Of a stretch of 64,000 nt of DNA, positions 1 to 64,000 are shown one piece after another (positions within the stretch are counted from its first letter, which is position 1; each line of letters starts with the position of its first letter). Under the pieces are notes generated by a model. It ran no database searches. It worked only from the letters and a program-made list of their open reading frames with translations, and was not told where the DNA came from. Position numbers and translations under genes: made by a program. The DNA is taken from assembly GCF_000258175.1 (NCBI RefSeq), contig NZ_JH636049.1, positions 272,982 to 336,981 of the forward strand, given 5' to 3'. This DNA is from Saccharomonospora xinjiangensis XJ-54. GTDB lineage: Bacteria > Actinomycetota > Actinomycetes > Mycobacteriales > Pseudonocardiaceae.

Positions 1-1
1 G

Positions 2-940
2 ACCGACGCGTATCCCCGGTTCGGCCTCGTGGACCCGCACGCGGACCCCCCACGACCGCCCGAGGGACTCACCTTTCCCCTGTGGCTGAAACCGGTGAAG
101 TCGTCGTCGTCCAAGCTCGCGTACCGGGTGACCGACGACCGTGAGTTCACCGAGGCGATCAGGCACATCAGGGCAGGCATCGGCGAGGTCGGCGGTCCTT
201 TCGACGCGGTGCTGGAACGAGTTTCCCCACCGCCCGAGGTGGCGAACGCCGGAGCGACCGCGTGCCTCGCCGAGGAGGCGGTCGGCGGCGCACAGATCAC
301 CGTGGAGGGCTACCGCCATCACCACGAGCCGCACGTCTACGGCGTCGTCGATTCGGTGCGCTACCCGGGCACGTCGAGCTTCCTGCGGTACCGGTACCCG
401 TCCACGCTGCCCGAGGAGTCGGTCAGGCTGGTCACCGACATCGCGAAGGCCGTCGTCGTGCGGATGGGCCTGCGGTCCACGACGTTCGACATCGAATTCT
501 TCGTCGAACCCGGCTCCGGCCGCGCGTGGGTGCTGGAGGTCAATCCCCGGCTGTCGCAGTCGCACGCGCGGCTGTTCGAGGCTGTTGACGGCGTGTCGAA
601 CCTGCATTGCATGGTGAGTCTCGCCCTCGGGAAGGAGCCGACGATGCCCCGAGGTCAGGGACCGGCCGCCGTCGCGGCGAAGTGCTTCCTGCGGCGGTTC
701 ACCGACGGGATCGTCCAGCGCGTCCCGAGTGGAGAGGAGATCGCCGCCGTCGAGCGTGAGGTTGGCGTGATCGTGGACCTCACCACGAGGCGGGGAAACC
801 GGCTCGCGGACCAGTACGCGCGGGACAGCTACAGCTACGAACTGGCCGACATCCACATCGCGGCTGGCAGCGAGTCCGAACTGATCGACAAGTACGAGCG
901 CTGCGTGTCCGCGTTGCGGTTCGAGATCGGCGACATCTGA
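2..940 (+). CDS. ATP-grasp domain protein (5' end outside window)
   Basis: The reading frame is already open at base 2, so the N terminus lies upstream of the window; a GTG at 29 is internal. The visible 312 residues look like the C-terminal two thirds of an ATP-grasp ligase of the biotin carboxylase/CPSase-like superfamily: an early Lys-rich strand (WLKPVKSSSS) and, near the middle, the metal/ATP-binding strand pair FDIEFFV ... VLEVNPRLSQSH, whose Glu and Asn normally ligate Mg-ATP. The substrate cannot be inferred. The next gene, a CocE-like hydrolase, starts 14 bases after the stop and has its own GGAGG, so the two are probably co-transcribed. An amino-acid or peptide ligase role is possible, but that is only inference. 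Confidence 0.75.
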   Translation, partial: TDAYPRFGLVDPHADPPRPPEGLTFPLWLKPVKSSSSKLAYRVTDDREFTEAIRHIRAGIGEVGGPFDAVLERVSPPPEVANAGATACLAEEAVGGAQITVEGYRHHHEPHVYGVVDSVRYPGTSSFLRYRYPSTLPEESVRLVTDIAKAVVVRMGLRSTTFDIEFFVEPGSGRAWVLEVNPRLSQSHARLFEAVDGVSNLHCMVSLALGKEPTMPRGQGPAAVAAKCFLRRFTDGIVQRVPSGEEIAAVEREVGVIVDLTTRRGNRLADQYARDSYSYELADIHIAAGSESELIDKYERCVSALRFEIGDI

Positions 941-954
941 GGCGGAGGTGTGTC

Positions 955-3003
955 GTGCGCACGGTGACCTCGCTGCCCTACCCGGTGCGCAGGGACGATC
1001 ACGTGTGGATTCCGCTGGCGGACGGCACCCGGCTGTCGGCGCGGGTGTGGCGGCCGGTGTCCTCCGACGACGACCCTGTGCCCGCGATCCTGGAGTTCAT
1101 CCCCTACCGCTTGAACGATCTGACGTTCCAGCGCGATTCGATCCACCACCCCTACCTCGCGGGGCACGGTTACGCCGGGGTGCGGGTGGACCTTCGGGGC
1201 AGCGGCAACAGCGACGGCGTCCTCGCCGACGAATACCTCGAACGGGAACTCGCCGACGGCGAGGACGTGCTGGCGTGGCTGGCCGCGCAACCGTGGTGCG
1301 ACGGCAGCACGGCCATGATGGGAATCTCGTGGGGCGGGTTCAACGCCTTGCAGATCGCGGCACGCAGACCCCCGAGCCTGAAGGCCGTCGCCACGCTGTC
1401 GTCCACGGACGACCGGTACGCCGACGACGTGCACTACATGGGTGGCTGCCTGCTGTCGGACAACCTGTCGTGGGCCTCGACGATGTTCGCCTACAACGCC
1501 TGCCCGCCCGACCCCGCTGTGGTGGGCAGGCGGTGGCGGCGGATGTGGTTGCACCGGCTTCAGCACTGCGAACCGTGGCTGGTCGAGTGGCTTCGCCACC
1601 AGCGGCGCGACGACTACTGGCGCCACGGATCGGTGTGCGAGGACTACGCCGCCGTGAACTGTCCCGTGCTCGCCGTGAGCGGCTGGGCCGACGGGTATTC
1701 CAACTCCGTCTTCCGGCTGCTGCGCCATCTCCGGGTGCCTCGTCAGGGCCTCATCGGGCCGTGGTCGCACAAGTACCCGCACCTCGGTGTGCCCGGCCCT
1801 GCCATCGGATTCCTCCAGGAGCTGGTCCGCTGGTGGGATCACTGGCTCAAAGGCATCGACAACGGCGTCATGGACGAGCCGATGCTGCGGATCTGGATGC
1901 AGGAGAGCGCCAAACCGGCCACGGCGTACGAGCAGCGGCCCGGCAGGTGGATCGGCGAGCCGTCGTGGCCGTCGCCGCACATCGAGGTCACCGGGTTCAC
2001 ACTGCTGCCCAACCGGCTGGTGCGCGCACCGGACGCCGAGGACAGCGAGGACGGCGCGAACGGCGAGAACAGTGAGGCGCTGACCATCGAATCGCCGCTG
2101 TCGGTCGGCCAGTTCGCGGGCAAGTGGTGCTCGTACAACGCGCCGCCCGACCTGCCCTACGACCAGAGGGAGGAGGACGGTGGGTCGCTGGTGTTCGACA
2201 CCGGCGTACTCACACAGCGCCACGAGATCCTCGGCTCTCCCGTCGTGCACCTCGAACTGAGCGCCGACCGGCCGAACGCGATGGTGACGGTGCGGCTTTC
2301 CGACGTCTCTCCGGAGGGCAGGGCCACGCGCGTGAGTTACGGCCTGCTCAACCTCACCCACCGCAACGGGCACGACCGGCCGGAACCGCTCGAACCGCAC
2401 CGGCGTTACCGCGTGAGCGTGCCGCTCAACGGGGTGGCGCAGGCGTTCCCCGCGGGGCACCGCGTGCGCATCGCCGTGTCCACCTCCTACTGGCCGCTGG
2501 CGTGGCCTCCGCCGGAACCGGTGCGGCTGACGGTGTTCCCTGCCCGCAGTTCGGTGACGCTGCCGGTGCGTCCGCCCCGGCACGACGAGACCCACGCCGA
2601 ACCGTTCGACGAACCGGAGGGAGCACCACCGCCGCCCGTGCGGCGGCTCCGGCCGGGGGAAGGACGCTGGACCGTGTCACGGGACCTCGTGGAGTACCGG
2701 TCGGCGCTCGACGTCGTCAAGGAACTCGGCGTGTTGCACTTCGACGACATCGACCTCGACGTGAGCAGGCGGGCCGACGAACACTACGAGTGGGTCGCCG
2801 ACGACTTCGGCTCGGCACGGGGCAGCGTGGACTGGACCATGCGGTTCACCCGGGGAGAGTGGGACGCCTCCTCGGTCACGCACACCACGCTCGCGTGCAC
2901 GCCGACGGAGTTCCTCGTGCACGCCAGGCTGGACGCCTACGAGGGCGAGCAGCGGGTCTTCTCCCGCAACTGGCACACCTCGATACCGCGCGATCACGTG
3001 TGA
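955..3003 (+). CDS. CocE/NonD (X-Pro dipeptidyl-peptidase S15) family hydrolase
   Basis: 682 residues. Start GTG at 955 is preceded by GGAGG at 944-948 (six-base spacing). The N-terminal alpha/beta-hydrolase domain has the nucleophile elbow GISWGG with Ser125, the acid Asp246 in GWADGYSN and the base His272 in GPWSH, the full catalytic triad of the S15/CocE family (Xaa-Pro dipeptidyl-peptidase, cocaine esterase, glutaryl-7-ACA acylase). The segment after about residue 380 is the beta-sandwich domain typical of the family, followed by a longer tail than in CocE itself. No signal peptide is visible, so it is probably cytoplasmic. The substrate (ester or peptide) is unknown. Its last ten bases overlap the convergent selB gene. 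Confidence 0.85.
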   Translation: MRTVTSLPYPVRRDDHVWIPLADGTRLSARVWRPVSSDDDPVPAILEFIPYRLNDLTFQRDSIHHPYLAGHGYAGVRVDLRGSGNSDGVLADEYLERELADGEDVLAWLAAQPWCDGSTAMMGISWGGFNALQIAARRPPSLKAVATLSSTDDRYADDVHYMGGCLLSDNLSWASTMFAYNACPPDPAVVGRRWRRMWLHRLQHCEPWLVEWLRHQRRDDYWRHGSVCEDYAAVNCPVLAVSGWADGYSNSVFRLLRHLRVPRQGLIGPWSHKYPHLGVPGPAIGFLQELVRWWDHWLKGIDNGVMDEPMLRIWMQESAKPATAYEQRPGRWIGEPSWPSPHIEVTGFTLLPNRLVRAPDAEDSEDGANGENSEALTIESPLSVGQFAGKWCSYNAPPDLPYDQREEDGGSLVFDTGVLTQRHEILGSPVVHLELSADRPNAMVTVRLSDVSPEGRATRVSYGLLNLTHRNGHDRPEPLEPHRRYRVSVPLNGVAQAFPAGHRVRIAVSTSYWPLAWPPPEPVRLTVFPARSSVTLPVRPPRHDETHAEPFDEPEGAPPPPVRRLRPGEGRWTVSRDLVEYRSALDVVKELGVLHFDDIDLDVSRRADEHYEWVADDFGSARGSVDWTMRFTRGEWDASSVTHTTLACTPTEFLVHARLDAYEGEQRVFSRNWHTSIPRDHV

Positions 3004-4739
3004 TCGTGCCGCACCCTCCGCGTGCCGTCGGGCGCGCGCCGCGTGCGGCCCTCGGCGTCGAGACGTTCCAGCAGCGGCACGGCCACCCTGCGCGTGGTGC
3101 CGAGCGCCTTCCTCGCCTGGCTGACGGTGAACGGCTCGGCCAGCCCGGAAAGCACGCGAACGGCCTTGTCGAGGCAGCCAGGGGCGAGCACCACACCGTC
3201 CGCGATGCGGAACAGCCTGCCCGCTCTCTCCGCCGCGGCCAGGTGTTTGGGTCCGAGCCCCAACTCGGCGAGGTCGGCGGCCTCGGGTGCGGCGAAGGGC
3301 TCGCCCGCGAGCCGCCGCTCGACGACGCGCACAGCTCGCTCCACGGCCTCGGGCAGGCATGAGACCCGTGCGGGGTCGGTCACCGCGCCGTCGCGCACGG
3401 CGAGCCCCGCGTGGTCGAGTGCGGGGCCGAGCAGGTCCTCGGGAACGTCAAGGGAACGGCGCAACGCCTCGACGGGAAGACCGGCCGACAGCGGGTTTCG
3501 CTCGTGCCAGTCGGCGACCAGTTCCCTCGCCCGCCCTGCGAGCCGCCGCGGCAGGTCTTCGGCAACGGCCCACCGTCCCATCGTCCGGCCCGGCACCGCC
3601 CATCCGAGCGCGTGCAACTCTTCGACGGCGACGGCACCGTGCCTGCGCACGTAGGCGACAGCGGGGTCGTCGCAGGCCAGCTCCGCCGCCCGCGCCCTTG
3701 CCGCTCCCCTGCGCCGCAGGGCGGGCGGCCGGGGATCGAGGACGTCGAACCCGGCGGATCGGTGATCTCCCGGATCCCGCAGCAGTCCGCGATCACCGGC
3801 GCGCAGCGGCAACTCCCTCGCGAAGGACAGCCGGGCCGTGCCTGTCCCTAGTGGACGGACACGACAGGGAACGGCCACGGAGCCGATGTGCGCCACGAGC
3901 TGACGCGGTCTCTCGGCTTTCTCGCCCCGCAGCCGGACATCCGCCTCGGCGGTGAACCGCCACGCCCCCGGGGTGAGCAGGGCGTCTCCCCTGCCGAGGT
4001 CGTGCTGGTCGGCGCCCCGCAGGTTCACCGCGACCCTGGCCACAGCCGTCACGGTGTCGTGAGCCTGCCCGAGTGACTGGAGTGCGCGCACCACACAGCG
4101 CCTGCCGTCGCGATCGAGCACGAGGTCGTCGCCCACCGAGAGCGTGCCTGCGCCGAGTGTGCCCGTCACGACCGTGCCCGCTCCCCTGATGCTGAAGGAG
4201 CGATCGATCCACAGCCGCACGTCCGCTCCGCGATCGGGGTTCGGAAGCCGCGCGCCGAGCGCGCCGAGTTCGGCCCTCAGCGCGTCGAGCCCCGCACCCG
4301 TGTGCCCGCTCACCGCCACGGCGGGGATCCGGCCGAGGCCGCTGGACGCGATCCGTTCGACCGACTCGGCCAGCACCGGGCCTGGATCGGCGCGATCGGC
4401 CTTGGTGACAGCGAGGACACCGTGGCGGACCCCGAAGGCGTCGAGCGCCGCGAGGTGTTCGCTCGACTGCTCCTGCCAGCCCTCATCGGCGGACACCACG
4501 AAGAGCACGGCGGGAACGGGGCCGACACCGGCGAGCATCGTGGGGACGAACCGCTGATGTCCCGGCACATCGACGAACGCGAACGACTGCCCAGCCAGCT
4601 CCGTCCACACGAATCCGAGATCGATGGTCAGGCCACGGCGGCGTTCCTCGGCGAGACGATCGGGCTCCATCCCCGTCAACGCCCGCACCAGCGTGGACTT
4701 GCCGTGATCGACGTGTCCTGCCGTGGCTACGACGTGCAT
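2994..4739 (-). CDS. selB: Selenocysteine-specific elongation factor SelB
   Basis: 581 residues. SelB delivers Sec-tRNA(Sec) to ribosomes paused at a UGA followed by a SECIS hairpin. The start is placed at ATG 4739 because the protein then opens MHVVATAGHVDHGKST; a longer upstream frame adds only low-complexity sequence. G1 is GHVDHGKS (residues 8-15), G3 is DVPGH (57-61) and G4 is TKAD (about 115), followed by EF-Tu-like beta barrels; the C-terminal third should form the winged helices that bind the SECIS RNA. Its first 13 bases overlap the end of selA (stop TAG 4729-4727), so translation is probably coupled. The 3' end overlaps the convergent hydrolase gene by ten bases. Confidence 0.95.
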   Translation of the reverse strand: MHVVATAGHVDHGKSTLVRALTGMEPDRLAEERRRGLTIDLGFVWTELAGQSFAFVDVPGHQRFVPTMLAGVGPVPAVLFVVSADEGWQEQSSEHLAALDAFGVRHGVLAVTKADRADPGPVLAESVERIASSGLGRIPAVAVSGHTGAGLDALRAELGALGARLPNPDRGADVRLWIDRSFSIRGAGTVVTGTLGAGTLSVGDDLVLDRDGRRCVVRALQSLGQAHDTVTAVARVAVNLRGADQHDLGRGDALLTPGAWRFTAEADVRLRGEKAERPRQLVAHIGSVAVPCRVRPLGTGTARLSFARELPLRAGDRGLLRDPGDHRSAGFDVLDPRPPALRRRGAARARAAELACDDPAVAYVRRHGAVAVEELHALGWAVPGRTMGRWAVAEDLPRRLAGRARELVADWHERNPLSAGLPVEALRRSLDVPEDLLGPALDHAGLAVRDGAVTDPARVSCLPEAVERAVRVVERRLAGEPFAAPEAADLAELGLGPKHLAAAERAGRLFRIADGVVLAPGCLDKAVRVLSGLAEPFTVSQARKALGTTRRVAVPLLERLDAEGRTRRAPDGTRRVRHDHT

Positions 4740-6073
4740 CGCGACACGGCCTCCACCAGACGTTCGTCGGCATCGGGGTCGATGGCGCACAGATCGAGCA
4801 GGCATCGGCCCTGTTCGAGCCGCCCCACCACGGCGGGGTCGGCCGCGCGCAACCTCGGCGCGAACCCGCCCGGCAGGCTCACGGCGGCACTCGGCAACTC
4901 GACGCCGGGCGCGCCGCCCCCGCCGACGGCAGCCGTCGTCCGCACGGCGACGGCGTCCACACCACGACGGGCCAGCGCCGACGCCAGCCGCTCGGCACGC
5001 GCTCGCAGCGTGCCGGGATCGGTGTCGAGGAACCGCCGTACAGGCGGAGCGGGGCCGCGCACGGTAGCCTCCAGCGCCGCGAGCGTCAGCTTGCCCACCC
5101 GGAACGCGCGGGCAGCGGGATGCCGCCGCAGGCGTCGCACGACGGTGTGTTCACCGAACAGCAGGCCCGCCTGCGGGCCACCGAGCAGCTTGTCGCCGCT
5201 GGCGGTGACCACGGCCGCGCCGTCGGCCAGCGCGCTCGCGGCGTCGGGTTCCCCTGGCAGGCGAGGATGCGGCCGAAGCAATCCCGATCCGATGTCGGCC
5301 ACCACCGGCACACCGAGTCCAGCGAGCCGGGTGAGCGGGACCTGTGCGGTGAAGCCGCTGATCCGGAAGTTCGACGGGTGCACCTTCAGCACGAAACCGG
5401 TGTCGGGACCGATGGCCTCGGCGTAGTCGGCGAGGTGCGTGCGGTTGGTGGTGCCGACCTCCCTCAGCCTCGCCCCCGCCGAGGTGACGAGGTCCGGAAT
5501 CCGGAACGAGTCGCCGATCTCGACCAGCTCGCCCCTGCTGATGACGATCTCCTTGCCCGGCGCGAGAACGAGAGCACACAGCAGGAGCGCGGCGGCGTTG
5601 TTGTTCACGACGTGCACACCGTCCACGCCACCCACCTCCGGCAGCGCCTCGGCCAGCGCGGCGAGCGCGCCGACGCCCCTGCGAGCGCGCCGCCCCTCGG
5701 CGAGATCGAACTCGACGTCCGTGCCGCCTGCCGCGGCCTGCACGGCCCGCACCGCAGCCCGCGACAGCGGGGCGCGTCCCAGGTTGGTGTGGACGAGCAC
5801 GCCGGTGGCGTTGAGCACCTCACGCAGAGACGTCGCTGTGGCAGGCAACGACGCCACAGCCTCGTCGGCGACCTCCTCGGGGGCGATCTCGCCCGCTCTG
5901 GCGCGGTCCTGCGCCGCCGCGATCACGCCTCGCACGAGGTCACGACCGAGCTCGTCCACCGCCTTGGCCAGCCTGGGTTCGGCGAGCAGGGCATCGGTCC
6001 GCGGGATCCGTCTCCTCGCGTCGCCGCGAACCTGGCCCGCCTTGGTATCGGCTGCGTCGGCTGCGTCGGGCAC
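4727..6073 (-). CDS. selA: L-seryl-tRNA(Sec) selenium transferase SelA
   Basis: 448 residues, the normal length. This PLP enzyme converts Ser-tRNA(Sec) to Sec-tRNA(Sec) using selenophosphate. The PLP lysine lies in SGDKLLGGPQAG and counts as Lys295 from ATG 6073, the same number as the catalytic lysine of E. coli SelA. Other family landmarks are NATGVLVHTNLGRAPLS near residue 90 and NNNAAALLL near 165. The gene lies 28 bases downstream of the tRNA(Sec) gene on the same strand and overlaps selB, so selC-selA-selB look like one minus-strand unit, with selD divergent. Start: ATG 6073, after a weak GGAAGGAG-like stretch. Confidence 0.95.
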   Translation of the reverse strand: MPDAADAADTKAGQVRGDARRRIPRTDALLAEPRLAKAVDELGRDLVRGVIAAAQDRARAGEIAPEEVADEAVASLPATATSLREVLNATGVLVHTNLGRAPLSRAAVRAVQAAAGGTDVEFDLAEGRRARRGVGALAALAEALPEVGGVDGVHVVNNNAAALLLCALVLAPGKEIVISRGELVEIGDSFRIPDLVTSAGARLREVGTTNRTHLADYAEAIGPDTGFVLKVHPSNFRISGFTAQVPLTRLAGLGVPVVADIGSGLLRPHPRLPGEPDAASALADGAAVVTASGDKLLGGPQAGLLFGEHTVVRRLRRHPAARAFRVGKLTLAALEATVRGPAPPVRRFLDTDPGTLRARAERLASALARRGVDAVAVRTTAAVGGGGAPGVELPSAAVSLPGGFAPRLRAADPAVVGRLEQGRCLLDLCAIDPDADERLVEAVSRCTS

Positions 6074-6101
6074 GAAACTCCTTCCCGGGACCGATGATCG
6101 C

Positions 6102-6192
6102 GGAGGCGAACGGGAATCGAACCCGCCAACGACGGTGTCCGCCGTTCAACGGTTTTGAAGACCGTGCCGGTCACCAGGCCGGAAGCGCCTCC
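6102..6192 (-). tRNA. selC: tRNA-Sec (anticodon UCA)
   Basis: Read on the minus strand, the 91-base gene starts GGAGGCGC at 6192 and ends CGCCTCCG at 6102. The acceptor pairs GGAGGCG with CGCCTCC. The anticodon arm is ACGGT-CTTCAAA-ACCGT, giving anticodon UCA. The D arm is extended (CCGG/CCGG), and there is a long variable arm, seven pairs closing an ACA loop (ACGGCGG/CCGTCGT). The T loop TTCGATT sits on a five-pair stem. The long variable arm, enlarged D stem and UCA anticodon together identify tRNA(Sec). CCA is not encoded. Its position beside selA supports the assignment. Confidence 0.95.
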
Positions 6193-6314
6193 CTGTGCCG
6201 TGGCCGCATTCCACGAGGCCCCCGTACCGCTCTCCGAAAGGACCCGTCGAACACGACCACATCGACATCGTGCCAGCACGATTCAGCCCGCGCAGCGCGC
6301 CCGTTCGGGGCAGC

Positions 6315-7316
6315 ATGTGGGGCATGGCCCATCGACTGACCCACTACGCGCACGGAGGCGGTTGCGCCTGCAAGATCCCGCCCGGTGAACTGGAGGACAT
6401 CGTGCGCGGCATGTCCGGCGCCGCGCTCCCCTCCGCTGCCGCCGAGTTGCTCGTCGGGCTCGACGGTGGCGACGATGCCGCCGCCGTGCGCCTCGACGGG
6501 GACCGCGCGGTGATCGCGACGACGGACTTCTTCACCCCGGTCGTGGACGACCCTTTCGACTGGGGACGCATCGCCGCCACCAACGCGCTGTCGGACGTCT
6601 ACGCCATGGGCGCGACGCCGCTGGTGGCACTGAACCTGCTGTGCTGGCCGAGGGAAACGCTGCCGCTCGACCTCGCTGCCGAGGTGCTGCGTGGTGGTGC
6701 GGAGGTCTGCGCCGACGCGGGCTGCCACCTCGCGGGAGGACACAGCGTCGATGATCCCGAGCCGAAGTACGGGCTCGCGGTCACCGGCCTCGGCTCGGCC
6801 GAGTCGCTGCTGCGCAACGACGCGGGGCGCGCGGGACTGCCGTTGTCGCTGACGAAACCCCTCGGTGTGGGCGTGCTGAACACCCGGCACAAGGCGACCG
6901 GCGAGTCGTTCCCCGAAGCCGTCGAGGTGATGACCACGCTCAACGCCGAGGCGGCGAAGGTAGCCGTGGCCGCCGGTCATCGCTGCGCCACCGACGTCAC
7001 CGGGTTCGGGCTGCTCGGTCACCTCTACAAGCTCGCGAGGGCGAGCGGGGTCACCGCCGTGATCGACTCGGCGGCGGTGCCCGTGCTGGACTCCGCGCGC
7101 GTCGCCGTGCGCGAGGGGTACGTGTCGGGCGGCACCCGGCGCAACCTCGACTGGGTGCGCCCCCACACCGACCTCTCGGCCGTGCCGGAGGAGACCGCGT
7201 TGCTGCTCGCGGACGCCCAGACCTCGGGTGGGTTGCTGGTGGCGGGAGAGCTGCCGGGCGCGCCCGTGATCGGCGAACTGGTGCCGAGGGGTGATCACGT
7301 CGTCGTGGTGCGCTGA
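6315..7316 (+). CDS. selD: Selenide, water dikinase (selenophosphate synthetase) SelD
   Basis: 333 residues. SelD makes selenophosphate from selenide and ATP for SelA. The active-site loop reads HGGGCACKI; with the ATG at 6315 the residues count as Cys17 and Lys20, matching the E. coli enzyme's numbering, and GGGG at 6307-6310 is a plausible ribosome-binding site. ATG 6324 is the alternative start. Because Cys occupies position 17, this SelD is not itself a selenoprotein. AIRS/PurM-type ATP-binding segments follow (TTDFFTPVVDDP, NALSDVYAMGATP, GGHSVDDPEPKYGLAVTG). It diverges from tRNA(Sec)-selA-selB, leaving about 120 bases for both promoters. Confidence 0.93.
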   Translation: MWGMAHRLTHYAHGGGCACKIPPGELEDIVRGMSGAALPSAAAELLVGLDGGDDAAAVRLDGDRAVIATTDFFTPVVDDPFDWGRIAATNALSDVYAMGATPLVALNLLCWPRETLPLDLAAEVLRGGAEVCADAGCHLAGGHSVDDPEPKYGLAVTGLGSAESLLRNDAGRAGLPLSLTKPLGVGVLNTRHKATGESFPEAVEVMTTLNAEAAKVAVAAGHRCATDVTGFGLLGHLYKLARASGVTAVIDSAAVPVLDSARVAVREGYVSGGTRRNLDWVRPHTDLSAVPEETALLLADAQTSGGLLVAGELPGAPVIGELVPRGDHVVVVR

Positions 7317-7332
7317 GCGCGCTGAACGTCCC

Positions 7333-7437
7333 CCGCACCGTGTCCGCACCTCCCGCACGCGTGTCCGCACTTGGTGCACGCGTGTTGGCACTTCCCGCAC
7401 CCGTGTCCGCAGTTCCCGCACGCGTGTTGGCACTTCC
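7333..7437. repeat. 21-bp tandem repeat array, copy A
   Basis: Five consecutive units of about 21 bases with consensus CCGCACGCGTGTCCGCACTTC, each drifting by one to four bases (for example GTGTTGGCAC in place of GTGTCCGCAC). It fills the gap between selD and the PEBP gene. The same unit recurs at 8063-8232 and 63203-63307. The central ACGCGT is self-complementary. No coding potential is credible here. Confidence 0.85.
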
Positions 7438-7521
7438 GGCTCCCTTGTGCCTGCGGTTTGCCCTCACCCGGGCGGGGAACGCCGTGAGCAACAAAAACCT
7501 CACTACCGAGGAGGTGCACTC

Positions 7522-8061
7522 ATGACCGGGGCGGACCGCGCGGCAGGACCGAAGGGCGCCAGGGGAACCAGCCGGGGGGATCCCACGATCGACGAGCCGC
7601 CGCGCGCGCTGTCGGACGGACTGGAACTGCGCTCACCCGCGTTCAACGACGGCACGCTGATCCCGAGTCGATACTCCCGCCAGGGCGGCAATCAGATTCC
7701 TCCGTTGCAGTGGGCACACGTTCCCGAGGGCACGGAGGAGTTGGTACTGCTGTGCGAAGACCCCGACGCGCCGGGAGGGACCTTCACACACTGGGTCGTG
7801 GCGGGGATCCCGCCCGACGTCACGGAAATCGAGGACGCCGCGCCGGGCAGCGCCGTGCAGGGCCGCAACGGATTCGGCGATCTGGGCTGGGACGGCCCCC
7901 AGCCGCCGGTGGGCGACGGCGCGCACCGCTACTACTTCCGCCTCTACGCGGTAGACCGCCCGCTCGGCCTCGGAGAGGGAGCCACTGCCGGGGACGTCCA
8001 CGCCGCCGTCGCCGACCACGTGCTCGCCACCGGAACGCTGGTGGGCCTGTTCGCCCGCTGA
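7522..8061 (+). CDS. YbhB/YbcL-type phosphatidylethanolamine-binding (PEBP) family protein
   Basis: 179 residues. Start ATG 7522 follows GAGGAGG at 7508-7514. The fold signature is clear: the ligand-pocket motif LCEDPDAPGGTFTHWVV around residues 75-90 and the later GDGAHRYYFRLYAVD, which match the DPDxP and GxHRY boxes of PEBP proteins. Bacterial YbhB/YbcL proteins are small soluble proteins that bind phosphate-containing or lipid headgroup ligands; their role in actinobacteria is not established. The extra N-terminal 30 residues are Gly/Arg-rich and probably disordered. Both flanks carry the 21-bp repeat family. Confidence 0.88.
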   Translation: MTGADRAAGPKGARGTSRGDPTIDEPPRALSDGLELRSPAFNDGTLIPSRYSRQGGNQIPPLQWAHVPEGTEELVLLCEDPDAPGGTFTHWVVAGIPPDVTEIEDAAPGSAVQGRNGFGDLGWDGPQPPVGDGAHRYYFRLYAVDRPLGLGEGATAGDVHAAVADHVLATGTLVGLFAR

Positions 8062-8062
8062 C

Positions 8063-8232
8063 CCGCGTGTCGGCAGCCTGTGCACGTGTCCGCACTTTTC
8101 GGCACCCATGCCCACCCCCTGGGCGAGGTCCTCGCGACGCACTGGGCAGAGCCTCGTATTTCCAATGCCGCAAGCAACTGCTGACACGCGCGCAGGAACT
8201 GCGGACACGCGTACAGCAACTGCTGACACGGC
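8063..8232. repeat. 21-bp repeat family, copy B (direct and inverted arms)
   Basis: Just after the PEBP stop, 8063-8096 holds about one and a half degenerate units in the forward direction (GCGTGTCGGCAGCC, CACGTGTCCGCAC). At 8186-8232 about two and a half units run in the opposite direction (GACACGCGCGCAGGAACTGC, GGACACGCGTACAGCAACTG). The two blocks could pair over a long loop between the convergent PEBP and aldehyde dehydrogenase genes. The remaining intergenic sequence, 8236-8372, is G/C-rich low complexity with repeated GGCCTGGGGCTGCGGTC-like words, and I see no gene in it. Confidence 0.7.
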
Positions 8233-8372
8233 AGCCGGGCATCTGCCCTGGCCCTGGGCATCCGAGGCCAGGCCTCCGGCCCCCACCCCACCCGACCCCA
8301 GACCCGGGATCTCGGCCTGGGGCTGCGGTCGGCCTGAGGCTGCGGTCGGCCTGGGGCGGCGCCCCCCGGGGG

Positions 8373-9767
8373 TTAGGGGGCCGGTTCGACGTGCACGACC
8401 TTCATGGCCGTCAGCTCGTCGAGCAGTTCGGGGCCGTAGCCGTACCCGTGGCCGCTGGCGCCGCGCGGATGCGCCGCGCCACCCGGCGCGCCACCGAAGA
8501 CGGCGTTGACCTTCACGGTTCCCACGGGCAGGGCCCGCCACGCCTGCTGCGCGTGGGTCATGGACCGCGTCAGCACGGTCGCCGCGAGGCCGTAGGCGTC
8601 GTCGCGGGCCAGCGCGAGCCCCTCGGCGAACTCGTCCACCACACACACCGGCGCCACCGGACCGAACGTCTCCTCCCGCATGACCCTCATCGCGGGCTCG
8701 CAGCCGGTGAGCACGGTAGCGGGATAGAGCGAGCCGGGACCGTCGGGCACAACGCCACCCGCCCGCAGTCGCGCACCCGCCTCGACGGCCTGCGCCACGT
8801 GCTCGTGCACGGCCTTCCGGTGGCGGAGGTCCACGAGCGGCAGCAGACCGGCCCGCTCGGCTGCGGCGGTCAGCGCGGTGACGAACGGTTCAGCGACGGC
8901 GCGGTGCACGAAGATGCGCTCGACCGCGACACAGATCTGGCCGCTGTTCGTGAACGCGCCGGTGGCGGCTTGCTCCGCCGCCCACTCGGGGTCCACGTCG
9001 CCGTCGATCACCAGCGGGTCGTTGCCGCCGTTCTCCAGTAGCGCCTTCGCTCCCGTCCTGGCGGCGGCCTCGGCCAGCGACCGCCCTGTGGCGGTGCTGC
9101 CGACATGGGCGATCACGTTCACGTCCCCGTGCCCGGCCAGCCACGAGCCGACGGTGCCGTCACCCGCGAGGTGCCGCACCACGTTCTCGGGGAAGTGAGG
9201 CCGGAGCACCTCGCCGAGCAGCGCCCCGGTGTGCGGGCAGCGTTCGCTGGGCTTGGCGACCACGGTGTTTCCCGTCACGAGCGCCGCGCCGACGAGCCCG
9301 CAGGCCACGGCGACGGGGTCGTTCCACGGTGTCAGCACCACGACGACGCCCCGGGGCTCCGGCACCATCAGGTCGGTCGCCGACGGCTGTCCGAGCAGGG
9401 TGCGCCCCCGGTGCAGCGGGCCGAGTTCGGCGTACTGGCGCAACGTCGCCACTCCCGCGAGCACGCCCTCGCGGGCCTGGGCTGCGGGACGGCCCGTTTC
9501 GGCTTCGTTGATCTCGGCGAGGTCGTCGGCGCGGTCGGCGAGTGCGTCGGCGGCGGAGCGCAACGCGGCCGCGCGCTCCTCCGCGGGGGTGGCGGCCCAG
9601 GCGGGGAACACGGCCCTGGCCGCTGCGACGGCGGAGGCCGCCTCCTCGCGCGTGGCCATGGCGACATCACCGACGAGCGTGCCGTCGGCGGGATTGTGGA
9701 TGCGAATGCTTCTGCCGTCGGCGGATTCGGCAGGCGGCAGGTCGGGTTCGACGGCGAGATCGGTCAT
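8373..9767 (-). CDS. NAD(P)-dependent aldehyde dehydrogenase
   Basis: 464 residues, slightly short for the family. Oxidises an aldehyde to the acid with NAD(P)+. The catalytic nucleophile is Cys279 in FTNSGQICVAVER and the general base Glu245 in LLENGGNDP; the latter replaces the usual LELGGKNP, so the motif is a variant but the Glu is kept. The cofactor-binding segment TPWNDPVAVACG and GSTATGRS are present. It most resembles succinate-semialdehyde/benzaldehyde-type dehydrogenases, but the substrate cannot be assigned. It is transcribed alone, convergent with the PEBP gene. The start ATG 9767 gives a natural N terminus with a 20-residue acidic extension. Confidence 0.9.
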   Translation of the reverse strand: MTDLAVEPDLPPAESADGRSIRIHNPADGTLVGDVAMATREEAASAVAAARAVFPAWAATPAEERAAALRSAADALADRADDLAEINEAETGRPAAQAREGVLAGVATLRQYAELGPLHRGRTLLGQPSATDLMVPEPRGVVVVLTPWNDPVAVACGLVGAALVTGNTVVAKPSERCPHTGALLGEVLRPHFPENVVRHLAGDGTVGSWLAGHGDVNVIAHVGSTATGRSLAEAAARTGAKALLENGGNDPLVIDGDVDPEWAAEQAATGAFTNSGQICVAVERIFVHRAVAEPFVTALTAAAERAGLLPLVDLRHRKAVHEHVAQAVEAGARLRAGGVVPDGPGSLYPATVLTGCEPAMRVMREETFGPVAPVCVVDEFAEGLALARDDAYGLAATVLTRSMTHAQQAWRALPVGTVKVNAVFGGAPGGAAHPRGASGHGYGYGPELLDELTAMKVVHVEPAP

Positions 9768-9855
9768 CGGGCGTGCATCACCTCGTGTGGTCGGCGACGG
9801 CGAAAGCGTCGGATGTTCGGCAGCGGAAGGGCCGAAGACCCAAAAAGCTTGCGGC

Positions 9856-10047
9856 TCAGCTCTTCGAGAACTCCGCGCTCACGGCGTTCGGCCCGTCGTA
9901 GGTGCGATCGGGAATGTTGCCGAGATGGCGAAGAACCTCGTCGTCCGCACCCCGCTCACGGGCGTGCCGCACGAGGTCTTCCTTCGCACACGGATAGTCC
10001 ACACCGGACAGGTACTTCTGCATGTCGATGGGGTTGGGCTGGGACAT
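9856..10047 (-). CDS. DUF2795 small protein
   Basis: 63 residues. The start is set at ATG 10047 because GGAGGTGAG lies five bases before it; a longer frame from 10155 lacks support. The sequence QKYLSGVDYPCAKEDLVRHARERG followed by VLRHLGNIPDRTYDGP matches the DUF2795 pattern, a compact helical domain frequent in actinobacteria, often a single short protein expressed under stress. No function is established. It is the first gene on the minus strand before the aldehyde dehydrogenase, 88 bases away, and diverges from the nucleotidyltransferase operon. Confidence 0.8.
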   Translation of the reverse strand: MSQPNPIDMQKYLSGVDYPCAKEDLVRHARERGADDEVLRHLGNIPDRTYDGPNAVSAEFSKS

Positions 10048-10102
10048 GGCTCTCACCTCCGCGCCGGGCATACCCGCGGTGGGCCGGGGGTAACCGGGCA
10101 CG

Positions 10103-10705
10103 GTGGACGCCGAACCTGACGAGTTGCTCCGCACCGCCATGCGGGTGGCGAACACGCTGCGCGCAGGCGCCGTCCCGTTCGCGTTGGCGGGAGGGTGCGC
10201 GGTGTACGCGCACGGCGGTCCCGCGTCGGATCACGATGTGGACGTCTTCGTGACGGAGCGGGACGCTCCCGCCGCGCGCAAGGTTCTTGTCGCGGCCGGG
10301 ATGCGCGCGGTCGATCCTCCGGAGAACTGGCTGCTGAAGGTCTACGACGGCGACTGCCTCGTCGATCTGATCTTCCGGCCGAACGGAAGGCCGGTGACGC
10401 CGCAGCTGCTGGCCCGCGCGGAGGAACTGCGGGTGGGTGCCACGACAGCGCCGGTGGTGCCGGTGACCGAACTGCTGGTGGACAAGCTGCTGGTGCTGGA
10501 GGACCACCGCTGCGACTTCACCCCGCTGCTGCCCATCGCCCGCGCCGTTCGCGAACAGGTGGACTGGGCCGAGGTGGCACGGCAGACCGGATCGTCGCCG
10601 TACGCGCGAGCGTTTCTCACGCTGCTGTCCTCGCTCGGCGTCACCGACGGACGCGAACTCGCCCATGCGAAAGGAGCACGGCATGTCCGGCCCGCACCCG
10701 GCTGA
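10103..10705 (+). CDS. Nucleotidyltransferase-fold protein
   Basis: 200 residues, GTG start. Residues 30-50 carry LAGGCAVYAHGGPASDHDVDVFV-type spacing: GG30-31 followed by Asp45 and Asp47, the metal-binding pair of the Pol-beta nucleotidyltransferase superfamily (MNT/AbiEii-like). A third carboxylate may be Asp89 in DCLVDLIF. No HEPN partner is adjacent, so the toxin-antitoxin interpretation is not favoured. It heads a five-gene operon in which every junction overlaps, so its product may act with the BON protein or the metallophosphoesterase, but this is inference. A weak TAACCG -10-like hexamer lies six bases before the GTG, compatible with a leaderless message. Confidence 0.75.
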   Translation: MDAEPDELLRTAMRVANTLRAGAVPFALAGGCAVYAHGGPASDHDVDVFVTERDAPAARKVLVAAGMRAVDPPENWLLKVYDGDCLVDLIFRPNGRPVTPQLLARAEELRVGATTAPVVPVTELLVDKLLVLEDHRCDFTPLLPIARAVREQVDWAEVARQTGSSPYARAFLTLLSSLGVTDGRELAHAKGARHVRPAPG

Positions 10706-10958
10706 ACACCACGGGCATCCCGAATACACGGCGGCCCGGCTGCGGAGGGCGCTCGCCGAGGACGAGCGTACCGCGGAACTGGGCATCCAGGTGGACGTCA
10801 GGGGCGAGCACGTCTACCTCAGCGGCGTCGTGTCGTCACAGACGTGCAAGGAACGTCTCGACGCCGTCCTGCGTGACCGGGAACCGGACCTTCACCTGCA
10901 CAACGACGTCCGCGTCGTCGAGGCGACCGAACCGGGCGAGGCCGAGGTGCTGCGATGA
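10683..10958 (+). CDS. BON-domain protein
   Basis: 91 residues. The start is ATG 10683, preceded by AAAGGAG at 10670-10676, inside the end of the nucleotidyltransferase gene (23-base overlap). The core YTAARLRRALAEDERTAELG, then VDVRGEHVYLSGVV and hydrophobic repeats match the BON fold (alpha-beta-beta-alpha-beta, here one copy), a module that in OsmY and its relatives associates with phospholipid or protein surfaces under stress. No signal peptide is present, so unlike OsmY this one should be cytoplasmic. Cys61 is unpaired. The following gene overlaps by four bases (ATGA). Confidence 0.78.
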   Translation: MSGPHPAEHHGHPEYTAARLRRALAEDERTAELGIQVDVRGEHVYLSGVVSSQTCKERLDAVLRDREPDLHLHNDVRVVEATEPGEAEVLR

Positions 10959-11728
10959 TCAGGATCGCGGCTGTCGGGGACGTGCACCTCGGCGAGGACG
11001 CGCGGGGCAGGCTGCGGCCCGCGCTTGAGCACCTGCCAGAACGCGCGGACGTGCTGCTGCTGGCCGGTGACCTCACCCGGCACGGCACCCCCGCCGAGGC
11101 TCGCATCGTGGCCGAGGAGTTCGCCGACGCGGGCGTTCCCGTGATCGCGGTGCTCGGCAATCACGACTACCACCACGACGCCGTGGACGAGGTCACCGCC
11201 ATCCTCGACGGCGAGGCCGGAATCCGGGTCCTCGAAGGCGACGGCGTGGTGCTCGCCGTGAACGGCACCCGGTTCGGCGTGGCCGGCGTGAAGGGTTTCG
11301 CGGGCGGGTTCGAGGGCCGGTGCGCCAGCGCGTTCGGTGAGCCGGAGATGAAGGCGTTCGTCGAGCACACCGTGGACACCGCCGACGCGCTCCGCTCTGC
11401 GCTGAGGACGTTGAAGGAACTCGACGCCGACGTGCGGGTCGCGCTGACGCACTACTCCCCCGTGCCGGACACCCTGCACGGAGAACCACCCGAGATCCAC
11501 CCGTTTCTGGGGGCGTACCAGCTCGGCGAGGTCATCGACGAAGCGGAGGCGGCCCTCGCGGTGCACGGGCACGCCCACCTCGGCTGCGAACACGGGGTCA
11601 CGCCCGGTGGCGTTCGGGTGCGTAACGTCGCCCAGCCGGTGATCCGCTCGGCATACGCGCTGTACTGCCTCGACGAGAACGTCGAGGGCAGCGAAGACCG
11701 GGCCACGACGCCGGGGGCGCACCGATGA
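10955..11728 (+). CDS. Calcineurin-like metallophosphoesterase
   Basis: 257 residues. All metallophosphoesterase boxes are visible in order: GDVHLG (8-13), LLAGDLTRHG (about 37-46), LGNHDY (about 68), LTHYSP (about 168) and VHGHAHLG (about 203), giving the two-metal site of the family (phosphatase, phosphodiesterase or nucleotidase activity). It resembles small cytoplasmic MPEs of the YfcE/Icc type rather than secreted ones, as there is no leader. It is translationally coupled to the BON gene upstream and to the unknown gene downstream (ATGA at 11725-11728). Confidence 0.9.
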   Translation: MIRIAAVGDVHLGEDARGRLRPALEHLPERADVLLLAGDLTRHGTPAEARIVAEEFADAGVPVIAVLGNHDYHHDAVDEVTAILDGEAGIRVLEGDGVVLAVNGTRFGVAGVKGFAGGFEGRCASAFGEPEMKAFVEHTVDTADALRSALRTLKELDADVRVALTHYSPVPDTLHGEPPEIHPFLGAYQLGEVIDEAEAALAVHGHAHLGCEHGVTPGGVRVRNVAQPVIRSAYALYCLDENVEGSEDRATTPGAHR

Positions 11729-12216
11729 CGACCGCCGTGGTGTGGGACGGCGCGCCGCACCTGCCGACGGTGCTGGTGTTCGACCCGGCTCCGCCGGCGG
11801 AGACCGCCGAGATTCCGCAGTCCTGGCGTGCCCTCACGGATCGGCGGCAGGTCGTGTGGTGCCGGTTCGCGGTGGAGCACGCGCTGGCCGAGACAGACCG
11901 GCTGCTCGGTGACGCCGACGCCTTCGGAAGGCCGATCGACGCGGTCGTCCACGGCGATCCACCTGATGTGCTCGATGTGCTGCGCAGGCACGCCGACGCG
12001 GTGCGCGCGGTGATCGTGGTGGATTCGGGGCCTGGCGCGGTGGACGAGCTGCCCGGTGTCCGAGCCGTGGCCGTGGGGCGTCCTCGGACCCCGCCGCGTC
12101 CGCTCGACGGCGACGCCGTGTGCGCGGAGGTGATCTCCGCCCTCGACGACCTGGACACCGACGACCTCGCTGAAGGGGTCTGGCCGCGACGAGGCGATGA
12201 GGAGGCGCGCGAATGA
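11725..12216 (+). CDS. Conserved hypothetical protein, alpha/beta, unknown function
   Basis: 163 residues. I do not recognise a family. The composition alternates hydrophobic strands with acidic helices (PTVLVFDPAPP, AVIVVDSGPGAVDELPG), which suggests a small Rossmann-like or flavodoxin-like alpha/beta fold resembling the start of an alpha/beta hydrolase, but without a GxSxG nucleophile motif. Tandem overlaps tie it to the metallophosphoesterase upstream (ATGA) and to the next gene (ATGA at 12213), so its role is probably linked to theirs. Confidence 0.6.
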   Translation: MTTAVVWDGAPHLPTVLVFDPAPPAETAEIPQSWRALTDRRQVVWCRFAVEHALAETDRLLGDADAFGRPIDAVVHGDPPDVLDVLRRHADAVRAVIVVDSGPGAVDELPGVRAVAVGRPRTPPRPLDGDAVCAEVISALDDLDTDDLAEGVWPRRGDEEARE

Positions 12217-12563
12217 GTGACCACCGCGACGAGCTGCCGCTGCCCGATTACGACCACCTTCCCGTGCCCGCGCTCCGGGACCGCATTCGCTCACTGACCG
12301 CCGACCAGCTCGAACGGCTGCTCGCCTACGAACGCGAGCACGCCGACCGGACTCCCGTGGTGACGGTGATGCGAGCGAGGCTCGATCAGCTGGCACGGGG
12401 TGCCACGCCGAGCGAAGGACAGCACGACGTGCGGCCCGAGCAAGCAGGAGACACCGCGCACGGCTCGGTGGTTGGTGAGGACACCTCGGGTGCTCCGGTT
12501 TTCCCGCCACCGCACGGAGTGCCGGCTCAGCCCGCGAGGCCAAAGGGTGACCGCCGGGCCTGA
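12213..12563 (+). CDS. Small actinobacterial protein with LPDYDxLP/RIRSL domain (DUF8129-like)
   Basis: 116 residues. The N-terminal 65 residues read LPDYDHLPVPALRDRIRSL then LERLLAYEREHADRTPVV, a short helical module common in actinobacteria and often annotated as a DUF8129/lipid-droplet-associated-type domain (family assignment from memory, moderate certainty). The C-terminal half is Pro/Gly-rich and disordered. It is the last gene of the operon that starts at 10103, and it faces the kinase gene with a 15-base gap. A role near membranes or storage bodies has been proposed for relatives; nothing in this sequence proves it. Confidence 0.6.
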   Translation: MSDHRDELPLPDYDHLPVPALRDRIRSLTADQLERLLAYEREHADRTPVVTVMRARLDQLARGATPSEGQHDVRPEQAGDTAHGSVVGEDTSGAPVFPPPHGVPAQPARPKGDRRA

Positions 12564-12578
12564 CACGCGGCCCAGGAG

Positions 12579-14288
12579 TCAGCCGTCGTCGTCCTCGCCC
12601 TCTCCGGGTTCGCCGAGGTCGGTGATGGTCACGACCTCGTCGGTGTCGATGAGCGCCCGCCCTTCCCGCACCACCATGCCGAGCCGGTGCTTTTCACGGG
12701 TCACGGCTTCGTCGGTGGTGAACTGAAGTTCCACCTCGACGACGGTCTCACTGACGGCCGTGGGCCCCCCGACGACGCTGACGGCCTCGATGCCGGACCA
12801 GAAGTCGCGATACGAGTCCTCACCCTGGCTCTGGAGGCCGGGGCCTAGCAGTTGCCATCCCTGCTCGACGTCGCCGGGCATGAGCGCGTAGTAGTCGGCG
12901 ACCGCCGTTTCGAGTTCGGCTGGGTCAAGGGTCTCCGGAGGTGGCTGCTCTTCGCTGGACGGCGGCACGTCGTCGGCGGGGTCGGACCCGGTGGACGCAG
13001 GCGGCGCCTGTGGTATCGACGACGTGGCCGAGGCGGCGATCACCGTGGTGTCCTGCGCACCGGCTCCGCCTGAGTCACCGGCATCGTCCGAGCCGCCCAC
13101 GACGAGTTCGGCCACCAGCACGCCCACGGCGGCCGCAGCGAGTACGGCGATGACCGTCGTCGCGATCCTGGCCCGCGACCACCCTGTCTGTCCGGTGCGC
13201 TCGGGCGTGTTCGCCGGAGCGACGCGCACGGCGGGGTGCGCGCCCGTCGCAGGCTGCGGCTCAGGACGTTGTGGGGGCGCGGTGTGGAGCGAGGGCGGTG
13301 CCCCGGCCGCCGGTGTGTGAGGGCCGGAGGAGTGCTGCTGCCGGGGCGGTGGCGGCGGAGGAACCGCCGACGGGATCGCCGACACCGCGGCAGGCTGAAG
13401 GTCAACGCGTGTGGAGCCGCGCACGGTGCCTGGCGGAAGGGTCGGCGCGTCGAGACCGTCGGGGCGGCCTTCGGACACAGCGCGGAGCGCGGCCTCCACC
13501 TGCGCCATCGTCGGCCGGGCCAGCGGTTCGGGCTGGAGCATCGCGCGCAGAGCGCCGTCCAGAACGCCTGCCTGGCGAGGCGGGATGATCTGCCCTGCGG
13601 CCACCACGTGCAGCATGGCGATCTCGTTGCCGGGGTTCTCGAACGGCGGCCTGCCCTCCACGGCCGCGTAGAGGGTGGCACCGAGAGAGAACACATCCCC
13701 TGCGGGGCCGGGCTCGGCGCCCCGGGCGCTTTCCGGTGACAGGAACGCCGGTGTGCCCGCGAGCAGGCCGGTGCTAGTGACGGTGATGTCCCCCGCGGCA
13801 CGGGAGATGCCGAAGTCGGTGATCTTGGCAATGCCGTCGTTGCCGATCAGAATGTTGGCGGGCTTGACGTCGCGGTGAATGACACCGGCTTCGTGAGCGA
13901 CGACGAGCGCCGCCGCGACCTGCGCCCCGATGCGGGCCACCTCCAGAGGCGGCAACACGCCGCGCTCGTCCAGCATCGCGGAGAGGCTGCGCGACGGGAG
14001 GTACTCCATCACGAGCACCGGCTGACCATCGTGGTCGGCGACGTTGTAGACGGAGATCGCGTTGGAATGCTGGAGGCGAGCGGCGATGCGCCCCTCGCGG
14101 AACGCGCGCTGACGTGCCTTCTCCGTCTCGGTGTCGTTCAACCCAGGCGGCAGGAGCAACTGTTTCACGGCCACCTGCCGATCGAGGCGGACGTCGATCG
14201 CCAGCCAGACGACCCCCATCGCGCCGCTGCCGATCTGGTGTTCCAGCCGGTAACGCCCGGCGATCAGTGTCTCGTCGCCCTCACTCAC
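12579..14288 (-). CDS. Membrane-anchored Ser/Thr protein kinase (Pkn type)
   Basis: 569 residues. The N-terminal kinase domain has the Gly loop GSGAMG (20-25), Lys42 in VAVKQLL, the catalytic loop HRDVKPANIL with Asp140 and the DFG Asp158, so it should be active. A Pro-rich linker (about 290-360) leads to one transmembrane helix at about 372-395, then an acidic Ser/Pro linker and an extracellular C-terminal domain of about 120 residues. The latter has no PASTA repeats; its shape (ADYYALMPGDVEQGW) recalls the small NTF2-like sensor domains of actinobacterial kinases. It diverges from the gas-vesicle operon across 178 bases, but a regulatory link is only inference. Confidence 0.92.
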   Translation of the reverse strand: MSEGDETLIAGRYRLEHQIGSGAMGVVWLAIDVRLDRQVAVKQLLLPPGLNDTETEKARQRAFREGRIAARLQHSNAISVYNVADHDGQPVLVMEYLPSRSLSAMLDERGVLPPLEVARIGAQVAAALVVAHEAGVIHRDVKPANILIGNDGIAKITDFGISRAAGDITVTSTGLLAGTPAFLSPESARGAEPGPAGDVFSLGATLYAAVEGRPPFENPGNEIAMLHVVAAGQIIPPRQAGVLDGALRAMLQPEPLARPTMAQVEAALRAVSEGRPDGLDAPTLPPGTVRGSTRVDLQPAAVSAIPSAVPPPPPPRQQHSSGPHTPAAGAPPSLHTAPPQRPEPQPATGAHPAVRVAPANTPERTGQTGWSRARIATTVIAVLAAAAVGVLVAELVVGGSDDAGDSGGAGAQDTTVIAASATSSIPQAPPASTGSDPADDVPPSSEEQPPPETLDPAELETAVADYYALMPGDVEQGWQLLGPGLQSQGEDSYRDFWSGIEAVSVVGGPTAVSETVVEVELQFTTDEAVTREKHRLGMVVREGRALIDTDEVVTITDLGEPGEGEDDDG

Positions 14289-14402
14289 CTGTGGCCCCTC
14301 CTGTCACCCCGACAGACTAGAGCGTCACGATCACAGTCCCCGCCCAGGTCCGGCAACCCGAGCGGCTATTGGCGCATGAGGTGCAGGCCGCACAAGGGTC
14401 GC

Positions 14403-14428
14403 GTTTCCCGTTCACCCTAAAGGGGCAT
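14403..14428 (+). promoter_or_regulatory. Candidate alternative-sigma (SigB/SigF-like) promoter of the gas-vesicle operon
   Basis: GTTT at 14403-14406 and GGGCAT at 14423-14428 are separated by 16 bases, matching the GTTT-N15-17-GGGTAT type promoter used by actinobacterial stress sigma factors of the SigB/SigF group, with one deviation (C for T). A start near 14435 would leave a 30-base leader with AAGGAG before ATG 14467. This is a match by eye only; no housekeeping promoter is obvious in the same gap. Confidence 0.45.
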
Positions 14429-14466
14429 CTCTGTCGGGTCCGTGACTCCGGCCCCAAGGAGAGTTC

Positions 14467-15126
14467 ATGAAACGCGGCGCGCAGACCGCCGCCGCGGTCA
14501 TCGCAGGGTACTTGCTGGGACGAACCAAGAAGATGCGTCTCGCCCTGATGATCGCCGCGGCCGGCGCGACAGGAAAACACGGCACGAACCCGGCGGGACT
14601 CCTTCGAGCAGGGCTCTCCCGGCTCGGCGAGTCGGCCGAGCTGGGCAAGCTCACCGAGAGCGTGCGCGGAGAGTTGCTGGACTCGGCCCGTGCTGCGGCC
14701 ACCAAGGCGGCGACCTCGCGTGTCGAGTCGTTGACCCAGCGGCTGTCGGGCGATTCCGACGGCCAGAAGGAAGCGGACGGCGAAACCGATGGCGAGGAGC
14801 GCGACACGGGCGGTGGCGAGGCGCCCTCCGAGGACGGCGAGGACCGCACCGGCCGCGCGGCGCCGTCCAGGGACGGCGAGGACCGCACCCGGAAACCCAG
14901 TGCGCGCAAGCGTTCCAGGGCCTCCGGTGGTGAGGACGAGGCGGGACCACGCGGCCGTCGCGCGACGTCGGCGGCAGGGAGCCGCAGGCCCGCACGCAAA
15001 CGAGCCGAATCGTCGGCAGCGTCCGGCAGTGCGGGTGAGTCCGGTGCCGGCGGCGACGAGGACCACCCTCGTACGCGGGCTCGCTCGTCGGCGGGCCGCT
15101 CCCCCGTGCGCAGGACAGGGAGGTGA
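14467..15126 (+). CDS. Gas-vesicle cluster protein (GvpY position), charged C-terminal tail
   Basis: 219 residues, start ATG 14467 after AAGGAG at 14456-14461. The N-terminal 90 residues are hydrophobic and helical (QTAAAVIAGYLLGRTKKMRL, then Ala-rich), while the remaining 130 residues are a disordered Gly/Asp/Arg tail that ends strongly basic (RPARKRAESS, RRTGR). It resembles no enzyme. Its place immediately before an SRPBCC gene and the Gvp genes corresponds to gvpY of streptomycete clusters (order O-A-F-G-Y-Z-J-L-S-K), so a shell-assembly accessory role is likely. The next gene starts four bases after the stop. Confidence 0.7.
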   Translation: MKRGAQTAAAVIAGYLLGRTKKMRLALMIAAAGATGKHGTNPAGLLRAGLSRLGESAELGKLTESVRGELLDSARAAATKAATSRVESLTQRLSGDSDGQKEADGETDGEERDTGGGEAPSEDGEDRTGRAAPSRDGEDRTRKPSARKRSRASGGEDEAGPRGRRATSAAGSRRPARKRAESSAASGSAGESGAGGDEDHPRTRARSSAGRSPVRRTGR

Positions 15127-15129
15127 GCC

Positions 15130-16254
15130 ATGACCACAGCACGTGCGGCAGCGGAGAAGCCGAAGAGCGCGACGGGCAAGGCCGGTGACGCAGGCGGCAC
15201 GGTGGCAGGCAAGGCCAAGGACGCGACGGGCAAGGCCGGTGACGCGGCACCCGGCGGTGACCTGACCGGTGCGCTGAGCACGCTCGCCGGTGTCCTCGCC
15301 AAGAAGGCGGGCTCCGCGGTCACCGGCAAGGTGAGTGAGTCGGCCAAGCGCCTCACCGACTACGCCGAGGGCCAGGGCGGCAACCTGCTCTCCGCCGCGA
15401 CCGGCGCGAAGAAGCTCGCCGAGGGCAAGGGACCGGTCTCCGCGGCGTTGAGCGCGGGAGCCTCCAAGGTCGGCGACACGGTGAAGAAGGCCTTCGGCGG
15501 CGGCTCCAGCAAGAAGGGCGGCGGGCTCAAGCTCACCAACATCGTCGAGTCGATCGACGTGGGTGTGCCCGCCGAGGTCGCCTACGACCAGTGGACTCGC
15601 TTCACCGACTTCCCCTCCTTCATGAAGAAGGTCGAGAACGTCGAGCAGGAATCCGACGAGAAGCTGACGTGGAAGGCGCAGGTTCTCTGGTCCCACCGGA
15701 CGTGGGAATCGACGATCACCGACCAGGTTCCCGACGAGCACATCGTGTGGCGGTCGAAAGGCGAGAAGGGCTACGTGGACGGCGCGGTGACCTTTCACGC
15801 GCTCGCCCCACGCCTCACACGCATCCTCGTCGTTCTCGAATATCACCCGCAGGGCTTCTTCGAACACACCGGGAACCTGTGGCGTGCTCAGGGCCGCCGC
15901 GTCCGGCTCGAACTCAAGCACTTCCGCAGGCATGTCATGACGCAGACACTCCTGCATCCGGACGAGGTCGAGGGCTGGCACGGCACGATCCGCGACGGCG
16001 AAGTGGTTGACGAAGGCCGCGAAGGCAGGCCGGAGCGAGACGAGGAGGAAACCGGCGGGCCCGAGTCCGAAGAGGACTATGAAGAGGACTCCGACTACGA
16101 CGAGGACTACGACGAGGGCGAGCAAGACGACTACGAGGACGAGGACTACCAGGACGAGGACGACTACGACGACGAGGAAGACGACGAGGAAGACGAGGAG
16201 TCCGAAGAGGACACCAGCCGCGAGCGCCCTGCCCGGCGTGCTCGCAGGCGCTGA
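15130..16254 (+). CDS. SRPBCC (cyclase/START-like) gas-vesicle accessory protein, GvpZ position, acidic tail
   Basis: 374 residues. Residues 1-50 are low-complexity Lys/Gly/Ala with the word ATGKAGDA repeated; 60-130 are helical. About 135-275 form an SRPBCC/polyketide-cyclase domain (NIVESIDVGVPAEVAYDQWT, then TDFPSFMKKVENV and GAVTFHALAP), a lipid- or hydrophobe-binding cavity fold. The last 75 residues are almost only Asp, Glu and Tyr, ending in a short basic cap. The position matches gvpZ. The preceding protein carries the opposite charge, which hints at an electrostatic partnership (inference). Confidence 0.78.
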   Translation: MTTARAAAEKPKSATGKAGDAGGTVAGKAKDATGKAGDAAPGGDLTGALSTLAGVLAKKAGSAVTGKVSESAKRLTDYAEGQGGNLLSAATGAKKLAEGKGPVSAALSAGASKVGDTVKKAFGGGSSKKGGGLKLTNIVESIDVGVPAEVAYDQWTRFTDFPSFMKKVENVEQESDEKLTWKAQVLWSHRTWESTITDQVPDEHIVWRSKGEKGYVDGAVTFHALAPRLTRILVVLEYHPQGFFEHTGNLWRAQGRRVRLELKHFRRHVMTQTLLHPDEVEGWHGTIRDGEVVDEGREGRPERDEEETGGPESEEDYEEDSDYDEDYDEGEQDDYEDEDYQDEDDYDDEEDDEEDEESEEDTSRERPARRARRR

Positions 16255-16272
16255 ACATCGAGGAGGACATGC

Positions 16273-16641
16273 GTGACCACAGCAGTTGCCGCAACCGGAG
16301 GCGGCGGAGGCCCTTCGCCGTCCGGTCTCGCCGACGTCATCGACACGATCCTCGACAAGGGACTGGTGATCGACGCCTACGTGCGCGTGTCACTGGTCGG
16401 GATCGAACTCCTCACCGTGGACGCGCGGATCGTCGTGGCCAGTGTGGACACCTATCTGCGATTCGCCGAGGCGACGAACCGCCTCCAGGTGGCCGACGAC
16501 GACAAGAAGGGCTTGCCCGAACTCATCGAGGACATGAACTCGGGGGCCGCGAAGTCGCGAACCAAGGGCGCCCTCGAAGCGGCGGGGGACAAGTTGCGTG
16601 ACGTACTCGGGGAGACCGAGACCGAGGGGAGGAAGTCCTAG
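16273..16641 (+). CDS. gvpA: Gas vesicle structural protein GvpA
   Basis: 122 residues from GTG 16273, six bases after GGAGG (16262-16266); an ATG at 16269 is out of frame. The core [24 protein letters not shown] helix, followed by [24 protein letters not shown], is the highly conserved GvpA beta-hairpin/amphipathic helix that polymerises into the ribbed protein shell. The N-terminal 17 residues (Gly-rich) and the charged C-terminal 40 residues are longer than in cyanobacterial GvpA, as in other actinobacterial homologues. It is followed with no gap by the GvpF/L gene. Confidence 0.93.
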
Positions 16642-17445
16642 ATGGCGCGGACAGCGACCCAGCGGACGGATCAGGGTGACGAGAACACCGAGCCCGAAAC
16701 CGCGATCTACGTCTACGGCATCGTGCCGGCCGACGTGGAGACCGACGCGGAGGTGAAAGGCATCGGCGACCCGTCGAGCCCGATCGAGACGGTGCGGCAC
16801 GGAGACATCGCCGCGCTCGTCAGCGAGATCGACGCGGACCGCCCGCTCGGCACGCCCGACGACCTCGCCGCGCACGCCCGCATCCTGGACGCCTCCGCGA
16901 GCGAGGTGCCCGTGCTGCCGCTGCGGTTCGGCGCGGTGGTCACCGACCGCGACGCGGTGACCGGCGAACTGCTCGCCGAGCATCACGACGAGTTCGCCGC
17001 CGCACTCGGCGAACTGGAGGGCAAGGCGCAGTACATCCTCAAGGGCCGCTACGACGAGCGCGCGATCCTCGCCGAGATCCTTCAGGAGAGCTCGGAGGCG
17101 CAGCGCTTGCGCGACGCGATCCGGGACGCACCGGAGGAGGCCACGCGCAACGAACGTCTCGCGCTGGGAGAGCTGATCGCGAACACCATCGCGGCCAAGC
17201 GCGAGGCCGACACCCGCACCGCGATCGAGGCACTGGAGGAGCTGGACATCGACGTCGCCCCGCGCGAGGCCACGCACGAACGCGACGCCGTCTACGTGGC
17301 CTGCCTCGCGGAGGTGTCGGCCCAGCCCGACCTGGAGCGCGTGGCGGGTGATCTGGCGAAGAAGTGGGGCGAGCGGGTGGAACTGCGGCTGATGGGCCCG
17401 CTCGCGCCGTACGACTTCGTCCGCACGACACGGCCGGGCGGCTGA
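16642..17445 (+). CDS. gvpF: GvpF/GvpL family gas-vesicle assembly protein
   Basis: 267 residues. It begins directly after the gvpA stop. Family hallmarks are AIYVYGIVPADVE near the N terminus, DIAALVSEID (about 56), PLRFGAVV (about 92) and the closing LMGPLAPYDFV, found in both GvpF and GvpL, which bind GvpA and help nucleate the growing vesicle. I give it the gvpF name because it follows gvpA, as in streptomycete clusters; a second paralogue (18470-19351) sits where gvpL is expected. Confidence 0.9.
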   Translation: MARTATQRTDQGDENTEPETAIYVYGIVPADVETDAEVKGIGDPSSPIETVRHGDIAALVSEIDADRPLGTPDDLAAHARILDASASEVPVLPLRFGAVVTDRDAVTGELLAEHHDEFAAALGELEGKAQYILKGRYDERAILAEILQESSEAQRLRDAIRDAPEEATRNERLALGELIANTIAAKREADTRTAIEALEELDIDVAPREATHERDAVYVACLAEVSAQPDLERVAGDLAKKWGERVELRLMGPLAPYDFVRTTRPGG

Positions 17446-17477
17446 GGTCGTCCGGGATGGAGAAAGGAGGCACCGAC

Positions 17478-17732
17478 GTGGGGCTCGTGACGGCGATTCT
17501 CGGGCTGCCGCTGGCGCCGGTGCGCGGTGTGGTGTCACTGGCCGAGGTGATCCGCGAGCAGGTGGACCGCGAACTCTACGACCCCGCGTCGGTGCGCCGT
17601 GAGCTGGAAGCCGCCGAGGAGGCCCGTGCACAGGGCGAGATCACTGCCGAGGAGGAGGCGGAGATCCAGCAGAGGGCACTCGGGCGGCTCACCGGCCACG
17701 ACGGCGGTGACGCGACCACCGGAGGAGGGTGA
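17478..17732 (+). CDS. gvpG: Gas vesicle protein GvpG
   Basis: 84 residues. The start is GTG 17478 because AAAGGAGG at 17463-17470 lies seven bases before it and the protein then opens VGLVTAILGLPLAPVRGVV, the standard GvpG beginning; ATG 17457 would swallow the ribosome-binding site. The remainder is a charged helix (VRRELEAAEEARAQGEI). GvpG is a small assembly factor of the vesicle initiation complex with GvpF/L. The next gene (gvpO) begins five bases past the stop. Confidence 0.88.
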   Translation: MGLVTAILGLPLAPVRGVVSLAEVIREQVDRELYDPASVRRELEAAEEARAQGEITAEEEAEIQQRALGRLTGHDGGDATTGGG

Positions 17733-17737
17733 CGGTC

Positions 17738-18007
17738 ATGCCACAGGACCTCGACGAGGTGGGTGCCGCGGAGGCCGCCGAACTCGCACTGGAGGCCATC
17801 GAACGGCTCACCCGGCGGCAACCTCTCGGCGTCACCTCGCTGAGTCCGACGGACGAGGGCTGGGCCGCGGAGGTGGAGGTCGTCGAGGAGAGCCGGGTCC
17901 CTTCGACGGCCAACATCCTCGGACTGTACGAGGTGGATCTCGACGCGGTCGGCGAGCTGGTGTCCTACCGCAGGATCCGCCGCTACGCGCGGGGTCGCAC
18001 CGAATGA
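17738..18007 (+). CDS. gvpO: Gas vesicle protein GvpO
   Basis: 89 residues. ATG 17738 is chosen, nine bases after GGAGGAGG (17721-17728); an in-frame GTG at 17729 would be too close. The signature is GWAAEVEVVEESRVPSTANI followed by LGLYEVDLDAVGELVSYRRI, with a C-terminal RYARGR; this is the GvpO family. In streptomycetes gvpO precedes gvpA; here it lies after gvpG, so the gene order is rearranged. In haloarchaea GvpO is required for vesicle formation and affects gvpA expression. Confidence 0.88.
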   Translation: MPQDLDEVGAAEAAELALEAIERLTRRQPLGVTSLSPTDEGWAAEVEVVEESRVPSTANILGLYEVDLDAVGELVSYRRIRRYARGRTE

Positions 18008-18039
18008 ACGACGCGGCACGCGAGGGAAGGCAGTAGTAC

Positions 18040-18477
18040 ATGACCGCATCAGGGCGCCCCGGTTCGGCACTGACGTCCTCGACCGGCTCGGCGGCGAGCC
18101 ACCAGCCGGGCAACCTCGGCGACATCCTCGAACGGGTTCTCGACAAGGGCCTTGTCATCGCGGGCGACATCCAGGTGAACCTGCTGGACATCGAACTCCT
18201 CACGATCAAGCTCCGGCTGGTGGTGGCGTCGCTGGAGACGGCGAAGGAGGTCGGCATCAACTGGTGGGAGAACGACCCGTGGCTCACCGGGACGAGCACC
18301 GGCCACAGCGTCGAAGGCGGCAGCAGGCAGAGTGCGCTGGAGCGGGAGAACCGCGAACTGCGCAGGCGGATCGAGGCGCTGGAGGCGGGTTCCCGGGCAG
18401 GGCAGGTCGAGGCGGGCGCCCCCAACGCCGAGGACGTGATCGACGCCGAGGCCGTCGCGGAGGAACGCGATGAGTGA
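18040..18477 (+). CDS. gvpJ: Gas vesicle protein GvpJ (GvpA-like minor structural protein)
   Basis: 145 residues. The GvpA-type core is GNLGDILERVLDKGLVIAGD, then IQVNLLDIELLTIKLRLVVAS (residues about 24-70), followed by GINWWENDPWL and a charged coiled-coil tail (ALERENRELRRRIEAL), the usual architecture of actinobacterial GvpJ. GvpJ and related minor proteins are thought to shape the conical vesicle tips. Its end overlaps the next start by eight bases, so translation is coupled. Confidence 0.88.
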   Translation: MTASGRPGSALTSSTGSAASHQPGNLGDILERVLDKGLVIAGDIQVNLLDIELLTIKLRLVVASLETAKEVGINWWENDPWLTGTSTGHSVEGGSRQSALERENRELRRRIEALEAGSRAGQVEAGAPNAEDVIDAEAVAEERDE

Positions 18478-19351
18478 ACACCCGACGCCCACCGGCCTGT
18501 GGCTGTACGCGGTGGCGAGTGGATTCGATCCCGCGCCGCTGGAGGATCTTCGTGGCGTCGCGGGCGCACCCGTGCGGGACGTCCGGGTGCGCGACGAGGA
18601 CACGCGGGAGGAACTGGTCGCCGTCGTCAGCCCGGTGTCACTGGACGAGTTCGGTGAGCAGGCTCTGCGGCGCAACCTGGAGGACCTCGACTGGCTCTCC
18701 GCCACCGCGCGGGCGCACGACGCCATCGTGGCGGCCGTGTCCGCCGCCGCGACGGCCGCGGTGCCGCTGCGGCTGGCCACGGTGTCCTTCGATGAGGACC
18801 GGGTGCGTGACCTCGTCACCCGGAATCGGGCCGAGTTCGTCACCACCCTGAACGCGCTCACGGGCCGAACCGAGTGGGGCGTCAAGGTGTACACCGACCC
18901 TGGGCGGCTCGCCGCGCCTGCCGGATCGGCGGTGTCCACCCCGGCTTCGGGGGAGTCTTCGTCTGGCGGTGCCGGTGCGGCGTACCTGCGGCGCCGCAAG
19001 GCCGCCCTCTCGGCGCGGGAAACCGGCGAACGGGTCGCGGCCGAACACGCCGAGCGCCTGCATGCCCGGCTCGCCGGGGCGGCGGTGGCCGATCGCCGCC
19101 ATCCCCCGCAGGACCCGAAACTGTCCGGTGAGCGCGCGCACATGGTGCTCAACGGCGCGTACCTGGTGGACGACGACCGGGCCGCGGCGTTCGCCGAGCT
19201 GGTCAGGGAACTCGACGCCGAACACGACGCTGTGCGGGTCGAGCTGACCGGGCCGTGGCCGCCTTACTCGTTCGCCGCCGTGGGGCAGGCCGCGGAACGG
19301 GCCCCAAGACAGGCCCCAAAACAGGCCCCAAAACAGGCGGAGCACCCGTGA
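18470..19351 (+). CDS. gvpL: GvpL/GvpF family gas-vesicle protein
   Basis: 293 residues, second GvpF/L paralogue: GLWLYAVASGFDP at the N terminus, EELVAVVSPVSLDEF (about 45), VPLRLATVSFDE (about 100), a Gly/Ser insertion near 150 and LTGPWPPYSFA near the end. The last 20 codons contain three 12-base repeats (19300-19335) encoding an APKQ-type repeat. The gene overlaps gvpJ upstream and the gvpS-like gene downstream (GTGA at 19348), consistent with a stoichiometric complex of small Gvp proteins. Confidence 0.88.
   Translation: MSEHPTPTGLWLYAVASGFDPAPLEDLRGVAGAPVRDVRVRDEDTREELVAVVSPVSLDEFGEQALRRNLEDLDWLSATARAHDAIVAAVSAAATAAVPLRLATVSFDEDRVRDLVTRNRAEFVTTLNALTGRTEWGVKVYTDPGRLAAPAGSAVSTPASGESSSGGAGAAYLRRRKAALSARETGERVAAEHAERLHARLAGAAVADRRHPPQDPKLSGERAHMVLNGAYLVDDDRAAAFAELVRELDAEHDAVRVELTGPWPPYSFAAVGQAAERAPRQAPKQAPKQAEHP
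19300..19335. repeat. Three 12-bp tandem repeats in the 3' end of gvpL
   Basis: The unit GGCCCCAAAACA is present three times in a row, the first with one substitution (AAGACA). Each is four codons (A-P-K/R-Q), so gain or loss of units would keep the frame and only alter the C-terminal tail length of the GvpL protein. Confidence 0.8.
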
Positions 19352-19599
19352 CCGGACCAGAGCGGCCCGGCACCTCCGATTTCGACCTCCTCGGCTCTGC
19401 GAAGGACTCGGCCGAACTCTCCGCAGCCGCGCCCGAACGCAGGATCGCCCTCGTTGATCTGCTCGACCGCGTTCTGGCGGGAGGCGTGGTGCTCACCGGG
19501 GAGATCACGTTGTCCATCGCCGACGTCGATCTCGTGCACGTGTCGTTACGAGCCCTGATCACCTCGGTGAGCACACTGGAACGAGGAGAGCGACCGTGA
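19348..19599 (+). CDS. gvpS: Gas vesicle protein GvpS (GvpA-like)
   Basis: 83 residues from GTG 19348, which overlaps the gvpL stop (GTGA). The GvpA-type core is IALVDLLDRVLAGGVVLTGE, then ITLSIADVDLVHVSLRALIT; it is shorter and more divergent than GvpA or GvpJ and lacks a long tail, as in the GvpS of streptomycete clusters. It lies between gvpL and gvpK as expected. A longer in-frame start upstream would run through the gvpL repeat region and is not credible. Confidence 0.85.
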   Translation: MTGPERPGTSDFDLLGSAKDSAELSAAAPERRIALVDLLDRVLAGGVVLTGEITLSIADVDLVHVSLRALITSVSTLERGERP

Positions 19600-19910
19600 C
19601 CGACCCCACCCGTGACCCCGGCCACCGCAACCCGCTCGCCGAACGCATCGACTCCGATCCCGAGTCGGTCGAACAGGGGCTGGCGAGTCTGGTCCTGACC
19701 ATCATCGAGCTGCTGCGCCAGCTCATGGAGCGGCAGGCGCTGCGCCGTGTTGACGAGGGCGATCTGACCGATGAGCAGGTGGAGCGCATCGGTCTGACCC
19801 TGATGAAGCTGGAAGAGCGCATGGAGGAACTCCGCGAGCACTTCGGGCTCGACCCCGAGGACCTCAACATCGATCTGGGCCCGCTCGGCCCTCTGCTCGG
19901 CGACTCGTGA
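19596..19910 (+). CDS. gvpK: Gas vesicle protein GvpK
   Basis: 104 residues. The GvpK signature is plain: ESVEQGLASLVLTIIELLRQ, LMERQALRRVDEG, LTDEQVERIGLTLMKLEERM and the C-terminal LGLDPEDLNIDLGPLG-like end. GvpK is a conserved accessory protein of unknown detailed role. It closes the ten-gene operon; its start overlaps gvpS by four bases. No hairpin follows directly; transcription may read through to the terminator at 20394-20432. Confidence 0.92.
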   Translation: MTDPTRDPGHRNPLAERIDSDPESVEQGLASLVLTIIELLRQLMERQALRRVDEGDLTDEQVERIGLTLMKLEERMEELREHFGLDPEDLNIDLGPLGPLLGDS

Positions 19911-19932
19911 GCCTTTTCTATGCTGTCGCGCC

Positions 19933-20313
19933 ATGGGTTGGTTGTCAGGCGCACGGCAGGCCGATTACGCCAGGCGTGATCTCGACGTCCTCGCCGGAAG
20001 GCTCGCCTCGGCAGGGGTGAGCACGACCGCGCTCGACCCGGCACGGCTCGCGGAGATCGATCAGCACGCCGCCGCGGTGCGTGACATCCTGACCTCCGAA
20101 GGCGGCACGGCAGGCGTCGTGGAACTCGCCGCCTACGCGCAGGGCGTACTCGACGCCGCCGCCGAGGCGGGTTGGACGCCGGAATCCCACACCACGGCGA
20201 GCGTGGAGTCCACCACGAACTGGATCGTGCTGCGGCTGCTCGCCGTCTGCGCCCTCACCGACTCCTCCCCCGCAGGCGACGTCCCCGACATCGACCCGCT
20301 GCTGTTCACCTGA
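19933..20313 (+). CDS. Small conserved hypothetical protein (DUF6401-like)
   Basis: 126 residues. All-helical; QHAAAVRDILT and NWIVLRLLAVCALTDSS are the most recognisable stretches and recall an actinobacterial family listed as DUF6401 (from memory, uncertain). The upstream hexamer TATGCT (19919-19924) lies eight bases before the ATG with no Shine-Dalgarno sequence, so it appears to have its own promoter and a leaderless message rather than belonging to the gvp operon. A strong hairpin terminator follows at 20394-20432. Confidence 0.6.
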   Translation: MGWLSGARQADYARRDLDVLAGRLASAGVSTTALDPARLAEIDQHAAAVRDILTSEGGTAGVVELAAYAQGVLDAAAEAGWTPESHTTASVESTTNWIVLRLLAVCALTDSSPAGDVPDIDPLLFT

Positions 20314-20393
20314 GCGCACGCCCCGATCTTCTCGGCGACATCTGGGGCGCACCTCATCGTGTGCCCCGTGACCTCGTACGGTGGCGCACGGAC

Positions 20394-20432
20394 AGCCCCG
20401 GATGACCCCTGACCTCGGGGTCATCCGGGGCT
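20394..20432. terminator. 16-bp perfect hairpin, probable terminator
   Basis: Arms AGCCCCGGATGACCCC (20394-20409) and GGGGTCATCCGGGGCT (20417-20432) are exact complements around a seven-base loop. It ends the transcript of the gene at 19933 and perhaps read-through from the gas-vesicle operon. The following bases (TGTGCTTCTCT) contain only a weak T-rich stretch, as is common in actinobacteria. Confidence 0.8.
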
Positions 20433-20543
20433 TGTGCTTCTCTCCGAGCGTGCAGGCTGCTGGCCGGCAGCGCCGCTTCAGTTGTCGAAAGTTCCCGGCC
20501 GAAGCCGGCCCGCGCGTCGGTGCTGCTCGCTACTGTGAGTGCT

Positions 20544-20906
20544 GTGGCAGAAACCGGTGAGCAGACCAACGACACCCTGAGCGATCGCGAGCGCGGCGAT
20601 GTCCTGTACGACCTCGTGTGCCAGTTCATGGCCGAGGACGAGGAGGAACGCGCGGGGGACCCGGCGGAACGCACGCGGACCGAGCGTCTTGCCGAGGCCC
20701 AATTGCTGTTGTTGCAGGCGATCTACTGCGAGCTGCGCCACGGGCACGACCAGACGCGACAGCACGCCGAGGAGCTGGACAGCCACACCGCGGCGATGAG
20801 CAGGCTGCGGGGCGCGCTGTACGACCACGGCGCGGCGATGGGCCGGATGGTCGGTGCGATGGCCGACCACGCTCACGAGATGAACCGGCTTCGCCGGGCG
20901 CTGTAG
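20544..20906 (+). CDS. Hypothetical helical protein
   Basis: 120 residues. GTG 20544 is preferred because TACTGT (20531-20536) lies seven bases upstream, a good -10 for a leaderless message; an earlier in-frame GTG at 20520 would place the -10 inside the gene. The protein is entirely helical and charged (DRERGDVLYDLVCQFMAEDE), with His-rich C-terminal heptads (RGALYDHGAAMGRMV, MADHAHEMNRL) that could form a coiled coil. I do not recognise a family. It converges on the MscS-like gene across a shared hairpin. Confidence 0.55.
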   Translation: MAETGEQTNDTLSDRERGDVLYDLVCQFMAEDEEERAGDPAERTRTERLAEAQLLLLQAIYCELRHGHDQTRQHAEELDSHTAAMSRLRGALYDHGAAMGRMVGAMADHAHEMNRLRRAL

Positions 20907-20978
20907 CTCTGCGAGTTGGCTCGGCAACACTGGTCGCCGCGCAGCACGCACGCCGGGCACCTCGACGACGAACACGGC

Positions 20979-21010
20979 GACGCCGGGCGCCCGCGAAAGC
21001 GTCCGGCGTC
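20979..21010. terminator. Bidirectional hairpin between convergent genes
   Basis: GACGCCGGGCGC (20979-20990) pairs with GCGTCCGGCGTC (20999-21010), 12 pairs with one G-U, around the loop CCGCGAAA. It sits between the stops of the genes ending at 20906 (plus) and 21026 (minus) and can serve both strands. Confidence 0.65.
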
Positions 21011-21025
21011 GTCACCCCGTTCGGC

Positions 21026-21808
21026 TCAGGGATTGGGCGGGTGCGCGGTGCGCGACTGCTCCTCCGGGGTCTGGATGGGCTCGGTCTGCGCCTCCTGCGT
21101 CCTCGCCACGTCCTCCCTGCCCCGCTGGTAGGCCTCCGCCTGCGCCCTGGCGTTCGGCATCTCCTCCTCGGCCCTGTTGAGCCAGCGGTCCCACCGCTGC
21201 TGCATCGGCCGCATCAAACCGCCGCCGACGCCGATGGCGAGGATGGCGCCGACCGTCGCGAGCACCGCGATCAACACCGGGGTGGTCACCGAGGTGGCGA
21301 TGCCGATCTGGTTGAGCGCGGCGATCACCCCGAGACCGATGATGACCACCTGCGCTGCCGTGGCGAGCGCCCTGCCGTAGCTCAGCCCGCCCAGCGCGCT
21401 GCTCATGATGTCCTTGACGGCGCTGGCGATGGCGGTGACCACGACGACGATCACGATCGCCACGATGGCCCTCGGCAGCCACGCGACGATCGCCGCGAGC
21501 ATCGAACTCACCGGGTTGGGCCCGAAGACGCCGAACGCGATCTGCAACGCGATCAGCAGCACCGCGTAGAACACAATGGCCGCCACGAGACTGCTCGCGT
21601 CGTATTTCGACCTGGCCAGCGCGCGCTGGATACCGCCGCGTTCGACGGCCCTGTCGAAGTTCAGTCGCTCCAGCACGACATCGACCAGTTTGCGCAGGCC
21701 CTTCGCGACCAGCCACCCGATGAGCAGGATGACGAGGAACGCGGCGAACTTCGGCAGGAAGGTGATGACCGACCGAAGCGCGTCGTTGAACGATTCCGTG
21801 ATGTTCAT
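21026..21808 (-). CDS. MscS-like/conserved TM-helix membrane protein
   Basis: 260 residues. The N terminus has an amphipathic start then TM1 (LPKFAAFLVILLIGWLVAKG, about 18-37); further membrane helices lie at about 75-98, 108-130, 147-166 and 172-196, with Gly/Ala-rich helix packing. The pattern of GW.VAKGLRKLVD and paired 'TM-helix repeat' units is that of the small mechanosensitive-channel-related family found widely in actinobacteria, lacking the large cytoplasmic MscS vestibule. The C-terminal 65 residues are charged and cytoplasmic. A role in osmotic release is inferred from the family only. Confidence 0.75.
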   Translation of the reverse strand: MNITESFNDALRSVITFLPKFAAFLVILLIGWLVAKGLRKLVDVVLERLNFDRAVERGGIQRALARSKYDASSLVAAIVFYAVLLIALQIAFGVFGPNPVSSMLAAIVAWLPRAIVAIVIVVVVTAIASAVKDIMSSALGGLSYGRALATAAQVVIIGLGVIAALNQIGIATSVTTPVLIAVLATVGAILAIGVGGGLMRPMQQRWDRWLNRAEEEMPNARAQAEAYQRGREDVARTQEAQTEPIQTPEEQSRTAHPPNP

Positions 21809-22110
21809 CGGTATTCACATCCTTTCCCGTGGCCGGCCGGTCTTTACCTCGTCACGCGCAGGGCCACTCGGATCTCGACGCCGGGCCACACCGTTCGTCG
21901 GCTGTGGGGGATTACCCGGGATCGGACCAGGCACTCACGACCCGTAGACGCCCATTGGTGGCCACCACACCCCTCAGTGGTGTGAACAATCGGGACGCGA
22001 CACCGAAAAGTCCATCAATAGCACACGATCCGTGACCACGGACCCACAGGTCGTCGTCACCGTCCCGGTGGGGCACGCCATAGTGTGAGCGCCCGCGAGC
22101 GGAGGTGACG
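21809..22110. other. Intergenic region without a gene (divergent promoters)
   Basis: About 300 bases between the divergent MscS-like and DnaJ-NERD genes. It holds an imperfect hairpin CACACC/GGTGTG near 21966-21984, a palindrome TGGTGGCCACCA (21957-21968) and locally AT-richer sequence around 21985-22030. A -10-like TAGTGT at 22081-22086 could serve the DnaJ-NERD gene. I see no open reading frame with coding character. Confidence 0.5.
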
Positions 22111-23244
22111 GTGGCCGAGGTCGATTACTACGCAGTGCTGGGTGTCGAGCGCGACGCCTCGACCGCGCGGATCAAATCGGCCTACCGGTCACTCGCGCGG
22201 AGGAGGCATCCGGACGCCGGAGGGTCCGCCGAGGACTTCCAGTTGCTGCGCCAGGCCTACGAGACGCTGGCCGACCCGATGCTGCGGGCCGCCTACGACC
22301 GTGGGGGCAGGCGGCCGTCCATGGCGCTCGCCGCCGAGACCCGCGCCGCCCGCAGGGCAGCACCGCGCCGGTTCGGCGAGGACCCGGACTTCGTGCCGAC
22401 GGCGCCCGCGATCGACGTGCGCGACCTGCCGTGGTGGGACCTCGTGGAGGGTGCTTCGCGGGTCCACTACGCCCACCCCGGCTCTCCCGGCCATGCCACG
22501 GCGGGCGGCGCGCTGCTCGGGGCGATGATCCTGCCCCTGCCGCTGGTGGTGCCCTTCGCGTTCTCGGTGTGGCTGACGGCGGTGTGGGCGCTGCTGGTGG
22601 TGTCGGCCGCGGCGGCCATGGTGCTGCTGGTCCGCAGGCACCTGGAGTCGCTGCGGGCCGTGCGCTCGTTCCGCGGCGAGTTCGGCGACCGGATCGTGTT
22701 CGGGGAGCCGGGTTCCGAGGACGACGAGGTGGCGGAGCGGCTCACCGCCGAGGTCTTCGAGCGCTACCTGACCCGGCTTCCCGGCGTGCGCATCTTCCAC
22801 GGTCTCGCCTGGCCCGGCTCAGTGTTCGCCGACATCGACCACGCCGTGCTGTGCGGGCGAAGGCTCGTGCTGGTGGAGTCGAAGTCGTGGCTGCCCGGCC
22901 ACTACGGCCTCGCCGACGACGGCACCATCACCCGCAACGGCCGCACGTTCCGGGGCGGAGGAACCCAGTTGCCCACCGGACTCGCCGCCTTCCGCAGCCT
23001 CCTTCCCGAGGTGGAGGTGTGTGCCGCGCTGGTCATGTACCCGAGCAGGGACGGCGAGATCACCGCCGACGAACCGGACCTCGACGATCTCCTCGACTTC
23101 GACGACCCGGCACCGATGACGCCGGAGCAGTTCGTGCGGCTGCTGGGCGACTGGCTGGCCGCCGAGCCCGTCACCGTGGATCGCCAGGTGTTCCGCACCG
23201 TGCTGGGCCAGGTCGTCGGCCACTCCCCCTCGGCGAGGACCTGA
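22111..23244 (+). CDS. DnaJ-domain membrane protein with NERD-like nuclease domain
   Basis: 377 residues from GTG 22111 (GGAGG at 22101-22105). Residues 3-66 are a J domain: DYYAVLGVERDASTARIKSAY followed by HPD (33-35), the Hsp70-stimulating tripeptide. Two adjacent transmembrane helices lie at about 130-178 (ILPLPLVVPFAFSVWLTAVW, then LLVVSAAAAMVLLV). The C-terminal 170 residues resemble the nuclease-related NERD fold: IDHAVLCGRRLVLVESKSW with Asp and Glu-x-Lys as in PD-(D/E)XK enzymes. The order J domain, two TM, NERD is unusual. It probably tethers Hsp70 activity and a DNA/RNA-related domain to the membrane; activity is untested inference. Confidence 0.78.
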   Translation: MAEVDYYAVLGVERDASTARIKSAYRSLARRRHPDAGGSAEDFQLLRQAYETLADPMLRAAYDRGGRRPSMALAAETRAARRAAPRRFGEDPDFVPTAPAIDVRDLPWWDLVEGASRVHYAHPGSPGHATAGGALLGAMILPLPLVVPFAFSVWLTAVWALLVVSAAAAMVLLVRRHLESLRAVRSFRGEFGDRIVFGEPGSEDDEVAERLTAEVFERYLTRLPGVRIFHGLAWPGSVFADIDHAVLCGRRLVLVESKSWLPGHYGLADDGTITRNGRTFRGGGTQLPTGLAAFRSLLPEVEVCAALVMYPSRDGEITADEPDLDDLLDFDDPAPMTPEQFVRLLGDWLAAEPVTVDRQVFRTVLGQVVGHSPSART

Positions 23245-23312
23245 CGCGATCTCGCCAGGCCGCGTGACCGGCAGCCCGGCCTGTCGTCCCAGCCCGCACC
23301 GGAGGAACCAGC

Positions 23313-24002
23313 ATGACGCACAGCGGCAGTACACCTCGAAGTCACGCCATCGCGCCCGTGGCGGCACTGGCGGCGTTGCTGGGCGGAGCCGTCGTGATGG
23401 TCGTGCTGCACCTGCTGCCGTCGAGTGCGGACGTGGACCCGGTGCGGCGCACGATCAGCGAGTACGCCCACGGCCCCGGCAAAGCGCTCTTCGACCTGTC
23501 CGTGCTGCTGGTGGCGTTCGGGTCGGCGGTGGTCTTCACCCTGCCCGCGGCGCGGGGTCAGGTTCGCGCGGTGTCCGCCTGCACGGCGTTCGGTGCGCTG
23601 TGGACGCTCGGGCTCGTGGCGGTCGTGGTGTTCCGCAAGACGGACTGGTCGGTGGGGCCGAGCGTGGAGGGCGCGATCCACCGCTATGCCAGCATGGTCG
23701 CCTTCGTGTGCCTGCCGCTGGCCGTGTGGTCGGCGGCGAATGCCGTGTTCGGCCCCTCGTCGCGGCTGCGGGCCGCCGCCCGGGTGCTGTCGGTGGCGTC
23801 GCTGGCGTGGCTCGTGGTCATCGTCGGGGCCGTACTGGTGATGCTCTCCGGTGGTGAGCCGTGGTGGCGGTCGATCCCGCTCGGGCTCGTCGAACGGCTT
23901 CTCGCGGCCACGGAGGTGACGGCCGTGCTGTCACTGGTTCCCGGGCTGCTGCGCGCGCCCGATCGTGGTCCCGATTCCGCCGCCACGCTGGTACGGTACT
24001 AA
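23313..24002 (+). CDS. DUF998 family membrane protein
   Basis: 229 residues, ATG 23313 after GGAGGAACCAGC. Six predicted membrane helices: about 14-34, 60-80, 90-110, 128-150, 160-182 and 194-214. The family motif DPVRRTISEYAHG near residue 42 (RTISEYxxG) identifies DUF998, a polytopic protein with no proven function. The stop codon (TAA 24000-24002) lies within the TetR-operator-like palindrome of the next operon, so the two genes are unlikely to be one transcriptional unit. Confidence 0.8.
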   Translation: MTHSGSTPRSHAIAPVAALAALLGGAVVMVVLHLLPSSADVDPVRRTISEYAHGPGKALFDLSVLLVAFGSAVVFTLPAARGQVRAVSACTAFGALWTLGLVAVVVFRKTDWSVGPSVEGAIHRYASMVAFVCLPLAVWSAANAVFGPSSRLRAAARVLSVASLAWLVVIVGAVLVMLSGGEPWWRSIPLGLVERLLAATEVTAVLSLVPGLLRAPDRGPDSAATLVRY

Positions 24003-24013
24003 GCGCACGCTTA
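24000..24013. promoter_or_regulatory. Palindromic operator TAAGCG-CA-CGCTTA, site A
   Basis: A perfect six-base inverted repeat with two-base spacer, upstream of the SDR-MaoC-APH-acyl-CoA dehydrogenase operon. The identical palindrome, with spacer CT, lies at 30633-30646 in front of a TetR gene; a third, imperfect copy is at 31347-31360. A TACGGT hexamer at 23992-23997 just upstream could be the -10, which would put the operator at the transcription start. Predicted binding site of the TetR protein encoded at 30657. Confidence 0.65.
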
Positions 24014-24124
24014 CCGACTCAATCGAAGGAACCCGGACGCGGCCGAGCCGGCGCATCCTGCGGCGGAAGCACGCAGGGGCCGCACTGACGACCGCCCCGG
24101 GCTTTCCGAACAGGAGGAAACGCT

Positions 24125-24886
24125 GTGACCGACTCTCCCTCCCGCGTCGCGATCGTCACGGGCGCAGGGCGTGGCATCGGCGCCGCCGTCGCCGCGCGGC
24201 TGGCCTCCGACGGGTTCTCCGTCGCCCTGCTCGACCTGGCTGCCGACGCCGTGGACGCGCGCGCCGAGGCGATCACCGAGGCCGGTGGACGCGCGATCGG
24301 CGTCAGTGTTGACGTGTCCGACGCCGACGCCGTTGACGCCGCCGTGAACACCGTGGCCGAGCGGCTCGGCGCGCCGACGGTGCTGGTGAACAACGCGGGC
24401 ATCACGCGGGACAACCTGCTGTTCAAGATGACCGAATCCGATTGGGACTCGGTCATGAACGTGCACCTGCGGGGGTCGTTCTTGATGAGCCGCGCCGCGC
24501 AGAAGCACATGACACAGCAGAACTGGGGCCGCATCGTCAACCTCTCCAGCACCTCCGCGCTCGGTAACAGGGGGCAGGCCAACTACGCCACGGCCAAGGC
24601 AGGTCTCCAGGGCTTCACGAAGACGCTCGCCATCGAGCTGGGCAAGTTCGGCGTCACCGTCAACGCGATCGCCCCCGGTTTCATCGAGACCGAGATGACG
24701 GCGGCGACGGCCGAGCGGGTCGGCGTGCCGTTCGAGGAGTTCAAGAAGGCCGCCGCCGCGGAGATCCCCGTCCGCAGGGTCGGTCAGCCCTCCGACATCG
24801 CGGGTGTGGTGTCGTTCCTGGTCAGCGACGACGCGTCGTTCGTGTCGGGGCAGGTCATCTACGTCGCGGGCGGGCCGAAGGCATGA
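24125..24886 (+). CDS. 3-oxoacyl-ACP/CoA reductase (SDR, FabG family)
   Basis: 253 residues, GTG 24125 after AGGAGG (24112-24117). Classical SDR: cofactor loop TGAGRGIGAAVAARL (11-25), NNAG near residue 90, Ser in NLSSTSALG and Tyr154-x3-Lys158 in NYATAK; the C terminus VSGQVIYVAGGPKA is FabG-like. It should reduce a 3-ketoacyl thioester with NADPH, or act in reverse. The ATGA overlap with the MaoC-type hydratase suggests a paired 3-hydroxyacyl reductase/dehydratase step on acyl-CoAs, followed by an acyl-CoA dehydrogenase in the same operon. Confidence 0.9.
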   Translation: MTDSPSRVAIVTGAGRGIGAAVAARLASDGFSVALLDLAADAVDARAEAITEAGGRAIGVSVDVSDADAVDAAVNTVAERLGAPTVLVNNAGITRDNLLFKMTESDWDSVMNVHLRGSFLMSRAAQKHMTQQNWGRIVNLSSTSALGNRGQANYATAKAGLQGFTKTLAIELGKFGVTVNAIAPGFIETEMTAATAERVGVPFEEFKKAAAAEIPVRRVGQPSDIAGVVSFLVSDDASFVSGQVIYVAGGPKA

Positions 24887-25344
24887 GCGGGCCCCGGGTG
24901 TTCCCCGACATCGACGCCTTCGCCGCCGCGGTGGGTGAACCGCTGGGCACGGGGCCGTGGCACGAGATCACGCAGGAGCAGGTGAACCTCTTCGCCGACG
25001 CCACAGGCGACCATCAGTGGATTCACGTCGATCTCGCCAGGGCCGCCGAAGGGCCGTTCGGGGCGCCGATCGCCCACGGTTACCTGACGCTGTCGCTGAT
25101 TCCCCGGTTCATCGGCGAGGTCTACCGCATCGAGAGCTTGAGCATGGGCGTCAACTACGGCCTCAACAAGGTGCGGTTCCCGCAGCCGGTGACGGTCGGT
25201 TCGCGGATCAGGGGCCACGCCGAGCTGGTCTCCGTCACGCCGGGACCCCAGGGCACCCAGGCCGTCGTCCGCTGGACGATCGAGATCGAGAACGCCGAGA
25301 AGCCCGCGTGCGTCGCCGAGACCGTCGGGCTGCTCGTGCCGTAG
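24883..25344 (+). CDS. MaoC-family (R)-specific enoyl-CoA hydratase/dehydratase
   Basis: 153 residues, coupled to the reductase gene by ATGA. The hotdog hydratase motif is ATGDHQWIHVD ... GPFGAPIAHGYLTLSL, with Asp and His (about residues 44 and 49) as the catalytic pair known from R-specific enoyl-CoA hydratases and mycobacterial HtdZ/Rv0130-like proteins. It should interconvert (R)-3-hydroxyacyl-CoA and enoyl-CoA. Single hotdog fold, soluble, normal length for the family. Confidence 0.88.
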   Translation: MSGPRVFPDIDAFAAAVGEPLGTGPWHEITQEQVNLFADATGDHQWIHVDLARAAEGPFGAPIAHGYLTLSLIPRFIGEVYRIESLSMGVNYGLNKVRFPQPVTVGSRIRGHAELVSVTPGPQGTQAVVRWTIEIENAEKPACVAETVGLLVP

Positions 25345-25368
25345 TCCCGCCAGTCGAGAGCGGATGTT

Positions 25369-25402
25369 CCGGGCCTGCCACTGTCCGGCACGGCAGGCCC
25401 GG
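25369..25402. terminator. Intra-operon hairpin between MaoC and APH genes
   Basis: CCGGGCCTGCC (25369-25379) and GGCAGGCCCGG (25392-25402) are exact complements around a 12-base loop, in the only sizeable gap (84 bases) of the operon. It may attenuate transcription or stabilise the upstream mRNA segment; no T-run follows. Confidence 0.5.
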
Positions 25403-25428
25403 CACGCCCGCCACCACGAGGAGACACC

Positions 25429-26448
25429 ATGGATCAGGAGAACCCGCCGGGACTCGACCTCGCCAGGCTGCGCGCACACCTGGACGCCGAGCGGCCCGGC
25501 CTCGTCACGGGGCCGTTGCGCGCGCGGCTCATCGAGGGCGGCCGGTCGAATCTCACCTACGTCGTCGGCGACGGCGAGAACCGGTGGGTTCTCCGCCGCC
25601 CTCCGCTCGGTCACGTCCTGCCCACCGCACACGACATGGGCCGCGAGCACACCGTCATCAGCGCGCTCGGGCCGACCCCGGTGCCCGTGCCGCCGACGGT
25701 GCTGCTGTGCACGGACGAATCGGTGCTCGGCGCACCGTTCTACGTCATGGACTACATCGAGGGCACGCCCTACCGGCGCCGCGACCAGCTCGAAGCACTC
25801 GGGTGTGAGCGCACGCGGCTCATCGCCGAGGCCATGATCGACACGCTGTCCGAGCTGCACGCGGTGGACTACGCCTCGGTGGGCCTTGCCGGGTTCGGCA
25901 GGCCGGAGGGCTACCTCGAACGGCAGGTGCGGCGATGGGGACGGCAGCTCGATGCGTCCCGCAGCCGCGACATCCCCGGAATCGACACGCTGCGCGAGCG
26001 GCTGTCGGCCCGTCTGCCCACGTCGCAGGAGCCCGCGATCGTGCACGGTGACTACCGGCTCGACAACCTGCTCATCGGCGCCGACGACCGGGTCGCCGCG
26101 GTGCTGGACTGGGAGATGTCCACCCTCGGTGATCCGCTCACCGACATCGCCCTGCTCGTCGCCTACACGGAGGGCGAGGCGCTGGGCGACGAGATCAGCA
26201 GCGTCGCCACCGCGCCGGGATTCCCCCCGGTGCGCGACCTCATCACCCGCTACACGGCCACGTCGGGGAGGGACATCTCCGCGATGGCCTGGTATCTCGG
26301 GTTCGCGTTCTTCAAGCTCGCCGTGATCCTGGAGGGCATCCACTTCCGCCACAGCCAGGGCAAGACCGTCGGCGAGGGATTCGACCGCATCGGCGCGAGC
26401 GTCGCGCCGCTGGTGGCACGCGGCAACGCCGTGTTGGAGGAGGACTGA
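25429..26448 (+). CDS. Phosphotransferase (APH/ACAD10-like) family protein
   Basis: 339 residues. Kinase-like APH fold: GGRSNLTYVV (glycine-rich strand, about 36-45), WVLRRPP with the ATP-contacting region, and the Brenner-type catalytic motif VHGDYRLDNLLIG with Asp about 206, then LDWEMSTLGDP supplying the Mg-binding Asp. Proteins like this accompany acyl-CoA dehydrogenases in actinobacteria and form the N-terminal half of human ACAD10/11, where they phosphorylate 4-hydroxyacyl-CoAs. The stop codon abuts the start of the dehydrogenase gene (26449), supporting that pairing. Confidence 0.88.
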   Translation: MDQENPPGLDLARLRAHLDAERPGLVTGPLRARLIEGGRSNLTYVVGDGENRWVLRRPPLGHVLPTAHDMGREHTVISALGPTPVPVPPTVLLCTDESVLGAPFYVMDYIEGTPYRRRDQLEALGCERTRLIAEAMIDTLSELHAVDYASVGLAGFGRPEGYLERQVRRWGRQLDASRSRDIPGIDTLRERLSARLPTSQEPAIVHGDYRLDNLLIGADDRVAAVLDWEMSTLGDPLTDIALLVAYTEGEALGDEISSVATAPGFPPVRDLITRYTATSGRDISAMAWYLGFAFFKLAVILEGIHFRHSQGKTVGEGFDRIGASVAPLVARGNAVLEED

Positions 26449-27657
26449 ATGGACTTCGCATACGACGCCGTGACCGAGGACCACCGCAGACGGCTGCTGG
26501 CGTTTCTCGACGAGCACGTCTACCCCGCCGAGGCCGTGCTCGCCGAGCAGGTGGCCACCGCCGGTGACCCGTGGGACACGCTCCCCGTCGTCGAGGAACT
26601 GAAGACGAAGGCCAGGGAACAGGGATTGTGGAACCTGTTCCTGCCCGGCGACCGCGGCGCGGGACTGACCAACCTCCAGTACGCACCGCTCGCCGAGATC
26701 ACGGGCCGCAGCCCCCACCTCGCGCCGATCGCCACCAACTGTGCCGCGCCGGACACGGGCAACATGGAACTGCTGTCGGAGTTCGGCACGCCCGAGCAGC
26801 AGCACCGGTGGCTTGAGCCGCTGCTGGCCGGGGAGATCCGGTCGGCGTTCGCCATGACCGAACCCGACGTCGCCTCGTCCGACGCCCGCAACATCGCCAC
26901 GCGCATCGAACGCGACGGCGACGAGTACGTCATCACCGGGCGGAAGTGGTTCATCTCCGGCGCCATGAACCCGCGCTGCCGCGTGTTCATCGTGATGGGC
27001 AAGACCGACCCCGGCGCCGAACCGCACCGGCAGCAGAGCATGGTCATCGTCCCCCGCGACACCCCTGGCGTCGAGGTGAAGCGCGCGATGACGGTGTTCG
27101 GCTACGGCGACGAGGAGTCCGGCGGCCACGCCGAGATCGTCTTCGACCGCGTCCGGGTGCCGGTGGAGAACCTCGTCGGCGGGGAGGGTGACGGGTTCGC
27201 CATCGCGCAGGCCCGACTCGGCCCCGGCCGGATCCACCACTGCATGCGGGCCATCGGCATGGCCGAGCGGGCCATCGAGCTGATGTGCCGCAGGGCGCTG
27301 TCGCGGGTGGCGTTCGGCAGACCGCTCGGCGAGCAGGGTGTGGTGCAGGACTGGATCGCCGAGTCCCGCGTGCGGGTCGAGCAGCTCCGGCAGCTCGTGC
27401 TCAAAACCGCGTGGCTCATGGACACCGTGGGCAACAAGGGCGCGCACACCGAGATCCAGGCCATCAAGATCGCCACACCGAGCACGGTGGAGTGGGTTCT
27501 CGACAAGGCCGTCCAGCTGCACGGCGCGGGTGGCGTGAGTCAGGACTTCCCCCTGGCGTCGCTGTGGGCGGGTGTGCGCACGCTCCGCCTCGCCGACGGA
27601 CCCGACGAGGTGCACAAGCGCTCCCTCGCCAGGAGGGAGCTGGCGAAGTACCGGTGA
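26449..27657 (+). CDS. Acyl-CoA dehydrogenase (ACAD10/11-like)
   Basis: 402 residues, complete. FAD flavoprotein that desaturates acyl-CoA. Visible signatures: FAMTEPDVASSDARNI (FAD/substrate loop), FISGAMNPRCRVFIVMG, FDRVRVPVENL and the C-terminal AVQLHGAGGVSQDFPL. The preference for long or 4-hydroxylated acyl chains is inferred from its pairing with the APH-like kinase, as in ACAD10/11 systems, which open a route for 4-hydroxy fatty acids. It is the last gene of the operon controlled by site A. Confidence 0.88.
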   Translation: MDFAYDAVTEDHRRRLLAFLDEHVYPAEAVLAEQVATAGDPWDTLPVVEELKTKAREQGLWNLFLPGDRGAGLTNLQYAPLAEITGRSPHLAPIATNCAAPDTGNMELLSEFGTPEQQHRWLEPLLAGEIRSAFAMTEPDVASSDARNIATRIERDGDEYVITGRKWFISGAMNPRCRVFIVMGKTDPGAEPHRQQSMVIVPRDTPGVEVKRAMTVFGYGDEESGGHAEIVFDRVRVPVENLVGGEGDGFAIAQARLGPGRIHHCMRAIGMAERAIELMCRRALSRVAFGRPLGEQGVVQDWIAESRVRVEQLRQLVLKTAWLMDTVGNKGAHTEIQAIKIATPSTVEWVLDKAVQLHGAGGVSQDFPLASLWAGVRTLRLADGPDEVHKRSLARRELAKYR

Positions 27658-27691
27658 CGGTGTTCCGGAAGCGGCCCTTCACCGGAACACC

Positions 27692-27721
27692 TTGGCTAGA
27701 AACGAACGGTCGTGCTATAAC
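27692..27721 (+). promoter_or_regulatory. Promoter and operator of the TetR gene at 27728 (leaderless)
   Basis: -35 TTGGCT (27692-27697), 18-base spacer, -10 TATAAC (27716-27721), and the ATG six bases later, so the message should be leaderless. Inside the spacer, 27702-27716 reads ACGAACGGTCGTGCT with inverted half-sites ACGA/TCGT separated by four bases. The same 15 bases recur in opposite orientation at 28500-28514. This is the arrangement of an autorepressor operator. Confidence 0.7.
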
Positions 27722-27727
27722 TGCGGC

Positions 27728-28318
27728 ATGGGTAAGGGCGAGAGCACCAAGCGGTCGATCCTCGACACGGCGAGCGAACTCGCCAGCGAGGTCGGCCTCC
27801 AAGCTCTGACCATCGGCACGCTCGCCACGAGAACCGAGCTGTCCAAGAGCGGGCTGTTCGCCCACTTCCGGTCGAAGGAAGCCCTGCAACTGGAGGTGCT
27901 GCGGCACGCACGCGCCCGATTCGTGGACATCGTCGTCAAACCCGCGCTCGCGGCTCCACGCGGCGAGACGCGGGTCAGGACGCTGTTCGAACACTGGCTT
28001 CCCTGGGTCCGCGGCGACGTGCTGCCCGGCGGCTGCGTCTTCACCACGGCGGCCACCGAGTTCGACGACCAGCCGGGACCTGTGCGTGACCAGCTCGTGG
28101 CCGACGAGCGGGATCTGATGGACTCGGTCGCGCAGATCTTCCGCACGGGCATCGCCGAGGGCCACTTCCACACCGACGCCGATCCCGAGCAGTTCGCGCA
28201 GGACCTGCACGGAATCCTGCTCGCCTACCTGCATGCCGAGAGACTGCTGCGCGACCCGCTCGCCGAGCACCGCGCCCGCACGGCGTTCGAGCGGCTCCTC
28301 GACGCCGCGCGACGCTGA
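27728..28318 (+). CDS. TetR-family transcriptional regulator
   Basis: 196 residues. The helix-turn-helix is ALTIGTLATRTELSKSGLFA followed by HFRSKEALQLEVL (residues about 25-60); the C-terminal domain (WLPWVRGDVLPGGCVF) resembles the TetR_C group typified by short-chain or stress-responsive repressors. Leaderless start at ATG 27728. The operator between its -35 and -10 elements and an identical one in the next gene indicate that it represses itself and the acetyltransferase gene downstream. Confidence 0.88.
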   Translation: MGKGESTKRSILDTASELASEVGLQALTIGTLATRTELSKSGLFAHFRSKEALQLEVLRHARARFVDIVVKPALAAPRGETRVRTLFEHWLPWVRGDVLPGGCVFTTAATEFDDQPGPVRDQLVADERDLMDSVAQIFRTGIAEGHFHTDADPEQFAQDLHGILLAYLHAERLLRDPLAEHRARTAFERLLDAARR

Positions 28319-28469
28319 CCCGACACCGACAAACGCCGATAAACGCCGACGCCCCCGGCCGACACCGGCGGCGCGGACGGTCCCACAAGGCCCGAGCGCC
28401 GCCCCTGCCCTGAATCTGACGCCTTCCGGCACCACAGCCGGTGACCCGCCCCCCACCGAAAGGCACCGA

Positions 28470-29057
28470 ATGATGACCGACCTTCTCTCCCCAGAAAAAA
28501 GCACGACCGTTCGTGTTATTGCGGATGCCGTCACGATCCGCGAGTTCGACAGCACCGATCTCCCCGGCATCCGCGCGATGTCGCATCACCTGTCCGCCCG
28601 CTCGCTGTATCAGCGGTTCTTCGCGGGAACGCCTGCCATCCCCGCCGCCCTGCTCCGGCAACTCGCCCAGGTTGACCACGACCGCCAGGACGCCGTGGTG
28701 GCCGTGGCCGACCATCTGGTCGTGGGACTCGCGCAGGCCGTGCGGACGGAACCCGGCACGGCCGAGATCGGCGTGCTCGTCGTGGACGCCTGGCAGAACC
28801 GGGGCCTCGGCCGGACGCTGGTCACCGCCCTCGCCGAGCGGGCTTTGCCGCGTGGGATCGGCGAGTTCCGCGCCTCCGTCCTTCCCGGCAACGAACCCGC
28901 CCGGCATGCGCTCACCCGGCTCTGGCCGGGGGCGGTGGGCTCGGTGGACGAGGACTGCCTGCTCTACCGGCTGCCGCTGGCGCCCCTGCTGTCCGCGTCC
29001 CACCTCGCCCCGGCTCGCGTGCCGGGCGGACTCCGGCGGTGCGTCGCGGTGCGATGA
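28470..29057 (+). CDS. GNAT-family N-acetyltransferase
   Basis: 195 residues from ATG 28470 (GAAAGG at 28458-28463; ATG 28473 is an alternative). The GNAT fold appears as VTIREFDSTDLPGIRAM, ALVVDAWQNRGLGRTLVTAL (the acetyl-CoA pyrophosphate loop, degenerate Q/RxxGxG/A as QNRGLG) and ELADRALPRG-like helix. Acetyl acceptor unknown. Codons 8-17 are strikingly AT-rich and contain the operator-like 15-mer shared with the TetR promoter, so repression may act by road-block inside the gene, or the true start is somewhat different. Confidence 0.75.
   Translation: MMTDLLSPEKSTTVRVIADAVTIREFDSTDLPGIRAMSHHLSARSLYQRFFAGTPAIPAALLRQLAQVDHDRQDAVVAVADHLVVGLAQAVRTEPGTAEIGVLVVDAWQNRGLGRTLVTALAERALPRGIGEFRASVLPGNEPARHALTRLWPGAVGSVDEDCLLYRLPLAPLLSASHLAPARVPGGLRRCVAVR
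28500..28514. promoter_or_regulatory. Second copy of the TetR operator, in the GNAT gene
   Basis: AGCACGACCGTTCGT is the exact reverse complement of 27702-27716. The inverted half-sites ACGA/TCGT are spaced by four bases. It is followed by an AT-rich stretch GTTATTGCGG. Identity over 15 bases within 0.8 kb in a sequence this GC-rich is very unlikely by chance. Confidence 0.65.
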
Positions 29058-29077
29058 GGCCCCGGCGCGGGCGAGGA

Positions 29078-29863
29078 TCACTGCGACGACGTGGCGTCCA
29101 GCTCGCGCTGGAGTGCGTTCATCCCGGCGAGCCAGCGCTCGGTGCGGGTGGCGCGGCGCGCGTAGAACTCGGCGACCTCGGGGTGCGGCAGGATGAGGAA
29201 CCGGCCGTCGCGGAGACCCTCGACGGTGACCTCGGCGACCTGCTCGGGTTCGAGGGCACCGGGTTCCAGCAGAGCGGCCCCCATCCGTCCCGCATCGGCG
29301 AGCATGTCCGTGCGCACCCCTTGCGGGCAGATCGCCTGCACGCGGATGCCCCGGTGCCGGTAGGTCACCGACAGCCATTCGGCGAAGGCGAGCGAGGCGT
29401 GTTTGGTCACGGAGTAGGGCGCGGATCCGAGGCTGGTGAGCAGTCCTGCCGCCGACACGGTAGCCAGGAAGTGCCCGCTTCCCCGCTCCAGCCAGCGCGG
29501 CAGCAACTCCCGCGCCGCGCGCACGTGGGCCATGACGTTGACCTCCCACGCCCGCGCCCATTGCTCCTCGGCTGCGTCGGGACCACCGGCGAACGCGATT
29601 CCCGCGTTGGCGCAGAAGAGGTCGATCTCTCTCAGGTGTGCCCGCGCGGCGGCGACCAGCGCGCGCACGCCCTCCTCCGACGCCGCGTCACCGGCCACGG
29701 CGAGACCGCCGATCCGCGCGGCGACCTCCGACGCGGCGTCACCGTCGAGATCGGACACCACCACGCGCGCGCCCTCGGCGGCCAGCTGGACCGCCAGCGC
29801 CGCGCCGATGCCCCGGCCCCCTCCGGTGACGACGACGCGGGCACCGTCGAGTTCTGCGGTCAC
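29078..29863 (-). CDS. SDR-family oxidoreductase
   Basis: 261 residues. The start is GTG 29863, sharing GTGA with the stop of the upstream SDR gene; the longer frame upstream is that gene's shadow. Cofactor loop VTGGGRGIGAALAVQL (residues about 9-24), NAG in CANAGIAFAG, and catalytic Tyr-x3-Lys in APYSVTKHASLAF. An acidic residue after the second strand (SDLDGD) favours NAD(H). The long C-terminal part (DGRFLILPHPEVAEFYARRA) is typical of actinobacterial SDRs acting on sterols or alcohols; substrate unknown. Confidence 0.88.
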   Translation of the reverse strand: MTAELDGARVVVTGGGRGIGAALAVQLAAEGARVVVSDLDGDAASEVAARIGGLAVAGDAASEEGVRALVAAARAHLREIDLFCANAGIAFAGGPDAAEEQWARAWEVNVMAHVRAARELLPRWLERGSGHFLATVSAAGLLTSLGSAPYSVTKHASLAFAEWLSVTYRHRGIRVQAICPQGVRTDMLADAGRMGAALLEPGALEPEQVAEVTVEGLRDGRFLILPHPEVAEFYARRATRTERWLAGMNALQRELDATSSQ

Positions 29864-30618
29864 AGCCCACCGCCGAGCGTGACACCGCCATCGACGACGA
29901 GCGTCTGCCCGGTGATCCACGCCGCCTGCTCCGAGAGCAGGAACGTGACCACACCGGCCACATCGGACGGAACACCGAGCCGTTTCATCGGGTAGGCGGC
30001 GGCGACCTCGTCTTCCTTGTCGGCGTAGAGGGCTGTGGCGAACGAGGTCTTCACCACGGCAGGCGCCACGGCGTTGACCCTGATGGCGGGTGCCAGCTCC
30101 TGTGCGAGTTCGGTGGTAAGGCGGATCAGCGCCGCCTTGCTCACGCCGTACATGCCGATGCCCGGCGACGTGCGAAGGCCCGCGATCGACGACACGTTGA
30201 CGATCGCGCCGCCGTGCTCGCCCATCCACGCGTCGCGCACCTTCCGCGTCCACGCCAGCGGCGACAGCACGTTGACACCGAAGGTCTTCGCTGCCGCCTC
30301 GGGCTCCACGTCGAGGATCGGCCCGTAGACGGGGTTGATGCCGGTGTTGTTGACGAGGAAGTCGATGCGGCCGAACGTCTCGACGGTGCGCCGCACCGCC
30401 TCGTCCTGGTGGCCCGCGTCGTCGGCCTTGCCCGGCACCCCGAGAGCGACGTCGGCACCTCCGAGGTTCTCGACCGCGTCGGCAAGGGGGTCCGGCTTGC
30501 GGGCGGTGATCGTGACTTTCGCTCCTGCCTCGACCAGCGCCCTCGCGACCCCGAAGCCGATTCCCCTGCTGGCCCCTGTCACAATGGCGACCCGGTTCTT
30601 CAGACCGTCCACAGCCAT
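29860..30618 (-). CDS. SDR-family oxidoreductase (FabG-like)
   Basis: 252 residues, ATG 30618 after GGAGGAGGAGA. Cofactor motif TGASRGIGFGVARAL (about 14-28) with an Arg in ITARKPDP favouring NADPH, NNTG at about 90, Ser-Tyr-Lys as SSIAG ... GMYGVSKAAL, and the closing ITGQTLVVDGGVTLGGG. It belongs to the common SDR clade acting on 3-oxoacyl-CoA or hydroxysteroids. It is divergent from a TetR gene, with the palindrome TAAGCG-CT-CGCTTA between the two, so it should be controlled by that regulator. Confidence 0.9.
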   Translation of the reverse strand: MAVDGLKNRVAIVTGASRGIGFGVARALVEAGAKVTITARKPDPLADAVENLGGADVALGVPGKADDAGHQDEAVRRTVETFGRIDFLVNNTGINPVYGPILDVEPEAAAKTFGVNVLSPLAWTRKVRDAWMGEHGGAIVNVSSIAGLRTSPGIGMYGVSKAALIRLTTELAQELAPAIRVNAVAPAVVKTSFATALYADKEDEVAAAYPMKRLGVPSDVAGVVTFLLSEQAAWITGQTLVVDGGVTLGGGL

Positions 30619-30632
30619 TCTCCTCCTCCAGC

Positions 30633-30646
30633 TAAGCGCTCGCTTA
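30633..30646. promoter_or_regulatory. Palindromic operator TAAGCG-CT-CGCTTA, site B
   Basis: Perfect inverted repeat centred between the divergent SDR gene (ATG 30618) and TetR gene (ATG 30657). The right arm runs into TACAAT (30645-30650), a -10 six bases before the TetR ATG, so bound protein would block the TetR promoter. Same half-sites as site A (24000-24013). Confidence 0.72.
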
Positions 30647-30656
30647 CAATTCGGGC

Positions 30657-31280
30657 ATGACGATGTCGCTGTCGGCCGAGCTGTGGCCGGATGTCCAACC
30701 GGACGCGGCCCGCCGCCTGATGCTGGCCGGGGTCGAGTCCTTCGCCGAGCGCGGCTACCACGCCACCACCACCCGCGACATCGCGACCAACGCGGGCATG
30801 AGTCCCGCCGCGCTGTACGTGCACTTCCCCTCGAAGGCCGCATTGCTGTTCGCGATCAGCCGCAGCGGACACCAGCAGGCGCTCGACCTCGTCCGCAACG
30901 CGGCGGAATCCGCCGGAACGCCGGTCGAGGCGATGCGCGCGATCGTGGAAAGGTTCGTGGCCTGGCACGCGCGGCGCCACACGGTGGCGCGAGTCGTGCA
31001 GTACGAACTCGGCGCGCTGCCGGAGAAGGAGTACCGCGTCGTGGCCGAATTGCGCCGCGGCATCGAGCACATCGTGCACGATCTCGTGGTCGCGGGGGCG
31101 AAATCCGGCGACTTCACCGTGTCGGACCCGATGACCGCCGCTCGCGCGGTGCTCTCGCTGGGCGTGGACGTCGCGCGCTGGTACACCGACCGCTCCCGCA
31201 TGTCCCCCACCGCACTGGGGCGGGAGTACGGCGACCTCGCGTTGCGCATGCTGGGCGCCGATCCGGCCCGGCCGAGCTGA
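30657..31280 (+). CDS. TetR-family transcriptional regulator
   Basis: 207 residues. DNA-binding helices: YHATTTRDIATNAGMSPAAL then YVHFPSKAALLFAI (about 34-66). The ligand domain contains a long Arg-rich helix and resembles TetR_C groups that sense acyl-CoA, but I cannot name a ligand. Leaderless start: TACAAT at 30645-30650 and ATG at 30657 with no Shine-Dalgarno sequence. It likely controls itself, the two SDR genes (site B) and the operon at 24125 (site A). Confidence 0.9.
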   Translation: MTMSLSAELWPDVQPDAARRLMLAGVESFAERGYHATTTRDIATNAGMSPAALYVHFPSKAALLFAISRSGHQQALDLVRNAAESAGTPVEAMRAIVERFVAWHARRHTVARVVQYELGALPEKEYRVVAELRRGIEHIVHDLVVAGAKSGDFTVSDPMTAARAVLSLGVDVARWYTDRSRMSPTALGREYGDLALRMLGADPARPS

Positions 31281-31622
31281 CCGCGTCGCACACGCACCTC
31301 CCGCCATCATCCGGCGGGCATGTCCTCCCGTCGGCCAGCGACATACTAAGCGCTTGCTCAGCTGACGCGCCACCCCTTGCAGGACTGTCGCTGACACCGG
31401 CAGCACTTCCACGCCGCGCCGGCTTCGCTCCCCGCAGGGGCGCGAGCTTGCCATTGTTTCGGTGACGAAGTTGTCCCAAGTCGATGACACAGGGATTGGT
31501 AAGCACCTCGGCCTGAGTCCGGCCGGGTCCGTTGTACATCCCGACCCGAGGATCGTGCGTGCCGCGCTCGGCGGCACGGCCGGTCCGATGGCCGCGGCCC
31601 CCAGGACCGTAGGGTGCCGGGA
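31281..31622. other. Intergenic region with a degenerate operator, no gene seen
   Basis: About 340 bases after the TetR gene. A weak hairpin CCCGCC/GGCGGG (31300-31318) may end its transcript. At 31347-31360 TAAGCGCTTGCTCA matches sites A and B in the left half and in four of six bases of the right half, so it could be a third, weaker operator. The stretch 31440-31500 is less GC-rich than its surroundings. TAGGGT at 31610-31615 is a -10-like hexamer for the Sel1 gene. No credible open reading frame. Confidence 0.5.
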
Positions 31623-32491
31623 ATGAGCGAGATCATCGAACCGCCGGCGGGTGCGCCGATGCCGGCCTCGGTGCCGGACCTCTTGGGCCGGGGCCGGTCA
31701 GCCGCCGAGGCTGGGGACTGGATCGCCGCGGCCCACGCCTGGGTCCAGGCCGCCATGCGAGGCAGCCTGGAGGGCGCGGAGCGGGCGACCCGTGCCGCCG
31801 TCGAGCTCCGCTTGTCGGCCGACGCCGGATCGGCGGAAGCCGCCGCCCTGCTGGCCGGGATTCTGCTGGAGTACTTCGACGAATCGGCGTTGCCACTGGC
31901 CGTGACGTACGCCGAGGCGTCGGCCGAGGCCGGGAACCCGGCAGGCCAGCGCACCTACGGCTACCTGCTCGTCGAAGGCATCGGCGTCGAGCCGGATCCC
32001 GTCGCCGCGGCCGGACTGTTCCGGCCGGCCGCCGAGAGCGGGGACGATTACGGGACCTTCAACCTCGCCCAGCACACCGACGACGCCGACGAATCCCTGC
32101 GCCTGCTGGCACGGGCCGCGGGACAGGGTCTCGTCGAAGCCGGTGCCGTGCTCGGCGACCGGCTCTCCTCGATGGACCGGGACGCGGAGGCGCTGAACTG
32201 GTACCTGTGGGCCGCGCACGAGCGCACACCGGGGCAATGTACGCGGCGGGCTGCTGGTACCGCGACGGGTTCGGCACCGCGCCCGATCCGGTTCAGACGT
32301 TGCGCTGGTACTTCACCATGTTCGACCACGGTGACGGCAACGGGATTCATGAAGCTATCGAGCTGGCGACGAGCGCCGCACTACCGGAGGACCGGATACG
32401 CGAGGCAGGCCGGCTCGCCGGCCAGCCGGCCGCCGCGGAGTCCCTGATCGGAGTCGTGCGAGGCGAGCGGGACCCGAGCAACGGCCGCTGA
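31623..32491 (+). pseudogene. Sel1-like repeat (SLR) protein, single-base frameshift
   Basis: From ATG 31623 the protein reads through Sel1-type alpha/alpha repeats (SAEAAALLAGILLEYFDE, NPAGQRTYGYLLVEGIGVEP, then DDYGTFNLAQH) to about residue 205, then changes frame. The correct continuation (AMYAAGCWYRDGFGTAPDPV) lies one frame away and ends at 32491. Adding one G to the G4 run at 32231-32234 restores a continuous protein of about 289 residues. Sel1 repeats mediate protein-protein interaction in signalling. The break may be a sequencing or assembly error, a true mutation or, less likely, programmed slippage. The start appears leaderless. Confidence 0.75.
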
Positions 32492-32613
32492 GAAATGGTC
32501 CGCGGACCCCTGCCTCGGGGGACGTGCCCGCGCCTCGGCGGGCGGGCCGCCTTGCTCCACACCGAGCGAAACGGTCCCCGAAGCACCTGGCCACGGGGTC
32601 CGTCCGGCAAGCC

Positions 32614-33228
32614 TCAGGCCCTGCCGCCCTCCCCGACGATGGGTTCCAGGGTTTTCGCCCACTGGCGCACGAGCCGCTCCCGGCGTTTGGAGTCGTCGCT
32701 GAGCAGGTCGGCCAGCCCGAGGCCACGCGCGAGGTCGAGGGTGGCCTGCACGGTCTCGCGCACACCCGGTCGCGACTCGTCGGCGTCGAGCAGATCGAGG
32801 GCCACCCGGTGCGCCTCCCTGCCCACCTTCGCTTCCAGCGGGGTGAGTGCCCTGCGCAGCGCGTCGTCTCCGGAGGCCGCCACCCACAGGTGCAGCGCCG
32901 CCCGGAACTTCGGCCCGGTGTAGAGGTTCAGCAACATGCGGGCCACCGGCTCGGCGCGGCTCTTACCCCTGGGCAACGTCTCGGCACGCTCCCGCAGTTC
33001 CGCGATCTGCTCCCCCGCGAGGAACTCGACGGTGGCCACCACGAGATCCTCCCTCGTCGGGAAGTGGTGCTGCGCCGCGCCCCGCGACACGCCTGCCCGC
33101 TCGGCGACGACGCCCACCGTGGTCCCTGCCCAGCCGAGTTCGGCCAGGCAGTCCACGGCGGCGCCCACGAGCCGCCTCCGGGTCGTCCGGCTGCGCTCCT
33201 GCCGGGGTTCACGCACCGTCGGTGTCAT
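32614..33228 (-). CDS. TetR-family transcriptional regulator (last gene of atu-like operon)
   Basis: 204 residues. HTH: GTTVGVVAERAGVSRGAAQHHF (residues about 36-57), a well-kept TetR helix pair. The C-terminal ligand domain is mostly helical (ARMLLNLYTGPKFRAAL). Its start overlaps the SDR gene by 20 bases, making it the eighth and last gene of the minus-strand operon, a position suited to feedback control. A candidate operator is the imperfect inverted repeat at 42663-42686 in the operon's promoter region. Two bases upstream in frame show no better start. Confidence 0.87.
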   Translation of the reverse strand: MTPTVREPRQERSRTTRRRLVGAAVDCLAELGWAGTTVGVVAERAGVSRGAAQHHFPTREDLVVATVEFLAGEQIAELRERAETLPRGKSRAEPVARMLLNLYTGPKFRAALHLWVAASGDDALRRALTPLEAKVGREAHRVALDLLDADESRPGVRETVQATLDLARGLGLADLLSDDSKRRERLVRQWAKTLEPIVGEGGRA

Positions 33229-34060
33229 CGGCCGGCTCGACCCAGAAGTCGAGTTGCAGGTCCTCCTCGCGTTCGGCGAGTCGGTAGCGGGAGAAGTCGG
33301 TGACCCCCTCGGCTGCCAGCACCTCGTCGTCGATGAGGAACCGGCCCGTGAGCGTCCGGCTCGGTTTCGTGAGCACCGCGTACGCCGCGTCGGCCATGAT
33401 CTCCGGTGTGCGTGATCGGCTTGTGAGCTCCGAGCCGACCACGTTGCGGATGGCGGCGGTGTCGATGGTGGTGCGCGGCCACAGCGAGTTCACAGCGACC
33501 CCGGCGTCCTTCAACTCCGCCGCGAGCCCCACCGTGACCAGGCTCATCGAGTACTTCGCGATGCTGTAGGCGAGGTGGCCGCCGGTGAACCACTTCTCCT
33601 CGAGCCGGATCGGCGGCGACAGCGTGAGGATGTGCGGGTTGTCCGAACGGCGCAGGTGCGGGATCGCGGTGCGCGACAGCAGGAACGACCCGCGCGCATT
33701 GATGTCCTGCATGAGGTCGTAGCGCTTCATCGGGATGACCTCGGAGGGCGTGAGGTCGATGGCGCTGGCGTTGTTCACCACGATGTCGATGCCGCCGAAC
33801 TGCTCGACGGTGCGCTCGACAGCCCGCTCCACGGTCTCGTCGTCGCGGATGTCGCCCACGATCGGCAGTGCGTGGCCTCCGGCGTCCTCGATGGCCTTCG
33901 CGGCCGTGTGGATGGTGCCGGGCAGTTTCGGGTGTGGTTCGGAGGTCTTGGCGAGCAGCGCCACGTTGGCACCGTCGCGCGCCGCGCGCACGGCGATGGC
34001 CTCGCCGATGCCCCTGCTACCTCCGGACATGATGATGGTCTTGCCTGAAAGGTCGTTCAC
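33209..34060 (-). CDS. SDR-family oxidoreductase (HSDL2-like)
   Basis: 283 residues. Opens LSGKTIIMSGGSRGIGEAIA; catalytic residues are in LSPPIRLEEKWF and AYSIAKYSMSL. The longer insert around LLAKTSEPHPKLPGTIHTAA is diagnostic of the hydroxysteroid dehydrogenase-like 2 (HSDL2) group, NAD(P)-dependent SDRs associated with fatty acid or isoprenoid metabolism in peroxisomes and in actinobacterial acyl-CoA operons. It has its own AGGAG upstream (28-base gap after the acyl-CoA dehydrogenase) and is followed by the overlapping TetR gene. Confidence 0.88.
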   Translation of the reverse strand: MNDLSGKTIIMSGGSRGIGEAIAVRAARDGANVALLAKTSEPHPKLPGTIHTAAKAIEDAGGHALPIVGDIRDDETVERAVERTVEQFGGIDIVVNNASAIDLTPSEVIPMKRYDLMQDINARGSFLLSRTAIPHLRRSDNPHILTLSPPIRLEEKWFTGGHLAYSIAKYSMSLVTVGLAAELKDAGVAVNSLWPRTTIDTAAIRNVVGSELTSRSRTPEIMADAAYAVLTKPSRTLTGRFLIDDEVLAAEGVTDFSRYRLAEREEDLQLDFWVEPADDTDGA

Positions 34061-34088
34061 GAACAGCTCCTTGCTTGGTGTCGCGGTT

Positions 34089-35246
34089 TCAGTAGGACTT
34101 GGGCAGTCCGAGACTGTGCTGGGCCACGAAATTCAGGATCATCTCCCTGCTCACGGGGGCGATCCTGCCGACGCGCACCGCTGCCAGCATCGTGCCAAGA
34201 CCGTACTCGGAGGCCAGTCCGTTGCCGCCGTGCACCTGCACGGCCTGGTCAACGGCGCGCACGGCCACCTCGGCTCCGGCGTACTTCGCCATGTTGGCGG
34301 CCTCACCCGCCGCGGCGTCGTCGCCGGAGTCGTAGACGGCCGCGGCCTTCTGGGTCATGAGTCTCGCCAGCTCCAGTTCGATCTTCACCTCGGCCAGCGG
34401 GTGCGCGAGCCCCTGATGTGATCCGATGGGCACGCCGAACACGCTGCGCTGCCGCGCGTAGCCGACGGCCTTGCCGAGCGCGTACCGCGCGATGCCAGTG
34501 GAGAACGACGCCCCCATGATCCGTTCCGGGTTCAGGCCTGCGAACAGCTGGGCGATGGCGGCGTCCTCCTCCCCCACGAGCGCGTCGGCGGGCAGGCGCA
34601 CGTCGTCGAGCAGGAGTTCGAACTGCTTGTCGGCCGACACCAGATCCATCGGGATCGCCCTGTACTCGAAGCCCGGCGTCGCGGTCGGCACGACGAACAG
34701 CGCCGGTTTGAGCCTGCCGGTGCGGGCGTCCTCCGTGCGGCCCACCACGAGGACGGCGTCGGCCTCGTCCACTCCGGAGATGAACACCTTGCGTCCATTC
34801 AGGACCCAATCATCGCCGTCGCGGCGGGCCGTTGTAGTGATCCGGTGGGCGTTCGACCCGGCGTCGGGTTCGGTGATGGCGAAGGACATCCGCACGGCCC
34901 CTGTGGCGAATCCGGGAAGCCAGCGCGCCTTCTGCTCTTCGGTGCCGAACCGGGCGATGACCGTGGCGCAGATCGCCGGTGACACGACCATGAGCAGCAT
35001 CGGCGTGCCCGCCGCGCAGAACTCCTCACACACGGCGGCGAGCTCACCGATGCCCGCTCCCCCTCCGCCGTATTCCTCGGGTACCGACACGCCGAGGTAG
35101 CCGAGTCTGCCCGCCTCGTCCCAGAGTTCACTGGTGTGCTCGCCGCTTCGGGCCTTCGCCAGGTAGTACTCGTGGCCGTACTTCGCGGCCAGCTCGGCGA
35201 CGGCCTCGCGCAGCGCCCTGCGCTCGGGCGATTCGGTGAACATCAC
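34089..35246 (-). CDS. Acyl-CoA dehydrogenase
   Basis: 385 residues, standard length. Signatures: SFAITEPDAGSNAHRI, FISGVDEADAVLVVG, DDVRLPADALVG and AVQVHGGNGLASEYGLGTM; the last carries the region that usually holds or positions the catalytic Glu. Coupled to the carboxylase alpha gene by ATGA at 35246-35243. With another acyl-CoA dehydrogenase in the same operon, the two probably act on different intermediates (for example citronellyl-type and later acyl-CoAs); this is inference. Confidence 0.9.
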   Translation of the reverse strand: MMFTESPERRALREAVAELAAKYGHEYYLAKARSGEHTSELWDEAGRLGYLGVSVPEEYGGGGAGIGELAAVCEEFCAAGTPMLLMVVSPAICATVIARFGTEEQKARWLPGFATGAVRMSFAITEPDAGSNAHRITTTARRDGDDWVLNGRKVFISGVDEADAVLVVGRTEDARTGRLKPALFVVPTATPGFEYRAIPMDLVSADKQFELLLDDVRLPADALVGEEDAAIAQLFAGLNPERIMGASFSTGIARYALGKAVGYARQRSVFGVPIGSHQGLAHPLAEVKIELELARLMTQKAAAVYDSGDDAAAGEAANMAKYAGAEVAVRAVDQAVQVHGGNGLASEYGLGTMLAAVRVGRIAPVSREMILNFVAQHSLGLPKSY

Positions 35247-37321
35247 GCCGACTCCTTCGCTGTCCTCGCACCGGTGCCGTCACCGGACTGTCGTTGTCCG
35301 GACTCGCCTGCCTCGCCGGTCGCCTCTGCCTCGCCGGTCCCGCCGGTCTCGGCCTGGGTGACCACGGCCAGGACGGTGTCCTGCTCCACCTGCACGCCCT
35401 CGGTGACGGCGAGTGCGGTGACGACACCGTCGGCCGGCGCCGCGATCTGGTGTTCCATCTTCATCGCCTCCAGCCACAGCAGTGGCTGTCCCGCCCGCAC
35501 CGCGTCGCCGACCGACACGGCGAGGCGGGAGACCGTGCCGGGCATGGGCGCCACGAGTGATCCGTCGGCGAGTTCCGCATGGTGGCCGGCGAAGCGGGGC
35601 GCGGGGGTCAGGGAGACCGAGCCCAGCGGGGAGTCCACGACGACCTGCCCCGGATAGCGGGCCACCCGGAACGTGCGGCGCACGCCGTCCCGGCACAACA
35701 CGACATGCTCCGGTGTCACGGCGGCCACGGTGACACCGGGGTCGTCCACCGGCGCCAGGCCGGACCGGGTCGCGGTGTAGCGGACGGTGTGCTCGTCCCC
35801 ACCGTGCCGGTAGGTCTTCGCTTGCGGGGCCGATGACACGTTGCGCCATGCCGGTGGCAGGGCCGCCAGCGCCCGGGCCCGCGAGCGGTTGTACTCGGCG
35901 TCGGCGAGTGCGGCGGCCAGCGCCGACAACCGCACGGCGTCCTCATCGGGGCCGGTGGCGAGGAGATCGCGGGCGTGGCGGGTGAGGAAGTCGGTGTGGG
36001 TGTCGCCCGCCAGGAAATCGGGGTGGCGCAGCACCGCCACCAGCAGGTCGCGATTGGTGACCGGGCCGTGCACGCGCGCCGAGGTGAGCGCACCGGCGAG
36101 CATCCTCGCCGCCGACGTCCGGTCGGGCCCCCAGGCGATGACCTTGGCCAGCATCGGGTCGTAGTGCGTGCTCACCACGGTTCCGTCGGCGACCCCGCTG
36201 TCGAGCCGGATACCGTGGCGGTCCGGCACCGTGAACTCCGCCCGTACGTTCCCGACCTCGAACCGGTGCAGCGTCCCGCCGCACGGACGCCAGCCCGCGC
36301 GGGGGTCCTCGGCGTAGAGGCGGGCCTCGATCGCGTGCCCGCGAGGGCGAGGGGGTTCACCGTGGAGGGGACTGCCCTCGGCGATGCGCAACTGCCACGC
36401 CACCAGGTCGAGGCCGGTGACGCACTCGGTGACGGGGTGCTCCACCTGAAGGCGCGTGTTCATCTCCAGGAAGAAGAACTCGCCGTCCTCGCCATCGCCA
36501 TCGCCGCCGCCGTCGGTGACGAGGAACTCGACGGTGCCTGCGCCGACGTAGCCGACGGCCCGGCACACCGCCCTCGCGGCGTCGAACAACCGCTGCCGCA
36601 GCGTCTCGTCCACACCGGACGGTGCCTCCTCCACCACCTTCTGGTGCCTGCGCTGGATGGAGCACTCGCGCTCGCCGACGGCCCACACGGTGCCGTGGGT
36701 GTCGGCCAGCACCTGCACCTCGATGTGCCGTCCGCGTTCGAGGTAGCGCTCGCAGAACACGGCCGCGTCCCCGAACGCCGACGCCGCCTCGGCCCTCGCC
36801 GCCGCCAGCGCCTCCGCGATCTCAGCGCGGCGGCGGACCACGCGCATGCCCCTGCCGCCCCCGCCTGCCGACGCCTTCACCAGCACGGGAAACTCGTCAC
36901 CGGTGAGATTCTCCGGGTCGAGTTCGTCGAGCACGGGCACACCCGCTGCGGCCACGACGCGCTTGGACTCGATCTTCGAGCCCATGAGCGCGATGCACTC
37001 CGGTGCCGGGCCCACCCACACCAGGCCCGCGTCGAGCACCGCGCGGGCGAACTCGGCGTTCTCGGACAGGAACCCGTACCCGGGATGGACGGCGTCGGCT
37101 CCCGCCGCCAGCGCGGCCGACACGACCGCATCCACCCGCAGGTAGGTGTCCGAGGGCGCGGCCCCCGGCAGGTGGACGGCCGCGTCGGCGGCGGCGACGT
37201 GCGGGGCGCCCTCGTCAGGGTCGGAGTACACCGCGACCGTGCCGACGCCCCACTCACGGCACGTGCTGACGATCCGCAACGCGATCTCGCCCCGGTTGGC
37301 CACCAGCAGGTTCGTGATCAC
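35243..37321 (-). CDS. Acyl-CoA carboxylase alpha subunit (biotin carboxylase + BCCP)
   Basis: 692 residues. Starting at GTG 37321 the protein opens VITNLLVANRGEIALRI, the biotin carboxylase N terminus; upstream codons belong to the beta-subunit gene. ATP-grasp domain (KASAGGGGRGMRVV, EMNTRLQVEHPVTE) spans about 1-450; the C-terminal biotinyl domain has EAMKMEH with biotinyl Lys621, after a linker. It makes carboxybiotin for the beta subunit. The overall layout matches methylcrotonyl-, geranyl- or long-chain acyl-CoA carboxylases. Its stop overlaps the next acyl-CoA dehydrogenase (ATGA). Confidence 0.93.
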   Translation of the reverse strand: MITNLLVANRGEIALRIVSTCREWGVGTVAVYSDPDEGAPHVAAADAAVHLPGAAPSDTYLRVDAVVSAALAAGADAVHPGYGFLSENAEFARAVLDAGLVWVGPAPECIALMGSKIESKRVVAAAGVPVLDELDPENLTGDEFPVLVKASAGGGGRGMRVVRRRAEIAEALAAARAEAASAFGDAAVFCERYLERGRHIEVQVLADTHGTVWAVGERECSIQRRHQKVVEEAPSGVDETLRQRLFDAARAVCRAVGYVGAGTVEFLVTDGGGDGDGEDGEFFFLEMNTRLQVEHPVTECVTGLDLVAWQLRIAEGSPLHGEPPRPRGHAIEARLYAEDPRAGWRPCGGTLHRFEVGNVRAEFTVPDRHGIRLDSGVADGTVVSTHYDPMLAKVIAWGPDRTSAARMLAGALTSARVHGPVTNRDLLVAVLRHPDFLAGDTHTDFLTRHARDLLATGPDEDAVRLSALAAALADAEYNRSRARALAALPPAWRNVSSAPQAKTYRHGGDEHTVRYTATRSGLAPVDDPGVTVAAVTPEHVVLCRDGVRRTFRVARYPGQVVVDSPLGSVSLTPAPRFAGHHAELADGSLVAPMPGTVSRLAVSVGDAVRAGQPLLWLEAMKMEHQIAAPADGVVTALAVTEGVQVEQDTVLAVVTQAETGGTGEAEATGEAGESGQRQSGDGTGARTAKESA

Positions 37322-37328
37322 GACAACC

Positions 37329-38936
37329 TCACATCCGGAAGACGCCGAAGCCGGTGCCGTCGAACGAGGCACCCTGAACGGTCTGGGAGTGCACGGCCGA
37401 AAGGCACAGCCCGAGCACCGTGCGCGTGTCCCTCGGGTCGATCACGCCGTCGTCGTAGAGACGGCCGGAGAGGAACATCGGCAGCGACTCGGCCTCCACC
37501 TGCGCCTCGACGGCCGCCCGCAGCGCCGCGTCGCCGTCCTCGTCGTAGACCTGGCCACGTGCCCGAGCCGCGTCGCGCGCCACGATGGACAGCACCCCGG
37601 CGAGCTGCGCGGGTCCCATCACGGCCGATTTCGCGCTCGGCCACGCGAACAGGAACCGCGGATCGTAGGCGCGCCCGCACATGCCGTAGTGGCCCGCGCC
37701 GTAGGACGCTCCCATGAGGACGGACAGGTGCGGAACCCTGCTGTTCGACACGGCGTTGATCATCATGGCGCCGTGCTTGATGATGCCGCCCTGCTCGTAG
37801 TCCTTGCCGACCATGTAGCCCGTGGTGTTGTGGAGGAACACCAGCGGGGTGCCGGTCTGGTTGGCGAGCTGGATGAACTGGGCCGCCTTCTGCGACTCCT
37901 CGCTGAACAGCACACCTCTGGCGTTGGCGAGCACGCCGACGGGATAGCCGTGGATCCTCGCCCAGCCCGTGACGAGGCTGGTGCCGTAACGCGGCTTGAC
38001 CTCGTCGAAGTCCGAGTCGTCCACCACTCTGGCGAGCACGTCCCTCGGGTCGAACGGCACCTTGAGGTCATCGGGCACGATGCCGAGCAGTTCCTCGGGG
38101 TCGTAGCGCGGGGGGAGCGACGCGGCGGGTTCGGGGCCGCGTTTGCGCCAGCCGAGCCGCCTCACGATGTCCCTGCCGATGCGGATGGCGTCGGCCTCGT
38201 CCCGCGCGAGGTGGTCAGCGAGGCCGGAGGTGCGCGCGTGCATGGCCGCGCCGCCGAGCGACTCGTCGTCGGAGATCTCCCCCGTGGCCATCCTCACCAG
38301 CGGTGGGCCGCCGAGGAAGACCTTGGAACGGCCCTCCACCATCACGACGTGGTCGGACATCCCCGGCACGTACGCGCCTCCGGCCGTCGAGTTGCCGAAC
38401 ACGAGCGCGATCGTGGGAATCCCGGCCGCTGACAGCCGGGTGAGGTCGCGGAACAGCCGCCCGCCCGGAATGAAGATCTCCTTTTGGCTCGGCAGGTCCG
38501 CGCCACCCGACTCGACGAGGTTGATCACGGGAAGCCGGTTCTCCAGCGCGATGTCGCACGCGCGGAAGATCTTGCGGACCGTCCAGGGATTGCTGGAGCC
38601 GCCGCGCACCGTGGGGTCGTTGCCGACGATGACGCACTCGACGCCCTCGACGACACCGATCCCGGTCACCACGCTGGCGCCGACCGGGTAGTCGCTGCCC
38701 CAGCCCGCCAGCGGGGAGAGTTCGAGAAACGGCGAGTCGGGGTCGAGGAGCAGTTCGACGCGCTCACGCACGAGCAGCTTGCCGCGCTTGCGGTGCCGCT
38801 CGACGTACTTGGCTCCCCCGCCCGCGACGGCCTTGGCGTGCTCGGCCTCGATCTGGGCGAGTTTGGCGAGCATCGCGTCGCGGTTGGCGAGGTGACCAGG
38901 GTCTTTGGTGTCCACTGTTGAGGTGAGAATCGTCAT
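37329..38936 (-). CDS. Acyl-CoA carboxylase beta subunit (carboxyltransferase)
   Basis: 535 residues. Two crotonase-like halves: GSDYPVGASVVTGIG ... VESGGADLPSQKEIFIPGGR and later ARGVLFSEESQKAAQFIQ, with GNSTAGGAYVPGMSDHVVMV. The sequence resembles methylcrotonyl-/geranyl-CoA carboxylase beta (AtuC/LiuB) more than propionyl-CoA carboxylase. With the adjacent alpha subunit it should carboxylate a beta-methyl-enoyl-CoA at its gamma position. The start ATG 38936 overlaps the stop of the upstream acyl-CoA dehydrogenase gene (ATGA). Confidence 0.93.
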   Translation of the reverse strand: MTILTSTVDTKDPGHLANRDAMLAKLAQIEAEHAKAVAGGGAKYVERHRKRGKLLVRERVELLLDPDSPFLELSPLAGWGSDYPVGASVVTGIGVVEGVECVIVGNDPTVRGGSSNPWTVRKIFRACDIALENRLPVINLVESGGADLPSQKEIFIPGGRLFRDLTRLSAAGIPTIALVFGNSTAGGAYVPGMSDHVVMVEGRSKVFLGGPPLVRMATGEISDDESLGGAAMHARTSGLADHLARDEADAIRIGRDIVRRLGWRKRGPEPAASLPPRYDPEELLGIVPDDLKVPFDPRDVLARVVDDSDFDEVKPRYGTSLVTGWARIHGYPVGVLANARGVLFSEESQKAAQFIQLANQTGTPLVFLHNTTGYMVGKDYEQGGIIKHGAMMINAVSNSRVPHLSVLMGASYGAGHYGMCGRAYDPRFLFAWPSAKSAVMGPAQLAGVLSIVARDAARARGQVYDEDGDAALRAAVEAQVEAESLPMFLSGRLYDDGVIDPRDTRTVLGLCLSAVHSQTVQGASFDGTGFGVFRM

Positions 38937-40087
38937 GAGGCGTATCCCAGTCGTTTCGCCGCCAGCTGCGTCATGATCTCCGAGGTCCCGCCCCCGATGC
39001 CGAGGATGCGCACGTCCCGATAATGGCGCTCCACTTCGGACTCACGGAGGTAGCCGAGTCCGCCGTGGAGCTGAACTGCCCTGTCCACCACCCAGGTTCC
39101 CGCCTCGACGGCCGTGTTCTTGGCGAAGCACGTCTGCGCGACGACGTCCTCGCCCGCCGCGTACCGCACGGCGACCTCGCGCACGTAGGAGCGGGCGACG
39201 TCGATGCGGCGGGCCATCTCCGTCAGCGTGTGCTGCACGCTCTGCCGCGAGATCAACGGCCTGCCGAACGTCTCCCTGAGGCGGCACCACTCGACGGTCG
39301 TCTCCAGCGCGCGCTGCGCCGTCGCGTACGCCTGCACGGCGAGCGTGAGGCGTTCGGTGACGAACTGCGTGGCGAGCTGGGCGAAGGCGCTGTTCTCGGC
39401 GCCGACCCGGTTGGCGACCGGAACCCGCACATCCGTGAACGACAGTTCGGCCGTGTCGGAGCAGTGCCAGCCCATCTTCTCCAGCCTGCGGCCGACGGTG
39501 AAGCCCGGCGTGCCTTTCTCGATCACGACCAGCGACAGACCACCGGCGCCAGGCCCTCCGGTGCGCACGGCCGTGGTGACGAAATCGGCGCGGCAACCTG
39601 AGGTGATGAACGTCTTCGCGCCGTTGACGACGTAGTGGTCGCCGTCGCGCACGGCTGTGGTGCGCAGTGCCGCGACGTCCGAGCCGCCGTCCGGTTCGGT
39701 GATCGCGAGCGCCCCGATGGTGCGCCCGGCCAGCGTGGGCCGCACCCACCGGTCGATCTGGCCCTCGTCCCCTGCCTCGACGAGGTGCGGCAGGGCGATG
39801 CCGCCGGTGAACAGGGCCGCGATGACGCCGCCCGAGGCTCCGGCGTAGTGCGCCTCCTCGATGATCGTCACGACGTCGAGCACGTCGCCGCCGGACCCGC
39901 CGACGCTGTCGGGGAAGGACACGCCGAGCAGCCCGGCCTCCGCCGCCGTGCGGTGCAGCGAACGCGGCAGCTCGCCGTCACGCTCCCAGTCGTCCAGGTG
40001 CGGCAGCACCTCGGTGGTCACGAAGCGTCGCACCGTCCTGCGCAGCTCGCGGCGTTCGGGCGTGCCGAACGGATCGGACCGGCTCAC
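38933..40087 (-). CDS. Acyl-CoA dehydrogenase (AtuD-like position)
   Basis: 384 residues, start GTG 40087 overlapping the AtuA-like stop (GTGA). Signatures: ALAITEPDGGSDVAAL, FITSGCRADFVTTAV, FTDVRVPVANRVG, and AVQLHGGLGYLRESEVERHY; the tail ends with an Arg-rich helix and GGGTSEIMTQLAAKRLGY. In Pseudomonas atu and liu clusters an acyl-CoA dehydrogenase of this type feeds the carboxylase (citronellyl-CoA for AtuD, isovaleryl-CoA for LiuA). Which chain length is used here cannot be told from sequence. Confidence 0.9.
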   Translation of the reverse strand: MSRSDPFGTPERRELRRTVRRFVTTEVLPHLDDWERDGELPRSLHRTAAEAGLLGVSFPDSVGGSGGDVLDVVTIIEEAHYAGASGGVIAALFTGGIALPHLVEAGDEGQIDRWVRPTLAGRTIGALAITEPDGGSDVAALRTTAVRDGDHYVVNGAKTFITSGCRADFVTTAVRTGGPGAGGLSLVVIEKGTPGFTVGRRLEKMGWHCSDTAELSFTDVRVPVANRVGAENSAFAQLATQFVTERLTLAVQAYATAQRALETTVEWCRLRETFGRPLISRQSVQHTLTEMARRIDVARSYVREVAVRYAAGEDVVAQTCFAKNTAVEAGTWVVDRAVQLHGGLGYLRESEVERHYRDVRILGIGGGTSEIMTQLAAKRLGYAS

Positions 40088-41769
40088 AGCAGCACCTCCG
40101 GGACGTCGATGAGGCGGCTGCGCAGCCACTCGCCCAGCGCCTTGCCCTGCGGATCGAACCGGGCCCGCGACGCCACGCCCTCGCCGAGAATGTCCTCGAC
40201 GACGAGGTTGACCGCCCACAGGTTCGGCAACAGAAACCTGCGCATGGGTTGGTCCGCCGTCTCCGGAAGCAGCGACCGCACCGCCTCGACGGTGAGCGTG
40301 TGGGCGAGCCACGACCACGCCTCGGGCGAGCGCACCCACACGCCGATGTTCGCGCTACCGCCCTTGTCGCCGCTGCGGGCACCGGCGATCGTCCCCAGCG
40401 GCACGCGCCGGGCCGGGCCAGGGGGCGGCGGTGGCGGCAGCGCGGGCTCGGCCACCTCGGTGAGTTCCTTGGTCGCCTCAGGCGGGGCGATGTCCACCCT
40501 GGTGCCGTCGGGCAACACGGCGACGTGCGGAACGGTGGACGCGCCCACGAACGCGTCGGAGAACACGCCGTAGGGAGCCGCTTTCGCCGGTGGCGCGGTG
40601 AGATGGAAACCGGGATAGCTCGACAGGCCCAGCTCGACGGCCGCGCCGCTGAACGCGCGCCCCACCACGTCGGGGTCCTCGTCGGCGACCGCGCAGCGCA
40701 GCAACGCACTCGCCTCCTCCTCGGTGTCGGCGTCGGCGTGGTCGGTGCGGGCCAGCGTCCAGCGCACCGAGCGGGGCAGCCGCTCGCGCAGCGCGTCGAT
40801 GAACTGCGCCCGCACCCACTCCGCCTTGGCCTCGATGTTCAGTCCGGTGAGGACGAACGTGACCTCGTTGCGGTAACCGCCGAGGCTCGTGCGGCCCACC
40901 TTCAGCCGGGGTGGCGGCGGTTCTCCCCGCACCCCGGACACGCGGACCCGGTCCGGTCCTACCTGGTGGAGCCGGATGCTGTCGAAGCGTGCCGTGACGT
41001 CGGGTCCCGCGTACCGGGGCCCCGCGATCTCGTACAGCAGTTGTGCCGTCACCGTGCCGACCGTGACGGTGCCCCCGGTGCCGTCGTGCTTGGTGATGGT
41101 GCTCGACCCGTCCGCTTCGATCTCCGCGATCGGGAAGCCTGGAACGTCGCGGCGGTGCTCGGTGAAGAACGGATAGTTGCCGCCTGTGGCCTGTGCCCCG
41201 CACTCCAGCACGTGCCCCGCGACCACGGCACCGGCGAGCGCGTCGTGATCCTCCGGCGTCCAGCCGAAGTGGGCCGCAGCCGGACCGGCGACCAGCGAGG
41301 CATCCGTGACCCGCCCCGTCACCACGACGTCCGCCCCCGCCTTGAGACACTCGGCGATGCCGAACGCGCCGAGGTAGGCGTTGGCGGTCACCGGTGTGCC
41401 GAGGCCGAGTTCGCCCGCCCTGGCGATCAGGTCGTCGCCCTCGACGTGGGCCACCGTCACGCCGATCCCGGCGCGATCCGCGAGCCGCCGCACCGCGTCG
41501 GCGAGTCCCGCGGGATTGAGGCCGCCCGCGTTGGTCACCACCGTCACACCGGCATCGACGGCCAGCCCGAGGCACTCCTCCAGCTGCCGCAGGAACGTGG
41601 TGGCGTAACCGCGTCGCGGGTCCTTCAACCGGTCCCTGCCGAGGATCAGCATCGTGAGTTCGGCCAGGTAGTCGCCGGTGAGCACGTCGAGAGGCCCTCC
41701 GGTGAGCATGTCCCGCACGGCCGAGAACCGGTCGCCGTAGAAGCCGGAGGCGTTGCCGATCCGGATCAC
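40084..41769 (-). CDS. Acyclic terpene utilisation AtuA-like protein (DUF1446)
   Basis: 561 residues from GTG 41769 (GTGA overlap with the preceding gene). Opening [17 protein letters not shown] and later [34 protein letters not shown] and [19 protein letters not shown] are the characteristic DUF1446 boxes. The fold has two parts (about 1-370, 450-561). AtuA is required for growth on citronellol/geraniol in Pseudomonas, but its reaction is unknown. Its presence next to the carboxylase genes is the strongest hint that this operon degrades isoprenoid or branched acyl-CoAs. Confidence 0.9.
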
Positions 41770-42590
41770 GACGGTCCCCCTTCCGCGCGCGGTCTGCCAG
41801 GCCCCGGCGGTCCCGCGAACGCCTGCGCGATCTCCAGCCACGTCGTGGCGTGCTCGCCGTCGGCGCGCAGGTCGGTGTCGGCCCTGTGGGTCCGCTGGGT
41901 GACCAGCAGGCAGAAGTGGTGGGCGCTTCCGGTGATCCGCTGGGCCGCGTCAGCCGGGCCGAACGCCCAGGTTGCGCCGTCCGGTCCGGTGAGTTCCACC
42001 CGGAACTCCCCGGCTGGAGGTGTCAGGCCCCGCACGGCGAAGGCGAAGTCGCGGGTGCGCACCCCGAGCCGGGCCACGTGCCACAGCCTGGCTGTCGGAA
42101 CACGGCGCACACCAAGGGCGTCGGCGATGTCCTGGCCGTGCGCCCAGGTCTCCATCAGCCGCGCCGAGGCCATCGACGCCGCGCTCATCGGCGGGCCGAA
42201 CCACGGAAGGCGGGCGCCCTCCGGCAGCGCTCGCAGCGCGTCGGTGAGCTGCCCCCGCCGACGCCGCCAGGTGCCGAGCAGCCGGCCGGGCGGCAGCGCC
42301 GCGCCCTCGGCCGCGCCCTCGTCCACGTAGCTCTCGCCCGCGGCCAGCGCGGAAGCGATCTCGTCCTCGAACCGTCCCGGCTCGGTGGCGGCGACGAGCG
42401 CCTTGTCGTCGGTCCAGGCCAGATGCGCGATCTGGTGCGCGATGGTCCATCCCCTCGCGGGCGTCGGCAGCGCCCAGCGCGCGGGGTCGAGGTCGGCCAC
42501 GAGGGCATCGACCTCCTCGCTCTCGGCCTCCAGGTCCCGCAGAACCGCGACAACAGCGCCGACGGTTCCGGCCGTGTCGGTGTCCGCCAC
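41766..42590 (-). CDS. TIGR03084 family protein (DinB/mycothiol-isomerase-like fold)
   Basis: 274 residues, GTG 42590. The N-terminal 130 residues form a DinB-like four-helix bundle: [20 protein letters not shown], then IAHLAWTD and [14 protein letters not shown], with conserved His residues (in HQIAHL and TWAHGQD) able to bind a divalent metal, as in mycothiol-dependent maleylpyruvate isomerases. The C-terminal half ([15 protein letters not shown]) is the SCP2-like or wHTH part of the TIGR03084 family. Function unknown; it heads the atu-like operon. Confidence 0.82.
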
Positions 42591-42662
42591 ACCTCACCTC
42601 CTCCCGGGCAGCTTCGGCGCCGCCCTGCCGACACCCTCAGCCTGGCAGCCCGACTACAGAAA

Positions 42663-42686
42663 AAGCAAGCACGACTGATTGTTTTA
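42663..42686. promoter_or_regulatory. AT-rich imperfect inverted repeat (candidate TetR operator)
   Basis: AAAGCAAGCA-CGAC-TGATTGTTTT has eight of ten symmetric pairs matching. It lies between the divergent TIGR03084 and enoyl-CoA hydratase genes, in the only AT-rich patch nearby, and the right arm runs into TATCCT (42686-42691), a -10-like hexamer for the plus-strand gene. It is the best candidate operator for the TetR encoded at 33228-32614. Confidence 0.42.
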
Positions 42687-42754
42687 TCCTGTCGTCCCCC
42701 GCACAGTCTGTGGTCCAATGACCGCCAGGCTCGGGACGCGGCGGGAGAACAGTC

Positions 42755-43615
42755 ATGACTGAGGCCGGGGAAGGCTACTCGCAGATCACGTACACGGTCG
42801 CCGAGCGCATCGCGACGGTGGCGCTGAACCGGCCGCACGCCCGTAACGGGTACACCATCACCATGGCCGACGAACTCGCCGACGCACTCGGAAGGGCCGA
42901 CCGCGATCCCGACGTGAGGGTCATCGTGCTCACCGGGCACGGCCGCGACTTCTGTGTCGGCGCCGACCTGTCGCAGGGCGGCTTCGACGTCATTCCCGCG
43001 TCCGGCTCCGGCGACGCGTGGCAGGAACCAGCGGGCCGGGTGTCGCGCCGGATGTTCGCGTCGAACACGCCGGTGATCGCCGCACTGAACGGCGCCGCCG
43101 TCGGCGCGGGACTCACCATCACCCTCGCCGCCGACTACCGCCTCGCGGCCACCGACTCACGGTTCGGCTTCGTGTTCACCCGCAGAGGCATCTACCCCGA
43201 GGGCGCCTCGGCGTGGTTCCTGCCCCGGCTCGTCGGCATGGGCCGCGCCCTCGACTGGATGATCAGCGGACGGGTGTTCGGCGCCGAGGAGGCGCTGCGC
43301 ACCGGGCTCGTCCACAGCCTGCACGCCCCGGGCGACCTGCGCGGCGCCGCGCACAACCTCGCCGCCGACCTCGCCGCCACCACGGCGGCCGTGTCGGTGG
43401 CCGTCACACGGCAGCTGCTCTACCGTATGTCCGGTGTGGACTCTCCGGGCCCCGTCCACGAACTCGACTCGCGTCTGATCGCGAGCATTCCCGAAAGCCC
43501 GGACGCGATCGAGGGAGTCCTGTCGTTCCTCCAGAAACGGCCACCGGACTTCAGCGGCCGGGTACCCGGCGACCTGCCCGAGGTACTGCCCTGGCTCCGA
43601 AGGGACGAGACGTGA
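42755..43615 (+). CDS. Enoyl-CoA hydratase/isomerase (crotonase)
   Basis: 286 residues, ATG 42755 after GGGAGAAC. Crotonase signatures: HGRDFCVGADLSQGG, NGAAVGAGLTITLAADYRLA and the region RRGIYPEGASAWFLP, where the Glu corresponds to the second catalytic acid; the oxyanion-hole residues are intact. It is probably a hydratase/isomerase on enoyl-CoAs of the atu-like pathway, such as the step following carboxylation. Divergent from the eight-gene operon, coupled by GTGA to the next gene. Confidence 0.9.
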   Translation: MTEAGEGYSQITYTVAERIATVALNRPHARNGYTITMADELADALGRADRDPDVRVIVLTGHGRDFCVGADLSQGGFDVIPASGSGDAWQEPAGRVSRRMFASNTPVIAALNGAAVGAGLTITLAADYRLAATDSRFGFVFTRRGIYPEGASAWFLPRLVGMGRALDWMISGRVFGAEEALRTGLVHSLHAPGDLRGAAHNLAADLAATTAAVSVAVTRQLLYRMSGVDSPGPVHELDSRLIASIPESPDAIEGVLSFLQKRPPDFSGRVPGDLPEVLPWLRRDET

Positions 43616-44229
43616 ACACCGCATACCCCGGCGAACCGTGGCGGCTGGCAGGCGAGGCGTACGTGTCCGTGTGGGCGGTCCCGCTCGGTGCACTGCCCAG
43701 GGTCAGCGACGTGGTCACCCCGCACACCGTGGGAGGGCGGGCCGTGGTCGTCACCGCGTGGATCGACTACACCCCGCCGGGCCAGCTGAGCTACCACGAA
43801 CTGCTCGCAGTCGTCGCCGTGCGGCACGGGCGCTCACCGGCTGGCAGCATCACCGAGATCTGGGTGGACAGCGAGACGTCGCTTCGGGGAGGCCGTGCTC
43901 TGTGGGGCATCCCGAAGGAGCTCGCGACCTTCCACCTCGACCGCACCGGCGATGTCACCGTGTCGGCCGCGACACCGAGCGAGTGGATCGCCTCGGCCAC
44001 ATTCGTCCCGAAAGGACCGTCCGGCCCCGCGACGCGGGCGAGATTCTCGGTGATCCAGTCCGTCGGCGGCCTGCCCCTCGTCAGCCCCGTGCTCGCCCGC
44101 GTCCGCCCGCGACCGGCGTCCGCGACGTGGACGGTGAACCCGGACGGCCCACTCGGCTACCTCGGAGGGCGGCGCCCGCTGGTCAGCGTCCACCTGCGGG
44201 ACGCGCGTCTGCTGTTCGGCAGGCGCTGA
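43612..44229 (+). CDS. Acetoacetate decarboxylase-like protein
   Basis: 205 residues from GTG 43612 (GTGA overlap with the crotonase stop). The fold is indicated by WALGIPKE-type motif, here RALWGIPKELATFHLD with the Lys that corresponds to the Schiff-base lysine of acetoacetate decarboxylase, and by GSITEIWVDSETSLRGG. Family members include true decarboxylases and others that lack activity. Here it could remove CO2 from, or bind, an acetoacetate-like intermediate; leucine- and terpene-type degradation ends with acetoacetate, which fits the context (inference). Confidence 0.82.
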   Translation: MNTAYPGEPWRLAGEAYVSVWAVPLGALPRVSDVVTPHTVGGRAVVVTAWIDYTPPGQLSYHELLAVVAVRHGRSPAGSITEIWVDSETSLRGGRALWGIPKELATFHLDRTGDVTVSAATPSEWIASATFVPKGPSGPATRARFSVIQSVGGLPLVSPVLARVRPRPASATWTVNPDGPLGYLGGRRPLVSVHLRDARLLFGRR

Positions 44230-44239
44230 CCCGCGAGAC

Positions 44240-44524
44240 TCACGCGAGCACGACGGCGAGGACGAGCGCGATCAGGAGCGCCAGCACCACGGCCCTGCGC
44301 CGCCGGAGCACGACGGCACGCGGTGGCGGTTCGCGCACCGGCTTCCTCGGCAGGGACCGTATCCGGTTGCGCACGGCGCCGTGGAGCAGAACCACCACAG
44401 GGGCCGAGGCGACAAGGCTGGACAACACCCCCGGCACCACATCGCCGCCGCTGAAGAACTTCACGGCGAACACGAGGCCGAAGAAGAGGGCGAGTCCCAG
44501 CAGTGCGCCCACGAAGATGCTCAT
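44240..44524 (-). CDS. Small integral membrane protein, unknown
   Basis: 94 residues with three predicted membrane helices, at about 2-22 (FVGALLGLALFFGLVFAV), 32-50 and 77-94 (AVVLALLIALVLAVVLA), separated by an Arg/Pro-rich loop (RIRSLPRKPVREPPPRA). No recognisable family. Convergent with the acetoacetate decarboxylase-like gene. The region after its start (44525-44621) holds a strong hairpin. Confidence 0.55.
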   Translation of the reverse strand: MSIFVGALLGLALFFGLVFAVKFFSGGDVVPGVLSSLVASAPVVVLLHGAVRNRIRSLPRKPVREPPPRAVVLRRRRAVVLALLIALVLAVVLA

Positions 44525-44561
44525 CCCCCTCGCGAAACCGCGTTCTGCGAAACAACCGCCG

Positions 44562-44593
44562 AAGGCCCGGCGCGGGTCGGTACGCCGGGCCTT
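44562..44593. terminator. 11-bp hairpin with flanking T/A runs
   Basis: AAGGCCCGGCG (44562-44572) and CGCCGGGCCTT (44583-44593) are exact complements, loop ten bases, flanked by short A and T runs. It lies just past the stop of the minus-strand cutinase gene (44622) and should terminate it. Confidence 0.75.
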
Positions 44594-44621
44594 TCCGCGT
44601 CTCCTGCCGCATCAGGGACGG

Positions 44622-45560
44622 TCAGAGATGGTCCAGCCAGGGCAGACGCTCGACCAGCCGCTGCCACATCGGTTCCGGCAGTGCGGCCCTCAGCGCGTCG
44701 CGAACCTGCCTGACCACGGCCTGGGACAGCTCGATGTCGCCGTCGGCCAGCTCGTACGGGTTCGGCAGCGACAGCGGCAGCGGCGGCCCGTACGGGATCA
44801 GCGGCGGCTGGGTGAGGAAGATGTCCGGCCGGTCCACGTCCCGCAGCGGGTCGATGTCGTAGGCGTGCGCCCCGTTGAGGTATCCCGCCCAGCCGTTGGC
44901 GAAGGCCAGCGCGTTGGTGAACGGGTTGACGGAGTTGCAGATGCCGTCGTTCTGGTTGCAGATCTGCGTCACCGCCACGTCGCCGTCACCGGGCCGGGGG
45001 CCCTGCAACGTCATGCCGGGGAAGAACGTCGGTATGTTCGTCGCGACCCCGCCCGCACCGCCACCGGCGCTGCCGTCCGAGCCCGAAGCCGGATCACCCG
45101 GCCTGCGCGGATCACCGTAGAGCACGCCTTTGAGCACCTCGTGCGGGATCTGCTCGCCCTCGGCGAAGGTGTCCAGCACGTTGCCCGCGACGAGTGCCCC
45201 CATGGAGTACCCCACGATGATCACAGTCGAGTCGGCGCAGGACTCGGCGAACCGCAGGACCGCCTCTTCGAGGGCCGCCATTCCCTCCTCGACGGACTGA
45301 TCCATGGTCTTCTCGTGGCCGGGGAACGGCGCGATCTCGGCGGCGTAGACGATCTTCTCGGTCTCCACCCCGGCAGGCACCCCCGCGTTGAACTCGTCGT
45401 ACACGAGTCCCAGCCCGTCCCCCGCTCCCCCGACCTCGAAAATCTTGGTCTGCGCGCAGCCCGCGTCCTGTGCGGCCTGCGCGACCGGAACGGTGACCGT
45501 CCCGAGACCGCTCAGCAGTGCGGCGACCGCGAGCGTGACCCGCCTCGACCTCGTCGGCAT
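44622..45560 (-). CDS. Secreted cutinase-family esterase
   Basis: 312 residues. Signal peptide: basic MPTRSRR, hydrophobic LAVAALLSGLGTVTVPVAQA, cleavage after about residue 30 (AQA-AQ). The cutinase/PE-PPE-type alpha/beta hydrolase core has GYSMGA (about 115-120) with the Ser nucleophile, and YGDPRRPGD. Cys35 and two further Cys near 190-197 (ICNQNDGICNS) may form disulfides. The C-terminal helix-rich tail is longer than in true cutinases. Extracellular ester or polyester hydrolysis is likely; substrate unknown. Confidence 0.85.
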   Translation of the reverse strand: MPTRSRRVTLAVAALLSGLGTVTVPVAQAAQDAGCAQTKIFEVGGAGDGLGLVYDEFNAGVPAGVETEKIVYAAEIAPFPGHEKTMDQSVEEGMAALEEAVLRFAESCADSTVIIVGYSMGALVAGNVLDTFAEGEQIPHEVLKGVLYGDPRRPGDPASGSDGSAGGGAGGVATNIPTFFPGMTLQGPRPGDGDVAVTQICNQNDGICNSVNPFTNALAFANGWAGYLNGAHAYDIDPLRDVDRPDIFLTQPPLIPYGPPLPLSLPNPYELADGDIELSQAVVRQVRDALRAALPEPMWQRLVERLPWLDHL

Positions 45561-45671
45561 CGTTTCCCTGTCCTCCCCAGTCTGGCCGCGCTGCCCGGAC
45601 GAAGGGCACCCGCGGTGTTGTCCTGAGAGGACAGTAGGCAGAGCGCGTGAAATCCGGATGAACGCTTCCGC

Positions 45672-48181
45672 TCAGGCGTTGTCGCGCTCCTCGAAGACCC
45701 GGCTGAGGTGGTCGTGCAGGCGCGCGTGGCGGAATTGGTACACGGTGCCCGCCTGCCGCAGCACCCCGCGCCGGTACGCGTCGTCGAGGAACGCGGGCAC
45801 CTTCCACGGAAGGCGCCCGGTCAGCGGAAGGTAGATCCGCGCGAAGACCACCCACTGCCCCCACGCGGTCATGCAGAGCACGTAACCGAGCCCCCCGCCC
45901 ACCATGCCGATGCTTCCCCACAGGAACCCACCCAGTACTCCGTAGGACAGTGGCCCGAGGATGCCCTGGAACACCGCCACGACGAGCGCGCCGCCGAATG
46001 CGACGACGAGGCCGAACATCGGCCCGAAAAGGCACAGTTGCGCGAGCACGGTCCTGCGGTTGAGGCGCAGCAGATCGGCGGGGCTACTGATCGATCTGAT
46101 GTCCCGCGACGTCTCGAGCATCCCGATCACGCCGTACGACACCCCGGCCCCGAGGCCGAACACGACCGAGCACAGGAACGCGTCGATCAGGCCGCCGAGC
46201 AGCGCTTCGGCTTTGCCCGACACCAGCCATCGAATGATTCCCCACACGATCCCGATCAGCACGCCGAACAGGGCGCCCGCGAGCAACCCGACTCTGAACC
46301 GGGAGACGAACACGCGGAACCGGTTCGTTCTCCCCTTGCGAACTCCGATGCGGGACCGCGACGGTTCGAGCGCCGCCGTACCGGACACGAACGCGAGGCC
46401 GTGCGCGAGCGCGAACGCGAGGCCCGCCGCCAGCGTGACGTGCGCCGTGTCCACGAGGCCGAGCCCGAACAGGTACTCCTTCGCCGCCTCAGGGCCGAGG
46501 AGCACGCCGGACACGAGCCCCATCACGAGCCACTCGGCGAGACCGACGCCCGCGCCCGCCAGCACGCCGACCACGAGCATGCGGATCGAGGCTCCGAGCG
46601 TGTTGCCGAGCTGCCACCAGGCGAGGTCGCGGCTGCCGAGCCGGTCGAGGTGCTTGGCGAGGTAGCCGAGCCAGTACGGGACGCGCCGCACGTCCCAACG
46701 GCTCTGCTCGCCGCCGGGACGGTCCTGGTAGGCCGTGGGAACGAAGGTGTCGAACAGATGCGTCTCGATGGCCTCGGGTGTGCCGAACCGCTCGGTGTCG
46801 AGCAGTTCGGCCGGGTCCCTGCCGGGCTGGTCGCTGTAGACGGCTCTGGCAAGACCCACCATCAGCGGGGTGGCGAGCACCAAGACGAGGTTGGCACACC
46901 CCGGCCGTTCGGGATGCTCGGTCAGCTCCGCCAGCACGGGGTCCCACACCGTCGCCGCCTTGCCACCGAATCTCCGCTTCCGCGCGGTGCGCGGAAGATA
47001 CGCCGCGAGGTCGGACACGGTCAGGTCGCACAGTTCGACGACCGCGGCCGAGGTGAGCACATCCACGTCCTCGACGGCGGCGACGTACTCGTCGGGACGG
47101 CTCGTCAGCAGCAGAGGCAGGGTAGTGGCGTTGAGCGCGCGCAAGGCGGGACGCCGGAGCCCGTCGGCGATCTCGTCGAAGCCGTCGAGCACCGGCAGCA
47201 CCAAGCCCGCCTCCACCAGTGCGGCCGCCAGAGTCGTGCTGCCGTACGAGGTGGCGGCGAACTCCGGGTGGTCCCGTTCGAGCTGATCGGTCAGCCAGTC
47301 CCGTAGCGACGCCGCCCCGGGGTCCCACGACCCGAGGCCGACGATCACCGGAACCGGGTCGGCGCGCCTGCGGATCTTGAGCAGGTCGAGCAGGAAACGC
47401 AGGGTCAGCACGGTCTTTCCCGAACCGGCCCTGCCCAGTACCACCATCCGTCCCGAGGGCAGGCTCCGGTAGGTGTCCACCACATCGGCGAGGCTTCCGC
47501 GCAACTCCGCCACTCCGGGCGCGGGCGAGGTGCTGTCAGGAAGGACGCGGTAGACGTTCTCGTCGTGGTCGGCGACATCCTCCCGCGCCGAGTGCCAGCG
47601 CACCGGCAGCGGGAACGGATCGTGGATCTGCCGGTTCTCCTCCTCCCTGCGCCACCGGCTGCCGACCTCCATGGCGAGTTCGGCGGCGGCGTCGGCGAGG
47701 GCGTCGTCGAGGTGCGCCGCGCCCGTCCCGTCCGCGCGGTCGGTCTTCGGGTCGTCGTCACCGCCGCTACCGTTCCGCGCGGAGCCCGCGTCGCCGCCCG
47801 GACGCTCCGCCTCCCCTCGGCGGCCGGCACCGGCCCTGAATCCGCTGCGCCGCCGTCCCCGGCGGGTTGCGGCGCCGTCTCACCGGCCGGAGCTGTGCCG
47901 GAATCCCCGCCACCGGCGACGCCGTGCGACGGCCGCGATGGTGTCCTCGCTCCCGGCACCGTCCCGAGTGCGGCGGCCACCAGAGCGTCGCGCTCCTCAC
48001 CGGACAGCTCAAGAGCCTCGGCCAGCAACCTGACCGTCGCCATCCGTGGAGCCGCGCGTTCCCCGGTTTCGAAGCCCCGGATTGTGCGGACCCCCACACC
48101 CGAACGTTCCGACAACTGCTCCTGGGTCAACCCCGCCGCACGCCGTCGCAGCCGAAGTTGTGCGCCGAACTCGCTGGTCAC
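45672..48181 (-). pseudogene. XRE-HTH/NACHT NTPase with multi-spanning membrane domain, frameshifted
   Basis: The protein begins at GTG 48181 with an XRE-type HTH (GAQLRLRRRAAGLTQEQL, SERSGVGVRTIRGFETGERA) and, after a linker, continues in another frame as a NACHT-type STAND NTPase: Walker A GRAGSGKT (Lys about 256) and Walker B LPVLDGFDE, then at least eight membrane helices and a charged C terminus. Inserting one G in the G4 run at 47813-47816 (minus strand) joins the frames into one 836-residue protein. Family relatives are continuous, so this is probably an error or inactivating mutation. Such NTPases are signalling or defence proteins in bacteria. Confidence 0.75.
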
Positions 48182-48229
48182 GGCCGCCTTTCGTCTGAAG
48201 TTGGCTGAGGTTGAGCAGCTTATCGTGGC

Positions 48230-48249
48230 ACCGGCCACAAGTGGCCGGT
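48230..48249. promoter_or_regulatory. Perfect 9-bp inverted repeat between divergent regulators
   Basis: ACCGGCCAC-AA-GTGGCCGGT lies midway between the HTH-NACHT gene (start 48181, minus) and the LuxR/SARP gene (start 48320, plus). Its symmetry and location suggest an operator, possibly for the XRE domain of the NACHT protein itself; a hairpin in the transcript is the other possibility. Confidence 0.5.
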
Positions 48250-48319
48250 CGCTGGCCTGTTCGCCATGCCCGTGCACTCGAAGAATCGGGACACTGTGAG
48301 AGGCCACGAAGGAGATCGC

Positions 48320-49420
48320 ATGGCGGCCACAGCCCCGGACCCGTCGATCACCACGCCACCTGCGCCCGCCCGCCGCCTCACCACCACGGAGTTGCGCGTG
48401 CTGCGCGCGGTCGGGCGTGGTCTGAACGACTCGGAGATCGCGGCGGAACTGGGTTGCCCTGTCGCGGCAGTGCGGCAGGGTGTCGAGCGCCTCCGCGCCG
48501 GTCTCGGCCTCCGTGACCGCTGCGCGCTCATCGTCTACGCGTTCGACCACAGCATCGTGTCACCGGCCGGGCCCCGGCCCGGGCAGCGGCCGGCGAATGG
48601 CCGCCCCACACCGTCACCCGCGCTCGGGCCCGCCCCTGCCAGTCCCCCGCTCCGGCTGTGCGCGCTCGGACCACTGCGGGCGTGGGCAGGCGCGACCCCG
48701 CTCGATCTCGGCCCCGCGCGGCAGCAGGCCGTGCTCGCGGCGCTGGCACTGCGGCCGGGTGTTCCGGTGAGCAGGCGTGAGTTGCTCAACGACGTGTGGG
48801 GCCTTTCGGCCCCCGAGGGCAACGTCGTCCAGGTGTACGTCTACCGGCTGCGCAAATGCCTCGGCGGAGGGCGCGACCCGGTGATCGACAGGGATCGCGC
48901 GGGCTACCGCTTCTCCGGCGACGGGGCCGACCTCGACGTCACCCGCCTCGACGAGCTCACCGCCGAAGCGGGCACGGCGTGGCGAGCGGGCGATGTCACC
49001 ACCGCCGTCGAGGCGCACCGGCGCGCGCTGGACTTGTTCGCAGGAGAGCCGCTCTCCGGGCTGCCCGGCCCGTTCGCCGACATGGTGCGGCTGCGGCTGA
49101 CCGAGCGCAGGCTCACGCTGGCGACCCGGAGGGCCGAGGGGCTGCTCCGGCTGGGCCGTCACACTCAGGCCATCGACGAACTGCGAGCCGGCGCGGTGGA
49201 ACATCCTCACAGCGAACCGGTGGCCGAGCTGCTCATGCGCGCCCTGTACGTGACAGGCCGCAGAGCCGACGCCGTGTCGGTGTTCACGCGGGTGCGCGAG
49301 CTGCTCCTCGACGATCTCGGTGTGGAACCGGGCGAACGGCTGCGCCACGTCCACACGGCGATCCTCCGCGACGAACTCCCCGTCGCCCCTGTGCCGCATC
49401 CGGTCCGGCGCTCCGCGTAA
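48320..49420 (+). CDS. SARP-type regulator with extra N-terminal LuxR-like HTH
   Basis: 366 residues; ATG 48320 has AAGGAG at 48309-48314, so the longer frame from 48266 is rejected. Residues about 20-75 read LTTTELRVLRAVGRGLNDSE then IAAELGCPVAAVRQGVERL, a LuxR/GerE-type HTH. From about 112 there is an OmpR-like winged helix (LCALGPLRAWAGATPLDLG, then VVQVYVYRLRKCLGGG) and a bacterial transcriptional activation (BTAD) repeat domain (about 205-350). Two DNA-binding domains in one SARP are uncommon. It diverges from the NACHT gene, suggesting functional pairing. SARPs activate secondary-metabolite genes. Confidence 0.85.
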   Translation: MAATAPDPSITTPPAPARRLTTTELRVLRAVGRGLNDSEIAAELGCPVAAVRQGVERLRAGLGLRDRCALIVYAFDHSIVSPAGPRPGQRPANGRPTPSPALGPAPASPPLRLCALGPLRAWAGATPLDLGPARQQAVLAALALRPGVPVSRRELLNDVWGLSAPEGNVVQVYVYRLRKCLGGGRDPVIDRDRAGYRFSGDGADLDVTRLDELTAEAGTAWRAGDVTTAVEAHRRALDLFAGEPLSGLPGPFADMVRLRLTERRLTLATRRAEGLLRLGRHTQAIDELRAGAVEHPHSEPVAELLMRALYVTGRRADAVSVFTRVRELLLDDLGVEPGERLRHVHTAILRDELPVAPVPHPVRRSA

Positions 49421-49554
49421 CCGGACCGGATGCCCGCGCCCTGACCGGCCAGCGGGGTCAACCGTGCGTGACCGGCAACCGCGGTCGCCGAGGAAAGCAA
49501 GACTGTCCTGGGACGTGTGAAAGGTGGCCTAGCTGGGCGGATACACTCGTCGCC

Positions 49555-51054
49555 GTGAGTGACGCGCTGGACGATTTCCACGAGGACCTGCCCGAGCAGA
49601 TGCGCATCCGGCGAGCCAAGCTGGAACGGTTGCGCACGTCGGGTGTGGAGCCCTACCCGGTCGGTTTCCCCCGGACCGCCACGATCGCGGAGATCCGCGA
49701 ACAGCACAGCGACCTGGGACCCGACCAGCACACGGGCGAGCGGGTGGGCGTCGCGGGCCGGGTCATGTTGTACCGCACGGGCGGCAAGCTCTGCTTCGCC
49801 ACGATCAAGGACCCGACCGCCCAGATCCAGATCATGCTGTCGCTCGACAAGGTCGGTGCCGAGGCACTCGACTCGTGGAAGAGCGACATCGATCTCGGCG
49901 ACCACGTGGGGGTCACCGGCGAGGTCATCACCTCCAAGCGCGGCGAGTTGTCGGTCCTCGTCGATGAATGGACGCTGACGTCGAAGGCGCTGCGGCCCCT
50001 GCCCGAGAAGCACAAGGGACTCACCGATCCCGAGGCCCGCGTCAGGCAGCGCTACGTGGATCTGATCGTCAACGACGAGGCCCGCGACATGGTGCGCACG
50101 CGCGCGGCCACCGTGCAGGCGCTCCGGCAGGGCCTGCTCGACCTCGGGTTCCTCGAGGTGGACACGCCGATGCTGCACCTCGTGCACGGCGGCGCGACGG
50201 CCCGCCCCTTCACCACCCACATCAACGCCTACGACCTCGACCTGTACCTGCGCATCGCTCCCGAGCTGTTCCTCAAGCGGCTCATCGTCGGCGACCTCGG
50301 GGCCGTCTTCGAGATCAACCGGTCGTTCCGCAACGAGGGCGCCGACTCCACACACAATCCCGAGTTCACGATGCTGGAGTGGTACCGCGCCTACGGCGAC
50401 TACAACGACGGCATGCACATCACCCAGAACCTCGTCCGTCAGGCGGCCGAGGCCGTGTTCGGCGACCAGATCGTGCGCAACCCCCGCTACGGCGAGGTGG
50501 ATCTCAGCGGTGAGTGGCCGCAGATCACGCTGTACGGGTCGGTGTCGGAGGCGCTGGACGCCGAGATCACCCCGCGTACGCCGATCGACGTGCTCCGCAA
50601 GCACGCCGACGCGCGCGAGATCGGCTGGGACCCTTCCTGGGGGCAAGGCAAGTTCGTGGAGCACCTGTTCGAGGAGCTGGTGGAGCACACGCTGATCCAG
50701 CCCACGTTCGTGCGGGACTACCCCGTCGAGACCAGCCCGCTGACCCGCAAGCACCGCGACGACGAGCTGCTCACGGAGAAGTGGGACCTGATTGGGTTCG
50801 GCATGGAACTCGGCACCTGCTACTCGGAGTTGATCGACCCTGTGGAGCAGCGAAGGCGGCTCACGGAGCAGTCGCTGCGGGCAGCGGGGGGCGATCCCGA
50901 GGCCATGCAGCTCGACGAGGACTTCCTGCGCGCGCTGGAGTACGGCATGCCGCCGACCGTCGGCGCGGGCATGGGCATCGACCGGCTGCTCATGGCCTTC
51001 ACCGGCAAGGGCATCAGGGAGACGATCCTGTTCCCGATGGTCAAGCCCGTCTGA
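49555..51054 (+). CDS. lysS: Lysyl-tRNA synthetase (class II)
   Basis: 499 residues from GTG 49555. TACACT at 49542-49547 seven bases upstream implies a leaderless message. OB-fold anticodon domain (about 55-165: GRVMLYRTGGKLCFATIKD) and class II core: motif 2 FRNEGADSTHNPEFTMLEWY and motif 3 GMGIDRLLMAFTG. It charges tRNA(Lys). Normal length (about 500), no C-terminal membrane domain of the LysX type. A 12-bp hairpin terminator follows at 51078-51108. Whether it is the only lysS in the genome is not visible. Confidence 0.94.
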   Translation: MSDALDDFHEDLPEQMRIRRAKLERLRTSGVEPYPVGFPRTATIAEIREQHSDLGPDQHTGERVGVAGRVMLYRTGGKLCFATIKDPTAQIQIMLSLDKVGAEALDSWKSDIDLGDHVGVTGEVITSKRGELSVLVDEWTLTSKALRPLPEKHKGLTDPEARVRQRYVDLIVNDEARDMVRTRAATVQALRQGLLDLGFLEVDTPMLHLVHGGATARPFTTHINAYDLDLYLRIAPELFLKRLIVGDLGAVFEINRSFRNEGADSTHNPEFTMLEWYRAYGDYNDGMHITQNLVRQAAEAVFGDQIVRNPRYGEVDLSGEWPQITLYGSVSEALDAEITPRTPIDVLRKHADAREIGWDPSWGQGKFVEHLFEELVEHTLIQPTFVRDYPVETSPLTRKHRDDELLTEKWDLIGFGMELGTCYSELIDPVEQRRRLTEQSLRAAGGDPEAMQLDEDFLRALEYGMPPTVGAGMGIDRLLMAFTGKGIRETILFPMVKPV

Positions 51055-51077
51055 CCGGCACCGCCGAGCCCGCGTAC

Positions 51078-51108
51078 CGGCCCGGTGGGCGGCCTTCCCA
51101 CCGGGCCG
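51078..51108. terminator. 12-bp perfect hairpin after lysS
   Basis: CGGCCCGGTGGG (51078-51089) pairs exactly with CCCACCGGGCCG (51097-51108), loop CGGCCTT, 24 bases after the lysS stop codon. Classic position for a transcription terminator; no T-tract. The remaining gap up to 51343 has no gene; TACCCT (51330-51335) is a -10-like hexamer for the next gene. Confidence 0.8.
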
Positions 51109-51343
51109 ACGTGCGGATGAACCCCGCCGCGTCGCCGTAGCGGTCCCCCGTCTCGGAAAGCCCGTGCGGCGACGGAATCCATGCCCGCACGGTGCGGAAC
51201 CCGCGCCCATGAAGGCGTGATCGCGGGGCGATCACCTCCCGCGTGCCCGCCGCTCCGGCACGACGTCCGGAGGAACGGGCGCGTGCCCGGCAGGCTCCGG
51301 AAGACCTGGTACAGGCCGGTATCCGGCCTTACCCTCCCCGTGC

Positions 51344-52840
51344 ATGGAGATCATCGACACCGACGTCCTCGTGGTCGGGGCGGGATTCGGCGGCATCGCC
51401 ACGGCCGTGGAACTGCGCAGGGCCGGTATCCACGACGTCGTCGTGCTGGAGGCGTCGGGCGAGGTGGGCGGCGTGTGGCGCGACAACACCTATCCCGGGG
51501 CGGCCTGCGACGTTCCCTCGCCGCTGTACTCGTTCTCGTTCGCCCCGAAGCCGGACTGGCCCCGCCGGTACGCGGAGCAGCCCGACATCCTCCGGTACCT
51601 GCTGCGGGTGGCCCGCCGGTGCGGGGTCTACGAGAATGTTCGCTTCCACAGCGAGGTCGTCTCGGCCGAGTTCGGTGAGCGGACAGGACGCTGGCTGGTG
51701 CGTACCGCAGCCGGAGCCGCCTATTCCGCGAGGGTGTTGGTCCCCGCCACAGGGCAGCTCTCCCGGCCCGCGTACCCATCGGTGCCCGGCATCGGCACCT
51801 TCACCGGCGAGTCCTTCCACTCCGCCCGCTGGGACCACGACTGCGAGCTGGCGGGCAAGCGGGTCGCGGTGATCGGGACCGGAGCCAGTGCCGTGCAGTT
51901 CGTTCCCTTCCTCCGGGAGCGGGCGGCCTCGGTGACGCTGTTCCAGCGGACGGCCCCGTACGTCCTGCCCAAACGCGACCGGATCTACACCGAGCGGGGT
52001 CTGGCTTTCCTGCGTTCGGTTCCACTGGCGCGGCAACTCGACCGCCTCGGTTTCTGGCTCTACACTGAGTTCGCCCAGCAATGCCTGTCGAGATGGCACT
52101 TCTTCAGTCCACTGTTCACTGTCCAAGCGCGCCGACACCTGCGACGGTCGGTGGCCGATCCCGGCCTGCGCGCGGCACTGACACCGGACCATCGGCTCGG
52201 CTGCAAACGCGTGCTGTTCAGCAACGACTACTATCCCGCCCTCACCTCGTCCACTGTAGACCTTGTCACCAGTGAGGCCGTCGCCGTCACGCCCACCGGG
52301 CTCCGCACTGCCGACGGAAGGCAGTACGAGGTGGACGTCATCGTCTACGGAACCGGCTTCGCCGCGTCCGAGTTCCTCGGTTCCATGACCGTGAGGGGCC
52401 TCTCCGGCCGCACCCTGGCGGAGGTGTGGCGGGACGGCGCTCGCGCCCATCTCGGCATCACGGTTCCCGGGTTTCCCAACCTGTTCTTCGTGTACGGACC
52501 CAACACCAACCTCGGCGGCGGTTCGATCGTGCACATGCTGGAGAGCCAAGCCCGCTACATCCGCTCCGCCGTGCGGTGGCTGCTCGACCACCCCGGCCAC
52601 TGCCTGGACGTGCGGCCGGAGGCGGAACGCCGGTGGGATCGCGAGGTGCGGGGCAGGCTCGCACGATCGGTGTGGACGCACTGCCGGAGCTGGTACCGCG
52701 ACACGAGCGGCCGTGTCGTGTCCATCTGGCCGGGCCGCACCTTCACCTACCGGCGCCGCACCCGCCGCATCCGGCTGCCCGACTTCCGCCTGCTCCGCCT
52801 CCCGGCGCCGGGCGAGCCACCTGGACCTGTCACTCAATGA
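51344..52840 (+). CDS. Flavin-containing/Baeyer-Villiger-type monooxygenase
   Basis: 498 residues, ATG 51344 with -10-like TACCCT eight bases upstream and no clear Shine-Dalgarno, so probably leaderless. Two Rossmann motifs: GAGFGGIATA (12-21, FAD) and GTGASAVQFV (about 180, NADPH). Between them FTGESFHSARWD (about 153-164) fits the FxGxxxHxxxW[P/D] fingerprint of type I Baeyer-Villiger/flavin monooxygenases; later YGTGFAASEFL. Substrates could be ketones, but the CzcO/flavoprotein lineage also includes N- or S-oxidases. Monocistronic. Confidence 0.87.
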   Translation: MEIIDTDVLVVGAGFGGIATAVELRRAGIHDVVVLEASGEVGGVWRDNTYPGAACDVPSPLYSFSFAPKPDWPRRYAEQPDILRYLLRVARRCGVYENVRFHSEVVSAEFGERTGRWLVRTAAGAAYSARVLVPATGQLSRPAYPSVPGIGTFTGESFHSARWDHDCELAGKRVAVIGTGASAVQFVPFLRERAASVTLFQRTAPYVLPKRDRIYTERGLAFLRSVPLARQLDRLGFWLYTEFAQQCLSRWHFFSPLFTVQARRHLRRSVADPGLRAALTPDHRLGCKRVLFSNDYYPALTSSTVDLVTSEAVAVTPTGLRTADGRQYEVDVIVYGTGFAASEFLGSMTVRGLSGRTLAEVWRDGARAHLGITVPGFPNLFFVYGPNTNLGGGSIVHMLESQARYIRSAVRWLLDHPGHCLDVRPEAERRWDREVRGRLARSVWTHCRSWYRDTSGRVVSIWPGRTFTYRRRTRRIRLPDFRLLRLPAPGEPPGPVTQ

Positions 52841-52868
52841 CACCGCCATTGTGCCCACAGTCACGACA

Positions 52869-52916
52869 CGCCCATATCTTGGGTGCTGCGCGCTCATGAA
52901 CCCCTACATGTAGGCT
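52869..52916. promoter_or_regulatory. Tandem NrdR-box-like sites upstream of nrdA
   Basis: 52869-52884 (CGCCCATATCTTGGGT) and 52901-52916 (CCCCTACATGTAGGCT) each match the central part of the NrdR consensus ACACWATATATWGTGT (about nine to ten of 16 bases, mostly the core), and their centres are 32 bases apart, the spacing of functional NrdR box pairs. No cobalamin riboswitch is visible in the leader, in contrast with some streptomycete nrdAB operons. Confidence 0.5.
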
Positions 52917-53012
52917 TCGATCTCCGAGACCTCAGCACAACCGAACACCGGCCGAACTCGCGGGCACCCCTGCCCGCGAGGCGGTCGAACTCACCCATTT
53001 TGGAGTCGTCGC

Positions 53013-55481
53013 ATGTCAGTGGAAGCGTCACCGGACACCGCTCTCTCTCACTCCGCCGGGGCGGGAGACCTCGCGTGGGAGCGGGTCGAGAAGGTCGTGC
53101 GGGAGGCCGTCGCCGGTCTTGCCGGAACCTCCGCCGAGGCTGTCCTCACAGAGCTCCGGCGCAACGTCTACGAAGGCATCGGCGAGGACGAACTCGCACT
53201 CGCGCAGGTCATGGCCGCTCGCACGCTCGTGGAGCGCGAACCGAACTACTCGTTCGCGGCGGCCAGGCTGCTACTCGACTCGGCACGCGCGGAGGCCGTC
53301 TCCTACCTCGCAGGCGAGCCACGGCAGCCGGACTATCCCGAGATGGCCGCCACGTACGCGGACTACTTCCGCGACTACCTTCGCCGGGGCATCGACCTGC
53401 ACCTGCTCGCCGACGACCTCGCCACCTTCGACCTCGACGTCATCACCTCGGCTTTGCGCCCCGAACGCGACCTCGACCTCGGCCTGCTCGGACTGCAAAC
53501 GCTGTACGACCGCTACGTGCTGCGTGATCCGCACTCGGGCACCCGGTTCGAGTTGCCGCAGGCGTTCTTCATGCGCGTGGCGATGGGGCTTGCCGTCGCC
53601 GAACGCAATCGCGAGGCCAGGGCCGTCGAGTTCTACGAACTGCTCTCCTCACTGCGGTTCATGACGTCCACCCCGACCCTGTTCAACTCCGGTACACGGC
53701 GCCCACAGCTGTCGTCGTGCTTCCTCACGACCGTGTCCGACGACCTCTCGTCGATCTTCACGAGTTACCGCAACAACGCGATGCTGGCGAAGTACTCCGG
53801 CGGCCTCGGCAACGACTGGACGCCGGTGCGCGGTCTCGGCGCCCACATCAGGGGCACCGGAGGCAAGTCGCAGGGTGTCGTGCCCTTCCTCAAGATCGCC
53901 AACGACACGGCGGTGGCGGTGAACCAGGGCGGCAAGCGCAAGGGAGCCGCGTGCGCCTACCTGGAGACCTGGCACATCGACGTCGAAGAATTCCTCGACC
54001 TGCGCAAGAACACCGGCGACGACCGCAGGCGCACCCACGACATGAACACGGCCAACTGGGTGCCCGACGAGTTCCTCCGCAGGGTGGAGGCCGACGCGGA
54101 GTGGACGCTGTTCTCCCCTGACGAGGTTCCCGACCTGCACGACCTCTACGGCACCGCGTTCGCGGAGCGGTACCGGGCCTACGAGGAGGCCGCCGACGCG
54201 GGGCAGATCCGCGTGTTCCGCAGAGTGAGCGCCAAGCAGCTGTGGCGGCGCATGCTCACCATGCTGTTCGAGACGGGCCACCCGTGGATCACGTTCAAGG
54301 ACCCGTGCAACCTGCGCTCGCCGCAGCAACACGCCGGTGTGGTGCACTCCTCGAACCTGTGCACGGAGATCACGCTGAACACCAGCGCCGACGAGATCGC
54401 CGTGTGCAACCTCGGTTCGGTCAACCTCGCCCGCCACGTCGGCGAGAACGGCCTCGACGTCGAAGCGCTGCGCGACACCGTGACCACGGCCGTCCGCATG
54501 CTCGACAACGTGATCGACATCAACTTCTACACCGTGCCGGAGGCGGAACGGTCGAACCTGCGCCACCGCCCTGTCGGTCTCGGCCTCATGGGTTTCGCCG
54601 ACGCGTTGTTCGAACTCGGCATCCCCCAGGCGTCCGACGCCGCCGTCGAGTTCGCCGACCGCAGCATGGAGGTGCTGAGCTACCACGCCATCGCGGCGTC
54701 GGCCGACCTCGCCGAGGAGCGGGGCACGTACCCGTCGTTCGCGGGTTCGCTGTGGAGCCAGGGCGTGCTGCCGATCGACTCGCTGCGGCTGCTCGCGCAG
54801 GCTCGCGGTGAGGGCGAACTCGACATCGACACCACGACCACGCTCGACTGGGACTCGCTGCGCGAGCGTGTACGCGCGGGGGGTATGCGCAACTCGAACG
54901 TGCTCGCCATCGCCCCGACAGCCACGATCTCCAACATCTGCGGGGTCGGGCAGTCGATCGAGCCGCTGTTCTCCAATCTCTTCGTCAAGTCGAACATGTC
55001 CGGCGAGTTCACCGTCGTGAACCCGCACCTGGTGCGCGATCTCAAACAGCGAGGGCTGTGGGACGACGCCATGGTCGCCGAACTGAAGTTCCACGACGGC
55101 GTGCTCGCCCCCATCGACCGCGTTCCCGACGACCTCAAGGCGCTGTACGCGACGGCGTTCGAGATCGACAGCCGCTGGCTCATCGACGCGGCGTCGCGGC
55201 GGCAGAAGTGGATCGACCAGGCGCAGTCGCTCAACCTCTACCTCGCGGAGCCGAGTGGCAAGGCACTCGACGCGCTGTACCGCCACGCCTGGCGGCGCGG
55301 CCTGAAGACGACGTACTACCTGCGCTCGCGCGCCGCCACCCAGGTGGAGAAGAGCACATTGCGCGGCACCGACGGCAGGCTCAACGCCGTCACCCCCGCC
55401 GTGCCGTCCGTGCCCGTCGAGGCCCTGGACGTCGCCGCGGCCTGCCGGATCGACGACCTCGACTGCGAAGCCTGCCAGTAG
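53013..55481 (+). CDS. nrdA: Ribonucleotide reductase large subunit NrdA (class I)
   Basis: 822 residues, ATG 53013 after GGAG. Reduces ribonucleoside diphosphates to deoxyribonucleotides. Essential residues: Cys236 (QLSSCFLT), Cys450 (SSNLCTEI) and Cys465 (AVCNLGSVN), corresponding to the redox pair and thiyl radical cysteines; the radical-transfer Tyr768-Tyr769 (KTTYYLRS); and the mobile C-terminal pair Cys818/Cys821 (CEAC). The N-terminal all-helical domain starts at about residue 18, so no ATP-cone precedes it: the protein likely lacks dATP overall-activity inhibition. nrdB follows after 32 bases. Confidence 0.95.
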
Positions 55482-55513
55482 CCATCCGACGAACCCAGTC
55501 GAAAGGACACTCG

Positions 55514-56563
55514 TTGAGCAAGAACCTCACCCTCGACTTCGGCGCCGCCCGTGTGAACGTGGACGACAAGGCGATGATCAATGCGCGCGCCGACGTGAAC
55601 CAGCTGCTTCCGATGAAGTATGGCTGGGCGTGGGAGAAGTACCTCGCCGGATGCGACAACCACTGGATGCCCACCGAGGTCGCCATGCAGGCCGACATCG
55701 CTCTGTGGAAGTCGCGCGACGGCCTCAGCGACGACGAGCGGCTCATGCTGAAGCGCAACCTCGGTTTCTTCGCGACGGCCGAATCGCTGGTGGCGAACAA
55801 TCTCGTGCTCGCCGTCTACCGGCACCTCACCAACCCGGAGTGCAGGCAGTACCTGCTGCGGCAGGCGTTCGAGGAGGCCGTGCACACCCACACCTTCCAG
55901 TACATCTGCGAAAGTCTCGGCCTCGACGAGGGCGAGCTGTTCAACGCGTACCGGGAGGTTCCTTCGATCGCGGACAAGGATTCCTGGGCGCTGCGCTACA
56001 CGCGCGACCTCGACGATCCCGGCTTCCGCACCGGGACGCCGGAGGCCGACCAGAACTTCCTGCGCGACCTCGTCGCGTTCTACGTCGTGTTCGAGGGCAT
56101 GTGGTTCTACACCGGGTTCGCCCAGGTTCTGTCGCTCGGCAGGCGGAACAAGATGGTGGGCATCGCCGAGCAGTACCAGTACATCCTGCGCGACGAGTCG
56201 ATCCACCTGAATTTCGGCATCGACTGCATCAATCAGATCAAGGTGGAGAACCCGCACCTGTGGACGCCGGAGTTCCAGCAGGAGGTGCGCGACATGCTGG
56301 TGGAGGCGTGTGCTCTGGAGGTCGCCTACGCCCGCGACACCATGCCGAGGCCAATACTGGGGTTGTCCGCGGAGTTGTGCGAGCAGTACATGCACTTCAT
56401 CACCGACCGCAGGGCGGCGCAGCTCGGTCTCGACCCCGTGTTCGGCGAGAGGGAGAACCCGTTCCCGTGGATGTCGGAAGCCATGGACCTGCGTAAGGAG
56501 AAGAACTTCTTCGAGACCAGGGTGACCGACTACCGCAGCGGCGCGGCACTGGAGTGGGACTGA
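55514..56563 (+). CDS. nrdB: Ribonucleotide reductase small subunit NrdB (class Ic-like, Phe at radical site)
   Basis: 349 residues from TTG 55514, with GAAAGGA at 55501-55507. Metal ligands are visible: Glu90 (FFATAES), Glu121 and His124 (EEAVHTH), then Glu in VFEGMWFY and Glu/His in [10 protein letters not shown]. The residue that carries the tyrosyl radical in class Ia enzymes is Phe128 ([13 protein letters not shown]). The pattern, including Glu (not Asp) at position 90, matches Chlamydia trachomatis NrdB (Glu89, Glu120, His123, Phe127), which uses a Mn(IV)/Fe(III) cluster instead of a radical Tyr. Class assignment is therefore Ic-like. Confidence 0.94.
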
Positions 56564-56684
56564 CCGACGTGGGTGCGGGACGTCCGCTGTCCGCGCCGTC
56601 CCGCTCAAGTTGCGGGGTGACCGCCGCTGGGTACGCTCGGCGGCCGAGCCATTCCGCACCGGCGGTGCCGCCGTGACCGGAACG

Positions 56685-56726
56685 CGACAGTGTCACACCG
56701 ACAGTAGCGTCGGTGTGACACTGTCG
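56685..56726. terminator. 18-bp perfect inverted repeat downstream of nrdB
   Basis: CGACAGTGTCACACCGAC (56685-56702) and GTCGGTGTGACACTGTCG (56709-56726) are exact complements around a six-base loop AGTAGC. It lies 122 bases past the nrdB stop and 140 before the next gene. It could terminate nrdAB or be a regulator's operator; the arms contain the self-complementary-like word GTGTCACAC. The rest of the 303-base gap (56564-56866) has no gene; its proximal part (56740-56790) is less GC-rich and may hold the next promoter. Confidence 0.6.
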
Positions 56727-56866
56727 TGTGATCTCTCCACCCTTCCAGGCGGTAGACAAGATGCTTATTGCATGATGCGGTTGCAGGGTTCCGGACCGTG
56801 GCCCGGACCCCTGTCGCTGTGCGGATTCGAGCTGCCGATGATCGACGATGTTGTGCGAGGTGAAGC

Positions 56867-58762
56867 GTGCCGGAACCTGGTGACACGCCAGGACTTGAGG
56901 ACATCGCGCGGCGCTGGGCCGCCCGCCTGACCGAGATCGACGGTGTCTCGGTGTCCGCCGAAACACTGCGTCCCTCGCTTCTCGCGCTCGCCCGCGAGGC
57001 ACAGGCGGAGGCGTGGACGGCCCATGACGCGGCCGTTCGCCGGTTCTCCGACCTCTACGCCGCCTCCCCGGTCGGGGTCGTGCTCGGTGACGCGGACGGA
57101 ACCATCCGCGACGTCAACCCCGCCTTCGTCGAATTGGTCCACCACACCAGGTCCGACCTCGTCGGGCACCCGCTCACCCGGCTCGCCGCCACGGCGGCCG
57201 ACGCGAAGATCCTCGCCTCGGTCGTCGAGGAGGCGTTGCTCCCCGCACGGCGGCCCCGGCAGGAACGGATCACGGTGACCCACGGGAGGGACGGCACGCT
57301 CCGGGCCCGCGTCACGGTCGCCACCATCACCGCCGACGGTCCCGGACTGCCCCATCCCGTCCTCATGATCGAGGATGTGCACGAGCTCGACCTGCTCAGC
57401 GAGCAGTTGCGCAGGCAGAACGTGCAGGACCCGCTCACGGGCCTGCCGAACTCGTACCACTTCGAGAACAAGCTGGACACCGCACTCGCCACGGCGCAGG
57501 GCGGACGCGTGGCGCTGGTCTACTTCGACATCGACGGCTTCAAGGTGATCAACGACGGGCTCGGTCCCGGCGCAGGCGACGAAGTCCTGCGGCAGGTCGC
57601 CCGCAAACTCGGGAGCCACTTCACCGGCCAGTGCGGACACGAGGCCGTCGTCGCACGGCTCTCCGGTGACGGTTTCGCCGTGCTGCTGCACGGCAGGTCG
57701 GACAGTGGGCTCGACACCGCCACCGTCGTTGATCTCGTCGAGGACTCGATGCGGGAGCTCGCCGAGCCGGTGTATGTGGACGGCAAGGGCGTCGGGGTCA
57801 ATGTCAGCGTCGGCATCGTCGTCACCGAGGCCGCGGGCCGGACCAGCGAGGAACTGCACAGGGCCGCCGAGATCACCTTGCACAGGGCCAAGGAGAACGG
57901 CAAGGCCCAGTGGATGCTGTTCGAGCAGGACCTGCACGACCGCGACCGGAGACGCTTCGGCATCGGCGCCGCCATCGGCGGTGGACTGGAGAACGGCCAG
58001 TTCGCCGTGGACTATGAGCCCACCGTCACGCTCGACGACCATGAGCGCGTCGCCGTGGTCAACGCCCAGCTCCGCTGGGATCACCCCGACCACGGTGTGC
58101 TCCGTTCCCGCGATTTCTCCGACCTCGCCGACACCACCGGTATGACGCCGGCACTGGGCGAGTTGCTGCTCGCCCTGTCGATGACCGACGCCGCCGCGTG
58201 GCATCACGAGTTCGGCGACGCACCCGACCTGTGTGTGCGGCTGCCCGCCAGGCTCGCGAACGACCCGAACCTCGTCCGTTTCGTGCGCACCGAACTCGAC
58301 CGCACCGGGCTGCCACCGAACACGCTGCGCATCTGCACCGACAGCGTCACTCTCATCGAGCCGCGCGGAGAGGTGCTGGAGAACCTGTCGATCCTCGCCG
58401 AACTGGGCGTCAAGATCACCCTGGCCGTGTCCGGAGCAGCCGATCTCGAACTCATCCACCGGCACCGGCTTCCCGTGGGTTTCGTCATCGTGTCAGGCAC
58501 GCTGGTGGACGCGCTCGCTGAGGACGACGAGAGCATGCAGAGCGCCCACCGGCATTTCGAGATGCTGATGATCCGCGCGAGAGAACTCAAGATCGCCAGG
58601 GTCGGCGTCGAGGGCGTACGCAGCTTCGAGCACGCCCGGCGGCTCGCCGCACTCGGCGTCGTCGCGGGCAGGGGCCCGCTGTTCGGCGAGGAGACCGGCG
58701 CGGCAAGTATTCGATCGATGCTCGCGAAGTCGGCGGGAACCATGCGAGCATTGCGCCCATGA
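56867..58762 (+). CDS. PAS-GGDEF-EAL protein with degenerate catalytic motifs
   Basis: 631 residues, GTG 56867 with GAGG at 56857-56860. An N-terminal coiled-coil/helical region and PAS-like domain (about 48-165: SPVGVVLGDADGTIRDVNPAF) are followed by a GGDEF domain (about 195-340) and an EAL domain (about 360-610). The cyclase signature is SGDGF (266-270) in place of GG(D/E)EF, and the EAL signature is NAQLRW (399-404) in place of EALLRW, so both activities are probably lost and it may act as a c-di-GMP or GTP sensor. Its stop overlaps the peroxiredoxin start (ATGA at 58759). Confidence 0.87.
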   Translation: MPEPGDTPGLEDIARRWAARLTEIDGVSVSAETLRPSLLALAREAQAEAWTAHDAAVRRFSDLYAASPVGVVLGDADGTIRDVNPAFVELVHHTRSDLVGHPLTRLAATAADAKILASVVEEALLPARRPRQERITVTHGRDGTLRARVTVATITADGPGLPHPVLMIEDVHELDLLSEQLRRQNVQDPLTGLPNSYHFENKLDTALATAQGGRVALVYFDIDGFKVINDGLGPGAGDEVLRQVARKLGSHFTGQCGHEAVVARLSGDGFAVLLHGRSDSGLDTATVVDLVEDSMRELAEPVYVDGKGVGVNVSVGIVVTEAAGRTSEELHRAAEITLHRAKENGKAQWMLFEQDLHDRDRRRFGIGAAIGGGLENGQFAVDYEPTVTLDDHERVAVVNAQLRWDHPDHGVLRSRDFSDLADTTGMTPALGELLLALSMTDAAAWHHEFGDAPDLCVRLPARLANDPNLVRFVRTELDRTGLPPNTLRICTDSVTLIEPRGEVLENLSILAELGVKITLAVSGAADLELIHRHRLPVGFVIVSGTLVDALAEDDESMQSAHRHFEMLMIRARELKIARVGVEGVRSFEHARRLAALGVVAGRGPLFGEETGAASIRSMLAKSAGTMRALRP

Positions 58763-59217
58763 AGCAGGCAGAACGCGCGCCGGACTTCACGTTGCCCGAC
58801 GAGTCGGGCACGCCCCGGCGGCTGACCGAGTTGCTCACGGCCGGTCCTGTCGTGCTGTTCTTCTATCCCGCTGCCATGACGGCGGGGTGCACGACGGAGA
58901 GCTGCCACTTCCGCGATCTCTCCGCCGAATTCGCGGCGCTGGGCGCGCAGCCGGTCGGGGTGAGCCCCGACCCCGTGGACACGCAGCGGCGGTTCTCCGA
59001 GGCCCACGACCTCGGGTTCCCGCTGCTGTCGGACCCCGACGGCGCCATCGCGAGCGAGTTCGGTGTGCGCCGGGGTTTCGGCCCGCTGCGCACCAAGCGG
59101 CACACCTTCGTGATCGGCACCGACAGGACGGTGCTCGCCGTGATCCGCAGTGAACTCCGCATGTCCGTCCACGCCGACAAGGCTCTCGACGTCCTGCGCT
59201 CCCACAGGCAGGCGTGA
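58759..59217 (+). CDS. Peroxiredoxin (AhpC/TSA, BCP/PrxQ type)
   Basis: 152 residues. Peroxidatic Cys44 in PAAMTAGCTTESCHFRD and resolving Cys49 only five residues later are the mark of alpha-helix-resolved BCP/PrxQ peroxiredoxins, which reduce alkyl hydroperoxides with thioredoxin. No leader, so cytoplasmic. Translation is coupled to the GGDEF-EAL gene by an ATGA overlap, which is unusual company for a peroxiredoxin; an oxidative signal to the sensor protein is possible but speculative. Confidence 0.92.
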   Translation: MKQAERAPDFTLPDESGTPRRLTELLTAGPVVLFFYPAAMTAGCTTESCHFRDLSAEFAALGAQPVGVSPDPVDTQRRFSEAHDLGFPLLSDPDGAIASEFGVRRGFGPLRTKRHTFVIGTDRTVLAVIRSELRMSVHADKALDVLRSHRQA

Positions 59218-59235
59218 GCGCGGCGGAGGTGCAGG

Positions 59236-62163
59236 GTGGCCGAGATCCGCTTCCGCCTCCTCGGACCGCTCTCCGTCCAGATCGACGGACGTGAGGTGGC
59301 GCTCGGCGGGAGGAAACCCCGCCTCGTGCTCGCCGCCCTGCTGCTGGAGGCGGGATCTCCGGTCGCGACGGACACCCTGATCGATGTCGTGTGGCCGTCG
59401 TCTCCACCTCGCTCCGCCGTGGCCAACCTGCGCACCTACGTGCACTCGCTGCGCCGCCTGCTCACCGAGGACCGGATCGAGCGGGTGCCGTCGGGTTACC
59501 GCATCGCGGTGTCACGGGGCGAACTCGACACGGCGGTGTTCGCGGGCCACGTGGCGGCGGCCCGCGAGGCCATGGCGGACGATCGGCCTGCGGACGTGCT
59601 GGCCGAACTGGCCCGCGCCGTGCCGCATTGGCAGGGACCGCCCCTTGCCGACCTGCCGCACCACCACACGTGGAAGCCCGAACTCGCCCGCCTCGGCGAG
59701 GTGTATCTCGCAGCGCACGAACTGAGGGTGCGAGCCCGGCTCACCCTCGGCGAGTACGGCGAGGTGGTGCCGGAGCTGCGGGAGCTTCTGGCCCGTCATC
59801 CGTTGCGGGAAGAACTGTGGTCGCACCTCGTCGTCGCGCTCGATCGCTGCGGGCGGAGGGCCGAGGCCGTTGACGCCTACAACGAGGCCGTGCGCGTGCT
59901 GCGTGACGAACTCGACGCCGCACCGGGGCCGCACCTGAGAGCCCTGCGCTCCCGCCTCGGCACACCGTCCTCAGCGCCGCGCCGCCGCGAGAGCAGCCGG
60001 GTGGTGTGCCAGTTGCCGCTGGACCTCCCCGATTTCACCGGACGCGAGCGGCACATCGCCGATGTGCTCGCACTCGTACGACGGCGGCGTTCCGAGGGAA
60101 ATCCCACCGTCGTCGTCCTGTCGGGACCGCCGGGTGTCGGCAAGTCCTCTTTGGCCGTCCACATCGCTCACCGGCTTCGGCGGGAGGTTGCCGAGGGACA
60201 CCTGTACGTCGGGCTGGCAGCTACCACGTCCACGCCGCGAAGGCCGCTGGACGTTCTTGCCGAACTGCTGCGGTCACTCGGTCTCTCCGACGCCATGCTG
60301 CCCCCTGCCGAAGCCGAACGCGCCGCCGCGCTGCGCTCGGCGCTGACGGGCCACTCGCTGTGCGTCGTCCTCGACGACGCGGCCTCGGCAGCGCAGGTGC
60401 GGCCTCTTCTGCCCGGCGCGGGAACGTCGGTGATCCTCGTGACCGCCCGAACCCGGCTGCCGGATCTGGTGGAAGCGCACCACGTCGAGCTCGACGTGCT
60501 CGATCACGATCCGGCGCTGCGCCTGTTCCGCGGCATCGTGGGCGAGGACAGGGTGGCGGCCGAACCCGAGCAGGCCGCGCGCATCGTCGCCGCCTGCGGG
60601 CGGCTGCCTCTCGCGCTGCGGGTCGCGGGGGCGCGGCTGGCACAGCGACGGCAGCTGCCTTTGGCACACTTCGCCGACCGCATCGCCGACGAGCGGCGCA
60701 GGCTCGACGAGTTGCGTGCGGGAGACCTCGCCGTGCGCGCCGGTTTCGAACTCAGCTACGCGCGGCTGCCCACGGGAGCCGCGACCGCATTCCGGGTCCT
60801 CGGCATGCTCGGCGCGGTCGGCTTTCCTGGATGGACGGTCGCGGCGGCATTGGACGGCGCGCACACCTCGCGGACCGCCGCCGAGGACGGCGAGGACGGC
60901 GAGACGATGGCCGCAGCGGATGTGCTCGACGTCCTCGTCGATACCCATCTCGTGGAGCTCGTCGGTACCGGCGCCACCGGCGCTCCCCGGTACCGCATGC
61001 ACGATTTGCTCCGCTGCTACGCGGCCGACCGGGCCGGCGCCGAAGACACCGCACGGGTCCGGCGGGTGGTCGAGGGGTACTACGCCGCCGCGACGGCCGC
61101 CGTGGAACGCATGCCGGTCCGCTTCTTCGGGGTAAGACCCACCCCGGTGCCCCAGGCCTACTGGCGTCCCCGCGACCTCGGACGGCTCGTGGCCGATCCG
61201 ATCGCCTGGTTCGACTCCGAACACGACACGGCCGCCGCCCTCGTGGAGTTGGCGGCACGGCACGCGGCCGACGAGGCGGCCTGGCGGCTCACCACCGCCC
61301 TCACCCCGTTCTACGACCTGCGCAACCGGTGGGAGGACTGGTGGCGCACCAACGAGGTCGCCCTCGCCGCGGCGAGGCGGACCGGCAACCGGCACGGCGA
61401 GGCGATCATCCTGCGTGACCTCGGTCAGGTGCACGTCTACCAGGACCGCTACCGCGAGGCGCTCGACTTGTTCGCGCGGTCGGCGGCGCTGTTCGCGCGG
61501 CTTCAGGACGCCCAGGGAGAGGCCGTCGCGCTCGCCGGTCGCGGCACCGTGCACCGCATCCGTGGAGACACGGCCCGCGCGCTCGCCTGCGGCCGCCGGG
61601 CACTGGAGTTGTTCTCCGAGGCGGGCGATCTCTACGGCGAGGCGGCGGCACGCATCGCCATCGGCACGGTCCGCATGGACAGCGGCGCCCTCGACGAAGC
61701 GGAGACCTGGTTCGCCGACGCCTACGCGCTGGCGTCCGCGATCGGCGACCGCCACCGCGCGGCGCACGCCCTGCACCGGCAGGCGCTGCTCCACCAGCGG
61801 CGCGGCAGCCTCGGCGCGGCACGGCAACAACTGGACCAGGCCATCGCCGTCTTCGACGATCTTGGCGACGACCACTGTGCGGGGTACGCGCAGCAGAGCC
61901 TCGGCGAGTTGTGTCTGAGCAGTGGAGAGCTGGCCCACGCACAACTGCTGCTCGGCAACTCCCTCGCCGTGCACCGCGACACCGGGGACCGCCGCTCCGA
62001 GGCCACGGTGAGCCAGCGGCTCGGCGAACTCCACGAGTCGCTCGGTCAGCCGCACACCTCGCGCGCGTACTTCGAGAGAGCGCTGTCGCTGTGGCGGGAA
62101 CTGGCGGCCCAGCCGCAGCAGACGGCGGTGGAACGCAAACTGCGACTGGCGAACGAAGCGTGA
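59236..62163 (+). CDS. AfsR-like SARP regulator (winged helix, BTAD, NB-ARC, TPR)
   Basis: 975 residues, GTG 59236 after GGAGG (59225-59229). Domains in order: OmpR-like DNA-binding domain (about 5-95: RFRLLGPLSVQIDGREVALG), BTAD helices (about 100-245), a STAND/NB-ARC ATPase (about 275-560: Walker A GPPGVGKSS with Lys303; later TARTRLPDLV), and C-terminal TPR-like helices (about 700-970). AfsR-type proteins integrate ATP/ADP and phosphorylation to switch on secondary metabolism genes. It follows the peroxiredoxin by 18 bases and might be co-transcribed. Confidence 0.92.
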   Translation: MAEIRFRLLGPLSVQIDGREVALGGRKPRLVLAALLLEAGSPVATDTLIDVVWPSSPPRSAVANLRTYVHSLRRLLTEDRIERVPSGYRIAVSRGELDTAVFAGHVAAAREAMADDRPADVLAELARAVPHWQGPPLADLPHHHTWKPELARLGEVYLAAHELRVRARLTLGEYGEVVPELRELLARHPLREELWSHLVVALDRCGRRAEAVDAYNEAVRVLRDELDAAPGPHLRALRSRLGTPSSAPRRRESSRVVCQLPLDLPDFTGRERHIADVLALVRRRRSEGNPTVVVLSGPPGVGKSSLAVHIAHRLRREVAEGHLYVGLAATTSTPRRPLDVLAELLRSLGLSDAMLPPAEAERAAALRSALTGHSLCVVLDDAASAAQVRPLLPGAGTSVILVTARTRLPDLVEAHHVELDVLDHDPALRLFRGIVGEDRVAAEPEQAARIVAACGRLPLALRVAGARLAQRRQLPLAHFADRIADERRRLDELRAGDLAVRAGFELSYARLPTGAATAFRVLGMLGAVGFPGWTVAAALDGAHTSRTAAEDGEDGETMAAADVLDVLVDTHLVELVGTGATGAPRYRMHDLLRCYAADRAGAEDTARVRRVVEGYYAAATAAVERMPVRFFGVRPTPVPQAYWRPRDLGRLVADPIAWFDSEHDTAAALVELAARHAADEAAWRLTTALTPFYDLRNRWEDWWRTNEVALAAARRTGNRHGEAIILRDLGQVHVYQDRYREALDLFARSAALFARLQDAQGEAVALAGRGTVHRIRGDTARALACGRRALELFSEAGDLYGEAAARIAIGTVRMDSGALDEAETWFADAYALASAIGDRHRAAHALHRQALLHQRRGSLGAARQQLDQAIAVFDDLGDDHCAGYAQQSLGELCLSSGELAHAQLLLGNSLAVHRDTGDRRSEATVSQRLGELHESLGQPHTSRAYFERALSLWRELAAQPQQTAVERKLRLANEA

Positions 62164-62489
62164 CGCGCCGTCCCACGGCCCCACGGCCGCATGCTCGACG
62201 ACCACGGTCGGCCCTCGATGTCCGCCGTCGGCACGTCTCCACGCGGGAGGATGGCCCCCTCGACAGCGATGATCACCATCGCCGCGTCCGTGGTCGAACC
62301 ACTCCACGATGGCGAAGTCGGCTCGCCCACCACAACGGGTCGGCTCGCCCCACGGTCACGGTCGCCCCGTCTCGCATCCGCGACCGGCGCACACCCACCG
62401 CCACAAGGCCCACCCACCTCCGTCGCCTCGCGCGGCGTCCCGATCGGCGATCTCCGCCGACCACGGCCGCCCGCAGAACCGCATGCGAC
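62164..62489. other. Intergenic region without recognisable gene
   Basis: About 330 bases between the AfsR-like gene and the cobalamin riboswitch. It is GC-rich with several CACGG words and possible small open frames whose codon-position bias is poor. An upstream promoter for the riboswitch transcript must lie in this stretch, but I cannot identify it with confidence. Confidence 0.45.
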
Positions 62490-62706
62490 GTAAGGTGGCT
62501 GCGCAGTGGGTTCGCCCCGTCCTTTCCGGCCGGGGCGTCGCAAGAGGGAACCCGGTGGGAATCCGGGACTGCCCCGCAGCGGTGAGTGGGAACGACCGCC
62601 GTCATCGAGCACTGGGCCACGTGTGGCCTGGGAAGCGACGGCCAGTAGGTGCCATCCCGTCCCGGCCAGGGACGGTGGCGTGCCCGCGAGTCCGAAGACC
62701 TGCCTA
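62490..62706 (+). ncRNA. Cobalamin (B12) riboswitch
   Basis: The conserved core is fully readable: AAGAGGGAACCCGGTGGGAA then TCCGGGACTGCCCCGCAGCG and GTGAGTGGGAACGACC; the second domain with GCACTGGG and CCTGGGAAG (62609-62634) then CCAGTAGG; and the B12 box GAGTCCGAAGACCTGCCT (62688-62705), matching rAGYCMGgAgaCCkGCCd. Stem GGGTTC/GAACCC brackets the insertion arm. The orientation is plus strand, and the only downstream gene is the thioesterase at 62766. A hairpin CCGTGCGC-CGTCC-GCGCACGG (62711-62731) directly after the B12 box could be the expression platform. Confidence 0.95.
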
Positions 62707-62710
62707 CTGC

Positions 62711-62731
62711 CCGTGCGCCGTCCGCGCACGG
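62711..62731 (+). terminator. Hairpin between B12 riboswitch and thioesterase start (expression platform)
   Basis: CCGTGCGC (62711-62718) and GCGCACGG (62724-62731) form an eight-pair stem with loop CGTCC. It begins five bases after the B12 box and ends 22 bases before the AAGGAG site. It may switch between termination and continuation or influence access to the ribosome-binding site. No T-run follows. Confidence 0.6.
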
Positions 62732-62765
62732 TGCCGTCCGCCGCGACTCGCGAAGGAGAGCTCAC

Positions 62766-63203
62766 GTGGCACACCGCAACACGACGTTGCGTTCCGACCC
62801 CAAGACCCCGGAAGACTCCCAGGTCACGCTCGCCCACATCATGAGCGAGCACGACACCAACCTGTACGGCACCATCCACGGCGGGGTGGTGATGAAACTG
62901 ATCGACGACGCCGCGGCTGCCGCGGCAGGCCGTCACGCGGACGGCCCCGCCGTGACGGCGTCGGTTGACCGGATGACCTTTCTGGCTCCGGTGCGCGCGG
63001 GTGATCTGCTCAGCGTCCACGCCAGCCTGGAACGAGCAGGGCGGACGTCGATGACCACGGTGGTCCGTGTGACGTCGGAACGGTGGAACGCCTCGGGGCC
63101 GGTGACGGAGGTCGCGACCGCGAGGCTGACGTTCGTCGCCATCGACGCCGAAGGGCGCCCGAGGCCGATCCCACCGCTGGTCACACCACCCACGAACCCC
63201 TGA
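62766..63203 (+). CDS. Hotdog-fold acyl-CoA thioesterase (YciA/BACH type)
   Basis: 145 residues, GTG 62766 with AAGGAG at 62753-62758. The hotdog signature of acyl-CoA thioesterases is TNLYGTIHGGVVMKLIDDAA (residues about 35-55, catalytic Asp in LIDD), then VTASVDRMTFLAPVRAGDLL. It hydrolyses acyl-CoA to acid and CoA; the length range suits the YciA/BACH group. It is the sole gene following a cobalamin riboswitch and would therefore be lowered when B12 is plentiful, an uncommon target for this riboswitch. The 3' end abuts a 21-bp repeat array. Confidence 0.9.
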   Translation: MAHRNTTLRSDPKTPEDSQVTLAHIMSEHDTNLYGTIHGGVVMKLIDDAAAAAAGRHADGPAVTASVDRMTFLAPVRAGDLLSVHASLERAGRTSMTTVVRVTSERWNASGPVTEVATARLTFVAIDAEGRPRPIPPLVTPPTNP

Positions 63204-63307
63204 GCTCCCGCACGCGTGTCCGCAGCTCCCGCACGCGTGTCCGCAGCTCCCGCACGCGTGTCCGCAGCTCCCGCACGCGTGTCCGCAGCTCCTGCACGCG
63301 TGTCCGC
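63203..63307. repeat. 21-bp tandem repeat array, copy C (nearly perfect)
   Basis: Five units of AGCTCCCGCACGCGTGTCCGC at 63203, 63224, 63245, 63266 and 63287; four are identical and the fifth has one change (CTGCACG). It starts at the stop codon of the thioesterase gene and fuses with the hairpin at 63299-63343. The same unit makes up copies A (7333-7437) and B (8063-8232). Unit length equals two helical turns. Confidence 0.92.
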
Positions 63308-63343
63308 AGCGTGCGGTGCGAACATCCGCACGCTGCGGACACG
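63299..63343. terminator. 18-bp perfect hairpin ending the repeat array
   Basis: The left arm 63299-63316 (CGTGTCCGCAGCGTGCGG) pairs exactly with 63326-63343 (CCGCACGCTGCGGACACG), loop nine bases. The outer part of the left arm is the end of the last 21-bp unit, so the array runs into its own inverted half copy. It separates the convergent thioesterase and LCP genes and can act on both strands. Confidence 0.8.
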
Positions 63344-63359
63344 GCCCAGCGGTTCCGCA

Positions 63360-64000
63360 TCACTCCATGAGGATGTCGTCCGGGATCGGCGAATCGGTGC
63401 GCAACGCCTCGAACAGCGCCTCCGACTTGGCCGGATCCCAGGTCTCGGCCGAGGCCGACGTGACCGGCACGGTGGTGGTGACCACACCGCCGTCGCCGAT
63501 GCCCCGCATGGCCCAGGCCAACCCCACGAGGTGGTGCAGGTGGTCGTCGGTGTCGAGGGTCAGTGCGTCGGGCACGGTACCCAGCAGCGGGAACACGTCG
63601 AACGGGTTCAGCAACGTCGCGGGGCTGGCGATCTCACCGGCCAGTGCGCCGATGAACTTGCGCTGGTTCGCCACACGGTCCAGGTCCGACCGGGGGGTGG
63701 CATCGCTGTAGCGCATACGCACGAACCCGAGCGCCTGCGCGCCGTCGAGTGTCTGCGTGCCCGCCGGGATGACGACGCCGGTCTTGGTGTCGCGCATCTC
63801 CTTCGGGATCTCCATCTCGACGCCGCCGATGGCATCGACGACCTCCGCGAATCCACCGAATCCGATCTCGGCGTAGTGGTCGATGCGCAGTCCCGTGGCC
63901 TGCTCCACCGTCTTGGTCAGCAGCGGGGCGCCGCCGAAGGAGAACGCGGCGTTGATCTTGTTGACGCCGTGTCCGGGAATCTCGACCTGCGAGTCGCGCG
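63360..64000 (-). CDS. LytR-CpsA-Psr (LCP) family protein, 5' end beyond window
   Basis: The gene is read from beyond 64000 to its stop at 63360; the visible 213 residues include DSQVEIPGHGVNKINAAFSF, VEMEIPKEM, LGFVRMRYSDATPRSDLDRV and QRKFIGALAGEI, all boxes of the LCP domain. LCP proteins are membrane-anchored enzymes that attach arabinogalactan, teichoic acid or capsule glycopolymers to peptidoglycan. The Arg residues in RMRYSDATPRSDLDR contact the pyrophosphate lipid. The N-terminal membrane anchor lies outside this window. The tail ends TDSPIPDDILME, without the C-terminal LytR_C domain. Confidence 0.92.
   Translation of the reverse strand, partial: RDSQVEIPGHGVNKINAAFSFGGAPLLTKTVEQATGLRIDHYAEIGFGGFAEVVDAIGGVEMEIPKEMRDTKTGVVIPAGTQTLDGAQALGFVRMRYSDATPRSDLDRVANQRKFIGALAGEIASPATLLNPFDVFPLLGTVPDALTLDTDDHLHHLVGLAWAMRGIGDGGVVTTTVPVTSASAETWDPAKSEALFEALRTDSPIPDDILME

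Follow-up and report, generated by a model that had tools for sequence, protein, structure and literature searches.

A cobalamin riboswitch paired with a hotdog thioesterase gene in Saccharomonospora, Streptomyces and Kitasatospora

Cobalamin riboswitches are known to control genes for B12 synthesis, B12 uptake and B12-independent isozymes. Control of metE by this RNA is established in mycobacteria, and in Streptomyces the class I ribonucleotide reductase genes are B12-riboswitch targets as well. On the metabolic side, acyl-CoA mutases of the PF01642 type need coenzyme B12, and their stalling would trap CoA. As to mechanism, PMC2258182 describes how ligand binding breaks an antisequestor, after which a sequestor blocks the ribosome-binding site. 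Excerpts from PMC9529712 report that YciA, expressed heterologously in M. extorquens, acts on methylsuccinyl- and mesaconyl-CoA as a hydrolase, and cite Sonntag et al. 2015 for a sixfold higher yield when cobalt was lowered. Here we describe a locus of Saccharomonospora xinjiangensis XJ-54 in which a cobalamin riboswitch stands in front of a thioesterase gene. Both the RNA family and the enzyme family are known, and what we call new is the thioesterase as a target of this riboswitch: in searches of an open-access library, as judged by titles and abstract openings, we found no report of such a pairing.

The DNA analysed (hereafter the window) is a stretch of 64,000 nucleotides, positions 272,982 to 336,981 of contig NZ_JH636049.1. 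A covariance-model search with the Rfam cobalamin family RF00174, the check proposed in an earlier sequence-only reading of the window, returned a match at 62491-62721 on the plus strand that scores 90.4 bits (E 4.5e-21; the gathering score is 31.5) and spans the entire model (positions 1-189 of 189), in agreement with that reading's claim of a plus-strand B12 riboswitch with all conserved elements. The aptamer contains both the core (CCCGGTGGGAATCCGGG) and, as read from the sequence, the B12 box CGAGTCCGAAGACCTGCC, which stands at 62687-62704, one base away from the 62688-62705 given before. By its RNA family match the element is thus a cobalamin riboswitch, for which cobalamin binding and a change in expression are predicted. 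Its 3' end is separated from the start codon of the thioesterase gene by 44 nt that hold three overlapping or adjoining features: GACTCGCG (62745-62752, plus strand), an exact complement of the strand CGCGAGTC at the B12 box (62685-62692); the pre-start element ACTCGCGAAGGAG (62746-62758), of which GACTCGCG forms part; and a Shine-Dalgarno-like AAGGAGA (62753-62759, plus strand), partly paired in a predicted 23-nt hairpin of -4.9 kcal/mol. Folded without constraints, the 316-nt leader is of ordinary stability (z -1.07, with 11 of 100 shuffles equal or better).

The gene itself occupies 62766-63203 on the plus strand, with GAAGGAGA ahead of a GTG start at 62766 and a stop codon at 63201-63203. 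It is the next plus-strand gene after the riboswitch, as had been noted, and is followed by a minus-strand gene of the LytR-CpsA-Psr family. A 21-bp repeat in 5.1 copies (63203-63310) lies immediately past the stop. The 145-residue product is a hotdog protein that matches Pfam 4HBT (PF03061) with 74.8 bits against a cut-off of 20.6, and its closest solved structures by sequence are ACOT7/BACH-type acyl-CoA hydrolases. Against the NCBIfam YciA model (NF007970), in contrast, it reaches 62.7 bits, under the cut-off of 162, and is therefore YciA-like and not YciA proper. The earlier label, a YciA/BACH-like hotdog thioesterase, stands. What further sets the protein apart from the YciA/BACH (ACOT7) thioesterases, with which it shares the domain, is the B12 riboswitch that accompanies its clade. 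Judged by its family, the protein is predicted to be an acyl-CoA thioesterase.

Within Saccharomonospora the thioesterase gene is held by 6 of 12 genomes, and in all six (G000, which is S. xinjiangensis, and G001, G003, G004, G005 and G010) the riboswitch lies directly 5' of it. Four of the six (G000, G003, G004 and G010) have an intact gene, and in the other two it is broken: G001 lacks the N-terminal part, and G005 has lost the start region and contains two internal stops. The riboswitches ahead of these broken copies (loci L018 in G001 and L014 in G005) still score 77.9 and 75.3 bits. In the remaining six of the 12 genomes the gene was not found; three of these assemblies are 82-83% complete and two 91%, so that some absences may be gaps. 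With the gene broken in two of six holders and not found in half of the genus, the thioesterase appears to be dispensable.

Relatives in other genera were surveyed through the best 80 of 542 loci. A maximum-likelihood tree of 58 rows, in which the sister clade was thinned, places the window protein in a 28-row clade of Saccharomonospora, Streptomyces and Kitasatospora enzymes with 100/100 support. Twenty-three loci of the best 80 of 542 belong to this clade (L078-L099 and L133), and RF00174 directly precedes the thioesterase gene in 18 of them (L078-L089, L091, L092, L094, L096, L099 and L133, L078 being the same locus as L011). In three more (L090, L093 and L095) it precedes metE, with the thioesterase gene next on the same strand. 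L098, whose stretch is cut by a contig edge 138 bases ahead of the match, is beyond judging, and L097 has no RF00174 match, its upstream ORF carrying a C-terminal MetE domain only. The sister clade of actinobacterial thioesterases (~60% identity) belongs to the same family and is common in Streptomyces, yet differs both in a C-terminal tail, present in the members read, and in what lies upstream: none of the 57 other loci among the best 80 of 542 has both riboswitch motifs within 900 bases upstream at up to two mismatches, and an Rfam scan of six of the 57 gave RF00174 in none. When three mismatches are allowed, both motifs turn up in L145 and L156, two members of the 57, with a spacing or order unlike a riboswitch.

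A second draw, for this form of the thioesterase at E <= 1e-50, covered 295 genomes of the genus of G300 (Streptomyces). The form is held by 13 of the 295, with RF00174 directly before the gene in ten of the 13 (G300 included). Two others, G647 and G653, have metE between the B12 box and the thioesterase gene, and G485 (L203) keeps the B12 box and the pre-start element while its aptamer is reduced to the 3' part and gives nothing with Rfam at E <= 0.01. G631 carries an additional thioesterase copy, which has a B12 box but likewise no match in Rfam. This draw overlaps with the best-80 survey, and the two sets of counts are not independent. Across the class, 85 of 394 genomes have a relative at E <= 1e-30; this form occurs only in G000 (86%) and G300 (81%), the latter of which also holds the sister form, and all the rest are at or below 60% identity.

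The comparison of gene order that the sequence-only reading had called for therefore finds riboswitch and thioesterase kept together, and this conserved order backs the regulatory link it had drawn between them. That reading had also envisaged a riboswitch that always precedes another, now lost, gene; with the pairing kept across genera, we ruled this hypothesis out. The wider supposition that the riboswitch belongs to a lost gene or that the two stand together in this genome by chance could draw on G001 and G005, where the riboswitch persists while the gene is broken, but the same pairing in Streptomyces and Kitasatospora, in different neighbourhoods and with the pre-start element conserved, makes it highly improbable.

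The gene that most often accompanies the pair is metE, which adjoins the thioesterase gene, in full or as its C-terminal part, in 7 of the 23 clade loci of the best 80 of 542 (L088, L090, L093, L095, L099 and L133, plus the C-terminal part in L097; L099 is assigned by clustering and leader only). No other neighbour cluster besides metE and the thioesterase occurs in more than two of these 23 loci, as far as crude gene calls can tell; L085 and L094 have a four-gene block in common. In addition, G034 has a sister-clade relative in divergent orientation next to a metE gene that follows a riboswitch. These neighbourhoods, in which metE and the thioesterase gene follow a single riboswitch in the same direction in three of the 23 loci, would be in keeping with an enzyme that aids methionine or one-carbon metabolism and is for that reason co-regulated with metE. 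We consider such a role improbable, as no metE was found adjoining the gene in 16 of the 23 and we know of no thioester step of methionine synthesis that needs a 4HBT enzyme. Some clade stretches also hold B12-related genes with riboswitches of their own. Extra RF00174 matches stand before a periplasmic-binding-protein gene (L083 and L088), an ABC ATPase (L087) and a NicO transporter (L092), and a further one in L090 before a protein with an SQHop_cyclase_C match.

In the 58-row tree the Saccharomonospora rows nest among Streptomycetaceae, within a 20-row group supported at 98/97, and in 25 genomes of other genera in the family the best thioesterase match reaches 63%. From these relationships we infer that riboswitch and gene may have entered Saccharomonospora together, by transfer from Streptomycetaceae. 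An IS4-type transposase gene in L087 (9949-11274, plus strand), about 1.5 kb past the thioesterase gene, is a possible sign of mobility.

Between aptamer and gene, the pre-start element is found in 21 of 23 riboswitch rows (which count L078 and L011, one locus, twice) and in none of 95 other rows when a single mismatch is allowed; at this threshold it was not found in the riboswitch rows L099 and L159. Of eight metE leaders, six have a changed pre-start element and two (L004 and L072) the related CTCGCGAGGAG. Two alternative pairings are predicted for this segment. In the window, GACTCGCG would form a duplex of -15.4 kcal/mol with CGCGAGTC at the B12 box. Some leaders have a less stable counterpart of this duplex, with L087 at -6.1 and L099 at -1.7 as the low end. 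Alternatively, the element would fold on itself near the Shine-Dalgarno sequence, with predicted energies that vary by leader: most of those from other genera lie at -7.2 to -8.7 kcal/mol, L087, L091, L099 and L193 at -2.0 to -5.4, and the Saccharomonospora leaders at -4.3 to -4.9. Covariation in this hairpin is modest. In an alignment of nine distinct segments 88.9% of the cells are paired, a share that 15 of 500 shuffles attain, and likewise 15 of 500 attain the covariation score. Two pairs are changed on both sides, a number reached by 101 of 500 shuffles, and every measure drops when the partner is slid. Left out of the alignment were the Saccharomonospora segments, the altered L099 thioesterase segment and the metE segments of L004, L072, L090 and L133, the last two of which are in another register. 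For the segment after the aptamer, the computed probability of an unpaired Shine-Dalgarno sequence averages 0.57 in the window and ranges from 0.21 to 0.64 over the leaders listed. According to this calculation the window Shine-Dalgarno is not clearly closed after the aptamer, and its hiding is possible.

Because of the RNA family and of metE as a shared target, B12 is expected to act as an OFF signal, and the alternatives open to the leader, pairing with the B12 box or folding near the ribosome-binding site, fit a translational shut-off. With B12, the aptamer would close and make the B12-box strand unavailable; the pre-start element would then fold near the Shine-Dalgarno sequence and translation would fall. 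Without B12, CGCGAGTC of the aptamer would pair with GACTCGCG and free the Shine-Dalgarno sequence, and the thioesterase would be made simultaneously with MetE. That other soil actinobacteria show the same pairing, in some cases with metE alongside, suggests that these bacteria make the thioesterase when B12 is scarce.

The S. xinjiangensis genome (4.78 Mb) has three RF00174 matches, of which two are above the cut-off. The second strong match precedes metE, and the weak third (28.9 bits, below the gathering score) lies ahead of an ORF that we read, without a library search, as a BtuF-like B12-binding lipoprotein. The MetH family PF02965 is present in all 12 Saccharomonospora genomes. Three PF01642 matches were obtained in S. 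xinjiangensis: the two that were run are methylmalonyl-CoA mutase and the fused isobutyryl-CoA mutase IcmF, and the third, an adjacent one, is taken for the small subunit of methylmalonyl-CoA mutase. Its two other thioesterase matches are remote (32% identity), which leaves this genome without the sister form. Elsewhere in the window, class I ribonucleotide reductase genes (PF02867/PF00317 and PF00268; 53013-56563, plus strand) lie about 6 kb ahead of the riboswitch and are themselves not preceded by an RF00174 match at the gathering score, and a selenocysteine tRNA (RF01852, 77.2 bits; 6102-6192, minus strand) points to selenoprotein synthesis.

Our main reading, to which we give a probability of roughly 45%, is that the riboswitch turns off, at the level of translation, an accessory acyl-CoA thioesterase that relieves stalled B12-dependent mutases. 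The enzyme would split the acyl-CoAs that pile up behind such mutases and return free CoA; the mutases concerned would be methylmalonyl-CoA and isobutyryl-CoA mutase in S. xinjiangensis and other members of the family in Streptomyces. PF01642 mutases are present in all 35 genomes examined, with sets that differ among holders, which makes it more probable that the valve serves several stuck acyl-CoAs than that it serves only methylmalonyl-CoA. By match positions, 7 of the 22 other clade genomes, which were reached through loci, have no small-subunit-like methylmalonyl-CoA mutase match (those of L083, L087, L089, L091, L092, L098 and L133, the last a MAG), which likewise makes methylmalonyl-CoA alone unlikely as the whole answer. 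The L084 genome has only fragments of such a match, and the three mutases of the L083 genome all fall below the methylmalonyl-CoA mutase cut-off. The overload of methylmalonyl- or propionyl-CoA put forward in the sequence-only reading may be part of the link. Ethylmalonyl-CoA as the sole substrate is disfavoured, given the identity of the S. xinjiangensis mutases. The varying mutase sets, together with the ACOT7/BACH-type acyl-CoA hydrolases as nearest solved relatives, would also suit a broad or long-chain acyl-CoA thioesterase that at low B12 adjusts the pool of CoA or of precursors for fatty acids or polyketides and leaves stuck mutase substrates aside. The recurrent tie to metE and B12 riboswitches points to the loss of a B12-dependent step but is compatible with such an adjustment too, which we regard as less likely than the main reading.

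A methylcitrate bypass as compensation for the broken thioesterase was considered and dropped. Within Saccharomonospora, PF03972 (PrpD-type) is found only in G001 and G005, that is, in both genomes with a broken gene against none of the four with an intact one (S. xinjiangensis included) and none of the six without the gene. One PF03972 protein in each scores 64.1 and 62.8 bits, respectively, against a PrpD cut-off of 950, and its neighbours are a RipC-like lyase (below its own cut-off) and a Cyclase-family protein, with a CoA-transferase in G001. The corresponding minus-strand stretches (L204 4452-7497 and L205 4827-9056, the latter with the CoA-transferase) look like an itaconate-type operon. 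G001 has two further PF03972 matches, for one of which the ORF searched gave no family, and may still have a methylcitrate route. Among wider holders there is no association: PF03972 at E <= 1e-40 occurs in 3 of 22 other holders and, in the 295 genomes of the genus of G300, in one of the 13 holders and in 53 of the 282 genomes without the form. This distribution in Streptomyces indicates that a missing methylcitrate route does not explain which genomes hold the gene. The one of these 13 holders with PF03972 at E <= 1e-40 is G485, the genome with the reduced aptamer.

Taken more broadly, riboswitch and thioesterase could form a mobile actinobacterial module that serves as a safety valve in B12 starvation, freeing CoA and shedding the stuck acyl groups as acids, an idea that we find plausible while placing it short of an even chance. 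If true, it would be a gene-controlled bacterial counterpart of methylmalonic aciduria. A conserved thioesterase target would also couple the supply of B12 to the pool of acyl-CoA and free CoA in polyketide builders that use such CoA-esters, with a plain prediction as to which acids are shed once cobalt runs out.

Set beside the described systems, the alternative pairings predicted for the leader, if formed, would follow the logic of antisequestor and sequestor set out in PMC2258182. The riboswitch before metE is of the same RNA family and occurs in the same genome, several metE leaders have the same or a related pre-start element, and metE, too, is of use to a cell that lacks B12; the target in the window, in contrast, is a thioesterase and not an isozyme of a B12-dependent enzyme. 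A further parallel is the engineered Methylorubrum extorquens of PMC9529712, where, according to the excerpts cited, a YciA-type enzyme frees dicarboxylic acids from the CoA-esters of the ethylmalonyl-CoA pathway, a pathway with B12-dependent mutases, and does so to a greater extent at low cobalt. That strain is a laboratory construct, whereas in the window the coupling of a thioesterase to B12 would be natural and would be exerted through a riboswitch.
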